The notes under the pieces were generated by a model. It did no database searches and was not told the origin of the DNA. It saw only the letters and a program-made list of their open reading frames with translations. Source: Saksenaea vasiformis B4078 (Eukaryota > Mucoromycota > Mucoromycetes > Mucorales > Saksenaeaceae). Taken from it: a stretch of DNA of 64,000 bases. Both the position numbers and the translations under genes were made by a program. The stretch is taken from positions 1 through 64,000 of the forward strand of contig JNDT01001888.1 of NCBI GenBank assembly GCA_000697055.1, read 5' to 3'. Of this stretch, positions 1 through 64,000 are shown one piece after another. Positions within the stretch are counted from its first letter, which is position 1. The number at the start of each line of letters is the position of its first letter.

Positions 1-1
1 A

Positions 2-864
2 GGATCGAGCAGAAGTACCTATAGCAGATATCAAGAATACCTCCGAAAACTCAAGGAGAATAACAACGGTCTTCAGCTGTGGAACTTCTACTCGAACCGG
101 TCTGTACGGCGAAAAACCTGGGATAATGCTATCTCACGAAGATCGTGTCTGGACAAAGCCTGCTATCTAATCCTGAACCAAGCGAATCGTACCTTTACCA
201 TGAGTAGGGAATTACATCCTGACCAAGTACGTGGGGAGTCTCGCCCTCTTGTATACGTTTTTGGCCTAGATGGAATGAGCAAAAGATCAAGAAGAGGAGG
301 CCTAGCACCCATGGATCACAAGATTGCCAACGCACTGTATCGGAAAATAAAGCAACGTAGTCGCGGTCGTGAAAACAAGAATATTGATATCTGTACAAGA
401 GTTGATGAGTACCAAACCTCGAAAGTATGTTGTTACCGTTCTAAGCGAGGCAGCGAGCAGCATGTCAGTTTCTTCGGCGACCACCCATGGTACCAGTGCA
501 AGATGAAGCTCGATTAGAAGGTGGCCTTGAAAAGGTGACGAGAGTAGTCTGTTGTCAGAGTTGTAATCGAGCGTTCCACCGGGATGGCAATGCAGCGGAC
601 AACCAGGCGACTATCGCCCAATACATGTTGCAGTTTCAGCAACGTCCGCGTTGGTTCATCCGGCCGACAAGACGTCAGGAAGAAGGAAGCGAAGAAGAAA
701 CCACAGTGACAGCCAGCGAAGTTCAGACCACGGTTGGACCACCCTGGTCTCAGCAAAGCATTTTTCAACAAGCACAGGAAGCAGAATCGTCACAAGAACC
801 ACTAAGACGATCAGCAAGGCTACAACAGAAAAGACAAAAAAGGATCCACGAGCCAAGTGGATAG
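2..864 (+). pseudogene. Fanzor (TnpB-like RNA-guided nuclease), C-terminal part, broken and cut by window edge
   Basis: The reading frame is open from base 2 with no start, so the gene begins left of the window. Known family: Fanzors are eukaryotic relatives of TnpB, RNA-guided nucleases carried by mobile DNA. Visible are a VFGLDGM segment, then VDEYQTSKVC, whose Glu (codon 407-409) is the expected RuvC-II residue. A frame change follows, then CQSC and HRDGNAADN, whose Asp (583-585) is the RuvC-III residue. The first zinc pair is damaged: CC replaces CxxC. The first frame stops at 517 and the second runs to 864, ending in a basic tail. A 45-nt intron starting at the GTATGT at about 425 and ending at the CAG near 470 would restore the frame but would remove the first zinc pair, so decay is more likely. 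Identity as Fanzor is firm; activity is unlikely. Confidence 0.75.
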
Positions 865-1826
865 GGCTTCCACGCCCGGTACTTGGTAAGCACTATTGAA
901 CCTCCTGGGCTGTTTCCTTTCATACTCACCAACCAAATTATTCACGCGTCTTGCATGAGCTTGGCGAGGGGCTGGGTATTGCGCTGTTGAAGGTCTAAAC
1001 AGGTTCGTGGATGCGTCAATTCAAACAATTGCAACACGGCAGCTCACATCATCCATTAACGTCAAGCTTAGTTTCCCAATTCCGCCAAGCAGATTTGCAA
1101 GATGCGACTTTATTTTTTGAAAAAACAGTGCACTTCAGATAGCACAGCTTTATTATTATTATGGAATGAAAAATAAACAAAAGAATATAACATATTTTGC
1201 GAATCTAAAATTGACGTCTGTGTTACCTGTCTTGTTCATTAAATTGCAGACTTGCTACGTAAAAAGATAGTGCAACGAGGAAATGGACAGATCTGGCGTG
1301 CGAGCCTGTCGGCCGATGAATGCACGGCATCTGTTTCTGCTGTCTCGCACGGAACGATAGCATTGGTGGACTATAATCTAATGATAAATCCTTCATGGAG
1401 TATACGAGTTTCCACATTTCTAGGCTTAAAGAGACTTGAGAACTATTGTTATCGTGTTTGGAGGTTATCACAGTGGAGTGATTGCTTAAACAAGTGCAGC
1501 TAAATAGCGTGGTGTATATTTTAACTTTAGCCTAGAGAGTTGGGTGTGGCTTATGGAATACGCTGCAGTGCCCCCCGACGCGTTAAATACAAAAATCATG
1601 AGAACAATCGGTAATATCGCTTGCAATTGCGATGGAATCAGTAAACATAAAAGGAGATGTACATTTTTACTGGGTAAAAAAAAACCCCGCCGATAGAGTC
1701 CATCTATGGCGCAATAAGGGTAGTATGTTCCCATAGTGATATGCGTGATAATGGTGTGTGAAGAGCTTGGTCATGACATTTGTACATCTTGTAGGATGTC
1801 TTTTTTTTTTCTCTTTCATTTCTTTA
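865..1826. other. Spacer with no recognisable gene
   Basis: I see only short chance frames on both strands with no family resemblance. It holds the presumed 3' flank of the broken Fanzor and the 3' flank of the minus-strand membrane protein gene. Confidence 0.5.
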
Positions 1827-2965
1827 TTAGGATTTGCGGTGGCGTTGCTTTCGTTTTTGTTGTTCTTCCCACAGGGCAATCTCATCGATTCCTCTTCTTC
1901 GTATAGGATCAGCTAAAATTTCAGAACGTGAAATAAGTGTGAACCGCTGGTTCTGTAGAGGCGTAAATTGCTCTTGCGACAAATCAAATGTAGTCATCAT
2001 GGACAGTTGGCTTTGTTCGCGTGTAGAAACTAGTGCTCTATCCGCATTGTTAGCCCTCAGAGTTCCTTTTGTCGTTGTTGGAGAAAGGGCGTTATTCTCC
2101 TTCTCCTTCTCCTCCTGTTCCTTTTTTTCTATGGTGCTATCTCTTTGTACAGGCTGTTGCCCGGTATGATTTTGGCCAACACCTTTCTCGTGAAGATTTT
2201 CATCACTAAGCGCATGTTGCCACTCTTCGAGAAAGTCACTTTGGTTCTGGAACAAAAGGTCCCCCAACATGTCATGAACTTGAATGTGTTTTAACGATGT
2301 TCGACGTGAGCTCGCATCTACATTGTTTGGTTTCTCTTCGTCGATGCCACCTTTGTCTGCGGGAATTTTTTTATGTTGGTGATTTTGCGCTGCTCTCCAT
2401 ACCAGAATGGCAGCCGTAAGGGCACCAATGACAACCATACCGCATGCACTGAGGATCAGCAGCATAACGTTGTCTAACTTCCACGATGCATGCGGCGTTG
2501 CCTCGACCGTCGCGCCTGTCAGTATTGGTTGATCCATCGTAACTAATATAGTCGACGTTAGGATAGAGGCAGAAGTGATGCGGAGGTTTTTGTTGGATAT
2601 GGCTGTCGTCGCTTGCGCATAGACTACTCCTCCTTCACTTCCTTCTGGCTCTTTCTCCTCCGCATCCTCCTCGTCCTCGTCCTCTTCCTCATCTTCGTCT
2701 TCATCTTCTTTGTTGTCGTCATCTGCGGAAGAGGACACGTTACAATGATGCTTGCAGGGGCGACCTTCTAATGTCCGATCAATTTCTGGATTGATGACAG
2801 GTGATCGCGTTACTTACTGATAGCGCTTGTCGCTTCTGGACGATAAAGTTGTTTCGTTGTTGCTTCTGTGTCGTACCGATGGTGGTGATGGTGGTGATGA
2901 TGATGCGTAGCGATGACAAAGGTAACACAACCGGAGACAATAATACAGGCTTTAGTGATATGCAT
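1827..2965 (-). CDS. Predicted type I membrane protein, His-rich and acidic, unknown function
   Basis: Two exons are supported. The minus-strand ATG at 2965 opens exon 1 (2965-2818), which ends at a GTAAGT donor; exon 2 (2785-1827) begins after a CAG, and the phase joins exactly, giving about 368 residues. The N-terminus MHITKACIIVSGCVTFVIA looks like a signal peptide and is followed by nine histidines in a row. A short Cys-containing stretch (GRPCKHHCN) and a long Asp/Glu run come next, then one hydrophobic span (VMLLILSACGMVVIGALTAA) at about 2400-2470 on the DNA. The roughly 190-residue tail is charged, presumably cytosolic. The layout resembles wall or surface sensors, but no family is recognised; metal binding by the His/acidic part is only an inference. 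Confidence 0.7.
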
Positions 2966-3332
2966 GACAACGGAAAAGAATCACAGAAAAAAAAAAGGCT
3001 GCAGGCCATGTGCTATTGTCGCTAATCGGAAATAATATAGTATAGAGAAAATAAAAATCTTTACGGTCCAAACTGCTATAACCCTAGCCAATGATTACCC
3101 GGGTTCAAGGTGATCTTATTATCGTGAATGTATTGTCGGACTTGTATTTGTTTTGTTACGAAGTGAACCTCAGCGCGCACATACGCTATAGACATTGTTG
3201 CACATTTTCATATAGAAAATTTAAGCTAGTGCAAAAAGAGACAAGCGCGCGTTAAAACAATGATACATTTACATAGAAAAAAAATAACGTACAGATAATA
3301 AAAACATCAAACAACTACTTTTTTTTTTTTGG
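2966..3332. other. Spacer between two minus-strand genes
   Basis: This holds the promoter side of the His-rich protein gene and the 3' flank of the receptor gene. It is A/T-rich with a poly-T run near 3319. No gene seen. Confidence 0.5.
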
Positions 3333-5672
3333 TCAAAGAGCAATAAACTGTTCACCATTCTTCTCCACCTGACCTCGTATTCCAAAGGCTACCCTCACTT
3401 CGTAAATCCAGTCATTCCATTCACGCCATAAAGAGCGCTTGCAGAACGTAAGGAAGAGCCATATGCCAACCAGACTGACCAGCGTCTCGGCTAAAATCAT
3501 AAGGAAGAAGGGTGGCAGATGGGGTTTCAAAACCTCTGCACAGGCGTCTTGGTCGCTATCTGTCCCTAACATACATGTAATCCATTCTTCGGTGAGATTG
3601 TGTTCTTTTTCCACGGTTGTTAATCGGTTGATCTGGGTAAAGTAGAACAGCTAAAGATAGATAGAAGGTTTAGCCGTCTGAGAGTGTGTGAAAAAAGAAA
3701 AAAAAACACGATGTTTGTTACCCAATAGAATAGAACGGTGCCGCACATCGCGCAGGCTAAGAGTAATGCGCGCCATTGAATTTTGACGGCTGTGATCACA
3801 TGTTTATGTCGCACCCCGACCATTCCTCTGGCGGTTTGTGTTCCGGCTGACAATGATTGGGACATGTCGGACTCAATACCTTCGCGAACTGCAATCTAGA
3901 TTAAAAAACTAACGTTACGATAATCGATCAAAGGAAAACACATGTTCATTTTACCTTTGCGATGTAAAAGAAGGTTCCCAGATGGACGAGGAAACTTGGG
4001 CAAACAACTGCAGCAAGAGGATAGAAAAAGAGAGGAAAAATATACTCAACCGAAACGAGGCAAAGATTGGCAAACTCGAATTTGACAGAATGCAGCCCCA
4101 GGGCGATCGACATAATTGTGATGGGAATACCCCAACATACAGCATACAGCATATAGTAACGGTTAGTGAAAAAACTCGAGTTCCACACAGTATGTAGGTG
4201 AAGGTTAAGGATCAGCGCCGCGCACCACAAGGCCGTGGCAAATGACGAAAGGACCAGGATGGCACCTGTTGTGCAGAGAAGATCAAAAAGTTAAATTCAG
4301 CTACCGCAGACTCCGCTTTCGCATGCATCATGCAGCCTCCTGTTTACCTTGAACGGCGCACAGAGTATTATTGTTTTGGTCACCCTGGTTAATTCCATCT
4401 GGGGCGCATTGAAGTTTTCTAGGATTACCAACCGAGAAAAAGACGACGATACTGAATAGGAATATAGCAAGGGCCAGGTTTAGAATTAAGAGTGAAGGAT
4501 GTCTATAGTTTGAGTTGTCATTAGCTGAATGGTAGTTTCCCAAAAGCGGTTACTTGCCTCCTTTTGTCCGGTAGAATCAAATAACTAACAAGGATAAACA
4601 AGGAAGCAACAGCGGAAACACAGCGCACTATATCTGTCGCCAAAAAGCCACGTCCAGTCTGCCCCTTTTTGTAAAGCTAGAAAGTTTAATGTGAGTATAG
4701 TACTGGAGCCAAAAAAAAAAAAGGAATCGTAGAACTCACGAAGGATTGACCTGGGCACGGAATACAGCAACCGTACCGACAATGATCTGCATTGGCTGTT
4801 CCATTGGGCGCCAGCGGGTCTTTTAAGAAAGGTGTGGGGCATTGAGAAATGACAAAATTATCAGGAATTGCAGATAAATTTAGATTGACTTGCTGTTCTG
4901 GTAATACTAAATAATAATAAAAGAATTAGTACATTAATAATAACTAGACAAATTGTATTTCTTTTTTTGTTCTTTACATTTGGTGGGAATCGCATTGCAA
5001 TTGGTGCCTTGTGGTAGCGGTTGTTTTGTGAGCGGAGATGGCGTTTTGCAGTCTGGCAATAAGTTTAGCTGTCCTGTTAATAGAAACGGTGCGTAGCATG
5101 ATGCGTTGACTAAATCGCAACCAGACGCACATGCTGTCTGAACGCTGCCAGCTAAATAAATGTGTCAATTGATCATTGCTGTTGTTACTGTTCGATCCTT
5201 ACAGGTAGAATCGCATTTTTGTAGATAGAGTGAACATGTGTATCGGTAGTAAGAGTCGACGCATTTTGGACTAACATGACCGAGATATACTGACAGATTC
5301 GCTAAAGGTGCAAGAGCAATTTCGATTTGAGGGAAGGTGATATTTTTGTCGGGAAGGAATACATCGTAATCAACATATTTCTGTTGAGATGTCAGAGAAC
5401 ATTCAATACAAAAAGTTGATGTACATATTATGAAATTACCGAACAAATACCACCAGGATATTTTGTACAGGTAATATTATTATTATCTATACGAAATCAA
5501 ATGGTAGGACAATACGTTGGCCAAAACTTTAACCGTGTCACTTACTGTGGGGCGCCAAGCTCGTTGGGGTCGGAATGGGAGACGTCGCAATTGGGGTCGT
5601 CTTCTGTGTTCGAGCCATGTCGATCCATATTGCACTGAGTAAAAAGAATACGTATCTCATCATCATCATCAT
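3333..5672 (-). CDS. Frizzled/Smoothened-like seven-transmembrane receptor
   Basis: A multi-exon gene. Exon 1 starts at one of five consecutive ATGs (5672-5658) and encodes a signal peptide (RYVFFLLSAIWIDMA). Exon 1 ends at a GTAAGT donor (intron from 5545). The following exons encode a cysteine-rich extracellular domain with CTKYPGGIC, then KCVDSYYRYTC, KCDSTC, CASGCDLVNASC and DCKTP, the pattern of a Frizzled-type CRD. A segment with CRYGCCIPCPGQ leads into the first membrane helix, and further hydrophobic helices follow, for example HPSLLILNLALAIFLFSIVV and RYYMLYAVCWGIPITIMSIA. The last exon ends with a short cytosolic tail and stops at 3333. Known: fungal and amoebozoan genomes carry Frizzled/Smoothened-like receptors of unknown ligand. 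Exact intron borders in the helix region were not all resolved. Confidence 0.85.
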
Positions 5673-6002
5673 TTGTCTTTTTTTTTCTTGGTCTTGGTCT
5701 TTTAAAAGGACTGTTTTTTTATATGAAAAGGAAAGAAGTATAAAAAGGAAAGTGGTCAAAGGAAAAAGGAAAAAGAAGAAGAAGAAAGGAAGGAAGAGAA
5801 ATAGATACGCGAACTTTTTTTTATTTTATTTTGCATTTTACCAGCGACTTTGTTCCAGTAAAACGAGAAGCATCGGAGTATTCTACGCCAAAGCATTTGG
5901 TATTCTCACCATTAGAGTTGCAGCTCGAAAAAAAAGACATCACATTGTGTTACACTAAACAAACTCATCGATCCACTCAATTTCTATGGGTTTGATGTTC
6001 AG
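5673..6002. other. Spacer with purine-rich tract
   Basis: This lies upstream of the receptor ATGs and downstream of the PMT stop. It contains an A/G-rich run around 5735-5805 on the plus strand, which reads as a pyrimidine-rich promoter tract for the minus-strand receptor. No gene seen. Confidence 0.4.
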
Positions 6003-9000
6003 TCAGTAGTGATATTATCTTGAGAAGTTTCAGTGTTTTCCTTGTCACTATCGGAAACCAGGTTCACCACGTCTGCTACTTCCGCTGGTAACTCATTGCC
6101 CGGGTTACCAAAATAACTCTTTAGAGCGTTCTGTGCTTTCTGAAGGACAGGTAAACTGCTTTCTTGCGTTCCGTAGTACGCGGACAGGTTATCATGGAAC
6201 CTAAAATCACAAAAGAAAAGAAGACGTTAGCTTCCGGTGTCGGACCGCACTTTCTTGTCACTGTACGACACCCACTGTATACAATCGAAATCCCATGTGG
6301 TCTTCCACTTGGCTTTTTCGCAACTATCTTTGGTCCATGGTTCACCATACGTAATCGGGATAAATTGACGATATACGCAAATCACACACAGAATAACTAA
6401 TGTCGCAGCTATCATCCGCTTTCGTGTTACCAGCCGGATCGTGAGGAGATCAAATCCAACGCCGAAAAGTAGAATGCCAAAATACAGCGCCGGCATATAG
6501 TGATGTAAAAATAGTTGACGACCCATCAAAAAGAACGGGAAATAATGCAAGAACCAGCCCGCCAAAAAAAAGCCAGCCGACTCTTCATAGAACTTTCGGA
6601 GACCTGTACATAACAAAAAACCAATTTATAAACTCACTGACTGCTACTTTTTTTTTTTTTTCGCTGAACAAATCTTTTTTACCTCCAAAGTCCGTTTGGT
6701 AGCCTCGCTTGTCCAGCAATAACAAGACCACTCTGAACACCACATAAATAAATACAGCTGCTGTTGATCCCCAGAACACCAAAGGATTGCCCAATAAATA
6801 AATGTGTCGATGATCCTTCCCCCAGAAATTAATGCCCCGTCGCAGCATTGGCCAGGACTAACCGATAAAGTTGGTTACACCACTTGCTGTCTCAAGATTT
6901 TTTTGCCCAGAAACATAGCCAAACTTCTTGCTTACCTCAGGTCTCGAGTCGTACGGATGAGATGCTGTTAATCCTTGATTTGTTGTCCACATGACCTTGT
7001 TCAGTTCAATGAATTTTGCCAAGAAACCTGGTCGCTTATAATTGACCTTTTCTGTATCAAGTGGCACTAGTGTGTGTGTGTGTGTGTCATTTCAAATAAT
7101 TGGGGCACACATACAAACAAAAAAATTTCTTGTATCACTTACATCGCTTATTCTCAGTAAATTCAATATACCAAACCGTCTTGGGAAGTTTGCCATTTTT
7201 GATACAGGTCACTTCTTGTTGTCCCCAACCCCAGTCGGGTAGCTTTACGGAGTGTGAAAACAGTGCGCAGCCTGACATGGCGTGCACGAGGCGGAATTTC
7301 GAATGTAAAGTTCGTAATCGATCTTTCGAGACTGGGTCATCTCGGTCATGATCGACGATTTCTATCCGCCAATAATCGTTTGCGTCACCTTCAAATCCAC
7401 GATAACCATAGGCACTACAAGATTATTTTTTTTTTTTTTGCCCAGTTACAAAGTTAGAACGGAAAGTCGGCCTTTTTTTCTCTTTCTTTTCACCTGACTT
7501 CGTTATGATAATCCACATCCGTCATTGGAGGACGTATTTCGTGCGAATGCAGTCGTTTCCAGCTTGATTCATGAACAAGACGAATAATATCCCCGTGCTT
7601 GACATGCTTCAAGTCTGTCGCCTCCTCTTCATCCTTTTTCTGGATAACCCACCAATTGTTGTCGTCTCGATGTGGATAAAGTGTAACCTGTTGCTCTATC
7701 GATTATTGGTTTAAATAGAGCTGCTGATAGGATACGCGTTAACTCACGTTTGCTTCCACCAGGATAGGTGTGTGGATGAGAATGCAGATAGCCGCCGTGT
7801 GTCGCAACGTGTCGAATGAACACTTTGGATCCGTAGACAATGTCTATCACACCCTCTAATGAATCCTCTTCTTTTACGTTTTAAAGTACTTACCAACAGG
7901 GGTATCATCCATACTGTGGCCAGCGAGCGTTTGTTGAAATTCTGGGCTCATAAAACCATCCCCTTCTCCGCTGTTAGGTAACGAATGGAAGTGGATCTGG
8001 AACATCAGCATGTATACAAAAATAGGAAGCACGATCAGGCATGCAGCTCGCGCGAGGAAATGACGCATAAAAATAGACTGTTCTAAATAAGCATTCACCC
8101 TTCTTGCGCGTTGTCAACCAAACCTACCGCAGGAATGCGAGTATCTCCCCAAATCTCCCAGAGATTCTTGACAGTTGATACGCCAACCGTAGCAATCGTG
8201 AATAACCCAACCCATTTGCAGCTCACAGTTAACCCAAGACCTAACCCTGTAAGCACAAGCCAAATGTACCACCATTTTTGAAATGGTCTGATATACATCA
8301 AAACCTTGTCCAACTCTCCCTTCCTTCCTCCCTTTTTTTTCTTTTTACCTGTGCTGCTGGTTATGAAAGTTGACCCACATCAAAGTCGTTGCTGCTGTGA
8401 AGAACAGGAGCGGTGGATCCAAAAGGATAAGGCGATTGTTGGTAATCAAACCGTTCTCTGCATCATCATCATCATCAACACAGTCAGTCACGAGAACGTG
8501 CGGGTGGATCAACCTGTTTAGCTTACCGTAACAAACCATCAGCGCAACGACAACACTTGCGGCTACGGAGTGGCCGGAGCCTCTCATTGTCATGTAAGCA
8601 ATGGGCACCACCAGCAACCCAGTCAGCGCGCAGAACATGCGAATAGGAACATAGGGAACGCCTGGTTCAAGATAATCTCTAAAAGATATAAGATGTTAAG
8701 TTGGCAGGAACAAGCATTCAGGGAACTTACTTTCCGATATCCTTGAAATCAAATGAGCCATCCAAACCAGACAACTTTGCAACAAGAGCAATCAACATTT
8801 TCGCCAACTACAAGGAATAGATATGGCGTTATACGCGAAGACATCCGGAAGCGAAACTTACGGGAGGATGGACATCCATGAAAAATCGGGTCTTGATATA
8901 TTTACTCGCAAATCCACCAAAATGAACTTCATCGAACCTGTAATAAATTCTCAGCCCACAGACTTTCTTCATGTTTCTTTCACGTACACCACAGAAGAGG

Positions 9001-9376
9001 GCTGCCAGATTTTCCAAAATCGAATGTAACACGCCCAAAGTGTCAACGCACCAACAATACGCCAATTGCGCTTCCGTTCTTTTTCTTTTGTCGCTTGTCG
9101 TTTCTGCTGTGCTTTGTATATTTTAGAGTCATAATCCATGGATAGATCCACATCGTCGGATTCGTCGCCTTCTGTGCCCATATGCTTTGTCCGTCTTTGA
9201 CGGAAGAAGTCCGGATGTGTTGCGGAAGCATATGCATGGTCATCGGAAGCGATTGGCATTGGAATGTGATCTTCACCCCGAGTCGGGTGAAAAGATGGTT
9301 TTGAGTTATGTTCAATGGCAGCTGGAGGTTCGTAGTACGAATGCTGCAGTGATGGCGCAGAAAAGTGGCTCACCAT
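6003..9376 (-). CDS. PMT1: Protein O-mannosyltransferase (PMT family, PMT1-like)
   Basis: This is an endoplasmic-reticulum enzyme moving mannose from dolichyl-phosphate mannose to Ser/Thr of secreted proteins. The gene has many short introns; the ATG at 9376 was chosen because the frame upstream uses only a TTG. After a cytosolic tail come WQPSSVV, a segment reading EVHFGGFASKYIKTRFFMDV and the HPP motif near 8865-8885. Hydrophobic helices and the MIR-domain stretch follow: VFIRHVATHGGYLHSHPHTY, the DDNNWW loop, VKHGDIIRLVH and a HSVKLPDWGWGQQEVTC segment. The C-terminal helices include LHHYMPALYFGILLF. The last exon runs to a stop at 6003-6005. FMDVHPPLAKML and DYLEPGVPYVPMR favour the PMT1 subfamily over PMT2 (which has LGK); that subfamily call is from memory of the families. 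The splice borders were not all fixed. Confidence 0.88.
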
Positions 9377-9624
9377 GGCTACAATGTCCAACAATCACCA
9401 CAAAACCGAAGATTGGATAAAATGAAAGTAAAAACGAATGGACCACCTGAACCTGGTTTTTGTAACTGGAAGGTTTTTTTTTCTGCTGCCCGTTCCACGA
9501 CTAAAGTTTCGTGCCCGGCCATAATTACAGTTTAACTTGAAATTGAGACGGAATTTGCATTTTTTTTAGGCCAATCAAGTTTTATTTTTAGACGATTACA
9601 AATTTTTTTGGGACCAACTGACCT
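9377..9624. other. PMT upstream region abutting a repeat
   Basis: This is the promoter side of the PMT gene. From about 9539 the sequence takes on the GAGACG/poly-T character of the inverted repeat that follows, so part of it may belong to that element. Confidence 0.4.
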
Positions 9625-10036
9625 CTCACATTTAGACGAATGTCTTTTTTTGAGACGACCTCTATTTTTTTTTTTGAGACTGTTAAGCAGTTTTCAGAGA
9701 TCTTTTTCGCCTAAAATCTAAAACTAAATGGACTTCATTTAGTATAGCCCTACTGAGAGCTCTCCGCTTATCCTACGATGAGAGCTCAGATGAGATGGGC
9801 TTTGATGATTCCGCTATCGTGTAAAGTCAAATTGAGATGCTCGTCGAATTCGACGCTGTTCCTGAGACCTGATATACAGCCGATTGTCAAGATTGGATGA
9901 CGTACTAATACTTATTGGAATCTATGCCTGCAAAAAGAGATTGGCTTGAAGTAGGATATGTCTCAATAACATGTTAAATAAGTCTCGAAAAAAAAATAGA
10001 CGTCGTCTCAAAAAAAGACATTCGTCTAAATGTGAG
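9625..10036. repeat. MITE-like inverted repeat with ~55-nt arms
   Basis: The left arm (9625-9680) begins CTCACATTTAGACGAATGTC and runs through TTTTTTTGAGACGAC to a final GAGAC. The right arm (9982-10036) is its reverse complement with only a few mismatches, mostly in poly-T length. The spacer is about 300 nt and non-coding. A direct repeat close to CAAATTGAGACGCTG occurs outside the right arm (about 10050) and, diverged, inside the spacer (about 9830). The structure fits a miniature inverted-repeat element or the end of a larger DNA transposon; a structured transcript is an alternative. No autonomous partner is assigned. Confidence 0.7.
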
Positions 10037-10125
10037 CACTTTCACTGGTCAAATTGAGACGCTGTTTTCTAAATACATGTCTTTTTTAAAATGGATTGAT
10101 GGTGACAAACTTCAGAAAATGACTC

Positions 10126-10680
10126 TTGAGATGGACGAGACTGGTGTTCCTGTATGCGACATGGGCATTGGTTGGCAGTTGTGTCAAACAATATCCTGAG
10201 CGCATAAAGGGCGGAAAGAGTGTCAGCAAAGTTTGCTTAGGCGCAATTAAGTGTACGAATGATGCATGTGGAAAGCTGATGAGACCAAATTCGTCTCTGA
10301 AGATGATTGAGAAGTGGTTGGAGTGTGTGTGTGTCCGCTGTTCACCAGGAGGAGGTCTTTAACCAAGCTTATTCATATCGAACGTCCTGTGAAAGTCAAT
10401 TTCAAAATTCGCGTATCTGGTGGGCAAGTGATACACAAAGGAACTCATATGGATAAGACATTTGAACCATTGCATGTTTCAATTTAAGTCGTTGAAAAAG
10501 CTTGAACAGCGCGTGTTGGAGCTTCCATCCGAGACACCCAAAGGCTTAATGCTCGTTACAAGTGCGCTGAGATCCCAGAATCCCAGTCGAACTATACGCG
10601 ACATGGACGGATGCTTTCTAAAGCTTTGAAAGCAGATTACCGAAATCTGCTGATTTTGTAAGGATTGTTGTTGTATCATC
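10126..10680 (+). pseudogene. Mutator-like transposase zinc-finger fragment (WRKY/GCM1 type), decayed
   Basis: The frame at 10126-10362 contains YPERIKGGKSVSKVCLGAIK followed by CTNDACGKLMRP, the first half of a WRKY/GCM1-type zinc finger often found in MULE-like proteins. After a stop or frame change, bases about 10377-10475 encode HIERPVKVNFKIRVSGGQVI and HKGTHMDK, the second half, with an expected Cys changed to Arg. Farther on, about 10490-10660, an out-of-frame segment reads LEQRVLELPSETPKGLML, typical of the region after that finger. The fragment is interrupted and lacks the catalytic DDE part. It adjoins the inverted repeat, so both may derive from one element; that link is inference. 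Confidence 0.55.
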
Positions 10681-11446
10681 TTGCATGATCTTTTTTTTTT
10701 TCATGGCAAAAACTTGATTCTTATACTAGCATGCTTCATGTGTTATCGATAGACAATTTTTAAGATCTGCACATTACCCACAAAAACTCACTGTTGGGAT
10801 ATTTATCATCATTTCTGGTCATCAAAGAATCCAAGAGGTTGACGGAGGTGAGGCCGAAGATGTGGCAATTGCTCTCTGAGCGGTACTTTATACATCCATA
10901 ATAACAAAAAATCAATTCTCTATTCGCTGTGCCTTTCTGAGTAAGCCTATATCGCCCATAAGATTTTTTTTTGGAAGTGGGTTGGTCATCCGAGAAGCCA
11001 TTCGTTCTAAGAAAATGCGCAGGATACACCACATTTTCGGCCTCATCCCCGTCAACTTCTTGGAGTCTTTGGTGACTGCTAAAATTTTCTCAAGGCATCT
11101 AGATTCTTCTCAGGGTTTTTCAAGGTAGTTGCAGGTAACTTCCTGTAGCGGTGGAAGGTATCAATGATCATGATAATAAATCATATAGAAAACCAATAAT
11201 ATATTTAAAAAATACGATAGTTTACAATGGACGAGAATAGATAAAAGCCGCTGTTCTCAGTACAACAACAATGAAAACCGGTATTCTGCATGAAAGGACA
11301 ATAAAAATCATTCTGATAAATAAACCCTTCTCCTTTACTGATCGTTCATCCAGTGCTCTCTTCCTTTTCCCTCTTCGTCCTCTTCGTTTACGGGTCTTTC
11401 TATGCTTCATTAATACAACCTTCATATTTCGATATTGTCTCCAGCA
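10681..11446. other. Spacer upstream of the Fanzor gene
   Basis: A minus-strand frame at 10760-11032 has no resemblance I can name. The last part (about 11340-11446) is pyrimidine-rich and is the likely promoter/leader of the Fanzor gene. Confidence 0.4.
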
Positions 11447-14400
11447 ATGTCAGAGCCATCTACATCAGTTCCTGACAGACATGACTATGAGGGTATGACG
11501 GTGGCTCAAATAATCCACTATAAAAAGGTCAAGAAACGTCGAGAGATGGAAATCCAAGCAAGTATGTCAAGTAAAAAGCTCAATAGTATATATGACTTTA
11601 CCTTACTTTCTATTTTGAACCATAGTGCGAGAAGGTTTTCAAGAGCCTGAGGAAGGTGAACAGCCTGAGTCTAGTGCGCAGGCCCAGCAGCGTACTCAAA
11701 GACAGCTTGCTGGTGAAAAACGGAAGCGAAAGCAGTCAGTACAAGAAAGATCGAGAAAACGGACTGCAGCAAGAGAACGACAAGAAGCAACAAGAAAAAC
11801 GTCCACTAAAAGATGCCCAACGTGTCTGCAAGCCGGTAGATTTGAAGAAGCTCAGACACATAGCAGAAGATCCAGCAAGCTTTGTCCCGATTACCTTCCA
11901 CGCACCAGTGTACGGCAACGTCAATTATATGGGAAATTAAAAGAAACTACCCGAAAGATTGGTTTACGTCAACTACTCGACATGCAGGACGAAGAAAAAG
12001 TGCAGTTTGTCAACGTTGTCGATGAGTTGGTAGCTTACCAGCGTGACGTGATCCTCAAGGGTCATCTATTCATTACGTACTTTATATATGATCAATTGCA
12101 TGACAATCACATATTGCATCCATCTATATATACGCATGATTTCTTTTACGGAATATTCCAATTGATTACTGGCCAACAACCAACCAACACTGCTGTATTC
12201 CATGGTGAATTACTTACTGACGTCATGCGCTCCTTCAACGATTACAGAAGTCGCTACCCATACGGCAAAGTAATATCTTCGTCTATGTTGGAATATTGCA
12301 CAAAATTTATCAATCGAACCGTGGAAGACTACACTCAATGGCTAACAAATTATATATCTCTCCGTCTCCGAGCCATTGTCAACGTGAGTGAAACGTTCAC
12401 TCTTATTTTTCAGTTTACTGATAATGGTCTATTCATTTCTGTAGGAATTACAAAAACCTGATGCAGATAAGTTGGCCCTATATGTCTTTGAAGTGCTGGC
12501 AAACAACGAATCGTTCCCTCCTGTATTTCCGGCGAGATTGTCTTTCACCCCTGAACTCGCCGAAGATGTTAACAACGCCGTCGTACAAGTGATGGAAGAA
12601 GTAGAGGTGGATCTCGAGATTCTATTTACTTTGGGAGACTTGACTGAATACATTGGGTCACTTCCAAGCAATCATGAAGGCCAACTCGGTGATATACGGC
12701 TCAGGCTTTTCGGATTGCATAGCACTTTCAATGAAGCTTGCGCTCTGGCTCATGACTTACTCAATCGACGTCGCACCAGTCATGATCGCCTTCCTCAGTT
12801 AGTGGCCAATCTTATTGAAATTGAACGCATCTGTACGCGCATTGGCAATATCAACCAAGATGTTGTTCGTCAGTTTGATAATCATGTCGATCTTACAAAC
12901 GCACACTGGGATGAACTTACAGCATGGGATGAAATGGTTACTATCGAAAACACAATTGCTCAATGGGAACCTCAATTCAACCAGTCGCAAGAGGTTTCTC
13001 ACGAGGTAGCACAGTTGACGGAAATGATGAACCAACAAATCACTCAACTGAATGCCACCATTGATACATTTGCTACTATGCAAGAAAGTTACGAGCAAGC
13101 TCAAAATAATTATCAAGATGCCCTTACAAGGTTCCATGCTAATGAGACGTTCGGTAACCGAGAACTCCTGCAAAGACTGGTTGACTACGTAACCCCACTG
13201 GACATTCCTGGATATGGCGAAGGAGAGGAGATAACCAAGACCTTGGATACCTCTTTTATAACAAGACATGTCAACTTGTTTACAAGGATGTCTTATCTTA
13301 TTGCAACGTACATTGAACGCTACAATAATGAAGAAATAAGGATTGCCAGCGATGCACAGGTGGAAGCTTCTATAAGATGGACAAGGCAGCAAATACGCGA
13401 GCTTGAAGAAAATCCAAGAATCGGGAGAAGACGCAGGAATGGACTGGCACGACGATTGCTTGCTGCAATCAACAATGGCCAGCCTTTGGATCGTGCTCGC
13501 ATGAATTTCATTGGTGACGCCTCATTTGATCGATTACAAGAACTAGTTACTACAACACAGGAGCAGATTCAAGCTTCAAGAACATTTCTACAAGATCCTG
13601 AGACCAATCAAGAGATTTTTGATCAGTGCTTTCGCCCGGACTTATTTACGGTAGCAAATCAACAACGGTTGTTTAATGTGGTGCCTAAGCCTGGCTTTAC
13701 GAAAAAGTATGCTACCATTGATAATCAGACCTGTGAGACGTTGCTTCGACGTGCTGGATTGCGCCATCTTATACAACCACGTACTGCAGAAGTAAACACA
13801 ATTCGTCACATATTAGATTTACGCAAGGTGCGATGCTATGAAACGTAAGTCACTGACGTTTCATTCATACTACGAATGGGTACGAAACTAATAGTTCTAT
13901 TTTACAATAGTGATCATGGTAGAAGAAAATCTTTCTTTTCCGGCCAGATTGCTACGGACGGTTATGCCACCTCGGTTCTCCTTCGCAAACAAGTCCGTGT
14001 CGAAGAAGCACTTCCTGATTTAACGCCTGAAGACTTCGAAGAGTGGGAGATGCAATATGTGAAGATGTGGGGTGCGGATCCCGGTGTGTCCGACATATTT
14101 GTCGCAAGCAGTGGGAGCGATGATATTTATAATGTTGATGTGATGGAAACCACTGACGGTAATCTGGCCTAATGCAGTACAAAGAATGAAATGAATGACT
14201 GAACTGGTTTGTACTGTATATATAGACGAAGATGATGAGGAGGTACCAGAGCAAGACCAAGAAGAGGAGCAGAGCGCATGGATACGATTTCCGACTGCGA
14301 TACCAACAACGACAAAATCAAGCACCTCACGATATCCGCTCGTTATCTTCGGCCGAATACTACACAAAGGCAGGCTTCAAGCGCACAGTGGGTCTAGTTC

Positions 14401-15246
14401 AGAATGCCAAGAATCAAGCGAACATAGGCGAAATTGAAAGAACGATCGTAACCAACAGAACAGCCGATTTCGATCGCATCAACACTTACATCCGGTCGAT
14501 CTTAAACGTGTTCAATGGATTGACTGAATTTTACGGACACCAGTTTCATCGAGGCTTAAAATTTAGGAACTACAGAGGCAGGCAGCGGATGGACGCTGAG
14601 CTCGTTAATGTGTTTGTGAGCGGTGGCAAAAAATACGGTGATCTTGGTGAATGGTATGGCATGCCTCGGTCAAGACGAAGAAGAAGAGAAGGCGTACGAC
14701 GTCAATTTGCTGGAACTGGTCCACTCGTTCCGACCCATGAAGCTCCTCCCCCAAATCAACGTGAGCCGGCTGGAGAAAAGACTTTGTAAGTTACCAAAGA
14801 TGTCATTATAGTGGAGAACCAATTTTTTCTTATGCAATACCAACGATAGTAAATGGAAAAAGGCGTCCACAAACAATGATTTGTCGAAGGTTCTTGTCAT
14901 CGGTTTCGGCTCTGGTCGTTTTGGTAGAGGGCAATACGGCGGAAAACCAGTTGGATTGGCGGAAAAGTGTCGAAAGCTACTCAAGAAGGCAGAGCAAGAA
15001 GGAAGGCTTATCGTCTTCAACATCAATGAATATAACACGTCTCAAGTGTGTTCAAGATGTGGTGAAAAAGCATTGGAACAAGTCCGTGCTGCGGGTCTCA
15101 GTCTGTACACCGTATTAACTTGCACCAGTTGTCGTACGGTGTGGCAGCGAGACATCAACGCCTCTCGAAACATCTATGGTATATGCTACAATACCATCTA
15201 TCATGGTCACCGGCCAAGCATTTTTACACCTTCTGGAGGTAGTTGA
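11447..15246 (+). CDS. Fanzor-type RNA-guided nuclease (TnpB-like), large multi-exon gene
   Basis: Six exons are inferred: 11447-11561, 11626-12383, 12445-13844, 13911-about 14158, 14226-14785 and 14850-15246, about 1,150 residues. All junctions keep phase except that between exons 4 and 5. Exon 2 has an N-terminal zinc-finger-like motif (CPTC at 11813-11824, then H and C). Exon 3 is helical and Gln/Glu-rich. Exon 4 has GADPGVSDIFVAS, RuvC-I, with its Asp at 14077-14079. Exon 5 has AEYYTKAGFKRTV and VSGGKKYG. Exon 6 has the RuvC-II Glu in NEYNTSQVC (15028-15030), the CSRC and CTSC zinc ribbon, and the RuvC-III Asp in QRDINASRN (15151-15153). All three catalytic acids are kept. At exon 4/5 the GTAATC donor leaves a one-base offset. 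A GTGATG donor at 14140 would close the frame; otherwise there is a frameshift. Known: Fanzors cut DNA guided by an RNA from the element. Confidence 0.85.
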
Positions 15247-15864
15247 TATCTCTTGCCTTACAGTTGTAAGTATAGATACCCTCAAATGTTATACCAATGT
15301 TACTAATGCTATATCTGCTTTGTCCCATCTCTATATTGCTGTTCGTCTACTTTACCATGATATTTCGTCCACTATTTCTGCGGGTTATTGTTCATTTTGT
15401 ATTGTAACTCCGTCTAAATTTCAAAAGGAAAAACTGTAGCCGGGTATATCGGCGTCCGAATAGCTTATCTAGTCTTCTACCATCTTCTGCTTCTTATTTC
15501 TGTTTCTTTTCTTACTGTTTTCTATAGCATTCATCTTCATTATTTGTAAACAATGTTAGTGAGAGGAATTGTTACTCAATTGAAATGTCGTGTTGATTTT
15601 TCGAAGGGAAGAATTTTTGAACGTTCCATACCCGGGCCTGGCATTCAACTTTCTGCAATCATCGGGGACACACAAATGATATGGTTTTTACAAAACAGGG
15701 TAAAACCCTTAGAATGATTTTCAATGACTAGTGGACCTAAGCCCTTTGAGGTTTTTTCCTTTTTTCACATTCTACTGCTGTGATTGAAATAGAGTAACCA
15801 AAAACAAATAAGTACATCTCTATTTCAGCAGCCACTCCGGGGAAGAAAGATCTGGAAAAAAAAA
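15247..15864. other. Fanzor 3' flank; possible guide-RNA region, otherwise empty
   Basis: No protein-coding gene seen. In TnpB/Fanzor elements the guide RNA usually overlaps or follows the 3' end of the nuclease gene, so this is where one would look; I see no specific structure that proves it. Confidence 0.3.
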
Positions 15865-16249
15865 ATGAATCGTCTTGCATTACGCTTTCTTTCTGCTACT
15901 CGTTCGCGTCTGATCTCCACACGTCCCATGTCTACTAATTCTACAGAGAAACCTCTCCTTGCTTTGCCCTCTACTGCAGACGAAACCGTGAAGCCAGTCG
16001 GTCTGAATGATACTTACAAACTCAAAGAACTTGGCCCTGTCGGTAATGACAATAATAGCACAATGCCATATGTCATCGATCCTCATGAATTATGCTGTAG
16101 TGATTAATGAAGACGGTACAATGAGTCGCATTAACAACTGGCATGAAATGGCTGATATCGAAAAGGCCAACGTGAATCGTATCTTGCTTAAGCGAAATCG
16201 CGAACGACTAGAGAAGTTGAAGCAACAACAAGAGAATGGATCCGCATAA
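15865..16249 (+). CDS. Small predicted mitochondrial protein, conserved-looking, unknown function
   Basis: Two exons, 15865-16042 and 16101-16249, join in phase across an intron with GTAATG donor and TAG acceptor, giving 108 residues. The N-terminus MNRLALRFLSATRSRLIST is basic, amphipathic and free of acids, a typical mitochondrial presequence. The core after the junction reads GPVVINEDGTMSRINNWHEM and is followed by a charged helix with repeated KRNRERLEKL. Without splicing the first frame would stop soon after the donor, and the spliced product joins GPV to VINEDG neatly, which supports the intron. I think this belongs to a family of short fungal mitochondrial proteins with an EDGTxSRIxNW core, but I cannot attach a gene name or role. 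Confidence 0.75.
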
Positions 16250-16585
16250 CTGCTACTGTGACGATAGACTTGCACTAATTTCCACGTTTTTTCATCTCTC
16301 CCTTTCCCCTGCCATCATTTACATGAAAAAAATTATATGTTTCTGCCAAAAAAAAAAGAAGCAAAATACACAATTACGTTTTAAGAGCTTATATACTTCA
16401 TGGAAAAGAAAAACATGATTAAAGTATTGCTACATTCGGTTTGTGTGCTATGAAATGTCCCACTTCCAAGTGAAAGCTATTTATGGGGATATCTATACGG
16501 AAATGTGGACAGGATTGTCATGATCGTAGTATGCATGAATTCAATGATCGACTTTGTTTTGTTTTCAGTATAGGTGCAGGGGCCT
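16250..16585. other. Convergent 3' flanks
   Basis: This A/T-rich spacer lies between two converging genes. No gene seen. Confidence 0.5.
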
Positions 16586-19516
16586 TCAAAGTCCTGCATC
16601 TTTGGCTTGTTTGAATGCCACACCCTCTTCAACCTCTTTTTCGTGACGGAGTTCTTCTAGTTTACTATGCTCTTCCTGTTGCGGCGAAGGTAGCATATCA
16701 TCCTCATCGTCATCGCCGATCTCAAATGATGACTTCAACGGAAGAGTGAATTCTTGTGGTTGCTTTAATGATGACCCCAGATCGGTAGGTGAATCCACGA
16801 TGGGTGTGTCCGGTGCCACTGGGAAAAGTTGCTCATACTGCATCGTGGCAGAAGTAAGGCGATCGTTCAAACCTAATATCATTGCTGGAAGAGCAACCCC
16901 CCAAAAAAACACATAAGAAGACCTAAGACCGGTAAGGTTTCACATTACCTAATCGATCAGGGACAGTGACATCGGGTATCATCAAACGGATTGCTGTCTG
17001 GGATTCCTGACATTGTCGATAGAGTTGCTGCCAATGCATATTAGCCTTAGCCAATTTTTATTCTATTCAGACTCACCATCATAGCGTCTCCCGGTAGAAC
17101 GGATTCGTTCTTCTCTTCTTCTTGTAGGTTCGACTCAGCGGACAACATCTCTTCGAATAAGCTCACTTGACTAATGGCTTCGTCGACAAGCGACATATTG
17201 GTTGGCGCTTGATTTGTCTCAGGACCTGATATCTTTGCACTCTCCGTGGATATGCTCGGTGTTCTTGTAGAACCTGCTTTCACCTTTGTAACAGCTGCAA
17301 GTCGTTCCTGTAACGTGAGACGTGCAGTTGCTTGCGCTGTTGTAATCATGCTATTGGTATCCGCTGAGGACTGAGATACCGTACGTTCGATCGTATTTTC
17401 AGCCTTCGAAGCAGCTAACTTTGCATTACGAGTGCATGATGTAGCAATGTCACTTTGTATTTTAGCCATGTCTTGGTCATTTGGCTAAAACAATCCTCCT
17501 TTTAATGCTACGGATAAGGCAAATGAATTAACTTACTGGAATGTTCACATCAAGAAACACCAAAGTATAGTTGATCTTTATGGATGCGGATAATGCCAAA
17601 AGTCCAGCAAGGGTAAGCGTGGAATTCTTGGACAGGTCCAACCGTACGAGCGACCGATTCTCGGGAATACACTCGGCCAATCCCACGGCAGCTACATCCC
17701 CCAATTATAGTGTCAATAGAATCTATGATTATTACTGCCTCCCAAAAAAAAAAAAAGAAACAAACCTTCGGATCCCAGCCCCGTTGCCGCCAAGTTCAGC
17801 TCCTTTAATGACCGATTTACGTATAGTGCCTCTTTCACGGTCATCATCTACGCCATCAAAGTGGTTTACCACTACTATTCGATCAATTGGATTCACTTAC
17901 CCCTGTCGATGTAGGATAATTCAGAGTGTTTAAACTCATATCCAGGACTTCTAGGTATTGGTTGTATTTCTTTATCGATTGACTTAGTAAGGTGACATGG
18001 AACATAATCACTCACCAAAGCCTCCCCCACAAAGCCGCATCCTTTTGCATCGACTTTACAATCACGTATGGATAGCGAGCGTAGACTGGTATTCCGTCGC
18101 AACGCTTGTGCAATGTACTGCACACCCTGACGGATATCGTTGGTGTCCAGCACAAGCCGTTCCAAACCTTGTCTATACTCTTTCTCGCCATTATCTGCAT
18201 CATCGTAGTCGCGCAACATCACACCCAACCATATCGCTCCTTGCTGAGAAATCCGATTATTACATAACGATAATTCGCGTAAACAAGAGGATTTTCGGAC
18301 AGCCGACGCCAGCGTCTCCAGTTGTTGCGGCCGAAGAAGACATCCATCCAGGATGAGCGAATTCAGAGAGGGAGCTACTGGCGAAGCACTAGGTAGAATG
18401 GCGTGGCACAAATGCTGGATGGCTTTCCTGTCGGGCAACGTGGAGGAAAGATTGATACTCTGAAGCGCAGACGACTGCAGAATGCAGATCAGCAACCCAT
18501 TTCACACAAACCCAGACAGATCCTGTCTTTCCGTATCACATACCCCTTTAATATAAATGGCCACATATTTGAAACCTGCCGTCTTCAATTTCTTGTTATT
18601 CGTTAAGTCCAAATGATGCAATCTGTCGTTTAACAATAAACTGTGCAGGAGAACCTTGATCGACTTTCCCCCCAAAATGAAACATTAATACCACGTTGAT
18701 ACTCGCATTTCCTAAACTCACATCGTCCTCCAACCCACAGTCGTTAAGAATGAGGCGTTCCAATCCAAAATCTAAAGATAGTACGTCTGCCAGTGGTTCT
18801 GCCGTTCTACGATCAATGCTTTGGTGGGACAGGTCCAGAACAGTGAGACACGCCAAGTGTTGGTGTGTCTATCAGCTAATAGGTCAAGTTACTGTTGTTT
18901 CCACGGCAAAATTGTCACTTACAATCACTGTGCTAACAAAGACATCCAACATAGGTTCTTCCTTATTTCTGCAGGCATTTTCATAGAACATATATAATTC
19001 TCTGGGCGTGGTTCTTCGGGCTTCACTTGTGGGCTGTTCATTAGTCTGGGGTGTTAGTGATGCTGATTCCTCCGAAAGGATGTCGGCATCGTCGGATGTT
19101 GTCCCGTCTTCCTCCGATGGCTGGTACGGATAATACTCTGTGGTCAGATGTCCGACTGAGAAACGAACCCGTTTCAGTTCTTCAGGGGTCAGTTCGTCTG
19201 CCGCTTCCGTTGCTGGCTTAACTTCCGGCGGTGGTAAAGAAGCATTATCGCCGGTGGTAGCTGTAGTACTAATCAATTTTCGGAACAAACCAGAGTACCT
19301 CTGCTGTTGCGGTTGCAGTTGTGGCGGTGGTGTTGCCTCGACGGGGGGTGACACTTCAGTGAAGGTTAATGTAGCGGAAGATAATCTTGAATTGAACGAA
19401 GAAAACCATGACGATGAAGGACGAGATAGACGAGAATTTTGTTTAAGGATGCTCTTGACGGGCTTACACGATGGGTTATAAGCAAAAGGAGGGTTGACAG
19501 ATGCAAAAGACGCCAT
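16586..19516 (-). CDS. Leucine-rich-repeat protein with PP1-docking motif (PPP1R37-like)
   Basis: The ATG at 19516 starts MASFASVNPPFAYNP; the longer frame upstream uses only GTG. The N-terminal region holds KSILK and, at about 19160-19178, LKRVRFSVG, matching the RVxF-type docking site for protein phosphatase 1. Leucine-rich repeats of the ribonuclease-inhibitor type follow: LTVLDLSHQSIDRRTAEPLA, LERLILNDCGLEDD, LNSLILDGCLLRP, LRELSLCNNRISQQGAIWLG and LRSLSIRDCKVDAKGCGFVG. Beyond the repeats is a Ser/Thr- and acid-rich tail with coiled-coil potential, ending with a stop at 16586. Introns of roughly 50-100 nt separate the exons; not all were fixed. The arrangement of an RVxF motif before LRRs recalls human PPP1R37. 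A role as a PP1 regulator is inference. Confidence 0.75.
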
Positions 19517-22500
19517 GAAAACACCAGCGTTAAGGAACACAGACGGGCGGACCTTCGAATATTCCAAAAGGAATTGCCTTCGGACAGCCAATAATGACCT
19601 TCCATCATCAGCCTGCTTTTGCCCCACTGTAAATTATGGGAACCCTATGGTGCACTACATATGCAAAAACATCAACCGTACGCTGGAAGCTTGAGAAGCA
19701 TACCCTTATTCGGTGATGCATGGTTTTTGTAGAATATATTCAGTATAGAATTGACTGGTGTAAAAAGCTTGTACGAAGTATAAATGATTTGCGGAAAGAA
19801 GCGTAAAGTGACAACAACCCTGAACTTCGTTAAAAAATCATGCATAAAGATACATTGCCTACCCAAGTATTTTACCGTACTATCTACGGTGACACCAGCA
19901 ATTGGACTACAAGAAATCAGATATCCATGTCATAGATACGACATTTGTCAGAATGTAAGCCAAACGTTAGTCAGCCAAAATCAAAGATTTGCCGACCGAT
20001 CATAGCTTTTCTGAAGCCTATATGCGATCCTGTAGTCCAATGTATATCTAATAGAAGTACATTGAAATATCTGTTTGTGGAATAATCAACGAGAAGATAC
20101 TTATCACAAAATGTTGTCTTTGATCATCTCTCATGATGTGCGCCTGTGAAGAAAAGAGAAGTGCAAAGCAAGCTTAACCTTCAACTTGATTCGCTTTTTG
20201 CTAAGTCTATTTGCCCTCGGATATAGTGTACAGCTATCAATGATGTTATCAAAAGACGGCTTAAGCAACGAATACTTAACTTTTCAAAAGGAATACAGAA
20301 GTAGCACGTGAACTTGTCACTTTTCGTCTTCCTTACCATTTTGAACAGCCCTTCACTTATAAACAATATATTGGGTTTGTGTTTGTCCTTGAAAACGAAG
20401 TAATACTTACATCTTGAAAGATAATGGGACGGTGGGAAGAAAAAGCAAATATTGGGGACAGGCAAAGCAGTAACGTAACCAGCTGTCAAACGATTTGATT
20501 ATACTGGATGCTAATGTGATACTTTAGACAAGTTCCTTGCCTGGTATTCGTACGGCTCCAACAAAAAAGTGAGCGAGCATCAGTCTTTAACTCTTCACGA
20601 ACTTCACAACACTTGTCAAAAAGAGGATACGCCATAGTGTAAAATAATAAAAAAGAGTAGAAGAATAGAAAGAAATGAAAAAAGACGGTACCTGGCTGTC
20701 CAAAAGGAACGTGAATGGCTGTCCGAAGGCAATCCTTTCAAGAAACTAAGGCAACGTTTGCGGATACTGCTACAAAGCTGCACTAAAAATTGCCATCCTC
20801 CCGCCTACATAGCTTGCCTACCGATTATCAGATGTACTTCTCCTTTTTCAGTTCATTCTTTACCTTTTCTAGTGGCTAAGGTATGCCTAAGGTATGCCTA
20901 AGTTATTGTTTGAATGGCCGGCTACCTCATCTCAATAAAGTCAAGCGCAACCTATCAAACCAGAGCAAATTAAACCTGCTCAATTTTACTGGCTATGCAC
21001 CAGTTGAAAAAGGTGAGTTATATACACTTGCTCTATCTGGTTTTCGATGAAGTATTGTCTTCGTTCTTATGCACGTAATGGGTAACCAGCTCATATTGCA
21101 CTACCAATGTGAAAAAAAGTTTTACCTTTGTGTACGCGGAGGGAAGAGAGGGATGAAATAGAAGCCATATTTGAGCAGGCAATTGTGGTCAAAGCGCGTC
21201 TTTTGTTTCCGTTTTATCATCATATGTGGACGATACTTTTGTCATCTATAACTTCATTGCGACTTGCCAATCTATATTCTTCTGTCAGTATAGACTTTCA
21301 GTTTTCTGCTGACGATCATTGGCAATTCAAATGTCTTATCATTTCATGGATTCGATTTATCCAGCATACAAGATTAGCTAATGCAATCCATTACGCAGAT
21401 ATTGGATGGCTGCAACTTTCTTCAGTTTGTCCAAGACAAGCGTGGTTGGCTTATAATCTATGATACCTCAAAAATAGTGACCAGAAGTTCCATGTCCACC
21501 GGCTGCTGTCCTGCAATCAGCACCAGTAGCAGGGGTGAAAGGTATAGACCAAGTATATATACGCGCGAGAGCCGTTTTCCCAATCGCACGAAAGTACAGT
21601 ACTCGACAAGTAACCGCAGCATTGCCAGCACTACACCAACAGTAAGATGCGTTATATATATATGTACACGTAAACTAATTAAGCTTCTTGCAATGATATC
21701 CATGGCATTTTTTCTAGCAGTTGCCTTAAAACATCACTATAGGCCTTCCAATTTAACCTTAGTAATCGGACATCCGCGGTATTTTTCGACATGGAAATCA
21801 GTAGCAAAAGTTATCACTTCTGTCATCCTCTTCTGATACAATAATAAAATAGATCAGCATTTTCTCGAGGTTGCAGTAAAGAAAAAGGGAAGAAGTTGTC
21901 AAAGCCGTATTGATGCAGCTGACCAATTGCCAAAGGCGGAGATTGTTAACCGATCCCCAATCAGCGAGAACCTGGTTTCGCCAGCTCAAAAACAATTTTC
22001 AAGCGGCAGCAAACACACAGTAAGACCCTTTACAAGAAAAGATGTACTGCATGCGCTATTTTGTTCCATTGCTCCTATTACCATTTCCTGATGCACCACC
22101 GATCTTTGTCATATTATTTCTCATTTCATTTTTCCTTCATCAAAAGCCATGGTATGATTTCAAGGGATTTTTCCCACTCGAAAAAACTGACCGATTCATT
22201 ATAGCATCTATTGCACCCTATTACTAATCGCACTATTTTCATCAACGTGTTATTGGGGACAAGGGCGATGTTGGATCGATCTGCAGAATTCGCGTCTCTT
22301 CGATGTACGACAAGATTCGAATGCGACATTTGGACAAGGTGATGGGTGGTGGAATTGGAAAGTGACATTGCCAATTGGATAGTCTTGCTGATACCCCCCT
22401 ACTTATGTTGTACATACTCCATTTTCTTTTTTCTTTTACTGGATACATAAAATAACCGACGACATCTTTCGAGAATAACGCATGTGAAGTTTTGGGTGGT

Positions 22501-22614
22501 ACAGTGGGAGAACCTTTTGTGGGAAAGCTTGATTGCAGATGGTGCAACGAGACGTGGGACCAAATAAAATCATAGAGCATTTGGTTTTCCATCACATCTT
22601 CTTTCTTTCACACA
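19517..22614. other. Gene-poor 3.1-kb region with one repeat relic
   Basis: No convincing gene on either strand. There is a short direct repeat of TAAGGTATGCC near 20877-20900 and a decayed relic at 21376-21480 listed separately. The final 100 nt are the promoter/leader of the hydrolase gene. Confidence 0.5.
21376..21480 (+). pseudogene. Relic of a repeated GYARKS-motif protein family
   Basis: One frame reads MQSITQILDGCNFLQFVQDK followed by RGWLIIY, then loses the frame. The segment aligns by eye with NAVQQVFNHRAYLSSVRQKH plus GWLTIGYARKS at about 63151-63255. Spacing of the hydrophobic residues and the K-x-GWL core agree. Only the first third is recognisable here. Function unknown. Confidence 0.4.
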
Positions 22615-24037
22615 ATGAACGGCATTCGCACAGCTATCCGTAAACTACCACCGAGCACAGTGATCAAGGTCCTACGTAAAGTCTTCTCACTTCCTGCTTC
22701 AGCTGCCCGACTGATCCTGAATGATTTGACGAGACCACGTAAAACACATAAACCGTGGATCCGCAAAGTTGAGCATGAAGATTGGTCTGGTTGCTGGATA
22801 GGTCAGGATGTAGAGAATCTGAGTGATGCAGAATTACAGGATCGTATTGCAGAAGCAGATCTTATTTTCTTTAATGTTCATGGTAAAGGAAAAAGGAAAA
22901 AGAAATAATTGTGGGGTTAGCTGAACCAATCGTTGCGTTGCGTTTTTTTAGGCGGAGGCTTTCGAATTGGTTCCTGTACGATGGTAGGCTTAGCTAAAAA
23001 TGACGAAGGATCGCCTTATTCAATTTTCCCTTTTAGTACATGGATACATATATCCAGTGGATTGAAATAATGAAAAAAAGGCACAACCTCAACGCGCTCA
23101 TGATGTCAGTCGATTACAGGTACGTTTCTTATTTCTTTTTTTCTGTCCCGGCGTCCGCGTGACTCATTCCTCTTGTAGATTAGCACCTGAATTTCGGTAC
23201 CCAAGTCCCGTGGAAGACATTGTGCGAGCTTACGAGCATATTACACAAGTCCTGGGTGTGGATGGGGCAAGAATTATTGCCACTGGTGATTCTGCTGGTG
23301 CAGCACTTCTTCTGGAAACGCTATTTATTACACATGACCCGAGTATGTTTGAAATTGTGACGGAAGATGAAATCGAAGACGGAGCGGTGATCAGCGAACT
23401 GCCGCGACCAGCCGGCACCGTATTAGTTTCTCCGTTGGTTACGGACGAGACAGCATCAGAATCTTGGCAGGTTAACACACAGTACGACTACATTACTCAA
23501 TACACTGCCAAGGTCATAAAAAAGGACTATTTTGAACCGGCAGACCCAGAATCACCGCCAGACCATCATCCACAAGTACTGGGTATTGCAAAACTTCAAA
23601 CCGGCTTCCAAGCCTTCCTTTCTCCTCATATCTTGATGTTCGTCGGAAACAAAGAGGTTTTACGGGACGATGCTCTGGAACTAGCAGAAAAGGCTGAGCA
23701 AGATGGCGTAGCATGGGAAACAGTGGTAGAAGACTGCGTCCATGATTGGTTTTGTGTTCGAGAAGTAGTCAAGGAACGAGAGATCTTGGATCGTGCCGAC
23801 ATAAAGTTCGCGGATTTTTGTTACCGAGCCTTGGTCCAACAAAATCCCTTAGGAATGTATCGACGTGCAAGCGAAGGTTTAGATGCGGTGCCTGAAGAGG
23901 ATGACGAAGACGATGATGACGATTTCCACGAAGCTCTCACCACAAATAGCGATTTTGAAAGGCAAATGCTGGAGAGACTAGATTTACATGGCGATACCGG
24001 CTCAAAACGGTCAACAATGACTACCGTCTATGTTTAA
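22615..24037 (+). CDS. Alpha/beta hydrolase of the hormone-sensitive-lipase type
   Basis: Exon 1 starts at the ATG 22615 (MNGIRTAIRKLPPSTVIKVL) and ends after FFNVHG. The next exon, beginning at 22952, gives GGGFRIGSCTM, so the two build the HGGGF oxyanion-hole motif across a splice site. A further exon contributes YMDTYIQWIEIMKKRHNLNA to MSVDY, joined to RLAPEFRYPSPVEDIVRAY. GDSAG at 23285-23299 holds the nucleophile Ser. A VGNKEVLRDDALELA segment carries the likely catalytic Asp, and VEDCVHDWF the His. The C-terminal tail has an acidic run (EEDDEDDDDD) and ends at 24037. This layout is that of esterases/lipases in the HSL group; the substrate cannot be read from sequence. The exon border before YMDTY was placed by phase. 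Confidence 0.85.
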
Positions 24038-26687
24038 TGTTTATTTATGGGATGTTTTCCTTTGTACATAAAGTATTTGTCGTTTTTTTTTCCTTGTCAG
24101 TTTACCTCGAGTGGGTTTTACAAGTGTACTCTTTTGCACTGATGCCTGTGCTAGCAGAGACTGTGTCGTATGATATAAAATTCCCTTTCCTTAGAAACCC
24201 TTTTGCTCTTTATATCAGTCAAGCGATCATCTTCAGTTGTAATTGAACCTCGGCCAAGATTGCATCACTTTTTTTCAACGATAAGCCCATATGTCAGCCA
24301 CGAACTATAAACGTTATTAATAATACATAAACAGGTTATATTTATGCGTCTTACTACAAAGTTCGCCAAAAGTTGCATATTTTCAGATTTTTTGTTGTGT
24401 GTTCTGAAGATGTATGGTCTATCGAAGTACTTAGCATACTGGCAGAAGTTCATATTTACTTACATGAACTTGGTTCTCTCTTGGATACAGAATTTACTGA
24501 GCAAGAATAAATATATTTCACTGTTAGTAAATGAAATAATATGTCGGTGTCTTCCGCTTCCCTAGTGCAATGTTCAATCGGACAAGATGCCAAGTTACCT
24601 TAAGCTAACACCAAATTCCAAGTGAACTTCAGTGAATGCCATATAGATTGTACGACCGATGGATGCTGATAGCAAAGAAGGTTAAAAATGAGTAGGATGC
24701 CTAATAATGGAAAGTCGTGTCACTTCTCCCTATTACGCATCGTTTATGATGCATTTATGTCTACGTTGGATCGAAGTGTTTACATAATAGCAGAAAGAGT
24801 GCTTGGAGCGTGTAAACAAGAACGGTATTCCCGCCAGAAACCGGCGGAGGTGGAGATCGTCGTAGCACAGTCCATTCAGTAACGTTTCATTTGCAAGTAT
24901 CAGATGTCGGAGTGACAGAATTTGTGAAGTGAGTGACAAAAGTCAGCGAAAAGGTTCGGCTCTGTCACAGGCTGAGTCAACGATTGTACTATCACTTTTT
25001 ACCTAAAAGGCAAATACCCAAGGGTGCTTACTGTATTTACTCATCACACAAACGCTTTCACACATTGATGATGTGCTTAACGAGGACGAGTTTGCGTGGT
25101 GGGTGCTCTCAATCCAAACGGGGACGCGCCCCTGACCAAAGACCCTGCGTCAGTAAAAATAATGATTAAGCTGAAGCACAAGTCATATCAGGGTCCAATA
25201 CCCGATCGTACCTGAAACCTCTTTAACATCAATCATTAGCTTATCATTGCAAAATTTTTATTTCTCAAGAAACATCACCACTGCTACAAAAGCTCCCTGA
25301 AAAACAATAATAAAGAATTATCCAAGAGTTTCAACGTATTCGCGTTGTAATCAGTTCACTCAAATAACCAAATCTCATAATTACCTTTACTTCTGAATAA
25401 ACCTCTACCAAGAGTCTCAAAGTATTTTCTTATTGTTCCCCTCTTACTAATTCTTCAGATAGCTTGTCGCAGTGTTGATGGACGTTTGAAAGTGATAAAA
25501 GGCTTGGGAAACATCAAAATCATCGACCATATCTCGATTGTCGTGTGATAGCGGTTCGGATGAGAAATACGTTCGTTGCAAGACACTATCATCGTCATCG
25601 TTGCTGCCAGATTGACTGAGCGATTGTGTTGCATCCAGAGTATCACTGATCGCAGCTAGTTCATTATTATGGGTGTCGTTGATATGTCGGTTGATAATTC
25701 GGTTGAGTAGTGAGCACCAGACACAAGTGTTTTAAGTCGTGTGTCAAGGACTGAGAGCAAGCGGGAGACAAAAAAAAAGACGGGTTACATGGATATCTTT
25801 TGTCAAGACAAGATTTTTGTGCTTAATTCTCTCTTGTTTATTCGTTTCATTTGGTGTATTTATATGTTTTCTATCTATTGTAGCTAAGTCGGAGATGCGG
25901 GAGTTATTCTATTGAGAAACAATTAAAAGGGTTGTCATTGCCAAAGATGAGGACAAGAATATTGCGATAGTGACTGTAAAAGTGTCGGGTTGTAAAGATC
26001 AGGGCAGGAATATTGCAATGTTGAGAGATGGGGCAAAAGCGGTGGAAAGACAAGAGAGCAGGGCAGAGTTGTCCTGTTCCCCTCTTTTTGACAGTCGGCC
26101 CTTCAATTCTGGGGTCATCTGATGGCTTGCCGCCTTTGACAGACTAAGGGGCAATAAGGATTCTAGACATGCCTTATCCCATCTATCTGTTGCTGAGATG
26201 CCAGTGGACATCATAATATACAATTTAACCAGGACAAACATAATGATCCTGATCTAGTAAAGGATCATGTAAAGATAACTCTAAACTCCTCTATCCCGCT
26301 GTTACTCCCAAGCACCATGAATTATTTAAACAGTACAAGGATCGTTTTAATAAAACCATCCCTTTTTGAGTCTCGCATACTTTACATGGCCCTTACTTGA
26401 AATTGGATACATCCGTATGATTGATAGTTCGACTTGGTTGAGGTGAATCTTTGTTCCCTGCCTCTCTTAACGCCTTCCCTTTTCCTTTTCGCCCCAGGAG
26501 ATGACCAGCGCCTCCTGATAAGTCAGGCCGCAAATGCTCGATTGCGTGCATTTAGCTGAAGGCTACGTGCCATTACTCTGTGCCACTAAGCACATTTGGC
26601 AGTCTTTAGATCAACCTGTTGCTGTTTGTTGTAGAGCGAAGAAAATCCTTCTTTGTAATATGTCAATACTAGAAGAAGATAGAACCA
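24038..26687. other. Gene-poor 2.6-kb region
   Basis: It is A/T-rich with scattered short frames, none resembling a known family. A frame ending at 25169 includes SKRGRAPDQRP but nothing else supports a gene. The frame at 26534-26797 lies just ahead of the Fanzor remnant, out of frame with it; part may be degraded Fanzor sequence. Confidence 0.45.
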
Positions 26688-26927
26688 ATGCTTCTGCGAC
26701 AAAAGCGGCTATTTTGCACCGTGAGGTGGCCGTACATCAGACAAACCAAAAGCAAAGAATCAGCGCGCGAAAATCTCTACACCGTTCTAGTGTGTAGAAA
26801 CTGCGATACGCTGTTTAACCGAGATATCAACGCATCAAGAAACATTAACTCTATAGCAACGACAATAATAACGGCTAGAAACAGACCAACAGCATTCAAA
26901 CGCCCTTCCCAGGAAGATGAGAACTAA
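26688..26927 (+). pseudogene. Fanzor remnant, C-terminal zinc ribbon and RuvC-III only
   Basis: The frame contains LYTVLVCRNCDTLFNRDINA followed by SRNI, nearly the same as LYTVLTCTSCRTVWQRDINA at the end of the 15-kb Fanzor. The Asp codon is at 26823-26825. A tail with RNRPTAFKRP resembles the HRPSIFTP tail of that gene. Upstream, the RuvC-I, RuvC-II and first CxxC motifs are missing or lost in other frames, so this is a dead 3' fragment. Its closeness in sequence to the 15-kb copy suggests the same subfamily. Confidence 0.7.
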
Positions 26928-27880
26928 AACCGTAACAGACACGGCTTTATCTTGTGGTGTAAATGATCTCATATGCTGTTTTGGAACACATGGATTATTG
27001 GCGTTTGTAACAGGTACTCACATATAAATAATTAACATGACCATGCAATGCAGCACATACTAAGGAATGATGCTTTTAGTAGCAATTACCGGTTGAGGCG
27101 TCGACGTTGGACAATATCTCCCGGCGTTATTGACCTCAACAGCAGACGCCAAAATTCTATATTACTTGCTGAACGGCGCGCCTTCTCGCTTTGCGGTATA
27201 CGACGGATGCCAAAACGCTCTGCGTCGCTTATATTAACCCCAGAGTACTTGGCGGAATCTGATTGTCGTCATTGTATATTCCACACTGTTCTACATTTTT
27301 TTGCACTCGAGACAAGGTTGCGTTTATTTGCCCCTTGCCGGGCTTTCGCGTCAGATCGTCTATTTTTCTTTCCTTTTTCAGTTCTGACATTTGGATGTAC
27401 CTGCACGTCAATTACTCGTTAGAACAACCTTGATATATCTCTACGCAACATGAAAAGATTCTGCTAGCTGCCGAATTCCCGCTCTGCTTCCGTCAACAAT
27501 CCCTTAATAACAATTTTTATTACCGGGATTGCTGGTATTATTTTCTCTGGCGTTTTGCATTCTATATCCCCCCTATTGATTACTCTGCTTTTCGTTATTT
27601 TTTTCCTTAATTTCGGCCGTGTTTGTCGTGACTGAATATAGGAACATAACGGCACGAGATCTTTTGCAGTCAATTGTGTCGTACACACCTGAGACATTGA
27701 AATTCAGATGCATGATGGCTGATTCCAAGGTACGGTTTTACAAGGCGTTATGAGAATCAAAACAAGGGATGCCGTGATTTAGTTCATAACATTCTGTGAG
27801 CAACGTGACCCGATAAAGTAGGAAGGAAGTCCAAAAATTGCTGACAGTTAACTTTTTGGCGGTGACTGCAAAATACGAGC
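26928..27880. other. Spacer upstream of the antiporter gene
   Basis: A 124-codon frame at 27048-27422 and a minus-strand frame at 27464-27697 show no family resemblance. The last part is the antiporter promoter. Confidence 0.4.
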
Positions 27881-30800
27881 ATGAAACGGCGGGGTCCTTC
27901 ATCTTTGCACTGTTCCCCCGGCTTTTCCCCCTATTCGATGGATCCCTCCGATAGACCTGCTTTGAAAAAGTCACGATCCAGTACCTCCTCAAAAAGCCAC
28001 AGACGGCCAGGACAAAGCAGAGGCTCCTCACGCTATGGCTCTATACCTTACGAGGAGGATAACCCGGCTAGACGTAAACCGTCGCTGTTGAAACGTAGAT
28101 CTACCATTCGGAGGCGTAATCGACGAGGAAAACAGAAGGACGAAGATGAACCGGACGAGAATGACGAAGAAAATATCCACAACGAAGAAGACGACGAAGA
28201 CGAAGACGATGAAGAAGGAACCCCTTTGAGTGAAACAGAAGAACAACCTAGTGACCCGGGTGAAAGGGAGTCTGACCACGAGAGAGTCCGACGTCGGTCT
28301 CGCCGTCGCAGTAGCCACGCTGGAGACTTAGATCGGATGTCCTTTAGCAGTGCTGAGAGAGAGATAACACTCAAAGATAGACAGGATGTAAGTCTTCTGA
28401 TGCTTTGTTTATTGGTCCCAGGAGAACTTAACAAAAAAAAAATAGGCTATGAACAAGCAGCATCCTTTTGGTCTTCCTATTTGGAAACCCGCACTGTACA
28501 AAAAATCCCGATCTGTGGTGCGTAAGGCTAACCGGGCGCTCCATTCTTCTCCTTCCTCGTCCCGTGAATTGTTTTTAAATCCTGGAAATATCCTTTGGTT
28601 GTTGACATTTGGTTGGTGGCTCGCGCTTGTTATGTTTGTTGTATCCATACCGTTAAGCATTTTTCCGCCCGATGGACGTAAATACGGTTTGATGATGCGT
28701 GAACTTGCGTTCTACTTACTATGGCCCTTTGGTCGATATGTCGAGCGTCGCGTCGATATTGTTCCTACCACGCTCGATCAACCACATGAAACGGATGAAG
28801 AGACTGGACTACTCCAAGGAAGTTGTAAACAAAAGGAGAAAACGAATATCCTCAGATCCTTTGTGGATACTTTGAAAACAGGGCCTGCGGGGTGTCTTTA
28901 TTACCTATTATTCTACACTATTGTGGGTAAATGTCGTTAGCATGGTATATTTGATGAAAAAAGCTTAACAACAAAACCATTTCTTTGAAATTTAGCCCCC
29001 TTACTGTTGCTCGTCTCGACGATTTGCTGGATGTGCGTTGTAACGATCCCGATGGCCAAGCTCAACTACATCCTCATCCGTCACTTACGCCGCCACCCGC
29101 TAACGCTCCGATTTCGGTCAAGTCCTTCAGGCTTATCGCAGCTGGAAGCGACCAACCAGCAACCAACTGTCATCTTGATGTGCACGTACCAAGCTGTTGG
29201 TCTGCAGTACTACAAATACACTTATGAGGGTATCAACATCATGTTTATCAACCTGATCCCGCTTGTGTTCTTTGTAATCTTTGACGATTACATTCTCAAG
29301 CATTATTTCCCTGACTCGTTCCTTACCCAACCCGCGTTCGTGTTTGCACTGTCGCTGGCGTCGGTTATCCCACTATCGTATTTTATCGGCATGGGTGTGA
29401 GCTCTGTGTCTGCTCAGAGTAGTATGGGTGTTGGTGCTGTTATCAATGCGACATTTGGCAGTATTATCGAAATTATTCTGTATTCCGTCGCGTTGATGAG
29501 TGGCAAGAGTCTGCTTGTGGAGGGATCACTTATAGGAAGTTTTTTGGCCGGTGTGTTGCTGATGCCAGGTTGTTCCATGATTAGCGGCGGTATCAAACGA
29601 AAGGAGCAAAAGTTTAACGCTAAAAGTGCGGGTGTGACCTCAACCATGTTGATTATGGCTATCATTGGTGCACTTTCGCCTACTTTGTTTTTCCAAATGT
29701 TTGGCTCGGTAAGGATGTCATCTGCTGGGAAATATGGATAAACTAAGACGTGTATGATTAGTTTGAGTTGCGTTGCACAGGATGTCCTGAAACAATGGAT
29801 CCAAACGGTACTATTGCATGTAGTCGCTGTTACTACGATCAAATGGATCCAGCTCACGATCCTGTGTATCAAGACAGCGTGAAGCCATTTACATGGCTTT
29901 GTGCCGCTATTTTGCCATCTGTAGGTTGCGGATTCAGAAAAGTTGCACGGTTTAACACTTGGTAGGCATATGTGATTGGCCTCGTTTTTAGCTTGCACAC
30001 GCACGTTGATATGGTTTGGAAGAGCTCTTCCCATCCTACGGATCCATCCCGTCATGGTGAATCCGCATCCTATTATCAAAAGCTAGTACCAACCCACATT
30101 ATTTCTCAACTCATGCATTCCGTGCATCCTCAACAAAGCGGCCACCCAGCAGAAGTATCCAACGAAGCTTATAGACACCATGCTATGACAGGTAACCCTA
30201 TTTATGATAGATAACGAGAGAAAGATTCCTTACTGTTTCAAAGATCCAATGCTCAGGCCATATAACCACATGACTCTGGATGACCATCATAATCCCAATT
30301 CACAGATGCAACAACCTCAACAGCAGCAGCCCCAACAACAGCAGCCAGTCGCGCCCGTAGCATTTGTACATGCTAAAGAACCTGAGGAAGAGGAAGAGGA
30401 GGAGTTGGCTGGTCACGACTCGCCTAACTGGAGCAAGACAAAAAGTTTTACAATTCTATTTGCGTGTACGCTTTTGTACTCGATTATCGCCGAGATCCTT
30501 GTCGATACCGTAGACATGGTGATGGATAGTCTGGCTGTAGATGAGAAGTTTTTAGGGTTGACACTTTTTGCCTTGGTATAGTGTTTATTTCTTTTTTCTT
30601 TCTGGACAGCGTGTTTGTTCCTTATCAATACTAACTTTCACATGTATAGGTTCCAAATATTACTGAATTTATGAACGCTATTTCATTTGCACTTTACGGC
30701 AATATTGTTCTCAGGTATGGAAAAGTAGTTGCGGAGTAGGAAAAGAAATCATGTTCTGCATCCTGACACCCCTGAAGTATGGAAATCGGTTCGGCATACG

Positions 30801-31133
30801 CTCTCCAGGTCTGTCTGTTGCAAATCCCGGCCATGGTTGCATTTTCATTGTGGTACAACTGGGGCAAGGAAGAGATTGCACGTTATACATTCAGGTACGA
30901 AAGACTCAATGGAATTGTTCGTGCTGACCGCTATCTCTTTTAGTCTTATATTCCCGCGTTGGGATGCGATTTCAGTCATCTTCTCTGTGTTTCTGTTAAC
31001 TTATACCTATCAAGAGGGCAAATCTAACTATTTCAAGGGGTCTATATTGATCCTTAGTTACTGCGTTTTGATGGCAGGTTTCTTTTATATCCCATCGTTT
31101 TCTAACTCCAGTCTTTTGGTCGGTAATCGTTGA
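27881..31133 (+). CDS. VNX1: Vacuolar monovalent cation/H+ antiporter, CAX family (VNX1-like)
   Basis: The ATG at 27881 opens a basic, then strongly acidic N-terminal tail; an ATG at 27938 (MDPSDRPALKKSR) is also possible. Exon 2 carries KQHPFGLPIWKPALYKKSRS and the first helices. A later exon (about 29000-29710) has YEGINIMFINLIPLVFFVIF and the first CAX repeat motif GVGAVINATFGSIIEIILYS. A loop exon has CTGC and CSRC plus His-rich and Gln-rich stretches (QQQQPQQQQP). The second CAX motif, PNITEFMNAISFALYGNIVL, follows near 30650-30715. The last exon ends GSILILSYCVLMAGFFYIPS to a stop at 31131-31133. Long N-terminal extension plus two CAX repeats match yeast Vnx1, which exchanges Na+/K+ for H+ at the vacuole. 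Ion choice here is inferred. Confidence 0.85.
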
Positions 31134-31136
31134 AAC

Positions 31137-31142
31137 AATAAA
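31137..31142 (+). terminator. Polyadenylation signal AATAAA of the antiporter gene
   Basis: AATAAA lies 4 nt after the stop codon; very close, so it may be one of several signals used. Confidence 0.35.
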
Positions 31143-31284
31143 AAAGAATCACGCCAAAGGCTCCTGCATCCGTTCAAAACAAAAACAACAAAAAAAGATT
31201 TAGACAGCTCTCCTATTATGTACTTGCTGTCTAAAGTGTAAGACCCCTAACTTGCTCCTTGCTCTTGTATTTTTATCTCTACAC

Positions 31285-31288
<4 letters not shown>

Positions 31289-31335
<47 letters not shown>
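31289..31335 (+). repeat. (CT)n microsatellite ahead of the chitin synthase gene
   Basis: About 23 uninterrupted CT units sit some 60 nt before the chitin synthase ATG, inside a wider pyrimidine-rich leader. Such tracts are common in fungal promoters and are length-variable. Confidence 0.9.
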
Positions 31336-31338
<3 letters not shown>

Positions 31339-31397
31339 TTCCTTTTCTTTCCCTTCTTCTTAACTCTTTTCTTTTTTATCTTATTTTGTCGTGGAGC

Positions 31398-34300
31398 ATG
31401 ACCATCACTGATCTCGTGCACCTCACGAATAACGATGAGATATGCGAGTTGTTAAGGGCACGTTTTGTCGAAGACAAACCCTACACACGCCTCGGTCACC
31501 ATCGCATGGTGGTCCTAAATCCGGAAAAATCATTGGACCTTTGGAACGAAACGAATCTTCGGGCGTACGCTAATCATGGTTACAAGGATCTGTTAGCGAC
31601 TGCGGACGGATTTGATCCTGAACCGCATATTTACGAACTGGTCACCCGAGTTTACTTCATCATGCGACGTCGGGCAGAAGATCAAACAATCGTGTTAAGG
31701 TAAGGGGAAGGGAAGGAGAGAGAAGAAGACGCAATGTAACATCCATTTCAACCGTGCTCTCTCTCCCTGTATGTGTGTATATCCTGCAGTGGCTATTCGG
31801 GATCGGGAAAATCAACGACACATCGTCATTTGCTTAATGAACTATTACTGCTTTCAACGCATACGCGACGTGAGGAGAAAGTACGCCGTCAGATTATAAG
31901 CGCCAACACTATCCTCGAGACGTTTAGTATGGTGGCAATGCCCAACAATCCGACTGCTTCACGACTGGGGAAATGTCAGACGCTGCAATTCAACGAGCGA
32001 GGGCACATTGTTGGTACACATATGGCTGTTTACCTTCTCGACAAGTTTCGCACAACGTTTGATATATTTTATCAATTGCTGGCCGGTACCACAGCGGACG
32101 AAAAAGTTGCCCTGCATATTAATCATTCTGTCGACCATTTTGCCTACCTAAAACAATCACATAATCAACAGGAGCTCCGGTTCGACGAGATAAAAACATC
32201 CCTCAAATCATGTGGGTTCAAAGCCAAAACAATTGCTCAGATCTTTCAGTTGCTCGCGGCGATTCTTCATCTCGGTAATGTTCAGTTTGTCGGCAGCACA
32301 GCAGCCACAGCCCAGGAATCATGCCAAGTGAAGAACAAAGATACTTTGTCCCTGGTAGCCGCTGCATTAGGTGTAGCAACGGCAAAGCTAGAAAACACCT
32401 TGACACACAAACTAAAACTGATCGGAAAAGAGTTCTGTACAGCTTTCTTAACGGTCGATACAGCGGTGGAACAACGTGATGCCTTGGCAAGATCGCTGTA
32501 CAAGATCCTGGTCCTTTGGATCGTCGATTCACTTAATGCAAAGCTAAGCGCCAACAACGGGAGCAATAGTATCCTTATTCTAGACCCCATTGGCCTACAA
32601 ACTTCAGCAAGCGTCTTTCATGATCTTTGTGTGCACTTTTCGGCAGAACGTATCCATCAATATGTTTTACGGCGGACGTTTGATCCCGCGTTAAACACAG
32701 AACGACCGACCATGCCGTCAACGACATCCAATTGTTATATCCCATCCATCCCGTTATTGATGGGCACCAACGGCAACAAATACGCGCTAGTCCCTTTGAT
32801 GGATCGTGAATCGCAACGATTCCAGGCTTATGCGTTGGATGCGACCGACACACATCTGCTGTCAACCATGTTTCAAAGGAAAAAGGCGAACGACGAAGAT
32901 TATCGCGCGTTGCAATCACCATCCACCCCATCCTATAGCTTTGCCATTCAACATTTCAATACGTCCGTCGACTATTCTGTGGAAGGTTTCCTCGAACATA
33001 ATGTTGATGCACTTTCGCCAGATTTTATCCACCTTTTCCGATACAACTGTACCAACACCTTTGTCCATGATCTCTTTGAAAGTTCCGTCCTATTGACGGA
33101 GATGCACCCGCGGGACGAGCGCACGATCATCAAAGCCCAGCTACCCACTTTCCCTTCACGGTGGCGCACAAGCAAAGTTTCCCCCTCCTCATCATCTACT
33201 TCTTCCTCGCCATCCTCTGCTTCCATCGTCTCCACGCCGGAGCCTCCAAAAATAGCCACAGTTCTTGATCAGGCCGTCCACGGAATGGATGGTCTGAACG
33301 AGGCGATAGCGGGCAGTCGAGTCTTCGAGATCATGCATATCCGGACCAATCAGCAACAGACTCCCGGTGTTTTCGATCCAGCCATCGTTCTGCAACAACT
33401 AGATGCTTTTCGTATAGCCGATTATGCCCGCCACTGTGCCACCCATGATTCTATGTACAGCTACACCTTTGAAGACTTTGCGACGCGGTACCGACATTTG
33501 CTTCATTCCTTATCCGTTGATCCTCAGAGCGAAGACCAAAGACAAGTGGAACAGTTAATTGAGATCATGCATTGGACCGATACAGATGTGCAACTGGATC
33601 AACACCGGGTATGGATGTCGTTCAGCGTCTGGCGTGATCTGGAGAACCATCTGAGGGTCAAGGAAAAAGAGGCGCGTGTTCGTGAAAAGGAACGTCTGGC
33701 GGCAATCGAAGCCGAGAAAGAGGCTTCTCGGCTAGCTGCAGCTGCAGCTGCTGAGGCAGCCGCTGAAATGGAAGCCGCCGAGGCAGCAGAAGCAGAGGCA
33801 GCGGCCCAAGCAGCGGCAGCAGCAGCTGCTGCAGCAGCCTCTGCTTCTGCGAATGCCACAGCGGCGGAAGGACAACTGTGGGATAATCCATTTGATGATG
33901 AATGCCGATCGGACCTTTATTCTCTCAACGAGTTTGGTGATAACCGAACCGAGTTCGACGATCACGATGGCAACAAGAGCCAGTGCCATTGGGGAGAAGA
34001 TGAAGATGATCCAAAAACGTGGGAAGGGTAAATGAATTGAATAGACTGAGCGAGAAAAAGGGTGACACTAAGCCAAAACAAAACGAAAACAAAAAGGTTC
34101 GGGCCAAACATGGATATGAGTAAGATGGTCGAGGACTACCGTGTTCAGCCAGAAGAGCAAGTAGAAGAAGTCCCTATCACACCCATACGGCAGTTTTGGG
34201 GGCGGTTCGTTTGGTTAGCAACATGGTGGATTCCATCCTTCATGTTGAGATGGTTTGGAAAAATGACGCGTCAAGACGTGCAGATGGCGTGGCGGGAGAA

Positions 34301-37144
34301 ACTGACATTATGTATGATGATCTTTCTGTTTTCAGCTAGTATCATCTTTTTCATTGTCGGCCTCGGCGTCGTCATATGTCCAGGAACGAAGGATCTGTAC
34401 TCAAGTGAAGATGTCAAAAATCATCAGACAATAAACGACTACTGGGTTAGTGTGCGCGGCAAGGTGTACGATTTGTCCAAGTTTGTGGTCACTGACCACG
34501 GCACGTCGACATTTATGGCCACACAATCCAATTTGGAGCCCCTTGCCGGTCGCGATCTGTCCTACACTTTTCCACCACCATTGACAGTAGCATGTGCTGG
34601 GCTTGTGTTTGACGACAGCATCACCATTACACCCAACGAAACCATTGTCCTTGGCCCGTACGTTCATTTCTCCGGCCGGCAGCAACCAGAAAAAGGGCCA
34701 CAAAAATTAAGAGATCCCAACTGGATAACCAAGTACTTCGAGCCCCGGATGAATGCATTTAAGAAGGGTGACCTAGTCATACCGATGAAGCAAATCAAAG
34801 ACGATTATCACGGATGGGGACGGCTGATTGCAAGCATTGACGAAAAGGTATATGATTTGACAGACTACATGATCACGGCGCACCAGTACCCTATTGACAG
34901 TGAAGGCGTACCCGACTATCATTTCTTGAACCCTGAAGTCGAGAAACTGTTTACCACATTTGGAGGCAAGGATGCTACGCATGAATGGTACAACAACCTT
35001 CGGATGGATGCGAAAACGCGCGCACAGAACTTGCAGTGCTTGGACAACGTGTTTTACATTGGACGTCTAGATTACCGAGACTCTGTTCGGTGCACATTTG
35101 TGAACTACCTCTTGCTTAGTTTTGCCGTCATCATGTCTCTGGTTATTCTTGTCAAATTTCTTGCTGCATTACAGTTTGGTGGTGCACCTACACCTGAAGA
35201 GCATGATAAATTTGTCATTTGCCAGGTCCCATGCTATACGGAAGATGAAGAGAGCTTGCGGAAAACCATCGACTCTCTAACGGCCATGACATACGATGAC
35301 CGACGTAAGCTGCTCTTCCTTATTGCAGATGGAATGATCATTGGTAGCGGTAACGACAAGCCGACGCCAAGAATTCTTCTGGATATTCTGGGTCATCACT
35401 CCGATCAAGATCCGGAACCGTTAATGTTCAAGTCTATCGGTGAAGGCTCAAAACAACTGAACTATGGCAAGGTGTATTCTGGTCTCTATCAGCATGAAGG
35501 TCACACGGTGCCCTACGTTGTAGTGGTCAAGGTGGGCAAGTCGACGGAACATACCAAACCAGGCAACCGCGGTAAACGGGATTCGCAAATCATTTGCATG
35601 AATTTCTTAAGCAAGGTGCATTTTGACTCGGAGATGACGCCACTGGAATTGGAGATCTACTACAACATTAAGCATGTCATTGGTGTCGATCCTTCCTTTT
35701 ATGAGTACATCTTGATGGTTGACTCGGATACGGAAGTATATCCCGATGCATTAAATCGCCTCATCTCGTGCATGTTACACGACAGCCGCATCATTGGCCT
35801 GTGCGGCGAGACCGAACTGGGTAACGAAGACCGATCATGGGCAACCATGATCCAAGTTTACGAGTATTACATATCACACCACCTTGTCAAGGCATTCGAA
35901 TCGTTATTTGGTTCGGTCACATGTCTGCCCGGCTGTTTCTGCATGTACCGTATTCGCACTGCCAACAAACGTCAACCGTTAATTGTGTCACCTAATGTGA
36001 TTCATGGTTACTCAGACAATCAAGTCGACACCTTGCACAAAAAAAACCTGTTGCATCTTGGCGAGGACCGTTATCTAACAACGCTGATGATGAAAAATTT
36101 CCCGCAGTACAAAATGATGTTTACGCCTTATGCAAAATGTCGGACGGTTGCTCCAGATGAATGGCGTGTCCTCCTCTCTCAACGACGTCGTTGGATCAAC
36201 TCGACCATCCATAATCTCCTCGAACTCATTCTCTTACCGGAGCTCTGCGGTTTTTGCTGCTTCTCCATGCGGTTTGTGGTCATGATTGATCTGATCGGTA
36301 CCATCACCCTTCCGTCCTCAGTGATCTATTTGGTCTACCTTGTTTACTCCGCTGCGTCGGGTGGACCGATTCCCATGATTGCATTAGGCATGCTTGCAGG
36401 TGCTTATGGACTTCAAGCGTTGATCTTTATTGTCAAGCGACAGTGGCAACATATTGGCTGGATGGTTATCTATATTTTTGCCATACCCATTTTTAGTTTC
36501 TTCATTCCGCTGTATGCATTCTGGCATTTTGACGATTTCTCATGGGGTAACACCCGTGTGGTAGTTGGTGATAAGAAGAAACAGATTATCGTGACAGACG
36601 ACGAAAAATTTGATGACAAGATGATTCCACTCAAACGCTGGGCTCAGTATGAACAGGAGATGTGGGAAACCAAATCCGTGGTGTCAGATGAAACCAAAGC
36701 AAGTGCATACACCTATGCGAGTCAGTCAACCATGCATCGATCTCATTATTCACACTTGTCTCATGGGTCCCAACAACCACCAGTTCCTTACCCACCATCA
36801 CCCTCTGCTCTGATGCCATCGCTTGTTCCTGGACTTCCTGAACGCCGACTCAGTCAATTCTCCGTAGACATGTCTGCTATTCTTCATTCAAGCAAACCAA
36901 AAGATACCGCGGTTCTTCCCGAAGATGAAGATCTGGAACGTGAGATACATCATATTCTTATGAACTCAGATCTGATGACATTGACGAAAAAACAAGGTAA
37001 TGAAACAAGAAATTTCGAGAAGTCTCTTAACTGTTTCTATTTATTGTAGTACGCGATCAACTGTCAAACTTCTTCGGTGTAGACTTGACAATCAAAAAAG
37101 GGTTTATCAACGCAATCATAGAGCGCTTCCTAGAAAATTACTAA
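31398..37144 (+). CDS. Chitin synthase with N-terminal myosin-motor-like domain (class V type)
   Basis: The ATG at 31398 begins MTITDLVHLTNNDEICELL. An intron (about 31700-31789) splits VL from SGYSGSGKST, a myosin-like P-loop with Tyr where Glu is usual. The motor-like part runs to about 33650, then a charged helix and an alanine-rich tract (33729-33850). A stop at 34029-34031 would end it, but a 46-nt intron (GTAAAT donor, AAG acceptor) would join it in phase to KRFGPNMDMSKMVEDYRV. The second half has membrane helices, cytochrome-b5-like segments (YWVSVRGKVYDLSKFV), the GT2 catalytic domain with EDRYLTT (about 36063) and QRRRW (36181-36195), more helices, and a final exon with a DEK-C-like end (RDQLSNFFGVDLTIKKGF). 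Total near 1,850 residues, usual for class V. It makes wall chitin. Two separate proteins remain possible. Confidence 0.85.
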
Positions 37145-37395
37145 AGAAAAAAAAACGCAAAACATGGACAACAAAAAGAAAAAAACCTCTTCTGATTTCC
37201 ATGTGAAGTAATCGCTGTCATGCATTTTTACTCCAACTGTTTCTTCCTATGTTCAAAAAAGGGCAGCTGATGGTTCAGATCGCCTGATTCAAACTCGGAT
37301 GTTGTGGTTAGCCAATCAGAATAACTGCATGACGCAATAAACCTTTATGTTTCGTCCAACTTTTCGATGTCTTTCTTCATCTTTCTTTGTTTACC
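37145..37395. promoter_or_regulatory. Short intergenic region with AATAAA
   Basis: Only 251 nt separate the chitin synthase stop from the next ATG. An AATAAA at about 37336 may end the chitin synthase transcript; the pyrimidine-rich TTCTTCATCTTTCTTTG run is the leader of the next gene. Confidence 0.4.
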
Positions 37396-38376
37396 ATGTC
37401 AACCTCAGTAGAACTATCAAACCATCGTCGACGCCCATCGATCGACATACAAGGTCAATTTGTGAGCTCCGACGTTCTTGTGGCTCTATGGGATCGTCCA
37501 CTTGAAATGGCAACCCTGGCCAAGCGTAATGCTCAGTTTTACGAGGCGATTGAACATTATATCAAGGAAACAAAGGGCACCAAAGCGTGGGACGAGTTCA
37601 AGGAACTTGTTTATAGCAACCGTGAAGAGGTGCCCGATAGAGAATGGATGGCCGCCCTTGCCGAGTACTTGGGCGGTCATCCTGTTTTTTGGAGCAAATT
37701 CAAAGAAAGCGTCGGTTATTCGGAGGAAGATGAAGAAGATGTAGAGGAACCGCAGGAACTGGATAGCCATTATCACCATCATCACCATCATCATGGCATG
37801 TTTCAAAATGAACAACAATTTTATGAACAACATCGTAAAGGGTCGACAGGGTTAAATCGCTTATCCGTACCCCGTTTTGACCATCACCCCATCTCACCCT
37901 GTGCAACACCTATTGCTGAAGATGAAAACGAAGACAAAGAAGAGGAGGAGGGGGAAGAAGAAGTGAGGCGAGAGGATTTATCGTGGGAAGCTTTACGTGA
38001 TTATCCCAAGATTCAAAGCCGACTTCCTTACCTAAAACCGGACTTTTTTAAACGAGCTCGTCAATTAATGGACCTTGCTTCTTGCTCGTCAACGCTTAGT
38101 CAAGCAGCTCGACGTAACTCAATGCTGGAGGATCAAGCGGTCGATATTACAACGGAACATGGTGAACCACGGTTTCAGACGTGCGGTGAAGACCAGACGG
38201 ACCCATATGAGCGATTCTATCGGGCTATATGCACAACGCGCCAGCAACAGCCAGACGATGAGGTCTGGGTTGAGGAGTTATTGGAATCATTAGATGGTTG
38301 GCCAGAACTGATAGAATCATTGAGAGATGTGATTTTTGATATTCTTCCCACAGAAAAAGCAATTTTACAAGCGTAA
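37396..38376 (+). CDS. Unknown intronless protein with a duplicated domain
   Basis: The ATG at 37396 (MSTSVELSNHRRRPSIDIQG) is chosen over an upstream TTG; the product is 326 residues in one exon. Two similar blocks are visible: FYEAIEHYIKETKGTKAWDE to DREWMAALAEYLGGHPVFWS near the N-terminus, and FYRAICTTRQQQPDDEVWVE to LLESLDGWPELIESLRDV near the C-terminus. Both have FY-x-AI, then DxxW, then a Leu-x-G-x-P segment. A central PYLKPDFFKRARQLMDLA may be a third, weaker unit. Between them are a run of seven histidines and a run of acids, presumably disordered linkers. No signal peptide or membrane span. I do not recognise the family. It follows the chitin synthase on the same strand, but nothing shows a shared role. 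Confidence 0.8.
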   Translation: MSTSVELSNHRRRPSIDIQGQFVSSDVLVALWDRPLEMATLAKRNAQFYEAIEHYIKETKGTKAWDEFKELVYSNREEVPDREWMAALAEYLGGHPVFWSKFKESVGYSEEDEEDVEEPQELDSHYHHHHHHHGMFQNEQQFYEQHRKGSTGLNRLSVPRFDHHPISPCATPIAEDENEDKEEEEGEEEVRREDLSWEALRDYPKIQSRLPYLKPDFFKRARQLMDLASCSSTLSQAARRNSMLEDQAVDITTEHGEPRFQTCGEDQTDPYERFYRAICTTRQQQPDDEVWVEELLESLDGWPELIESLRDVIFDILPTEKAILQA

Positions 38377-38393
38377 AAAAGGAATTGGCTTCT

Positions 38394-39188
38394 CTATTGA
38401 TCCGTTTTTGTCTTTTGTCTACCTCTAATGTAAGCATTGACTACGTTTCCAAAATTGACGCCCTGTAGTCTAGCGATTTCTAGTTCTTTTACAGTTGGTT
38501 GACGACTACCATCGGAACCCGCGATCGTGCCAGCACCATAGGCCGACCCACCAACGATCTCGGTGTTATCGGACAAGTGCGGGCTTCCGAAACCTGCGGG
38601 GACATAGATCATCCCATGATGGGCAAAATACGTAATCGTCGTCAATGCCGTTGTTTCTTGACCGCCATGCTGAGAACCGGTACTGAAAAATGTACCAGCA
38701 AATTTGTTCTGCAACGCATTCCTGGCCCATAATCCACCGGTGCCATCCAGTAGTCTAATGTGAAAGCATTAAAACCGCGATAAGAGAACAGAGGATTATT
38801 ACCCTTTCATCTGTGAAGGCATGGTACCAAATCTAATCCGTGCTTGAGTCAGTACACCACTGTGAGTGTTTTGTTTCTTACCTCGTAGGAATTCCAAAAA
38901 GGATACCATCAGGCTCGGCCAATTGCTGTGGGTTGATGACAGGGAGTTCGGGCTTCGGGGGTGCTTTGATTAACGTTAAAACGTCCTGGGGAAGTGTTTC
39001 TTGTACTAATGTGAATGAGGTCAATACGTATGCTGTAATAGGTAGTTGACTAATTTTTTTTTTTTACCTTGGAATATCTTCGTTGACGCGCCAGTGCTGT
39101 CCAGACCTTTCTGCAATTCCAAGGCGAGTTTGTGCGTATGGTGATAAACGGTATACAGAACAATGTAGATTTTGCTTCTAGTAGTCAT
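38394..39188 (-). CDS. Flavodoxin-like NAD(P)H:quinone oxidoreductase (WrbA/Pst2 family)
   Basis: The ATG at 39188 begins MTTRSKIYIVLYTVYHHTHK, the first strand and FMN-binding loop of the flavodoxin fold. Three or four exons follow. The long last exon reads NKFAGTFFSTGSQHGGQETT, then LTTITYFAHHGMIYVPAGFG and EIVGGSAYGAGTIAGSDGSR, all typical of the WrbA/Pst2/Rfs1 group, and it stops at 38394. Known members are FMN enzymes that reduce quinones by two electrons, protecting from redox stress, often at the plasma membrane. The gene converges on the unknown gene, with just 17 nt between their stop codons, so the 3' ends probably overlap. Confidence 0.88.
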
Positions 39189-42100
39189 GTTTTCTTGTCT
39201 ATCGTCATTGTGGGGAACTTTTCTCAAGTATTTAAGGAGAAGTTTGTCTTACAAATGCATTTGTCATTTGTACCCAACATTTGACTCAAATGCTGACGAG
39301 CTTGGCGGACTTTTTTTTTGATTGGTACAAATTTCAGCTGGCGATGAAATAGCTAACACTGTTTCTCATCAACCGCCATTTTCTCCGAACTTTAACACGA
39401 GGCTGAGTAAAGTTGATCTATTTGTGCTGCTGGGTAGAAGCACATGTTAAAGTAGGAATGATTTACGGCTGAAAAATAGAGACGCCGCCCGTTACTATTA
39501 AACATGCCGGCCCCCATCCTACGAGCGCACTTAGGCTCTAGTAGTCCAATAAATGGATGCACAGTCCACACTGTCTCTCACATGCAATAGCAGATACACT
39601 TTCCATAAGAGACGGCGATTAAAATTGTACAGGATATCATCTCCAATGCCACGTTCTATCCAATCACATAGTTATTGGAGACCACATTGAGTCGGACATG
39701 CAGGAGGAATAAAAATAAAATAAAATAAATGAAACATAGGAGACATAGGAATTATTTGACATTGTGTTGCAGTCATACGATATCGGTACAAAAGCCTCCA
39801 TGCTTCCTGTAATGCAATTTAATCCTGAAATAAAACTGAAGAAGGCAGATACATCCTTGACCTGGTACAGAATGGTCTCTGCCAGACCGTATGCACCGGC
39901 CACATCGTCTGCAACCTCAGCTCTGATGATGTCAGTGAAGGGCTCTAGCTGAAAAGTAGTCAACACCACTGACTTATCTGCACACATTGGAAATAACGGC
40001 ATAAATGAGATAGAATACGTTTTCCAGAATTTATAGGAGGGAACTGAGGGATGATAAGATGCAATGCGTTTGGATTTTGTTGCATCTGTCGCATGCTTAC
40101 ACCAGCAATGCAATCAAATGCGATAAAAGGCATCCGCAGGGGAATTTTAAACATTTAGGCAGGAGGGAACCCAGCAGCATAATGACAAGAACCTTCGAAC
40201 AGTATCCTCATTGCAACATTCTTTTCGTTCACGCTTGACGTAGTCCAACAAGGAAGAGATATTCGATAATACTATTGAGACAGCATAACAACGTATTACG
40301 TTTGCCGCTAATCGCCGTGCAACATTTCCTACGTAGTGCTTTCTTTGAGTAAATAGCTGTCAACAGCAATTGCATAAAGATTGGGCGTAAAAGACATGAA
40401 ATAGGGCGTACTACCTATTGGTACGTTTTACGCTGCTATACGTGGGTTCTGTGTCCAGTAAGATACATATATGTAACACATTCTTTTCGCTTCCAAGTCC
40501 TTCAACTCCTTTCAACGGAAGAAACGGAAGGGACAACGGATAGGCGCATAGTAATAAGATAAAACATGCAAAAAGAGGAAGATATGATGTGGATACTTTG
40601 CTCAGGCTGGAGCCCACCTTCGAAGACTCCGTTCTGGCGACTGTCTGATTATGCTTCAATGAGTCTCGCGCAATCTTTGTTACCTTTATTCTATCTCGTA
40701 AGTGCCGCGCTGGTATGGCCGGCAGATTGTACCGAGCACTATGGAAAACGGGTTCCTGCTTGACTACTTTTCCATAGTGGAGTGTGCCTTGTACTTTATT
40801 AGTCAAAAACTACCATCGTCAGCACCACTTCAAGCCGGTGAGCTGTCATATCTCCCACGGTTTCCGCGTTTTTATCGCTAACATGCTCTGTTATTGGTCT
40901 TTGGAGAATTCCATAATAACCGTTCGCCTGATCTTCATTGTGATGTAGTTTGACTTCTTGAAATTATAAACATGCTATTATCCGAACACGGTCGTCATAC
41001 GGAAGCCAATGCTAAAAACGTTATGATTTAGTTTGTAATGTTGTCTGCGGTAGCTCGTCTGCAGCTACTTTCGCGTATGCGTGACAGTTTCTTCTGGTTC
41101 TTCGAGGGTCCCTAGCGACAAACTGGCTGCCTCATACAGTATATGGATCTCATTCTATCTCCGAGGTGTTAAATGGAATACCGAATAAGTCATAACCAAA
41201 GGACGCGGCTTGAAAATGTTCAGGCATATAGAAGAGAAGATTATATATTCGAGAATAAAAGCATCGCTTGGGAGAACAAACCTGTGCACTCTGCCTGCAT
41301 CTACAGCGAGTAAAAAACTAAAACACGCTAGAAATTAAACACACAGACCGCATAAATCCTTACCGCTTCGTCGTATTTCCGCCCGAGGACGAGGTGAGCG
41401 GATGGTCCTTTGATCTCATACATAGATACTTGCCGAAACCGTCAACGCTTACACCACTTGGTAATGAGCCATGCATTCAGTTGGAGATATTTCAAATGTA
41501 TAGATCAAAATCTATTGTCTCCGAGGTTAGATGGATCCACAATAAGCATAACATTAAAATGGTGTCCTAGTATTTCTTGTCAAATGCTTCAATTGGAGGA
41601 GGATATCTTACACATACTCCTCTCTTCAAAATTTTGCACATCTCGCTAAGACACGATGCTAATGGTCAATCTTTGTTGTCGTAAAAGTTGCCTTTATTGA
41701 GGACACTGCGTAACACACTTAATCATTCTAAGTTCATGATTCATTGTATTTTTCCTAGCATTCTGCACAATTTTTAAACCGTTCGACATCGGCTCGAAAT
41801 TACTTTTACATTGGACATATTCATTTTTGCGTGGGAAGCAGATCTTAACACGTCAACTCAAAGCGCATTTCATAAACAGTAATGCATTGATATCATGTGG
41901 TTCAATAAACTTTGCATCACTCCGTGTCTATACCTTTTCATTTATCGGATAACTGTGTCATATCTTGGACCGAGCAAGGTAGTCAAATGTCAAATAACTT
42001 GGTTGAATAGGTATGATCGGTCAGCGCGCTTAAATGCCTCAAAGTTCGTATCTGAACATTTTCCGTGCTGGATAACGCAAACAACCTCTGGCATGAGCGC

Positions 42101-42343
42101 AGCATATCAAAGTACAATAATCTGTCGGATTAGCGTACAGAAGAAGCAGCTGGCTTGTCAGCATAGAATTTATTCCAAGGAAATGCCAGGTATTTTTAAA
42201 CTGGTGCAAATTACAAGCGAGATTCGATGAAAGCTAAATAAAACAATCACGACTATGTTGCGAGGGTTGGGGGTAGAAGCGAGGGAATATCCAAGTAACA
42301 AAAATAAAATCTTTACAATGTTAAAGGTAGCGTATGTAATTAT
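39189..42343. other. Gene desert of about 3.1 kb
   Basis: Frames up to 149 codons exist on the minus strand (39664-40113 and 40411-40806) but show no known domain and no consistent splice-linked structure. Low-complexity A/T runs occur, for example AAAATAAAATAAAATAAA around 39715. This may be old mobile DNA. Confidence 0.45.
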
Positions 42344-45300
42344 CTATAGTGAGTTCATGAATCCGGAGAGCCATGAGCTTCGTCCTGTAGGGGATCCACG
42401 TCCTCGAAATGACTTAGGAAAGAGACTGAAGTTCTGCGGTTGCGTAAGATGTGTTGGGTTTTGCTGTTCAAGGCGGCTTTTAACAGCCGCCAGTGATCCC
42501 TCGAGCCTATGGATTTGGGCGGTTAACTTCTCGCGGGTATCCCGCAACACCTTTTCTAAGCTTTGGATGCGTTCTTGGCGGTCATGCAGCTCAAGTTCAT
42601 CTAAACTACGCTGGCGTTTATAATGATAATTTTGTTCGATGAGCTACGCACAGACAGTTAGACGCTTATATGCGGTTATCTATTTCCCTACGTGACGTTG
42701 GACGATGGTCACCTGTTGAAGGTTGCGTTCTAGGGTCGCTATCTGTTTCTCTTTATTCTTGACCATTTGTTGGTATCGGTCTCGCGCTTCCTCCAAAGCC
42801 ATCTCCGACTCGATCAACTTTTCATATCGTTCCTGTAAATCGCGCATCAATGTCCTTTTTATGATTTCAAATTCAGCCATTTGATCAGCCATAGCCTTGC
42901 ACTTTCGCGCAGTGAAGGAACCATACCCTGCGTTCGCAGGTAGTTGTGACAAAGCCTTTGGCGCAATGTTTAGCTGTGATTGACCAATTTCATTGACTTT
43001 CTTTTTTACCTGTAGCTCATCGTTTGATGACTTGCGCTGCGCCACGGAAGCACTAAGTTTCTGATACTCTTCCTTCGTATGTTCTAATTTGCGTTTAAGC
43101 TCTTCTATTTCTTTTTGCTGCGCTTCGTTCTTAGCGGCATGTTCCGCGTCCAGTTTGCTCTAGATGCATGTTAAGAAGGCCGTCCATCCTACTGAGCTCT
43201 AGGCATATGTGTATTACCCTGAGTTCTGTGCATGCCTGTATTACCCTGAGTTCTAGAAGTGTCTCTTTAAGGTCCACCTTTCCTAGAGTTGCCGGGTCTT
43301 TCTCTGTGGCGGTCTTCTCGAGCAACTCCTCGTAGCGGTGCTCCAGCGATCCCAACTTCGCCTCGATTTGCTTTTGCTCACTTTGGATGCTATGATTTTC
43401 GGAACTAAGATCTTCAATCTGTTTATCGCGCTGCTGCAAAAGAGCTTTGGATTCTTCTAGTTCATGACGTAATGACTCCAGTTCATTCATTGTGGATGAA
43501 CCGCCGTTATCGTCATCCGACTTGATATGACGCTCGTTCTCGTTCTTCCTGGTCTACGCTGCGTGAGATGGCTGGTGCAACATATTTTCTCACTCTACTA
43601 CTTACAGCGGCTCCAAATCCAGAGAGTATTTCGGCCATCTTCTCTGACCTTTCCCTCTCTCTCTCATAATCGGCAGCGTTGCTGCCTGCCAGTTGTTCAA
43701 GTTCTAGTATTTTCTTCCTCAACTCTTCCCTTTCGGTAAGCATTTCTTGATTGGCTTCTTTAAGGGAATCTATTGTGAGACGATGCTCCTTGATTTCGTA
43801 AGAAAGGTTTTGAATCTCCAGCTCAGCTTTGCTCTGTTTGTTGTGTAGTATATTAATGTGGACGGAACTGTCCTCTACCAGTTGCTTGCTGCGGATCAGA
43901 GCATCTTTCAATGCTCCCAATTCTCTATCACGCTTTGCAAGCTCTGTTTCCTAAACCTTAGCTATGAGTTGCATGCCATCATATGAGATCTGTGGCACCT
44001 TTTCCGCTATTTGATCCATAAGCTCGTTTTCGCGCTGAATAAATTCATCTCTTTCATCTTTTTCCAGAATGTCGGTGGGTGATGTCGGCCTGGATTTGTC
44101 CTCCAAGGAGGGAGATTTGATGCCGTGCGTTGGTGGCAGGCTCGCGTATTCTCCTCTTTTCGTCCTCTCGGTTGTCGCCCATTGGTGTTCTTCTACAGTT
44201 CCACCTGAGCGCCAAACGGTGACTTCACCTTCAAGAGCACTGATATATGCCTGATAAGAGACATTCTCGGATTTGAACCTCTTTAGGAGGGCCTTCAGTT
44301 CCGCCGGTGAAAGTTCGGCATTCACCTTGGCCTTATTCGTAATCGACTTTGCACGCATACCAAAGCGAAGCGTAGAAAGAGTCTCAGCTTCATTATAGGA
44401 TGATGGAGAGCAATTGATGATAAGCGTTGTCCGAGAGTTACCACCCAAAGATTCTTGAAGAATACGTGTCAGCTTTGAATCACGATAAGGTACATGGCTG
44501 GACTGAAATAAGGGAACGTTTGTTTAGCACATGCACGTACACAAAATAGAGGTCCTACAGCACATACCTTCCCATCGGTCAAAGAATTAATAACCATGCC
44601 AAGCGTAGTTAAGGATTTGTTGATTTTCTTGGCTTCTTCCAGTGTTTGACCAGATGCGCCTGTTTTGCCGACCTAACGACAGATTAAGGAATGAATGCAT
44701 CATACCTTGCTCCATTTCTTTACTTTTTCACTGCCAGCAAGATCGACTAGATAAAGTTTACCAGATTTTGCGGCTCCTGTATCTACGTTCTTTTGGGTGA
44801 TGGTAATGAGAACAATAGAGTGACTTCGGGAACTTTCAGCATTCATATCTAAACCAGGGTATTGATAAAGAAATGGAATTAATAGTGAAGGACGTACTTG
44901 TGTAGGCAACAGCGCGGTTGTTACTTCCATTGCGCATCACTTGATATAACTCCTCAGCAGAGCTGACATAGATATCCATAAGTCCTTTTACATAAACACC
45001 TTTCGTTTTATCTTCGTGAATTGCCAAATTATCACGTGCAGCTAACGGGCGTGGATATTAGGCAAGGGTCCAATAGTTGACGATGATAACGTACGGTTTA
45101 ATAAATCTCGAACCCTTTCCATATAAATTTCCATGTAGGATACTTGTACGGTGATTTCGATATTACTTGGCGCGCCAATAAGGCTATCAAAGATCTGTTC
45201 CACAATACGAGGAATGATACCCTTCGTGTTCTCATCATCAATATCATCACCCTAACAAATAGATAGTATTAAAGAAGAAAAATGAAGAAGCATACTCGGC

Positions 45301-45706
45301 GAAATTACCATCATTGTGAAGGTTTTACCAGAGCCGGTTTGACCATAGGCAAATATGGTACCATTATAACCAGCAGTGACATCTGTCAAGAGACGGAATG
45401 AGTCTCAACGGAATTTTATTTTATTTGCAAACCGTCTACAATGGTCTTGATGGAGTACTCAAAGACGTCTTTCTGTGGCGTGTCCATGCCAAAGACTTTG
45501 TCAAAAGAGAAGCTTCCTTGAAAGTCTTTACCCTGTAGACATGACATGAGGCTATGTGAAGGAATGTAAAAGGTCATTTTGTTTACCTGGAGTTGGACCT
45601 GAGTTCCTTCAGGATCGATGTCTATGATAGGCGTTCCTCCTTCTCTGTTTTCAATAGCATTTTGCGGTCGAAAGCGACAAACGACCTTAATGTTGTTGCC
45701 AGACAT
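42344..45706 (-). CDS. Kinesin heavy chain (kinesin-1), plus-end microtubule motor
   Basis: The ATG at 45706 gives [20 protein letters not shown]. The motor domain then shows [30 protein letters not shown] (P-loop, about 45305-45360), the switch-I motif [14 protein letters not shown] (near 44830) and switch-[11 protein letters not shown] (near 44740). The neck region reads [20 protein letters not shown], and long coiled-coil exons follow ([20 protein letters not shown] and others). The tail ends with [20 protein letters not shown] and a stop at 42344. The mix of a single N-terminal motor, long stalk and short basic tail fits fungal conventional kinesin, which carries vesicles toward hyphal tips. 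One intron (about 43158-43245) contains a duplicated donor segment, described in the findings. Confidence 0.9.
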
Positions 45707-47396
45707 GATTAAGTGGAAGCAACGATGAACCTGGCAAAAGATGAAGAAGAGCAAAACGAAAAACGTAAAGGGGAAATTTAAATATACCCAGGTTTTCGCA
45801 GAGTTTACACTACGGCCGACTCTGGGCATTTCCTTCTTCTCTCTTTCTCTCTTTTTTTTTCTCAATTTCTCTTTATCTCTATCTTTCTATTGTCATTAGT
45901 AGCGTGTGTACTACATGAGAAAAAAAAAGGCGTCCCGTTTTGGGAAGTTCATGCCAAATTCACCTTGCTGTAATTGTTTTTCACGATCACGATCCCTTTG
46001 ATGGAGTCCTTTTGATGAATAATCCCATTGATCGCTGCAGGATGAACTGCCCTGAATAACGAAGTAGCTTATCTCTTCGCTCCCGTGCTTCCGTCTACAT
46101 AAACCAAATCATACTATCTAAATATATAGTAACAAAAGGCTTGTGGTCGTCCAGTTGCAAACGTATTTATTATGACACGCCTGTTTTGTCTTCTAGGATT
46201 GCCTACTGCTGCCCATAGATGCTCTTCCCTCTTTTTTTATTTTATTTCTATACGCTTTACCAATTAGGATGTCCGCCGCTGTGCCATAACATGACACGAG
46301 ATCATCCCTGCCTTTGTTATCCATGATTACGATACAGATATGTCCTAGTCGTTCAACTGTGGATAGAATCATGATCTGAAATATGTCGTCAGTTTATTGA
46401 TATCCGGTATCGAAAGGTCAGAAGTATCGGAAAAGTTAGCCACGGATATCCTGCATTTGGATAGATAACAACTCGAAATGTCAGCTCCTACAAAATATCT
46501 AGTACTTTTTGACAATCGAGGCCTCGATATCTTCCTCGTATCTGTATCATCTCCCACAGCTCTAATCATGGAGGATATCATCAATTGCTATTGCTATATT
46601 TCCAAGTACGTTGTTATGTGCCGAGTCCATATCATTTCATTGCTGTCGCTATCACTGGAATTGGCATTTAACACCGTTCCACGTTTGGGCCCGATTGACA
46701 TCAGACCTTTCTGCTGAGGTTGAAAGCAGCAATTCTCTGACAGAGTAATCGTTACTCGGTTAAAATTATTTCTTTTTGATAGAATCGTGCAGCTTTGCGT
46801 AGGTCATCGCTGCTACCACCGCCCAAAACGCGCCTTGTGTGATATTGGCTGAAAAGTAACGGTGGGACACGCGAGTACAGCGAGACTGTAGACCGTTCTA
46901 TCGATGAAAAAGAACATGAAAACACAAATAAAAACACCCTGGTTATTTTTATATTACATGTCCTGATTATTGGTAAGTGGCTATTGTTCCGCTAGAGGCG
47001 CTTGATTAGAAGGTAGATAACCTTCACGGTCAGTATGACCTGTCTTTGTATTGTAACTGTCAGATATAACACCGTGTGTGATTAGCCAGAAAGCTTTCCT
47101 GTTTTGCGAAAACACCTCCAGTAAGCGTCATCCTTGCACTAATCCAAGTTTGAAATCGAAGCATGGAACATTTAAATATATTGTATTTGTATAATCTATA
47201 CTTGTTGATTTTCGGCCACTTGAAGACAATAACGACTCATGCCAATTGTCAAAGCTCCTGCAGCTCGATCCATTTCAAAGTCAGCAGCGAAAAAGTGTAA
47301 AACAGTCACGACAACCGTTCTGAAAAAAAGGCGGTGCGTGAAAGGCGCATGGAGCAGCCCTTCGGACTTGCAGTAACTTTCTGAAGATGAGTGATG
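45707..47396. other. Divergent intergenic region between kinesin and CSN2
   Basis: Both genes are read outward from here. The kinesin side is pyrimidine-rich on the plus strand (about 45835-45895). A plus frame at 46478-46717 and other short frames have no domain. No RNA gene recognised. Confidence 0.45.
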
Positions 47397-49404
47397 ACGA
47401 TTTTATGCTAGAGGATGACGATCAAGTGAGTCAAACATTTTTGAATGCTTTAGGAAGACTTCTGTTTCTGAACATATGGTATGGCATGTAGGATTACGAT
47501 TTCGATTACGAGGACGACGAGGACGAGGAACCTGACGTTGACCTAGAGAATAAATACTATAATGCAAAAGGTGAATAATATTGAAGCACCGCGTTTGTTC
47601 CTGACACCGTACGTGCTTTCAGCTCTAAAGGAGGATGATCCAGAAGGTGCAATTACCGAGTTCCAAAGTGTGGTTGATACTCAGGAAGAGAAAGGCGACT
47701 GGTAATCCATCTAAACAACCAAAAGAAACGCGTTATATCCTTTGCTAACTTATTTTAGGGGGTTTAAAGCACTGAAGCAGATGGTCAAAGTGTCTTTCCG
47801 ATTGAGCAAATACGATGATGTAAGCGTACCACTGATCAGTAACGCTGCTGATGCTTATCTGCAAGTTAGACGTTGGAATACTACAAGCAGTTGTTAACGT
47901 ATATCAAATCCGCTGTGACACGTAATTACAGCGAAAAGAGTATCAACAATATCCTCGACTATGTAGCAACTGCCGATAATATGCAGTTCATGGAGCAATT
48001 TTATCAGACAACGTTAGATGCGTTGGTCGAAGCCAAAAATGAAGTATGGGTGACCTATGTTTGGATTTGTTTGCAATCTTACATGTATTGCTCAGCGCTT
48101 ATGGGTAAAGACAAATCTGAAGCTCGCCAAGCTATGGCTAGATCGGAAAGAATACGGTCGGTTTAATAAGGTAACATTCCGGCTTATTAATGCTAGAGAG
48201 TCGTCTAAATATTGTCGTAGATCCTTCGGCAACTTCACGCCGCCTGCCAAAAAGATGACGGCACGGATGACCAACGAAAAGGAACACATTTACTTGAAGT
48301 GCTTGCGCTGGAAATTCAGATGTATACGGAAACAAAAAATAACAAGAAGCTCAAGGTAAGACACGATAATATGGCCTAACGATATCTGTTTACTGAACAT
48401 GAAGTTTAGGAATTGTACCAACAGTGTCTCCACGTCAAATCTGCAATCCCGCATCCACGTATCATGGGTGTAATTCGTGAATGTGGCGGGAAGATGCATA
48501 TGAGTGAGAGTACGTTTGAAGCTCACTTATCAAGAAACATCGATTAATGTGATTTCATTAGAGCAATGGGACAAGGCACAGACCGACTTCTTCGAGTCAT
48601 TTAAAAATTACGACGAAGCTGGAAGTCCACAGCGTATCCAAGTGTTAAAGTAATTACTTTCTTTTTGATCGATATCTAATATGGTGCGTAGGTATTTGGT
48701 GTTAGCAAATATGCTGACTGAATCACAAATCAACCCATTCGACTCGCAAGAGACAAAGCCGTAAGTTACATATACCAGTAGGTCTGTAGTTACTAACACA
48801 GACAAATGTGTTGCAGTTATAAGAATGACAGGGAGATTGTAGCTATGACGAACCTTGTTAGTGCCTTTCAAAGAAAAGAAATCCGCGAATTTGAACAAAT
48901 TCTCCAAGGTAACCATTCATCTCCTCACAATGGTGGTGATTTTTCTGACTTCCCACTTTCTTTGATAGCGAACCGAGCATCCATTATGGGCGACGCATTC
49001 ATCCGCACATATATCGACGACGTTTTGAAGAACATCCGTACACAGGTGATGATTAAACTGATCAAGCCTTATACGCGGATAGAGCTTCCATTTATCTCAA
49101 AAGTATGTTCCATCTATGAACATGGCAGGGTACTGACTTGAAATAGCAACTGAACATACCAGTTGAGGATGTCGAGAACTTACTTGTTGGACTCATCCTA
49201 GACGAAAAAATATCTGCCCGGATTGATCAAGTTAATCATCGACTATTGCTCGATCGAAGGCAAGCGGCTCAAGTAATCGAGCCTTTCATTCTAACGGTAC
49301 ATCTTTGAATTAGGTCAACCGATGCATTCAAATATGAGGCTTTGGACAAATGGTCTAACAACGTCTCTAATACATGCAAAACTGTGATTGGAAAGGCGAT
49401 ATAA
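47397..49404 (+). CDS. CSN2: COP9 signalosome complex subunit 2
   Basis: The ATG at 47397 opens a 29-nt first exon ([11 protein letters not shown]), followed by a very acidic stretch ([20 protein letters not shown]) and then [20 protein letters not shown], the start of the helical repeats. Later exons have [58 protein letters not shown] and [20 protein letters not shown]. The PCI domain is near the end: [40 protein letters not shown] and [20 protein letters not shown]. The stop is at 49402-49404. About eight or nine short introns. The order of parts equals CSN2 (COPS2), a scaffold of the complex that removes Nedd8 from cullin ubiquitin ligases. Confidence 0.93.
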
Positions 49405-49511
49405 ACTATCCGTTTTATGCTATTAAATTCTCCTTCATTTTCAAGCTATCATCGTATCCCTAATTTGGTATAAAACGGAGAAATACAACAGAAAGATATT
49501 CAAGGACCTTG

Positions 49512-50806
49512 CTAACATCCGAAGTTATTGCTTTGGTTATAACCGAGATCATTGAGTGCGCCAAGCAGTTGAACTCGGGCTGTTTCGAGGTCGTCATAAT
49601 TAAGTGCGCTAATCGCCCACTTTGCCTTCTTTTGTGCGGACGCAACGGTTGCCGGATTGAGGATGTCTGCACTTCCTGCACTGGGACGTTGAGGTACTGT
49701 ATGAACTGGTACCTGTGGCGGTTGATAAGAAGGTGCCGGCGCACGGTCCATGCCATTCACAGTTGGGACACTAGGTGTCACTGATACGGATGGTGCCCCT
49801 GGAATCGTATTGGGTGGTGGTGGCAAAAGGGAAGGTGCATCGATCGAAGGCGACGTCGGCAAACTACCCGATGTCTGATGATGCATATCTGTAGAGGTTG
49901 GCTGCACAGGGTTCTGAGGTTGTTGCTGCTGTGGCGGTGGCGGTTGCGGCAGTTGCTGTTGCTGATTCACCGGCGTATTCGGTGGTAGAGGTGCCGTGAA
50001 ATTGGAAGGGGGGCTAGGAAACTCAGCAATCGAAGGTGTCTGTTGAAATGACACCTCTGACGGCACATCAGGCGAAGTTTTTTCCTGCTGCCCAATCTCT
50101 AGGTCCTCATCCTGAGCATCGCCTCCTGGAGGACCAGCCATCGGTGTGCGCCCTTCACGCAATGCCTTCATGATATCAGCAGCTTTCCATTTTGCATATT
50201 TTATCTTGGCTTCAACCTGCAGTCAATTGTTAACATTTTTTGTGTCACCTTCTCCTTGTCACCTGCCTCTGGATCAAGTTCACCAAAAGTCTTCAGCAAT
50301 TCTAGAAAGATGGACGCCGCCAAGAAGCTCTTGGCAGTTTTTCTATTGTGATGTCAATCAATACGCAAAATTATTTGATTACAAAGCATACTTGGAAGCT
50401 TTTCCAGCACGATCTTCATTGTCTGCGTTAAGAAAGACCTTCAAGGCAAAATTTTCGACATGTGCATAGCCCGTGATATCATCTGTGATTGCTTCGTTGG
50501 CACCTAAAGCAGCTTTTCTCTAATAGATAGTGTTGAGCCGTGCGTTAAAAGACTTGCATAACGATACCTTCTCCAATGAGTCCAATAGTTGCCCTAAGTA
50601 ACCACTTGTTTCCTTGTTGCTGGGACCTCTTTCAATGGCGAGCTTGACAGCATAGTAATGAGCTGATGTCGTAGCGTGAGTAAATGTGTGAGACTAGCAA
50701 CGACTGACAGGCTACCGTAGTAAGCAATGATAGGCTCTCTCTCGCTCAGCTCCTGGCCTCGTTGTATGTATGGCGTGATGTACTTCAGATCTTCAGGAAT
50801 GCTCAT
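49512..50806 (-). CDS. VTA1: Vta1/LIP5, activator of the ESCRT ATPase Vps4
   Basis: The ATG at 50806 starts MSIPEDLKYITPYIQRGQEL with SEREPIIAYY, the well-known N-terminal MIT-like domain of Vta1. Several small introns lie between 50594 and 50220. The long last exon begins near MKALREGRTPMAGP, passes through a Pro/Gln-rich linker (LPQPPPPQQQQPQNP), and ends with AQKKAKWAISALNYDDLETA and RVQLLGALNDL, the Vps4-binding C-terminal domain; stop at 49512. Length and order match the family. It works at late endosomes, where it stimulates Vps4 to take apart ESCRT-III. It converges on CSN2, with 107 nt between stop codons. Confidence 0.92.
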
Positions 50807-51669
50807 GGCAGAGAATTAATCGAAGATTCAAGTTCCACAAGAGGGTTCAAGAACTGTGACTTCACAGTCTAGATTTCGAGCTTTCATATCTCTTTTGATG
50901 GCTCATCATCTGCCAGCTCTTGTGTGAACTGTGGTAGTATAGGTACTATTATCTAACCCTAGAATGTACTCGCCATACAAGCTATTTAAACCATTTTCCT
51001 CGCTTCCTAACTGATACCAAGGTTTCTTCGGAAAAGAGCTTATAATGGTATGAAAATTACATCTAAGCTACGTCGATGTGGCGTAACTCTTTCTTTATAC
51101 GGATAACTCTGAAAAAAAAAGGTATCAGTTATCACTTGAAATCTTCTCATTTTAACTTGCTCATTACAACATGTTAAGCTCGCGCGGCAAATAAAATTAT
51201 GCTTATGCGCTGTCGCAACGATGAAAGGATACCTACATTAGTTTACATAAGCCTAAACAACTGGTCTATTACCACTCAGGGATTCGGTTAGTATTTGGAT
51301 GCTATCGGTCTTCATTAGAAAATTGTAAGCATTAATCTTATAGCCGCCAAAATGATGTTACATGAAGGTCTATAGGTAACCTACCCTGGGTATCCATAAC
51401 AACTACTTCATGTGAATGGGAATGGCTTTTGATGAAATCATGGAAAGAAAATGTGAAGTTTATATCTCTGCTCAATATCAGAAGATACACATCCTTCAAA
51501 AAGCAAGTTCAGTTCATGTCGCCTTTTTTTTTTTTTTTTGTTCATGGGTATTGTGATGGTCTCAGACAAATTGCTCAATAATGACACAATATGAAACGAC
51601 TAAATTTTGAAGGAGCGCGAGGGTTGCATATAAAACGAGGTCGGAAGTGATTAAACAGTGTTTCTCTGC
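50807..51669. promoter_or_regulatory. Divergent promoter region of VTA1 and the HAM1-like gene
   Basis: About 860 nt separate two outward-reading genes. A TATA-like ATATAAAA stands at 51628-51635, about 40 nt ahead of the ATG at 51670. A poly-T run lies near 51524-51540. No gene seen. Confidence 0.45.
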
Positions 51670-54587
51670 ATGATGGCTACTGCAGTCAGAGATCCTACGG
51701 AGACCTATGGTCCCCAAACTACTCATGAAACAACAGATCCTGTTCGTCAGCGCATGTCAGAAGAATCTGCACGGATGCACCAGTTCTCAGGTCAAGCTGG
51801 AATGGTAACTCGACCCACTACGGAAGAGCAGAGAGCGCTGGCAGAACGCCTCAAGACACTTGACATGTTCCAGGCTTTGAGGCACGGAAAATTTCCCAAC
51901 AATGAAAAGCTTTGCGAGTTTTTGGACAAAATGATCGATAGTCCATCCATAGAACAACGGAAAACACTCATGTCTGCGGATGGTCAGCAATTGCTGCATG
52001 ATTTTCGCGAACTCTTGCGGACCGTGAAAAAGACAATTCAGACCAAAAACGCAGATGAACTCTTTCAGTCACTCTCCTATCATCTACAAAATTTAAGCGC
52101 GCCTTCTGTTACTCAAGGTAAATAAAACTAAATCTAGGGATAGCTTTATGGACACGTCTATAGATCAAGCTGGCGATGTACAAGGAGCCGTAAACAAACA
52201 ACAGGTGAAAGAAGAAGCCAAAGGAGGTAATTGTACTTTTCCTTTTTGGCTTTTGCGTTAAGCTTTGAAGCAATTCTTAGGTGCTGAATCTTTGTGGAGA
52301 ATCGGGCGCTTGATCTTACTGAATGGTGAATTTCGAAATATGATGACTGAAATGATGGAACTGGCACAGGGCATTTTTGGTGAAGCCGCAACCAAGGTCA
52401 GCAGCATGGCGGAACAGGCCGGGCAGAAAGTCCAATCTGCCGGTCGAACAATTGATGAAAAGGCCCAAGCATTCGGAGATCAAGCACAGAAGTTCAGCGA
52501 ACAGGCGCAAACAATGGCTGACACGAACAAACAAAAAGAAATGGCGGATCAGGTTTCACAATCAGATCAATTTCAACAATACAAAGGTCGCGTCCGCCAA
52601 ATGACAAGTGCTACGGATGAGGATAAAGGGCCTGCTACCTTGACTCCCCATACCACTTTGGGCACAGGCGCCGGAATGGATACCGAACCTAGTGCAATGG
52701 GCCGTGGTACTAAGGAGAACCTTCAACAAAAGTCCAAAGAAACCATGGAACAAGCAAAGCAAAAAGGAAAGAAGATGCAAGGAGATGTCAGACAGCAAGC
52801 TACTGCAGCAAAAACATACATGCGGGAGAAGCTTCCACCGGAAAAACAAGAGGAACTACTTAAGAGATTGAAAAAGGTGCTGCACCAAGTTCAACAGCAT
52901 CCCGATTATCAACGTGCAATCGACAGCATCATCCAGTTGTTTAACTCTTGGGGATCCCGTCTTACTGAATCGTCTCAAGGTGTGGGCAGTGTAGCAACTG
53001 ACGCAACGAAACAGGTGGCATCTGATCCCAACTGGAATAATGCCGCTCAAGAAGCAAAGACCATTTTGGAAGACTGGGCTCAAGGGAGATCCTTCGATCC
53101 ACTTATTGAAAAATTCCAGAGTGTAATTACGGACGTGAGAAATGACAGGTCATTGCGCGAATATTACGATGAGGTAAAGCCAATGCCATGAAACAGCCGT
53201 TTAGCTTAACTTTTCCTTCTCAGGTAATCGCTTATCTCCGGAAAATGATGAAAGAGCCTGGCTACGTTAACGAAGAGGTGTCCACAAGGGACGGCAAAAG
53301 GTTGATCGAAAAAGGACGCGAAGTGACCCAAGGGCAGTACCGGAACCATATGAACGGTCTATTAGAAGAGGCACGTGGGATGCTGAAGGCTATGGCAGAA
53401 GACCCTATGGCAATGGAAATCGATGATCGAGTCAAACAAATTCATCAGGATTTGTGGTACGACAGGTAAATATCACGTCAATTCTTTTCCTCTTCTGTAC
53501 TAATCCTTTAATTCAACAGAGATGGCAATGTCGCCTTCAAACCCCATCTTTTGAACGATATGCGGCTCACGCTTTTGCCTGCTATTTTGGAGCAGATTAA
53601 GCTTGTGCCTATTCCACACATTGAATATAGTGACGAGCAATTCGACGTGGCTGTCGAGAATGTGATTATATCTGGAGAAACGTTGATGCCAAGTACAATC
53701 GAAGTCAAAGTAAGTTCTTTCATAGATTACCATTTTACAGATACTCACAGCTATCCGCTAGATGGAAAACTATGCACGTTTCAGCCCTGTGTCTGATCAG
53801 CGCAATGTCGATCAACAATCAGCATTTATTCGCATGAGCCAAATCCAAGCTGTGATAAATGACGTAAGAAAATACTATTGTGAAAGAAACTCAAACTAAT
53901 GTCTCGCCAAAGGTCGTATTTTACTACAAACGCAAGAATGGCTTCCCAAAGATATCTGATCGAGGTGTAGCGACATTAATTGTAAGCTGCCATTCCATCT
54001 TTCTTTGCATCATGTCTCACATACCATTCTGTAGCTGGGAGGACGAGGCATGGATATCAGCATGCGAGTGACTAGCAACTCCACTGATCCTAACCATACC
54101 TTCCGAGTGACAAACTGTCAATGTCACATTGATCGTCTCAATGTCAAGATACATGATAGCCGCCACAAGTAAGGGGAACGCACAGAAAATCATTGATCAT
54201 TGACATTTATTCTATAGCCTCTTATACAAGACGATGCACCCCATGGTGATTGGTATTGTCCGTCGTCAGATTGCAAAGGCAATTGAGACCAAGCTTACGG
54301 CAATGCTTGAAGATACGGATAGAAAATTAACTGCCACTCTGTACCGCAAGAACCAAGAACTAGCTGAACAAGAATTTGAAGAAAAATTGACAACTGAAGG
54401 TCTCGAAGAAAGCACCAAAACTGTGGGAACATCAGCAGTTGCTTACGAACGTCGTGGCATCGCCGGCACCCTTATTGCCATGTTGAACCATAATATCAAA
54501 TCCAAGATGACTAGGAAAAAGGACGTGCGTGAACCCCATGATGATCGTCTTTATGCTCCCACACAAAGGACACCGGTTGCAGTCTAA
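51670..54587 (+). CDS. HAM1-like protein (DUF5923/DUF4449 type), probable lipid-binding
   Basis: The ATG at 51670 (MMATAVRDPTETYGPQ) is taken; an upstream GTG is ignored. The first exon has ERLKTLDMFQALRHGKFPNN and EKLCEFLDKMIDSPSIEQRK. A long middle exon has a helical, Gln/Lys-rich run (MAEQAGQKVQSAGRTIDEKA) like amphipathic repeats, then LPPEKQEELLKRLKKVLHQV. The C-terminal half, over several exons, has DLWYDRDGNVAFKPHLLNDM, LPAILEQIKLVPIPHIEYSD, ENVIISGETLMPSTIEVK and RRQIAKAIETKLTAMLEDTD; the stop is at 54587. In fungi this order belongs to HAM-1-like proteins whose last domain resembles the TULIP/BPI lipid-binding fold. Role and location are not shown by the sequence. Confidence 0.78.
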
Positions 54588-54642
54588 GGAAACTAAGAAA
54601 AAAAAATGTAGTTCGTACTTTCAGTAATATATAATTGCTTCA

Positions 54643-54648
54643 ATAAAA
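54643..54648 (+). terminator. Polyadenylation signal AATAAA of the HAM1-like gene
   Basis: AATAAA occurs 56 nt beyond the stop, in an A/T-rich 3' flank; a usual distance. Confidence 0.5.
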
Positions 54649-55081
54649 TTTGTTACGCTTCAGTTGACATGATTGAACAAAAAGATGTTATTCCCACTAA
54701 ATTCTGGAAGGTGTAGCTTTTTCTATACAGCTGATTAGGTGTCTGCTTGAACTATCAGAGCACATTTTGGTTCTTTCTGGACGCGTCGAAAGTATCGCAG
54801 CTATTCACATGACTCCGCTGTGTTTGCTGTAGTTCGGTTTACCGTTTCCCTATCTTCTGGGATCCAATGCTCAAGCTTTCTTTATGCCTTCGACTAGCGC
54901 GCTTTATCGTTTCATGACACTGACTTACCACTGGGCATGATTAAGCATGCATCAATTTGGACAACGTGGTTAGCATGACGAATTCCCGAAACTTTGTTTC
55001 GTTGCGCAAAAGTAATTTCCAACCCAGAACTTTTTTTCTTTTTTGCTTTTCACTTTCGGGAAGTTTTATTCATTGTCCGTG
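54649..55081. other. Spacer ahead of the SPATA20-like gene
   Basis: No gene seen. The final part has T-rich runs (about 55029-55050), the probable leader of the next gene. Confidence 0.4.
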
Positions 55082-58000
55082 ATGGCAACCTCGACAACGC
55101 ACAAGCATACGAATCGACTCATTTCAGAGACGAGCCCTTATCTTCTGGTAGGCGATGCATTGCATGTAATGTCGGACTGATTATTGTATGTTTATTCCCA
55201 TTTATACAAATAAGCAACATGGTATGTATTTCCTCTACAGTTAAATAGCCTATGTCGAACAAAACTCGCGTCGTTGTGACATAACTTTTTGTCAGAGCTT
55301 AACTGTTTAGGCAATCGACTTACAAACCTTTTTTTTTCTTTAGCCCATAACCCGGTACAATATGCATAATTTATTTTATTTTTTTCCTTTTGGGGACAGT
55401 TGCTTGACGATAGCGTACGTTTAGGTGGATTGGTTTCCATGGGGCGAAGAGGCTTTTGAGAAAGCGAAACGAGAAAATAAGCCTATTTTCCTAAGCGTGG
55501 GTTATAGTACCTGCCAGTAAGTAACTGGGGTAAGGGCCCTTCCCGCGACTGACACTTTAAATTTCTAGTTGGTGTCACGTTATGGAACATGAATCTTTTG
55601 AAAGTGAAGAAGTGGCAAACATTATGAACGCAAACTTTGTTAATATCAAAGGTAGATGATTTGGAAGTGTGATTATGTCCCATTTATTTCTTTTTGCATT
55701 AGTTGACCGGTAACGAGGCGGAATCATCGGCAACTATCAACTGATTTTTGTAGAGAGGAAAATCCTGGGGTGGATAAGCTGTACATGACCTATGTTCAGT
55801 TGACTTCTGGTGGAGGCGGCTGGCCTATGTCTGTGTTTTTAACACCGGATCTTTATCCATTTTTCGGAGCAACATATTTCCCCCCAGAAGATCGATTTGG
55901 ACGACCTGGTTTTAAGACTTTGCTGACGCGCATTGCCCAAGTGTGGCTATCTCAACCCGACAAAGTCAAATCCAGCGGGGAAAGTGTGCTGGCTCAGCTT
56001 AAAGCTTATGTTGAGGTAAATGTTAGAGTCACCTGTGTACGTATTAACCGGGGCGTTTTAGGCAAAACCTTCGAGTATTTCTGAGGCGCTTGATCCATGG
56101 AAAGTCGCTGCAGAAACATATCATCATTTCGAAAACTCGTTTGATGATAAATATGGTGGTTTTGGTGGAGCCCCAAAATTTCCCACGCCTGTGCAGCTCA
56201 ACTTTTTGTTGGAGTACTACGCATATGCTCGTAACATCCCGGATAAATCCAAAGATGCGCAAAAGGCGCTAGATATGACGCTTTTCACATTGAAGGTGTG
56301 TACTACAGCACGATACTCTCCTTTCATGTAGACTTACCTATCGATTAGAAAATTGCTGCCGGAGGAATTCATGGTATTTTATGCTGAAACATTTAGATTA
56401 TACGTCTAACTGTGAAGAAGATCATGTGGGTAGTGGTTTTCATCGGTAAGTACGGGATATAAATATATGGATGGTAAAATAACCATCTCTACAGTTACAG
56501 TACGGATCAAACCTGGCACGTTCCGCATTTCGAGAAGATGTTGTATGATCAAGCGCAATTGCTTTCGGTGTATTCTGCTGCATATCAGATTACTAAAGAT
56601 AAATTATATGCGGATATCGCTCGAGATATTGTATTGTATGTTTCCAGGGATCTTCAACACAGTGAGGGCGGATTTTATTCTGCTGAAGATGCAGACTCTT
56701 ATCCTATGGAACAATCATCTAAGAAGCTCGGTAAGCCTTGCACAAGCATTTGATGCCCCGTTCACTAACTGCTTTTCGAAGAGGGAGCATTTTGCGTATG
56801 GGAAACCTCAGAATTAAGTGAGTTATTGGGCACGGAAACTGCCTCATTATTTGGATATCACTATGGCGTTAAGGATGACGGCAATGTGGATCCTGCTCAA
56901 GATCCACATGATGAACTCCAGAAAAAGGTACATAGAAAGGCTGAGTTTGCGAGTCTTCACACTGGCATATAGAACGTGCTGATGGAGCAACGTGCTATTG
57001 AAGAGAGCGCGGCGGCTTTCAGTTTGAATGTTATGCAGGCGCAAGATATCTTGAATAACGCAAGACAGAAACTTTGGAATTTTCGGGAGGAAAAGAGGCC
57101 CAAACCGCATCGGGATGACAAGGTAAGGCGGTTACTCCATAAATATGTCTTGTAAACTTGCTTTAATTTAGATATTGACGCCTTGGAATGGTACTACTGC
57201 ACTTTAAAAGCGAAACTGCTAATCACTCCTTTAGGTTTGATGATCAGTGGTCTAGCACAGGCGCATCAAGTACTTGGTGACAAAGAAATACTCGAACTTG
57301 CTATTCGTGCAGCGAAGTTTATTCGTGAGTCATTGTATCGAGCTGATACGAAGAAGCTGCTGCGCAGCTACCGTAATGGACCGTCTTCCATCGAAGGATT
57401 TGTGGATGACTACAGGTATCTTTTAATTACTCAATATTATTGTAAACTTAAACTTTTGGTGAAGCTACTTGATCCAAGGTCTATTAGATCTTTACGAGGC
57501 TACTTTTGATGAAAACTGGGTCGAATTAGCATACGATTTGCAGGAACGTCAAAACGAGTTGTTCTATGACGAAAAGCAAGGTGGCTATTTTAACGTTGCT
57601 GAAAGTGACAAGAACATTTTGGTCAGGCTGAAAGAAGGTATAATAACGGAATATATATCACTACTTCCGTTTTCTAAAATATTCTTTTCTCTAGAACAAG
57701 ACGGTGCGGAGCCATCTGCGTAAGCATGCTCAATAACCGTGTTTGGTTTTACTAATGCATTTCTTACAGCAACGCTGTGTCGCTGAAAAATCTAGTGCGC
57801 CTTGGAACGCTTCTGGAAATTCCAAGCTATATGCAGAAAGCTCGAGATACTGTCGAATCTTTCCATTTGGCATTAAGCAAATTCCCGTTTGCTTTGCCAG
57901 CACTTGTTACAGGTGTGATGTTTTTGGCCAAAGGTGCCAAAGAGGTATGATCAGCTTTTGTTACAGAGCTTGCGATCTCATATACGACGTGAATTAGATC

Positions 58001-58243
58001 ATCCTTGCGGGAGATTTTGGGCACGAAAATATGAAACTTTTCAAAGAAACAGTTGCTCAAGCATTCGTTCCCAACAAACTTATTGCCCAAGCAAAAGAAG
58101 GGGCATTAAGTCGAAAAAACAAAGCCATGACGCAGATCGTGAAGAGTGGAAGCTCGCAGCCAGCTGTATATATCTGTGAAAACTTCACCTGTGGTCTACC
58201 CATTCATGACATTGAGAAGTTAAAACAAAATATGCTTGCTTAA
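55082..58243 (+). CDS. SPATA20: Thioredoxin-domain protein, SPATA20/YyaL family (DUF255)
   Basis: The ATG at 55082 gives [20 protein letters not shown] ending LL at a donor (55148). The family motif YLLQHAHNPVDW is then assembled from a 7-nt exon (55215-55221), an 11-nt exon (55344-55354) and exon 4 from 55425; each junction has GT/AG and correct phase. The thioredoxin-like [12 protein letters not shown] is itself split by an intron near 55518. Next come [57 protein letters not shown] and [20 protein letters not shown]. The C-terminal (alpha/alpha)6-like part has [20 protein letters not shown] and ends [19 protein letters not shown] at 58243. The family is found from bacteria to humans; its reaction is unsettled. 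All expected blocks are present. Confidence 0.9.
55215..55221 (+). other. Putative 7-nt micro-exon CAACATG
   Basis: It lies between an AAG acceptor (55212-55214) and a GTATGT donor (55222). It supplies Gln-His and the first base of Ala, the exact residues missing between YLL and HNP of the family motif. Confidence 0.6.
55344..55354 (+). other. Putative 11-nt micro-exon CCCATAACCCG
   Basis: It lies after a pyrimidine-rich TTTCTTTAG acceptor and before a GTACAA donor. It completes Ala and adds His-Asn-Pro, joining in phase to GTGGATTGG (Val-Asp-Trp) at 55425. Confidence 0.65.
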
Positions 58244-58626
58244 CAAAGGCAAAATACAAATTTATTCGTAACACAGTCGTTTTCTGATATGTTTAATACG
58301 CGTTCATTTGCGCGGACTCGAACTTAGCGGGGTACCTTCAAATCAAAGGATTCTAGTCGTTTCCCTTGCTAAACTCACTCAGACACCTATTTATCGTTTT
58401 GTGCTCCGGTTTCTTATGTCCTCCGTTTAACGGTAATTTAAGGCCAAATGCATTATGGTGATGGGCAAAATACAAAAGATCGATGTTAAAACAATGCAAG
58501 GTCAAGGTTAGCGTAAACTGCGGCAGTATTTCGAAAGGAAAGTTTTACTGCAGTACGTTTATTACAAATGGACAATAGATGACTTAGATTCTCAAGCAAC
58601 ACAACTTTTCGTATTCAACTCATGTC
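58244..58626. other. Convergent 3' flanks
   Basis: This is the spacer between the SPATA20-like gene and the first dehydrogenase. A CGCGGACTCGAACTTAGCGG stretch at about 58310-58330 faintly recalls the T-arm of a tRNA, but no cloverleaf is seen. Confidence 0.4.
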
Positions 58627-59611
58627 TTACACAGCACAATAACCACCATCTACCATTAACTGAGCTCCAGTTACATAGCTGCTGGCGTCGCTAGCTAGAT
58701 AGACTACTGTGCCATTTAGTTCGTCTGGTCTGCCCAGACGTTCCATTGGTGTAAGCTTGACCCATGTCTCTGCCATTTCTCTCTTGGTTTTGAGAATATC
58801 ATTCAACATTTCTGTCTGCATGTAGCCTGGACAAATAGCATTCACACGAATACCACGAGTCGCCCATTCAAAGGCAAGACATTTAGCCATCATCGTTACA
58901 GCACCTTTTGTCGCGTTGTACTATAAAGATAATCGTTGAGCTCGACAATACACTCATCTTTATTTTAGCTTACACCACACATTGGCTGTGGTCGGTTAGC
59001 GATGTGACCTGACATGGACGAGATGAGGATAATACTACCCTTCTTCTGTTCAAGCATGTATCTGCAAAACCGTAGGGTTAAGCACAAACATAGGAATATA
59101 TATATACGTACTTCGAGACTGCTTGAATGCCATAGAACACACCATGCACATTGACATCGAATTGACGACGCCACTCGTTCAAATCGAAGGTCTATGAAGG
59201 AAACATGTAGGTCAGCCTTCCCCAAAGACGCATTCGTACCTCAGCAGGTCCTTCTACTGCTATTCCAGCATTTGCAACGAATATATCAATTCGTCCAAAA
59301 TCGGCGTGGATGTTATCTACCGCCGTCTTGACAGCTTCTGGATTAGTGATCTCGGCACGATAGGCTTTGCATCTCACGCCAAATTGGTCGGCAATAGCTG
59401 TAGCTGTGTCATGGGTTTTGGGATTTGAGACGAACATCAGTGCAACATTAGCACCAGCCTCAGCTAACGCTTTGCTCATCTCCAACCCAAGCCCTCTGCA
59501 ACAGGTCCCTTAATATAAAAAGGAAGATTGCCCCTTTTCTTCCTTTGATACTCACCTTGCACCACCTGTTACTACAGCTGTTTTACCTTTTAACGAAAAC
59601 TGCGATGTCAT
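58627..59611 (-). CDS. Short-chain dehydrogenase/reductase, copy A
   Basis: The ATG at 59611 opens MTSQFSLKGKTAVVTGGAR; after an intron GLGLEMSKALAEAGANVALM completes the TGxxxGxG nucleotide-binding site. Then NAG in DIFVANAGIAVEGPAE, WRRQFDVNVHGVFYGIQAVS, and SMSGHIANRP (catalytic Ser region). An intron stops just before YNATKGAVTM, the catalytic Tyr-x3-Lys. The end is LASDASSYVTGAQLMVDGGY with a stop at 58627. About 265 residues, usual for classical SDRs. It resembles fungal sugar-alcohol/sorbose reductases such as Sou1, but the substrate is not certain. It lies downstream of a close paralog (copy B) on the same strand, 121 nt away. Confidence 0.88.
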
Positions 59612-59732
59612 GATCGTTAATGATAAAGATAAAGAACGAAAAAATGGCTGCATAAATAATAATATATATGTTGCTGAGCGCTGCTTTTTTTTTTTGATGG
59701 AAAAAAAGTGAGACCCATGTTTAATTTCTCAT

Positions 59733-60676
59733 TTACACCGCCGTATAACCGCCATCTACAACTAGCTCTGTTCCAGTTACATAACTACTGGCATCACTGG
59801 CCAGATACACCACGGCTCCTCGAAGCTCTTTCGGATCACCCAAACGGCGCATCGGAGTCAAATTTTCCCACGCCCGGAGGCGCTCTACATTATTGGTGAG
59901 GATGTCCGTCTTCATGTATCCAGGACATAATGCGTTGACTCGGACACCTTGTGTTGCCCATTCAGCACCAAGACACTTGGCCATCATACTGACTGAAGCC
60001 TTGGTACAGTTGTACTACAGATTCCGTGAGAAGGGATGACAAAGGGTTATCCTTTCTCATTTTTTTTTTTTACCGCACACTGATGTTGAGGTTGGTTGGC
60101 TACGAGGGCCGACATGGATGAGGTAATGATGATGGATCCCTTTTGTCTTTCTAACATGTACTTCGATACAGCCTGAATTCCATAAAATACACCATGAACG
60201 TTGATGTCAAAGAGACGGCGCCAATCGTCAAGAGAATATGTCTGTAGAATACCAGTAATCAATGGACATATCTCATACCTCCCTTACGGGTTTTGTTCAC
60301 TTACCTCAGAGGGACCAGATTTGGAAACACCAGCGTTGGCCACAAAGATGTCGATTGTGCCAAAGTCGGTATGGATCGTGTCAATTGTCGTCTGTATTTC
60401 TTTGACGTCTGCAACATTTGCTTTGTATGATTTACATGTCACACCGTACTGTTCACTTATTTCAGCGGCAATGAGAGGCGTTGTCTCGGTTGACATGTAT
60501 ATTAATGCCACGTCTGCACCTGCCTCGGCCAAGGCTTTACCCATTTCCAGACCGAGGCCTCTGGTAACAAAGGTGATCAGTTACCATCGAACGCGTTCAG
60601 CATCAAAATAGCGTTACCTGCCTCCGCCGGTAACAACGGCTTTTCTCCCTTTCAGCGAAAATTCAGGGATAGTCAT
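59733..60676 (-). CDS. Short-chain dehydrogenase/reductase, copy B
   Basis: The ATG at 60676 opens MTIPEFSLKGRKAVVTGGGR; the second exon has GLGLEMGKALAEAGADVALI and DIFVANAGVSKSGPSE. The third exon, YSLDDWRRLFDINVHGVFYG, continues to SMSALVANQP. An intron then precedes YNCTKASVSM, the catalytic Tyr/Lys, and the last exon ends SSYVTGTELVVDGGYTAV at 59733. Introns sit at the same places as in copy A (after the first Gly-rich loop, after the NAG region and just before the Tyr), so the pair arose by tandem duplication. The cofactor choice (NADP or NAD) is not clear from the loop. Substrate unknown, probably a sugar alcohol or ketose. Confidence 0.88.
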
Positions 60677-61389
60677 GGAGAAAGAAAGAGATAAAGATGC
60701 AACTAGTTCGACATTGGTATTTGTAACCCTACCGGGTAAAAGTATCCTTAATTACCCCATATCTAGACACACGGCATCTTTAAACAACCGCATCAATCTG
60801 CTGTGACAGGAAATTCCCCAAATACAATCGTGCGAGGAGGGGGATGCACCTTTTAAACATGGCAACTGAACCTTGACATCGGCTGGCTTATCGCTTGTAG
60901 ATGAATGGCTTTGTAAGACTTTGACATGTCAATCTGGCGAGTGTGGAGTAATTTCAGCTGTACTATTTGTGGAACTACGAACTTTCCGAAATTTCTAAAT
61001 GAAGAGATGGTTTGTTGCACAAGTCCAAGTTGCGGGTTACGGGAGTAACACAGCGTGTGTTTCGAAAAATCTAGGCACATTCCTTCTCACTTTTTATATC
61101 GGGTGACAACTTCTGATGGAGCTACCATTTTTTTCGAGGATGGCAAACAGGATATTGTCAGCGGATATGGGACCCGGTTCTCTGGACATATCTGACGATG
61201 ATGATAATCAAGGGGTCAAATTGGCGACTTTGACGTCGTATAACCGTAAAAGGGACAGGCCGTTGAAGGCAGGTCCGAATGCATCGGTCGATCACATCAA
61301 TCATGGAAACAAGTCCAACAATTAAACCTGCAATTTGTTCATAAATACACGAGACATACAGACGATTTTAAAAGACTAGTTGCGGATTA
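60677..61389. other. Spacer at the start of the mobile-element debris
   Basis: It holds the promoter of dehydrogenase B. The frame at 61116-61325 (MELPFFSRMANRILSADMGP) has no clear family; it might be the N-terminal piece of the transposase relic that follows. Confidence 0.35.
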
Positions 61390-61945
61390 TTGGTTGAAAA
61401 TGTCTGCAGTGCTTGCAGAAGCTGTTTGCACTTTTCAAGTGAAGGAAAGGACCACGCTTGGATTAGAAAATACAAAAATGAGATCATTATTGGACACTAC
61501 ACACAAGGAATTCTTACGGCGTTTGTTGACGAAAATCCTACAACGCAGTTACGGCTATTACACAACAGCTTGAAGACTATCTACTGTATCAAGAGGACCG
61601 CAGTTCATAAATCTATGGATGAATTCGAAGAATTCAAGGACTATTATTTCGTAATGGACAAAGCACCCATTCATCAATCAACACTAATTGAAGAAGTAAT
61701 TATAAAACATCGTTATTTATGTATATACCTACTTGTCGCCTTATTCGCCTGAACTGAATTCAATTGAACAATTCTGATCAGTTGTTTGAGAGTAAAGTAA
61801 GACGTAACAGGATCCTGGAAAAGGACACATTAATGACGAGAATCAGCGAAGCTTCTAATAGCTTGAGGCTGAGTGAGGTTAAAAGGTCTTTTAGGCATTC
61901 TCGTGAACGGCTTGACAAGTGCCGTAATAGACAAGCGCTCTGAGG
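61390..61945 (+). pseudogene. Tc1/mariner-IS630-like DDE transposase, decayed
   Basis: The frame to 61752 contains DYYFVMDKAPIHQSTLIEEV, the second-Asp signature (VMDxAPIH) of IS630/Tc1 transposases, preceded by a core with GILTAFVDENPTTQLRLLHN. After a frame change near 61735, SPELNSIEQF can be read, the usual segment holding the third acidic residue, soon followed by in-frame stops. A further segment in another frame (about 61810-61900) reads NRILEKDTLMTRISEASNSL with RLSEV, typical of the C-terminus. The gene is dead: at least two frame changes and stops. Confidence 0.6.
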
Positions 61946-62129
61946 AAGCTTTCTTTCACGCGTCTACGATAGTAAAAAGAGAAAGAAAAAGAGTAGTTGA
62001 CAATTGTTTACGTTGAGAGTGCCAAGATGTCTTGGCTCTTTAATCTTCAATGTCGCGACAAGACATTTTTGTTCTTAAATTAGGCTCTTTTTCAAGTAAT
62101 GTTCGAATCGAGAGACAGAATGTCTCTCA

Positions 62130-62400
62130 CAATTGAATAGATCTTGATGGAATACTTTGCCGCTGAGTGTTCCCCCTTAACGCAGGAATTGATATCTACA
62201 CTCAGTGACCAAGGCTTCAATTATCTTGGCATGACCAATTCTGCGGTGGTCCATAATCAGATAATAGTCTTAGATTCAGGGTGTTCGTCCATCACATCCT
62301 TCACGATTTGAAGAAAATACGAAAAGTAATGTTGTTGATCCGATTGGTTAAAATTGAGTATCGTCTTCAACCTTTTTATTCTTTAGCTATGAGGGCAGCG
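62130..62400 (-). pseudogene. Possible second DDE transposase fragment, opposite orientation
   Basis: On the minus strand one frame reads HYFSYFLQIVKDVMDEHPES and another reads IMDHRRIGHAKIIEALVTEC followed by RYQFL. The pair resembles the stretch around the second Asp of fungal IS630-like transposases (IMDxxxIHxxxxI, then RYxxxYLP). Frames are broken. The match is weaker than for the plus-strand fragment. Confidence 0.35.
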
Positions 62401-62520
62401 GTTTCCAAATGACAACTTGCACAACCCCGACGCGGCATATCGTCCCAAAGCAGTATGACGCTGCAAGAGCGACTCCTCTTTATTTATCATTCAGATGCTC
62501 GACAGAAATAAAACTTAAAT

Positions 62521-62619
62521 GCTGTTTCAAGGCAAGATGTGCTGCCTCTAAAGTTAAGGCCATGATGTGCTATCTCTCAAGGTAAGATGCGTCGCGTCTC
62601 AGGTTAAGATGTGTCGGGG
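62521..62619. repeat. Degenerate ~24-bp tandem array, left arm of an inverted pair
   Basis: Four imperfect units share the core AAGATGTGCTG or similar; the best reads CTCAGGTTAAGATGTGTCG. They are the reverse complement of the units at 63017-63137. Confidence 0.6.
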
Positions 62620-63016
62620 GGTCGTGTCTGAGATATAATCTACCGCTGTGTCAATATGGTAGACTCGATCTCCGATCATAAAATACTAATTCCTGGTCTA
62701 CCTTTCTACCGAAATAAACGACACCCTCAATCTCACGATATTTATCAGTTCCAGTCACGACACAACAGGGAGATGTTCAGAAATTTTCGAAAGACTACGA
62801 ATAAATATGAATGTCCGAGCAACTTCTGGTGTTATAAGAATGCAGTTGATTTAAATGACCACCGCTGTACGATAGTACAAGCGTTTCTAAAGTAAATACG
62901 CTAGTTTTATTTAGAAGAGATTATTCAAAAGAGACAATGCAAGATGCGCGAACACACAGCAATTAGTTGACTTTTGGACATTCCGAAACACACGACCATC
63001 CTCCTTAGCCTCCGAG
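62620..63016. other. Segment between the two repeat arrays
   Basis: About 400 nt. One 79-codon plus frame (62656-62895) with no recognisable family. Confidence 0.4.
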
Positions 63017-63137
63017 GCGGCACATAACCAGAGGAACGGCACATCCCTAACCAGAGAAACGGCACATCTTAAGCTAAGAGACGGCACATCTTAAGCTGAG
63101 AAACGGTACCTTAAGCTGAGAAATGGCACATCTTTTG
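63017..63137. repeat. ~22-bp tandem array, right arm of an inverted pair
   Basis: Five to six units of the type GGCACATCTTAAGCTGAGAA plus AC, the middle ones nearly perfect, the outer ones diverged (for example CACATAACCAGAGGAACGG). Confidence 0.75.
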
Positions 63138-63144
63138 GGAATGG

Positions 63145-63596
63145 CGTTTAGTGAATGCGGTACAGCAGGTATTCAACCACCGTGCCTACCTAAGTTCTGT
63201 TCGACAGAAACATGGATGGCTAACTATAGGCTATGCACGTAAATCAAGCTCTAAAGAATGCACAGCAACACGTGTCCGCTTGCTGCAAGACATGATCAAT
63301 ATTTTGCACATGAAAGATTTATGCCTACGTGTTTACGTCTCACCGGTATGCAACTCAGAGTCACCACTCATGACAAGAGATACCAACAAATCTAGCACAG
63401 TAACTGCCATTATGTACGAATTACGACATATTCAAGGCGATTTTCAGGGTAATACTGTGAAAAAAGTCTAAGCAACAATACAAACAAATAGAATTTGGGT
63501 TATGCGAAGAGCTGTCAACTGTCGATTCGTCTAGTTGTGCTTGATTATGCGGGACTCTCAACAGATCCAGAAGACATCCGATTGTTCATCAAGTAA
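63145..63596 (+). pseudogene. Broken copy of a repeated GYARKS-motif protein family
   Basis: The frame 63151-63471 reads SVRQKHGWLTIGYARKS, then TRVRLLQDMINILHMKDLCL and RVYVSPVCNSESPLMTRDTN. After a stop, another frame at about 63535-63596 gives RLVVLDYAGLSTDPEDIRLF and IK before a stop. I believe this order (GWLxIGYARKS, LLxxM, VSP, RD, DYAGLSTD) recurs in many Mucorales proteins of unknown function, which cannot be checked here. GYARKS recalls the first strand of serine recombinases, but no further recombinase motif is visible. A second relic of the same family is at 21376-21480. Confidence 0.5.
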
Positions 63597-64000
63597 CACC
63601 GGGATCAATGGTGTGTGCACATGCCTTATACTGAAGTTTTTGGGGGTTTTTTTTTAGGAAAAACTGGGCAATTAAGGAAGTTGTTGTCGACAACGGTCAT
63701 AACATGTGATTACTTTCGCGACAAAATCTGATATTAGGCTCCGATGTCAATCTTTTCAATTGTCGAAAAGCAAGCGTCAAACGATCCAAACTGACCTGAG
63801 TTTCTCGATTCTTTTCTTCATCTTTTTATCTCGTCAGCGTTGATTCCCTATTTCCTGAATATCTTACTTTTTTTTTTTGGTAAAACTTCATCATTTTTAC
63901 CTAATCCTTTGTCGAATCAACCTAATCGGTACATCTTAGCCTTAGCTTGAGAGGTGCTTGTGGAACAAGCTTAGCGGCAAAACGAACTCAAACGGCTTAA
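63597..64000. other. Right-edge spacer
   Basis: It is T-rich (poly-T near 63646 and 63869). No gene seen. Confidence 0.4.

What the first reader, a model, noticed from the sequence alone, without database searches (positions are those of the whole stretch)
11447..15246. Near-complete Fanzor (RNA-guided nuclease) gene with all three RuvC acids
Six exons read as one protein of about 1,150 residues with RuvC-I GADPG, RuvC-II NEYNTS, a CxxC/CxxC zinc ribbon and RuvC-III RDINASRN. It also has an extra N-terminal zinc-finger-like motif and a long Gln/Glu-rich helical region ahead of the RuvC core. Fanzors are a recently recognised eukaryotic nuclease class, and a copy with a full catalytic triad is a candidate for activity.
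Basis: partly seen in the sequence, partly recalled or inferred. Interest (0 to 1): 0.8.

Follow-up and report, generated by a model that had tools for sequence, protein, structure and literature searches.

The report
Decayed Fanzor nuclease in fungal transposon
This fungal gene is a slightly broken copy of a Fanzor, a protein related to CRISPR nucleases, carried by a jumping-gene element whose likely mover enzyme and candidate guide-RNA region can also be seen in the same genome.

Summary
The Fanzor call is right; the activity claim is not, as the copy stands. Six exons with five GT-AG introns carry DPG, the Fanzor-type alternative glutamate (NEYNTSQVC), a zinc ribbon (PF07282, E 1.7e-14) and RuvC-III RDINASRN. 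A frame break in the acidic linker of exon 5 cuts canonical translation to about 910 residues, without RuvC-II, the zinc ribbon or RuvC-III. All 11 paralogs compared differ from the window in frame there, and all 11 carry other lesions. Window-versus-paralog dN/dS is 0.17-0.31, so the frame was probably under selection before the family decayed.

The gene lies in a 5.9-kb element (9528-15436) with TA on both sides. Its left end is 91% identical to both ends of a 1.69-kb Tc1/mariner element elsewhere in the genome (C189), which has an open 433-aa transposase ORF. The right end is precise, followed by TA in all 11 loci checked. Just after the Fanzor stop, an invariant block contains TACAGTT, complementary to the right terminus plus TA: a candidate guide-RNA scaffold. 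Best reading: a recently inactivated Fanzor1 passenger of a mariner-mobilised element; a new member of a known kind.

The parts
9526..9527 (.). TA target-site duplication, left copy
   Evidence: matches TA at 15437-15438
9528..9624 (+). left end with terminal inverted repeat (CAGTTTAACTTGAAATTGAGACGG...), mariner type
   Evidence: 91% identical to both ends of the C189 mariner element over query 4-97; resembles the right terminus
9625..10036 (.). subterminal stretch: rearranged internal sequence of the same mariner family, with 49-nt inverted repeats at 9625-9673 / 9988-10036
10037..10660 (+). decayed second ORF in several frames, cysteine-rich (CLGAIKCTNDACGKLMRP...); function unknown
   Evidence: no Pfam match above cut-off; 10155-11139, which includes most of it, is absent from 5 copies, with 8-bp repeats TTCCTGTA at 10147 and 11140
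11447..11561 (+). Fanzor exon 1
11626..12383 (+). Fanzor exon 2, with N-terminal C2HC-like motif; lacks 36 nt present in all 9 paralogs that cover this place
12445..13844 (+). Fanzor exon 3, long, predicted mostly helical (expected REC/WED; not shown)
   Evidence: 89 matches in own genome, the window included; low-confidence model
13911..14158 (+). Fanzor exon 4, RuvC-I GADPG
14226..14785 (+). Fanzor exon 5: acidic linker, carrying the frame break near 14270, and RuvC middle part
   Evidence: weak match to SpuFz1
14850..15246 (+). Fanzor exon 6: RuvC-II NEYNTSQVC (alternative Glu), zinc ribbon, RuvC-III RDINASRN, stop
   Evidence: PF07282 E 1.7e-14
15247..15274 (+). candidate start of guide-RNA scaffold: 28 invariant bases after the stop, with hairpin CTTAC-AGTT-GTAAG
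   Evidence: longest invariant run in 10 copies, reached in 88 of 20000 shuffles
15275..15436 (+). rest of the right end / candidate scaffold; right terminal inverted repeat at about 15406-15436 ends AACTG
15437..15438 (.). TA target-site duplication, right copy; can pair with the TA of internal TACAGTT
15439..15458 (+). flank that would be the guide if the scaffold model holds
   Evidence: inference; the flank differs at each of 11 loci

Best explanation
The gene is a Fanzor1 passenger in a 5.9-kb TIR transposon of a fungus, moved in trans by a Tc1/mariner transposase (inferred from shared ends and TA duplications). While intact, the protein would have bound an RNA running from just after its stop codon through the right end and the TA into the flank, so that the flank served as guide (inferred from known Fanzors). 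The RNA's invariant 5' block contains a copy of the transposon tip that can pair with the right tip plus TA, so the fixed end becomes scaffold and the guide starts after TA (inferred). The nuclease would cut the emptied or homologous site and favour copying the element back (inferred). This copy looks like a recent loss: one frame break, while the paralogs have several lesions each.
For: Zinc ribbon, DPG and alternative Glu. TA on both sides; the two tips resemble each other (1 of 5000 shuffles as good; 0 of 63 other CTG|TA ends in the window as good). Left end 91% identical to both ends of C189, which has a 433-aa ORF with DDE_3 (E 7.1e-25); right tip against the C189 tip: 0 of 5000 shuffles as good. 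Right terminus followed by TA in 9 of 9 ends placed by BLAST and in 11 of 11 loci given, whose pattern itself asked for CTGTA; the 11 flanks all differ. dN/dS 0.17-0.31. Scaffold: 28-nt invariant run (88 of 20000 shuffles); TACAGTT/AACTGTA pairing kept in 69 of 70 cells over 10 copies (read); a heptamer match at that distance occurs at 15 of 3732 TA sites of the window. A second family has a longer pairing of the same layout, 97.1% of cells paired, with one two-sided change.
Against: No RNA data. The 3' region of the window folds no better than shuffles (z 0.71; 154 of 200 shuffles at least as stable). In the second family the two-sided change is not beyond the tool's shuffles (148 of 500), and a rival helix exists there. 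In family 1 the pairing hardly varies, so it gives no covariation. BLAST of the last 138 bases of the element finds only chance-size matches in C189, so the right end's kinship rests on the tip alone. Of the copies read, only the window has both ends; C295 has a truncated left end and five copies have a different, longer left side. No empty site found in the assembly.
Confidence: 0.75

Rival explanations
1. The copy is still expressed as a nearly full-length protein because a cryptic splice site skips the acidic linker, or because the frame break is an assembly error.
For: The window copy has one frame break and otherwise open exons; donor 14159 with an AG ending at 14274 keeps the frame.
Against: Two other Fanzor families (C428/C33 and C525) have a comparable acidic stretch before the same motif, so the linker looks exonic; all 11 paralogs differ from the window there.
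Confidence: 0.15
2. The left mariner end is a separate, older insertion; the Fanzor unit is an element of unknown type with a right end only, spread by duplication or one-ended events.
For: Five copies share a different left side of about 0.8 kb or more; 9625-10036 is a scrambled mariner piece; the right 138 bases do not match C189 by BLAST.
Against: TA on both sides; the right tip resembles the mariner tip (0 of 5000 shuffles as good); the flanks rebuild a palindrome across the insertion site.
Confidence: 0.2
3. The gene is a domesticated host gene.
For: dN/dS below 0.32 against the paralogs.
Against: Multicopy with different flanks, TIR/TSD, decayed copies, frame break.
Confidence: 0.03

Closest known systems
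Fanzor1 in Mariner elements (PUl-1, PUl-4, PGv-1, HMa-1; Bao and Jurka 2013, PMC3627910; passages by 'find' and section 12 read)
   Same: Fanzor1 inside TIR elements with TA duplications, some without their own transposase
   Different: The Mucorales Fanzors described in section 12 are in MuDr-like (9-bp TSD) or unclassified elements; here a fungal family has mariner-type ends and a candidate transposase partner
SpuFz1 of Spizellomyces punctatus (PMC10432273, section 7 and passages read; PDB 8gkh)
   Same: Fungal Fanzor1, 30-nt IRs, guide RNA between stop and right end, no transposase found inside the IRs; weak sequence match (E 0.0046)
   Different: 2.1-kb single-ORF locus, TAM CATA, 134 ghost copies; here 5.9 kb, six exons, and each of the 11 right ends has a zinc-ribbon match nearby; one deletion derivative without it (C53) was seen by BLAST
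PpFz1 of Parasitella parasitica (PMC11423790, passages read)
   Same: Fungal Fanzor1
   Different: PpFz1 has a cyclophilin-binding RuvC insertion (FRI) and TAM ATN; presence of FRI here was not tested, and no chain named PpFz1 was among the PDB hits
SfAV Fanzor1 (PMC10711439, section 27 and passages read)
   Same: Non-autonomous TIR element; TIR and TSD predicted to be part of the RNA scaffold, RNA extending about 15 nt past the TSD
   Different: Viral element with unknown transposase; there the RNA was shown by small-RNA sequencing
MCi-2 family of Mucor circinelloides (PMC3627910, section 12)
   Same: Copies share the 3' part with the Fanzor but differ in their 5' regions
   Different: MCi-2 has 11-12-bp TSDs and no recognisable TIRs

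Membership tests
Fanzor | C4 zinc ribbon (PF07282) | tested here: met
   E 1.7e-14, 54.2 bits against cut-off 26.3
Fanzor | RuvC-I motif DPG | tested here: met
   GADPG in exon 4; definition from PMC10711439
Fanzor | alternative RuvC-II glutamate six residues upstream of the zinc finger | tested here: met
   NEYNTSQVC: six residues between E and C; definition from PMC10711439
Fanzor | RuvC-III aspartate after the ribbon | tested here: met
   QRDINASRN
Fanzor | one unbroken frame joining the catalytic residues in this copy (needed for activity, not for membership of the family) | tested here: not met
   frame break in exon 5
Fanzor | guide RNA overlapping the right end | tested here: inconclusive
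   conserved block and tip pairing; fold no better than shuffles
Fanzor | RNA-guided DNA cleavage | not testable with these tools
   needs protein and RNA
Fanzor1 (versus Fanzor2) | carried by a non-IS607 eukaryotic transposon, divergent from TnpB | tested here: met
   TIR element with TA duplications; PDB matches weak. No tree was built, and some Fanzor2 are also in non-IS607 elements (PMC10711439), so the sub-class is likely, not proven
Tc1/mariner transposon | TA target-site duplication | tested here: met
   both sides of the window element; TA after the right end in 9 of 9 ends; no empty site to confirm
Tc1/mariner transposon | terminal inverted repeats shared with a transposase-bearing element | tested here: met
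   left end strongly, right end by its tip only
Tc1/mariner transposon | DDE transposase inside the element | tested here: not met
   no DDE match above cut-off among the ORFs of the window element that were scanned; non-autonomous, partner candidate at C189

The most novel reading that the evidence does not exclude
Fungal Fanzor1 families carry, directly after the stop codon, an internal copy of their own transposon tip that pairs with the right terminus plus the TA duplication. This would be a simple, portable device by which a guide-RNA scaffold absorbs whatever end its current transposase demands, so that one nuclease lineage can ride on different transposons while the guide always starts at the first free base. 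Seen in two families of one genome here; not clearly seen in two others.
Probability: 0.35. Interest if true: 0.55.

Novelty: new member of a known kind. Interest (0 to 1): 0.35.

Why it matters
It adds a fungal Fanzor1 family for which a likely mobilising transposase with an open ORF lies in the same genome, so the question of how Fanzors help their host transposons can be put to a test with a defined transposase, defined ends and a predicted guide RNA. It also points to a genome with at least 137 TnpB/Fanzor zinc-ribbon matches (150 of 388 candidates scored), useful for studying how scaffolds follow transposon ends.

Tried and rejected
Protein database search with the spliced translation: none of 7988 scored candidates at E 0.001; I do not know how well fungi are covered there. 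Viral contigs with the exon-6 profile: 171 pattern matches, none confirmed. Rfam at gathering thresholds, 9400-15700: nothing. Exon-3 structure: mean pLDDT 42.7, not searched further; the exon-3 profile against the PDB gave 36 hits at E 0.09-0.9, none a Fanzor or TnpB. Empty site: none. Ghost copies: none among the 11 right ends (lists are lower bounds); C53 keeps a right tip and exon-3 sequence without a zinc-ribbon match. Second ORF: no Pfam match above cut-off; its likeness to GCM/WRKY-type zinc fingers is recalled, not tested. In families 3 and 4 I looked for the same tip pairing by eye and saw no clear case, only other hairpins. Rows dropped: the second pattern hit in L039; L039 and L051 left out of alignment A1; L025 left out of A2 (same 3' sequence and flank as C428 by eye); L039 left out of the 11-paralog alignment.

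Full report
What is there. The window lies in a 38.7-Mb, 666-contig assembly of what must be a fungus (myosin motor and chitin synthase ORFs at 31740-37046). Between 11447 and 15246 six exons, separated by five GT-AG introns of 61-67 bp, encode a Fanzor. Exon 4 holds GADPG; exon 6 holds NEYNTSQVC, a C4 ribbon and RDINASRN. Pfam finds Cas12f1-like_TNB (PF07282, E 1.7e-14) in exon 6 and nothing above cut-off in the other exons. Against the PDB, the C-terminal part matches SpuFz1 (E 0.0046) and several TnpB relatives weakly; a four-member profile of exon 6 matches TnpB-like L79 at 3e-7, other TnpBs down to 4.6e-4, SpuFz1 at 0.17 and GtFz1 at 0.54. DPG with a glutamate six residues before the zinc finger is the signature that PMC10711439 (passages read) gives for Fanzors.

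The frame. The family model joins exon 4 (donor 14159) to exon 5 (acceptor 14225), giving an acidic linker and then HDIRSLSSAEYY. Two other families in the genome (C428/C33 and C525) have a comparable acidic stretch before the same motif. In the window the frame breaks inside the linker near 14270; all 11 paralogs compared differ there in frame (9 by one base; 2 by gaps of 12 and 1 nt). Canonical translation then ends at 14435-14437. The 11 paralogs carry other lesions: in-frame stops in 9 of 11 and, besides this site, frame-breaking indels in 11 of 11 (several are cut by contig ends, so counts are lower bounds, and a few indels compensate each other). The window copy is thus the least damaged one seen, but not intact. 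It also lacks 36 nt, a multiple of three, that all 9 paralogs covering this place have.

Selection. Against the window, dN/dS is 0.17-0.31 at dS 0.15-0.20 for 11 of 11 paralogs; between seven pairs of the others that I chose it is 0.33-0.91, highest for the closest pair. I read this as selection on the protein while lineages were active, followed by relaxed decay. Introns differ from the window by 3.6-11.2%.

The element. BLAST of the window against 12 fetched loci gave a common right end. In 9 of 9 ends placed this way the sequence runs ...CTG|TA and then into a different flank. One search, whose pattern asked for CTGTA, found it in all 11 loci given (10 full-length right ends, the window among them, plus C53), with 11 different flanks; the 11th place, C618, matches only in part and was not given. 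The left end starts at 9528 after TA. Left and right tips resemble each other (1 of 5000 shuffles as good; 0 of 63 other CTG|TA ends in the window as good). The genomic flanks, put together, read CCCGGC-CATAATTA-GCCGGG, a palindrome spanning the insertion site. No empty site was found in the assembly.

The likely mover. Ten other places match the left end. Two of them face each other at C189:9062-10751 and enclose a 433-aa ORF with DDE_3 (E 7.1e-25) and HTH domains, with TA at both outer ends. Matches of its protein also lie beside other left-end places (C269, C595, C604, C611, C31). No DDE domain was found in the ORFs of the window element that were scanned. That C189 moves the window element is inference; the last 138 bases of the element have only chance-size BLAST matches in C189, so on the right the kinship rests on the tip.

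Left-side variety. C295 has a left end truncated at about window 9554. C122, C64, C175, C71 and C25 show no mariner tip in the stretch held and share a different, longer left side; C64 and C175 are cut by contig ends. 9625-10036 is scrambled mariner sequence. Five copies (C295, C64, C175, C71, C25) lack 985 bp between 8-bp direct repeats TTCCTGTA; this stretch holds most of a decayed cysteine-rich ORF with seven other partial matches in the genome, C122 among them. The pattern recalls MCi-2 of Mucor circinelloides (PMC3627910, section 12 read).

Guide RNA. 15247-15274 is invariant in 10 of 10 copies, the longest such run in the 3' region; shuffled columns reach it in 88 of 20000 trials. It contains the hairpin CTTAC-AGTT-GTAAG, whose TACAGTT (15259-15265) is complementary to AACTG plus TA (15432-15438). 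Pairing holds in 69 of 70 cells (from; the pair table printed is offset by one base, the letters are as given). At other TA sites in the window a heptamer match at this distance occurs in 15 of 3732. A second family (C428, C310, C484, C522, C480, C201, C382) has TTTACACTGCTT or TTTACGCTG(C/T)TT after the stop and a right end of the type AGGAGTAGTGTA; in the ten-pair helix 97.1% of cells are paired, with A-U, G-U and G-C at one pair and G-G in C480, but shuffles reach the covariation in 148 of 500, and a rival helix competes for the same bases, failing only in C382. Single-sequence folding of the window region is not better than shuffles (z 0.71). So the scaffold model fits published cases (PMC10711439 section 27; PMC10432273 section 7) but is not proven here.

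The N-terminal motif CPTC-x11-H-x7-C is found in 5 of 7 loci tested (window, C64, C533, C525, C428; not in C310 and C53). Its function is unknown; a zinc knuckle is likely. The helical exon 3 remains unassigned.

Verdict. A real Fanzor gene, most likely Fanzor1, in a mariner-type element, recently broken in this copy. Literature searches run: 'Fanzor' (82 papers, 40 listed), 'Fanzor'+'Mucor' (2), 'Fanzor'+'mariner'+'transposase' (5). Four papers were opened, in passages or sections; nothing seen there describes this family, but the other papers were seen as listings only, and supplements were not searched.

Noticed in passing
9514-9527 and 15437-15444: The joined flanks form a palindrome CCCGGC-CATAATTA-GCCGGG with the insertion point in its loop.
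   Followed up: partly
10037-11139: Decayed cysteine-rich second ORF; 10155-11139 is missing in five copies between 8-bp repeats; seven other partial matches in the genome.
   Followed up: partly
whole genome: At least 137 matches to the TnpB/Fanzor zinc ribbon and at least 105 to the C189 mariner transposase.
   Followed up: partly
L067-L070, L072, L078: Two further Fanzor families have other compact hairpins directly after the stop, e.g. GTTTTTC-TATA-GAAAAAC, with a two-sided change in C458.
   Followed up: no
31740-37046: Myosin motor ORF followed by a chitin synthase ORF; fungal myosin-chitin synthases of this layout are recalled, not looked up.
   Followed up: no
C33 and C428: Two second-family copies share the same right flank, so one may be a segmental duplicate or a haplotype contig.
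   Followed up: no
exon 5 tail, about 14700-14785: Proline-rich stretch (GPLVPTHEAPPPNQ) in a longer spacer than in SpuFz1; whether it relates to the cyclophilin-binding insertion of PpFz1 was not tested.
   Followed up: no
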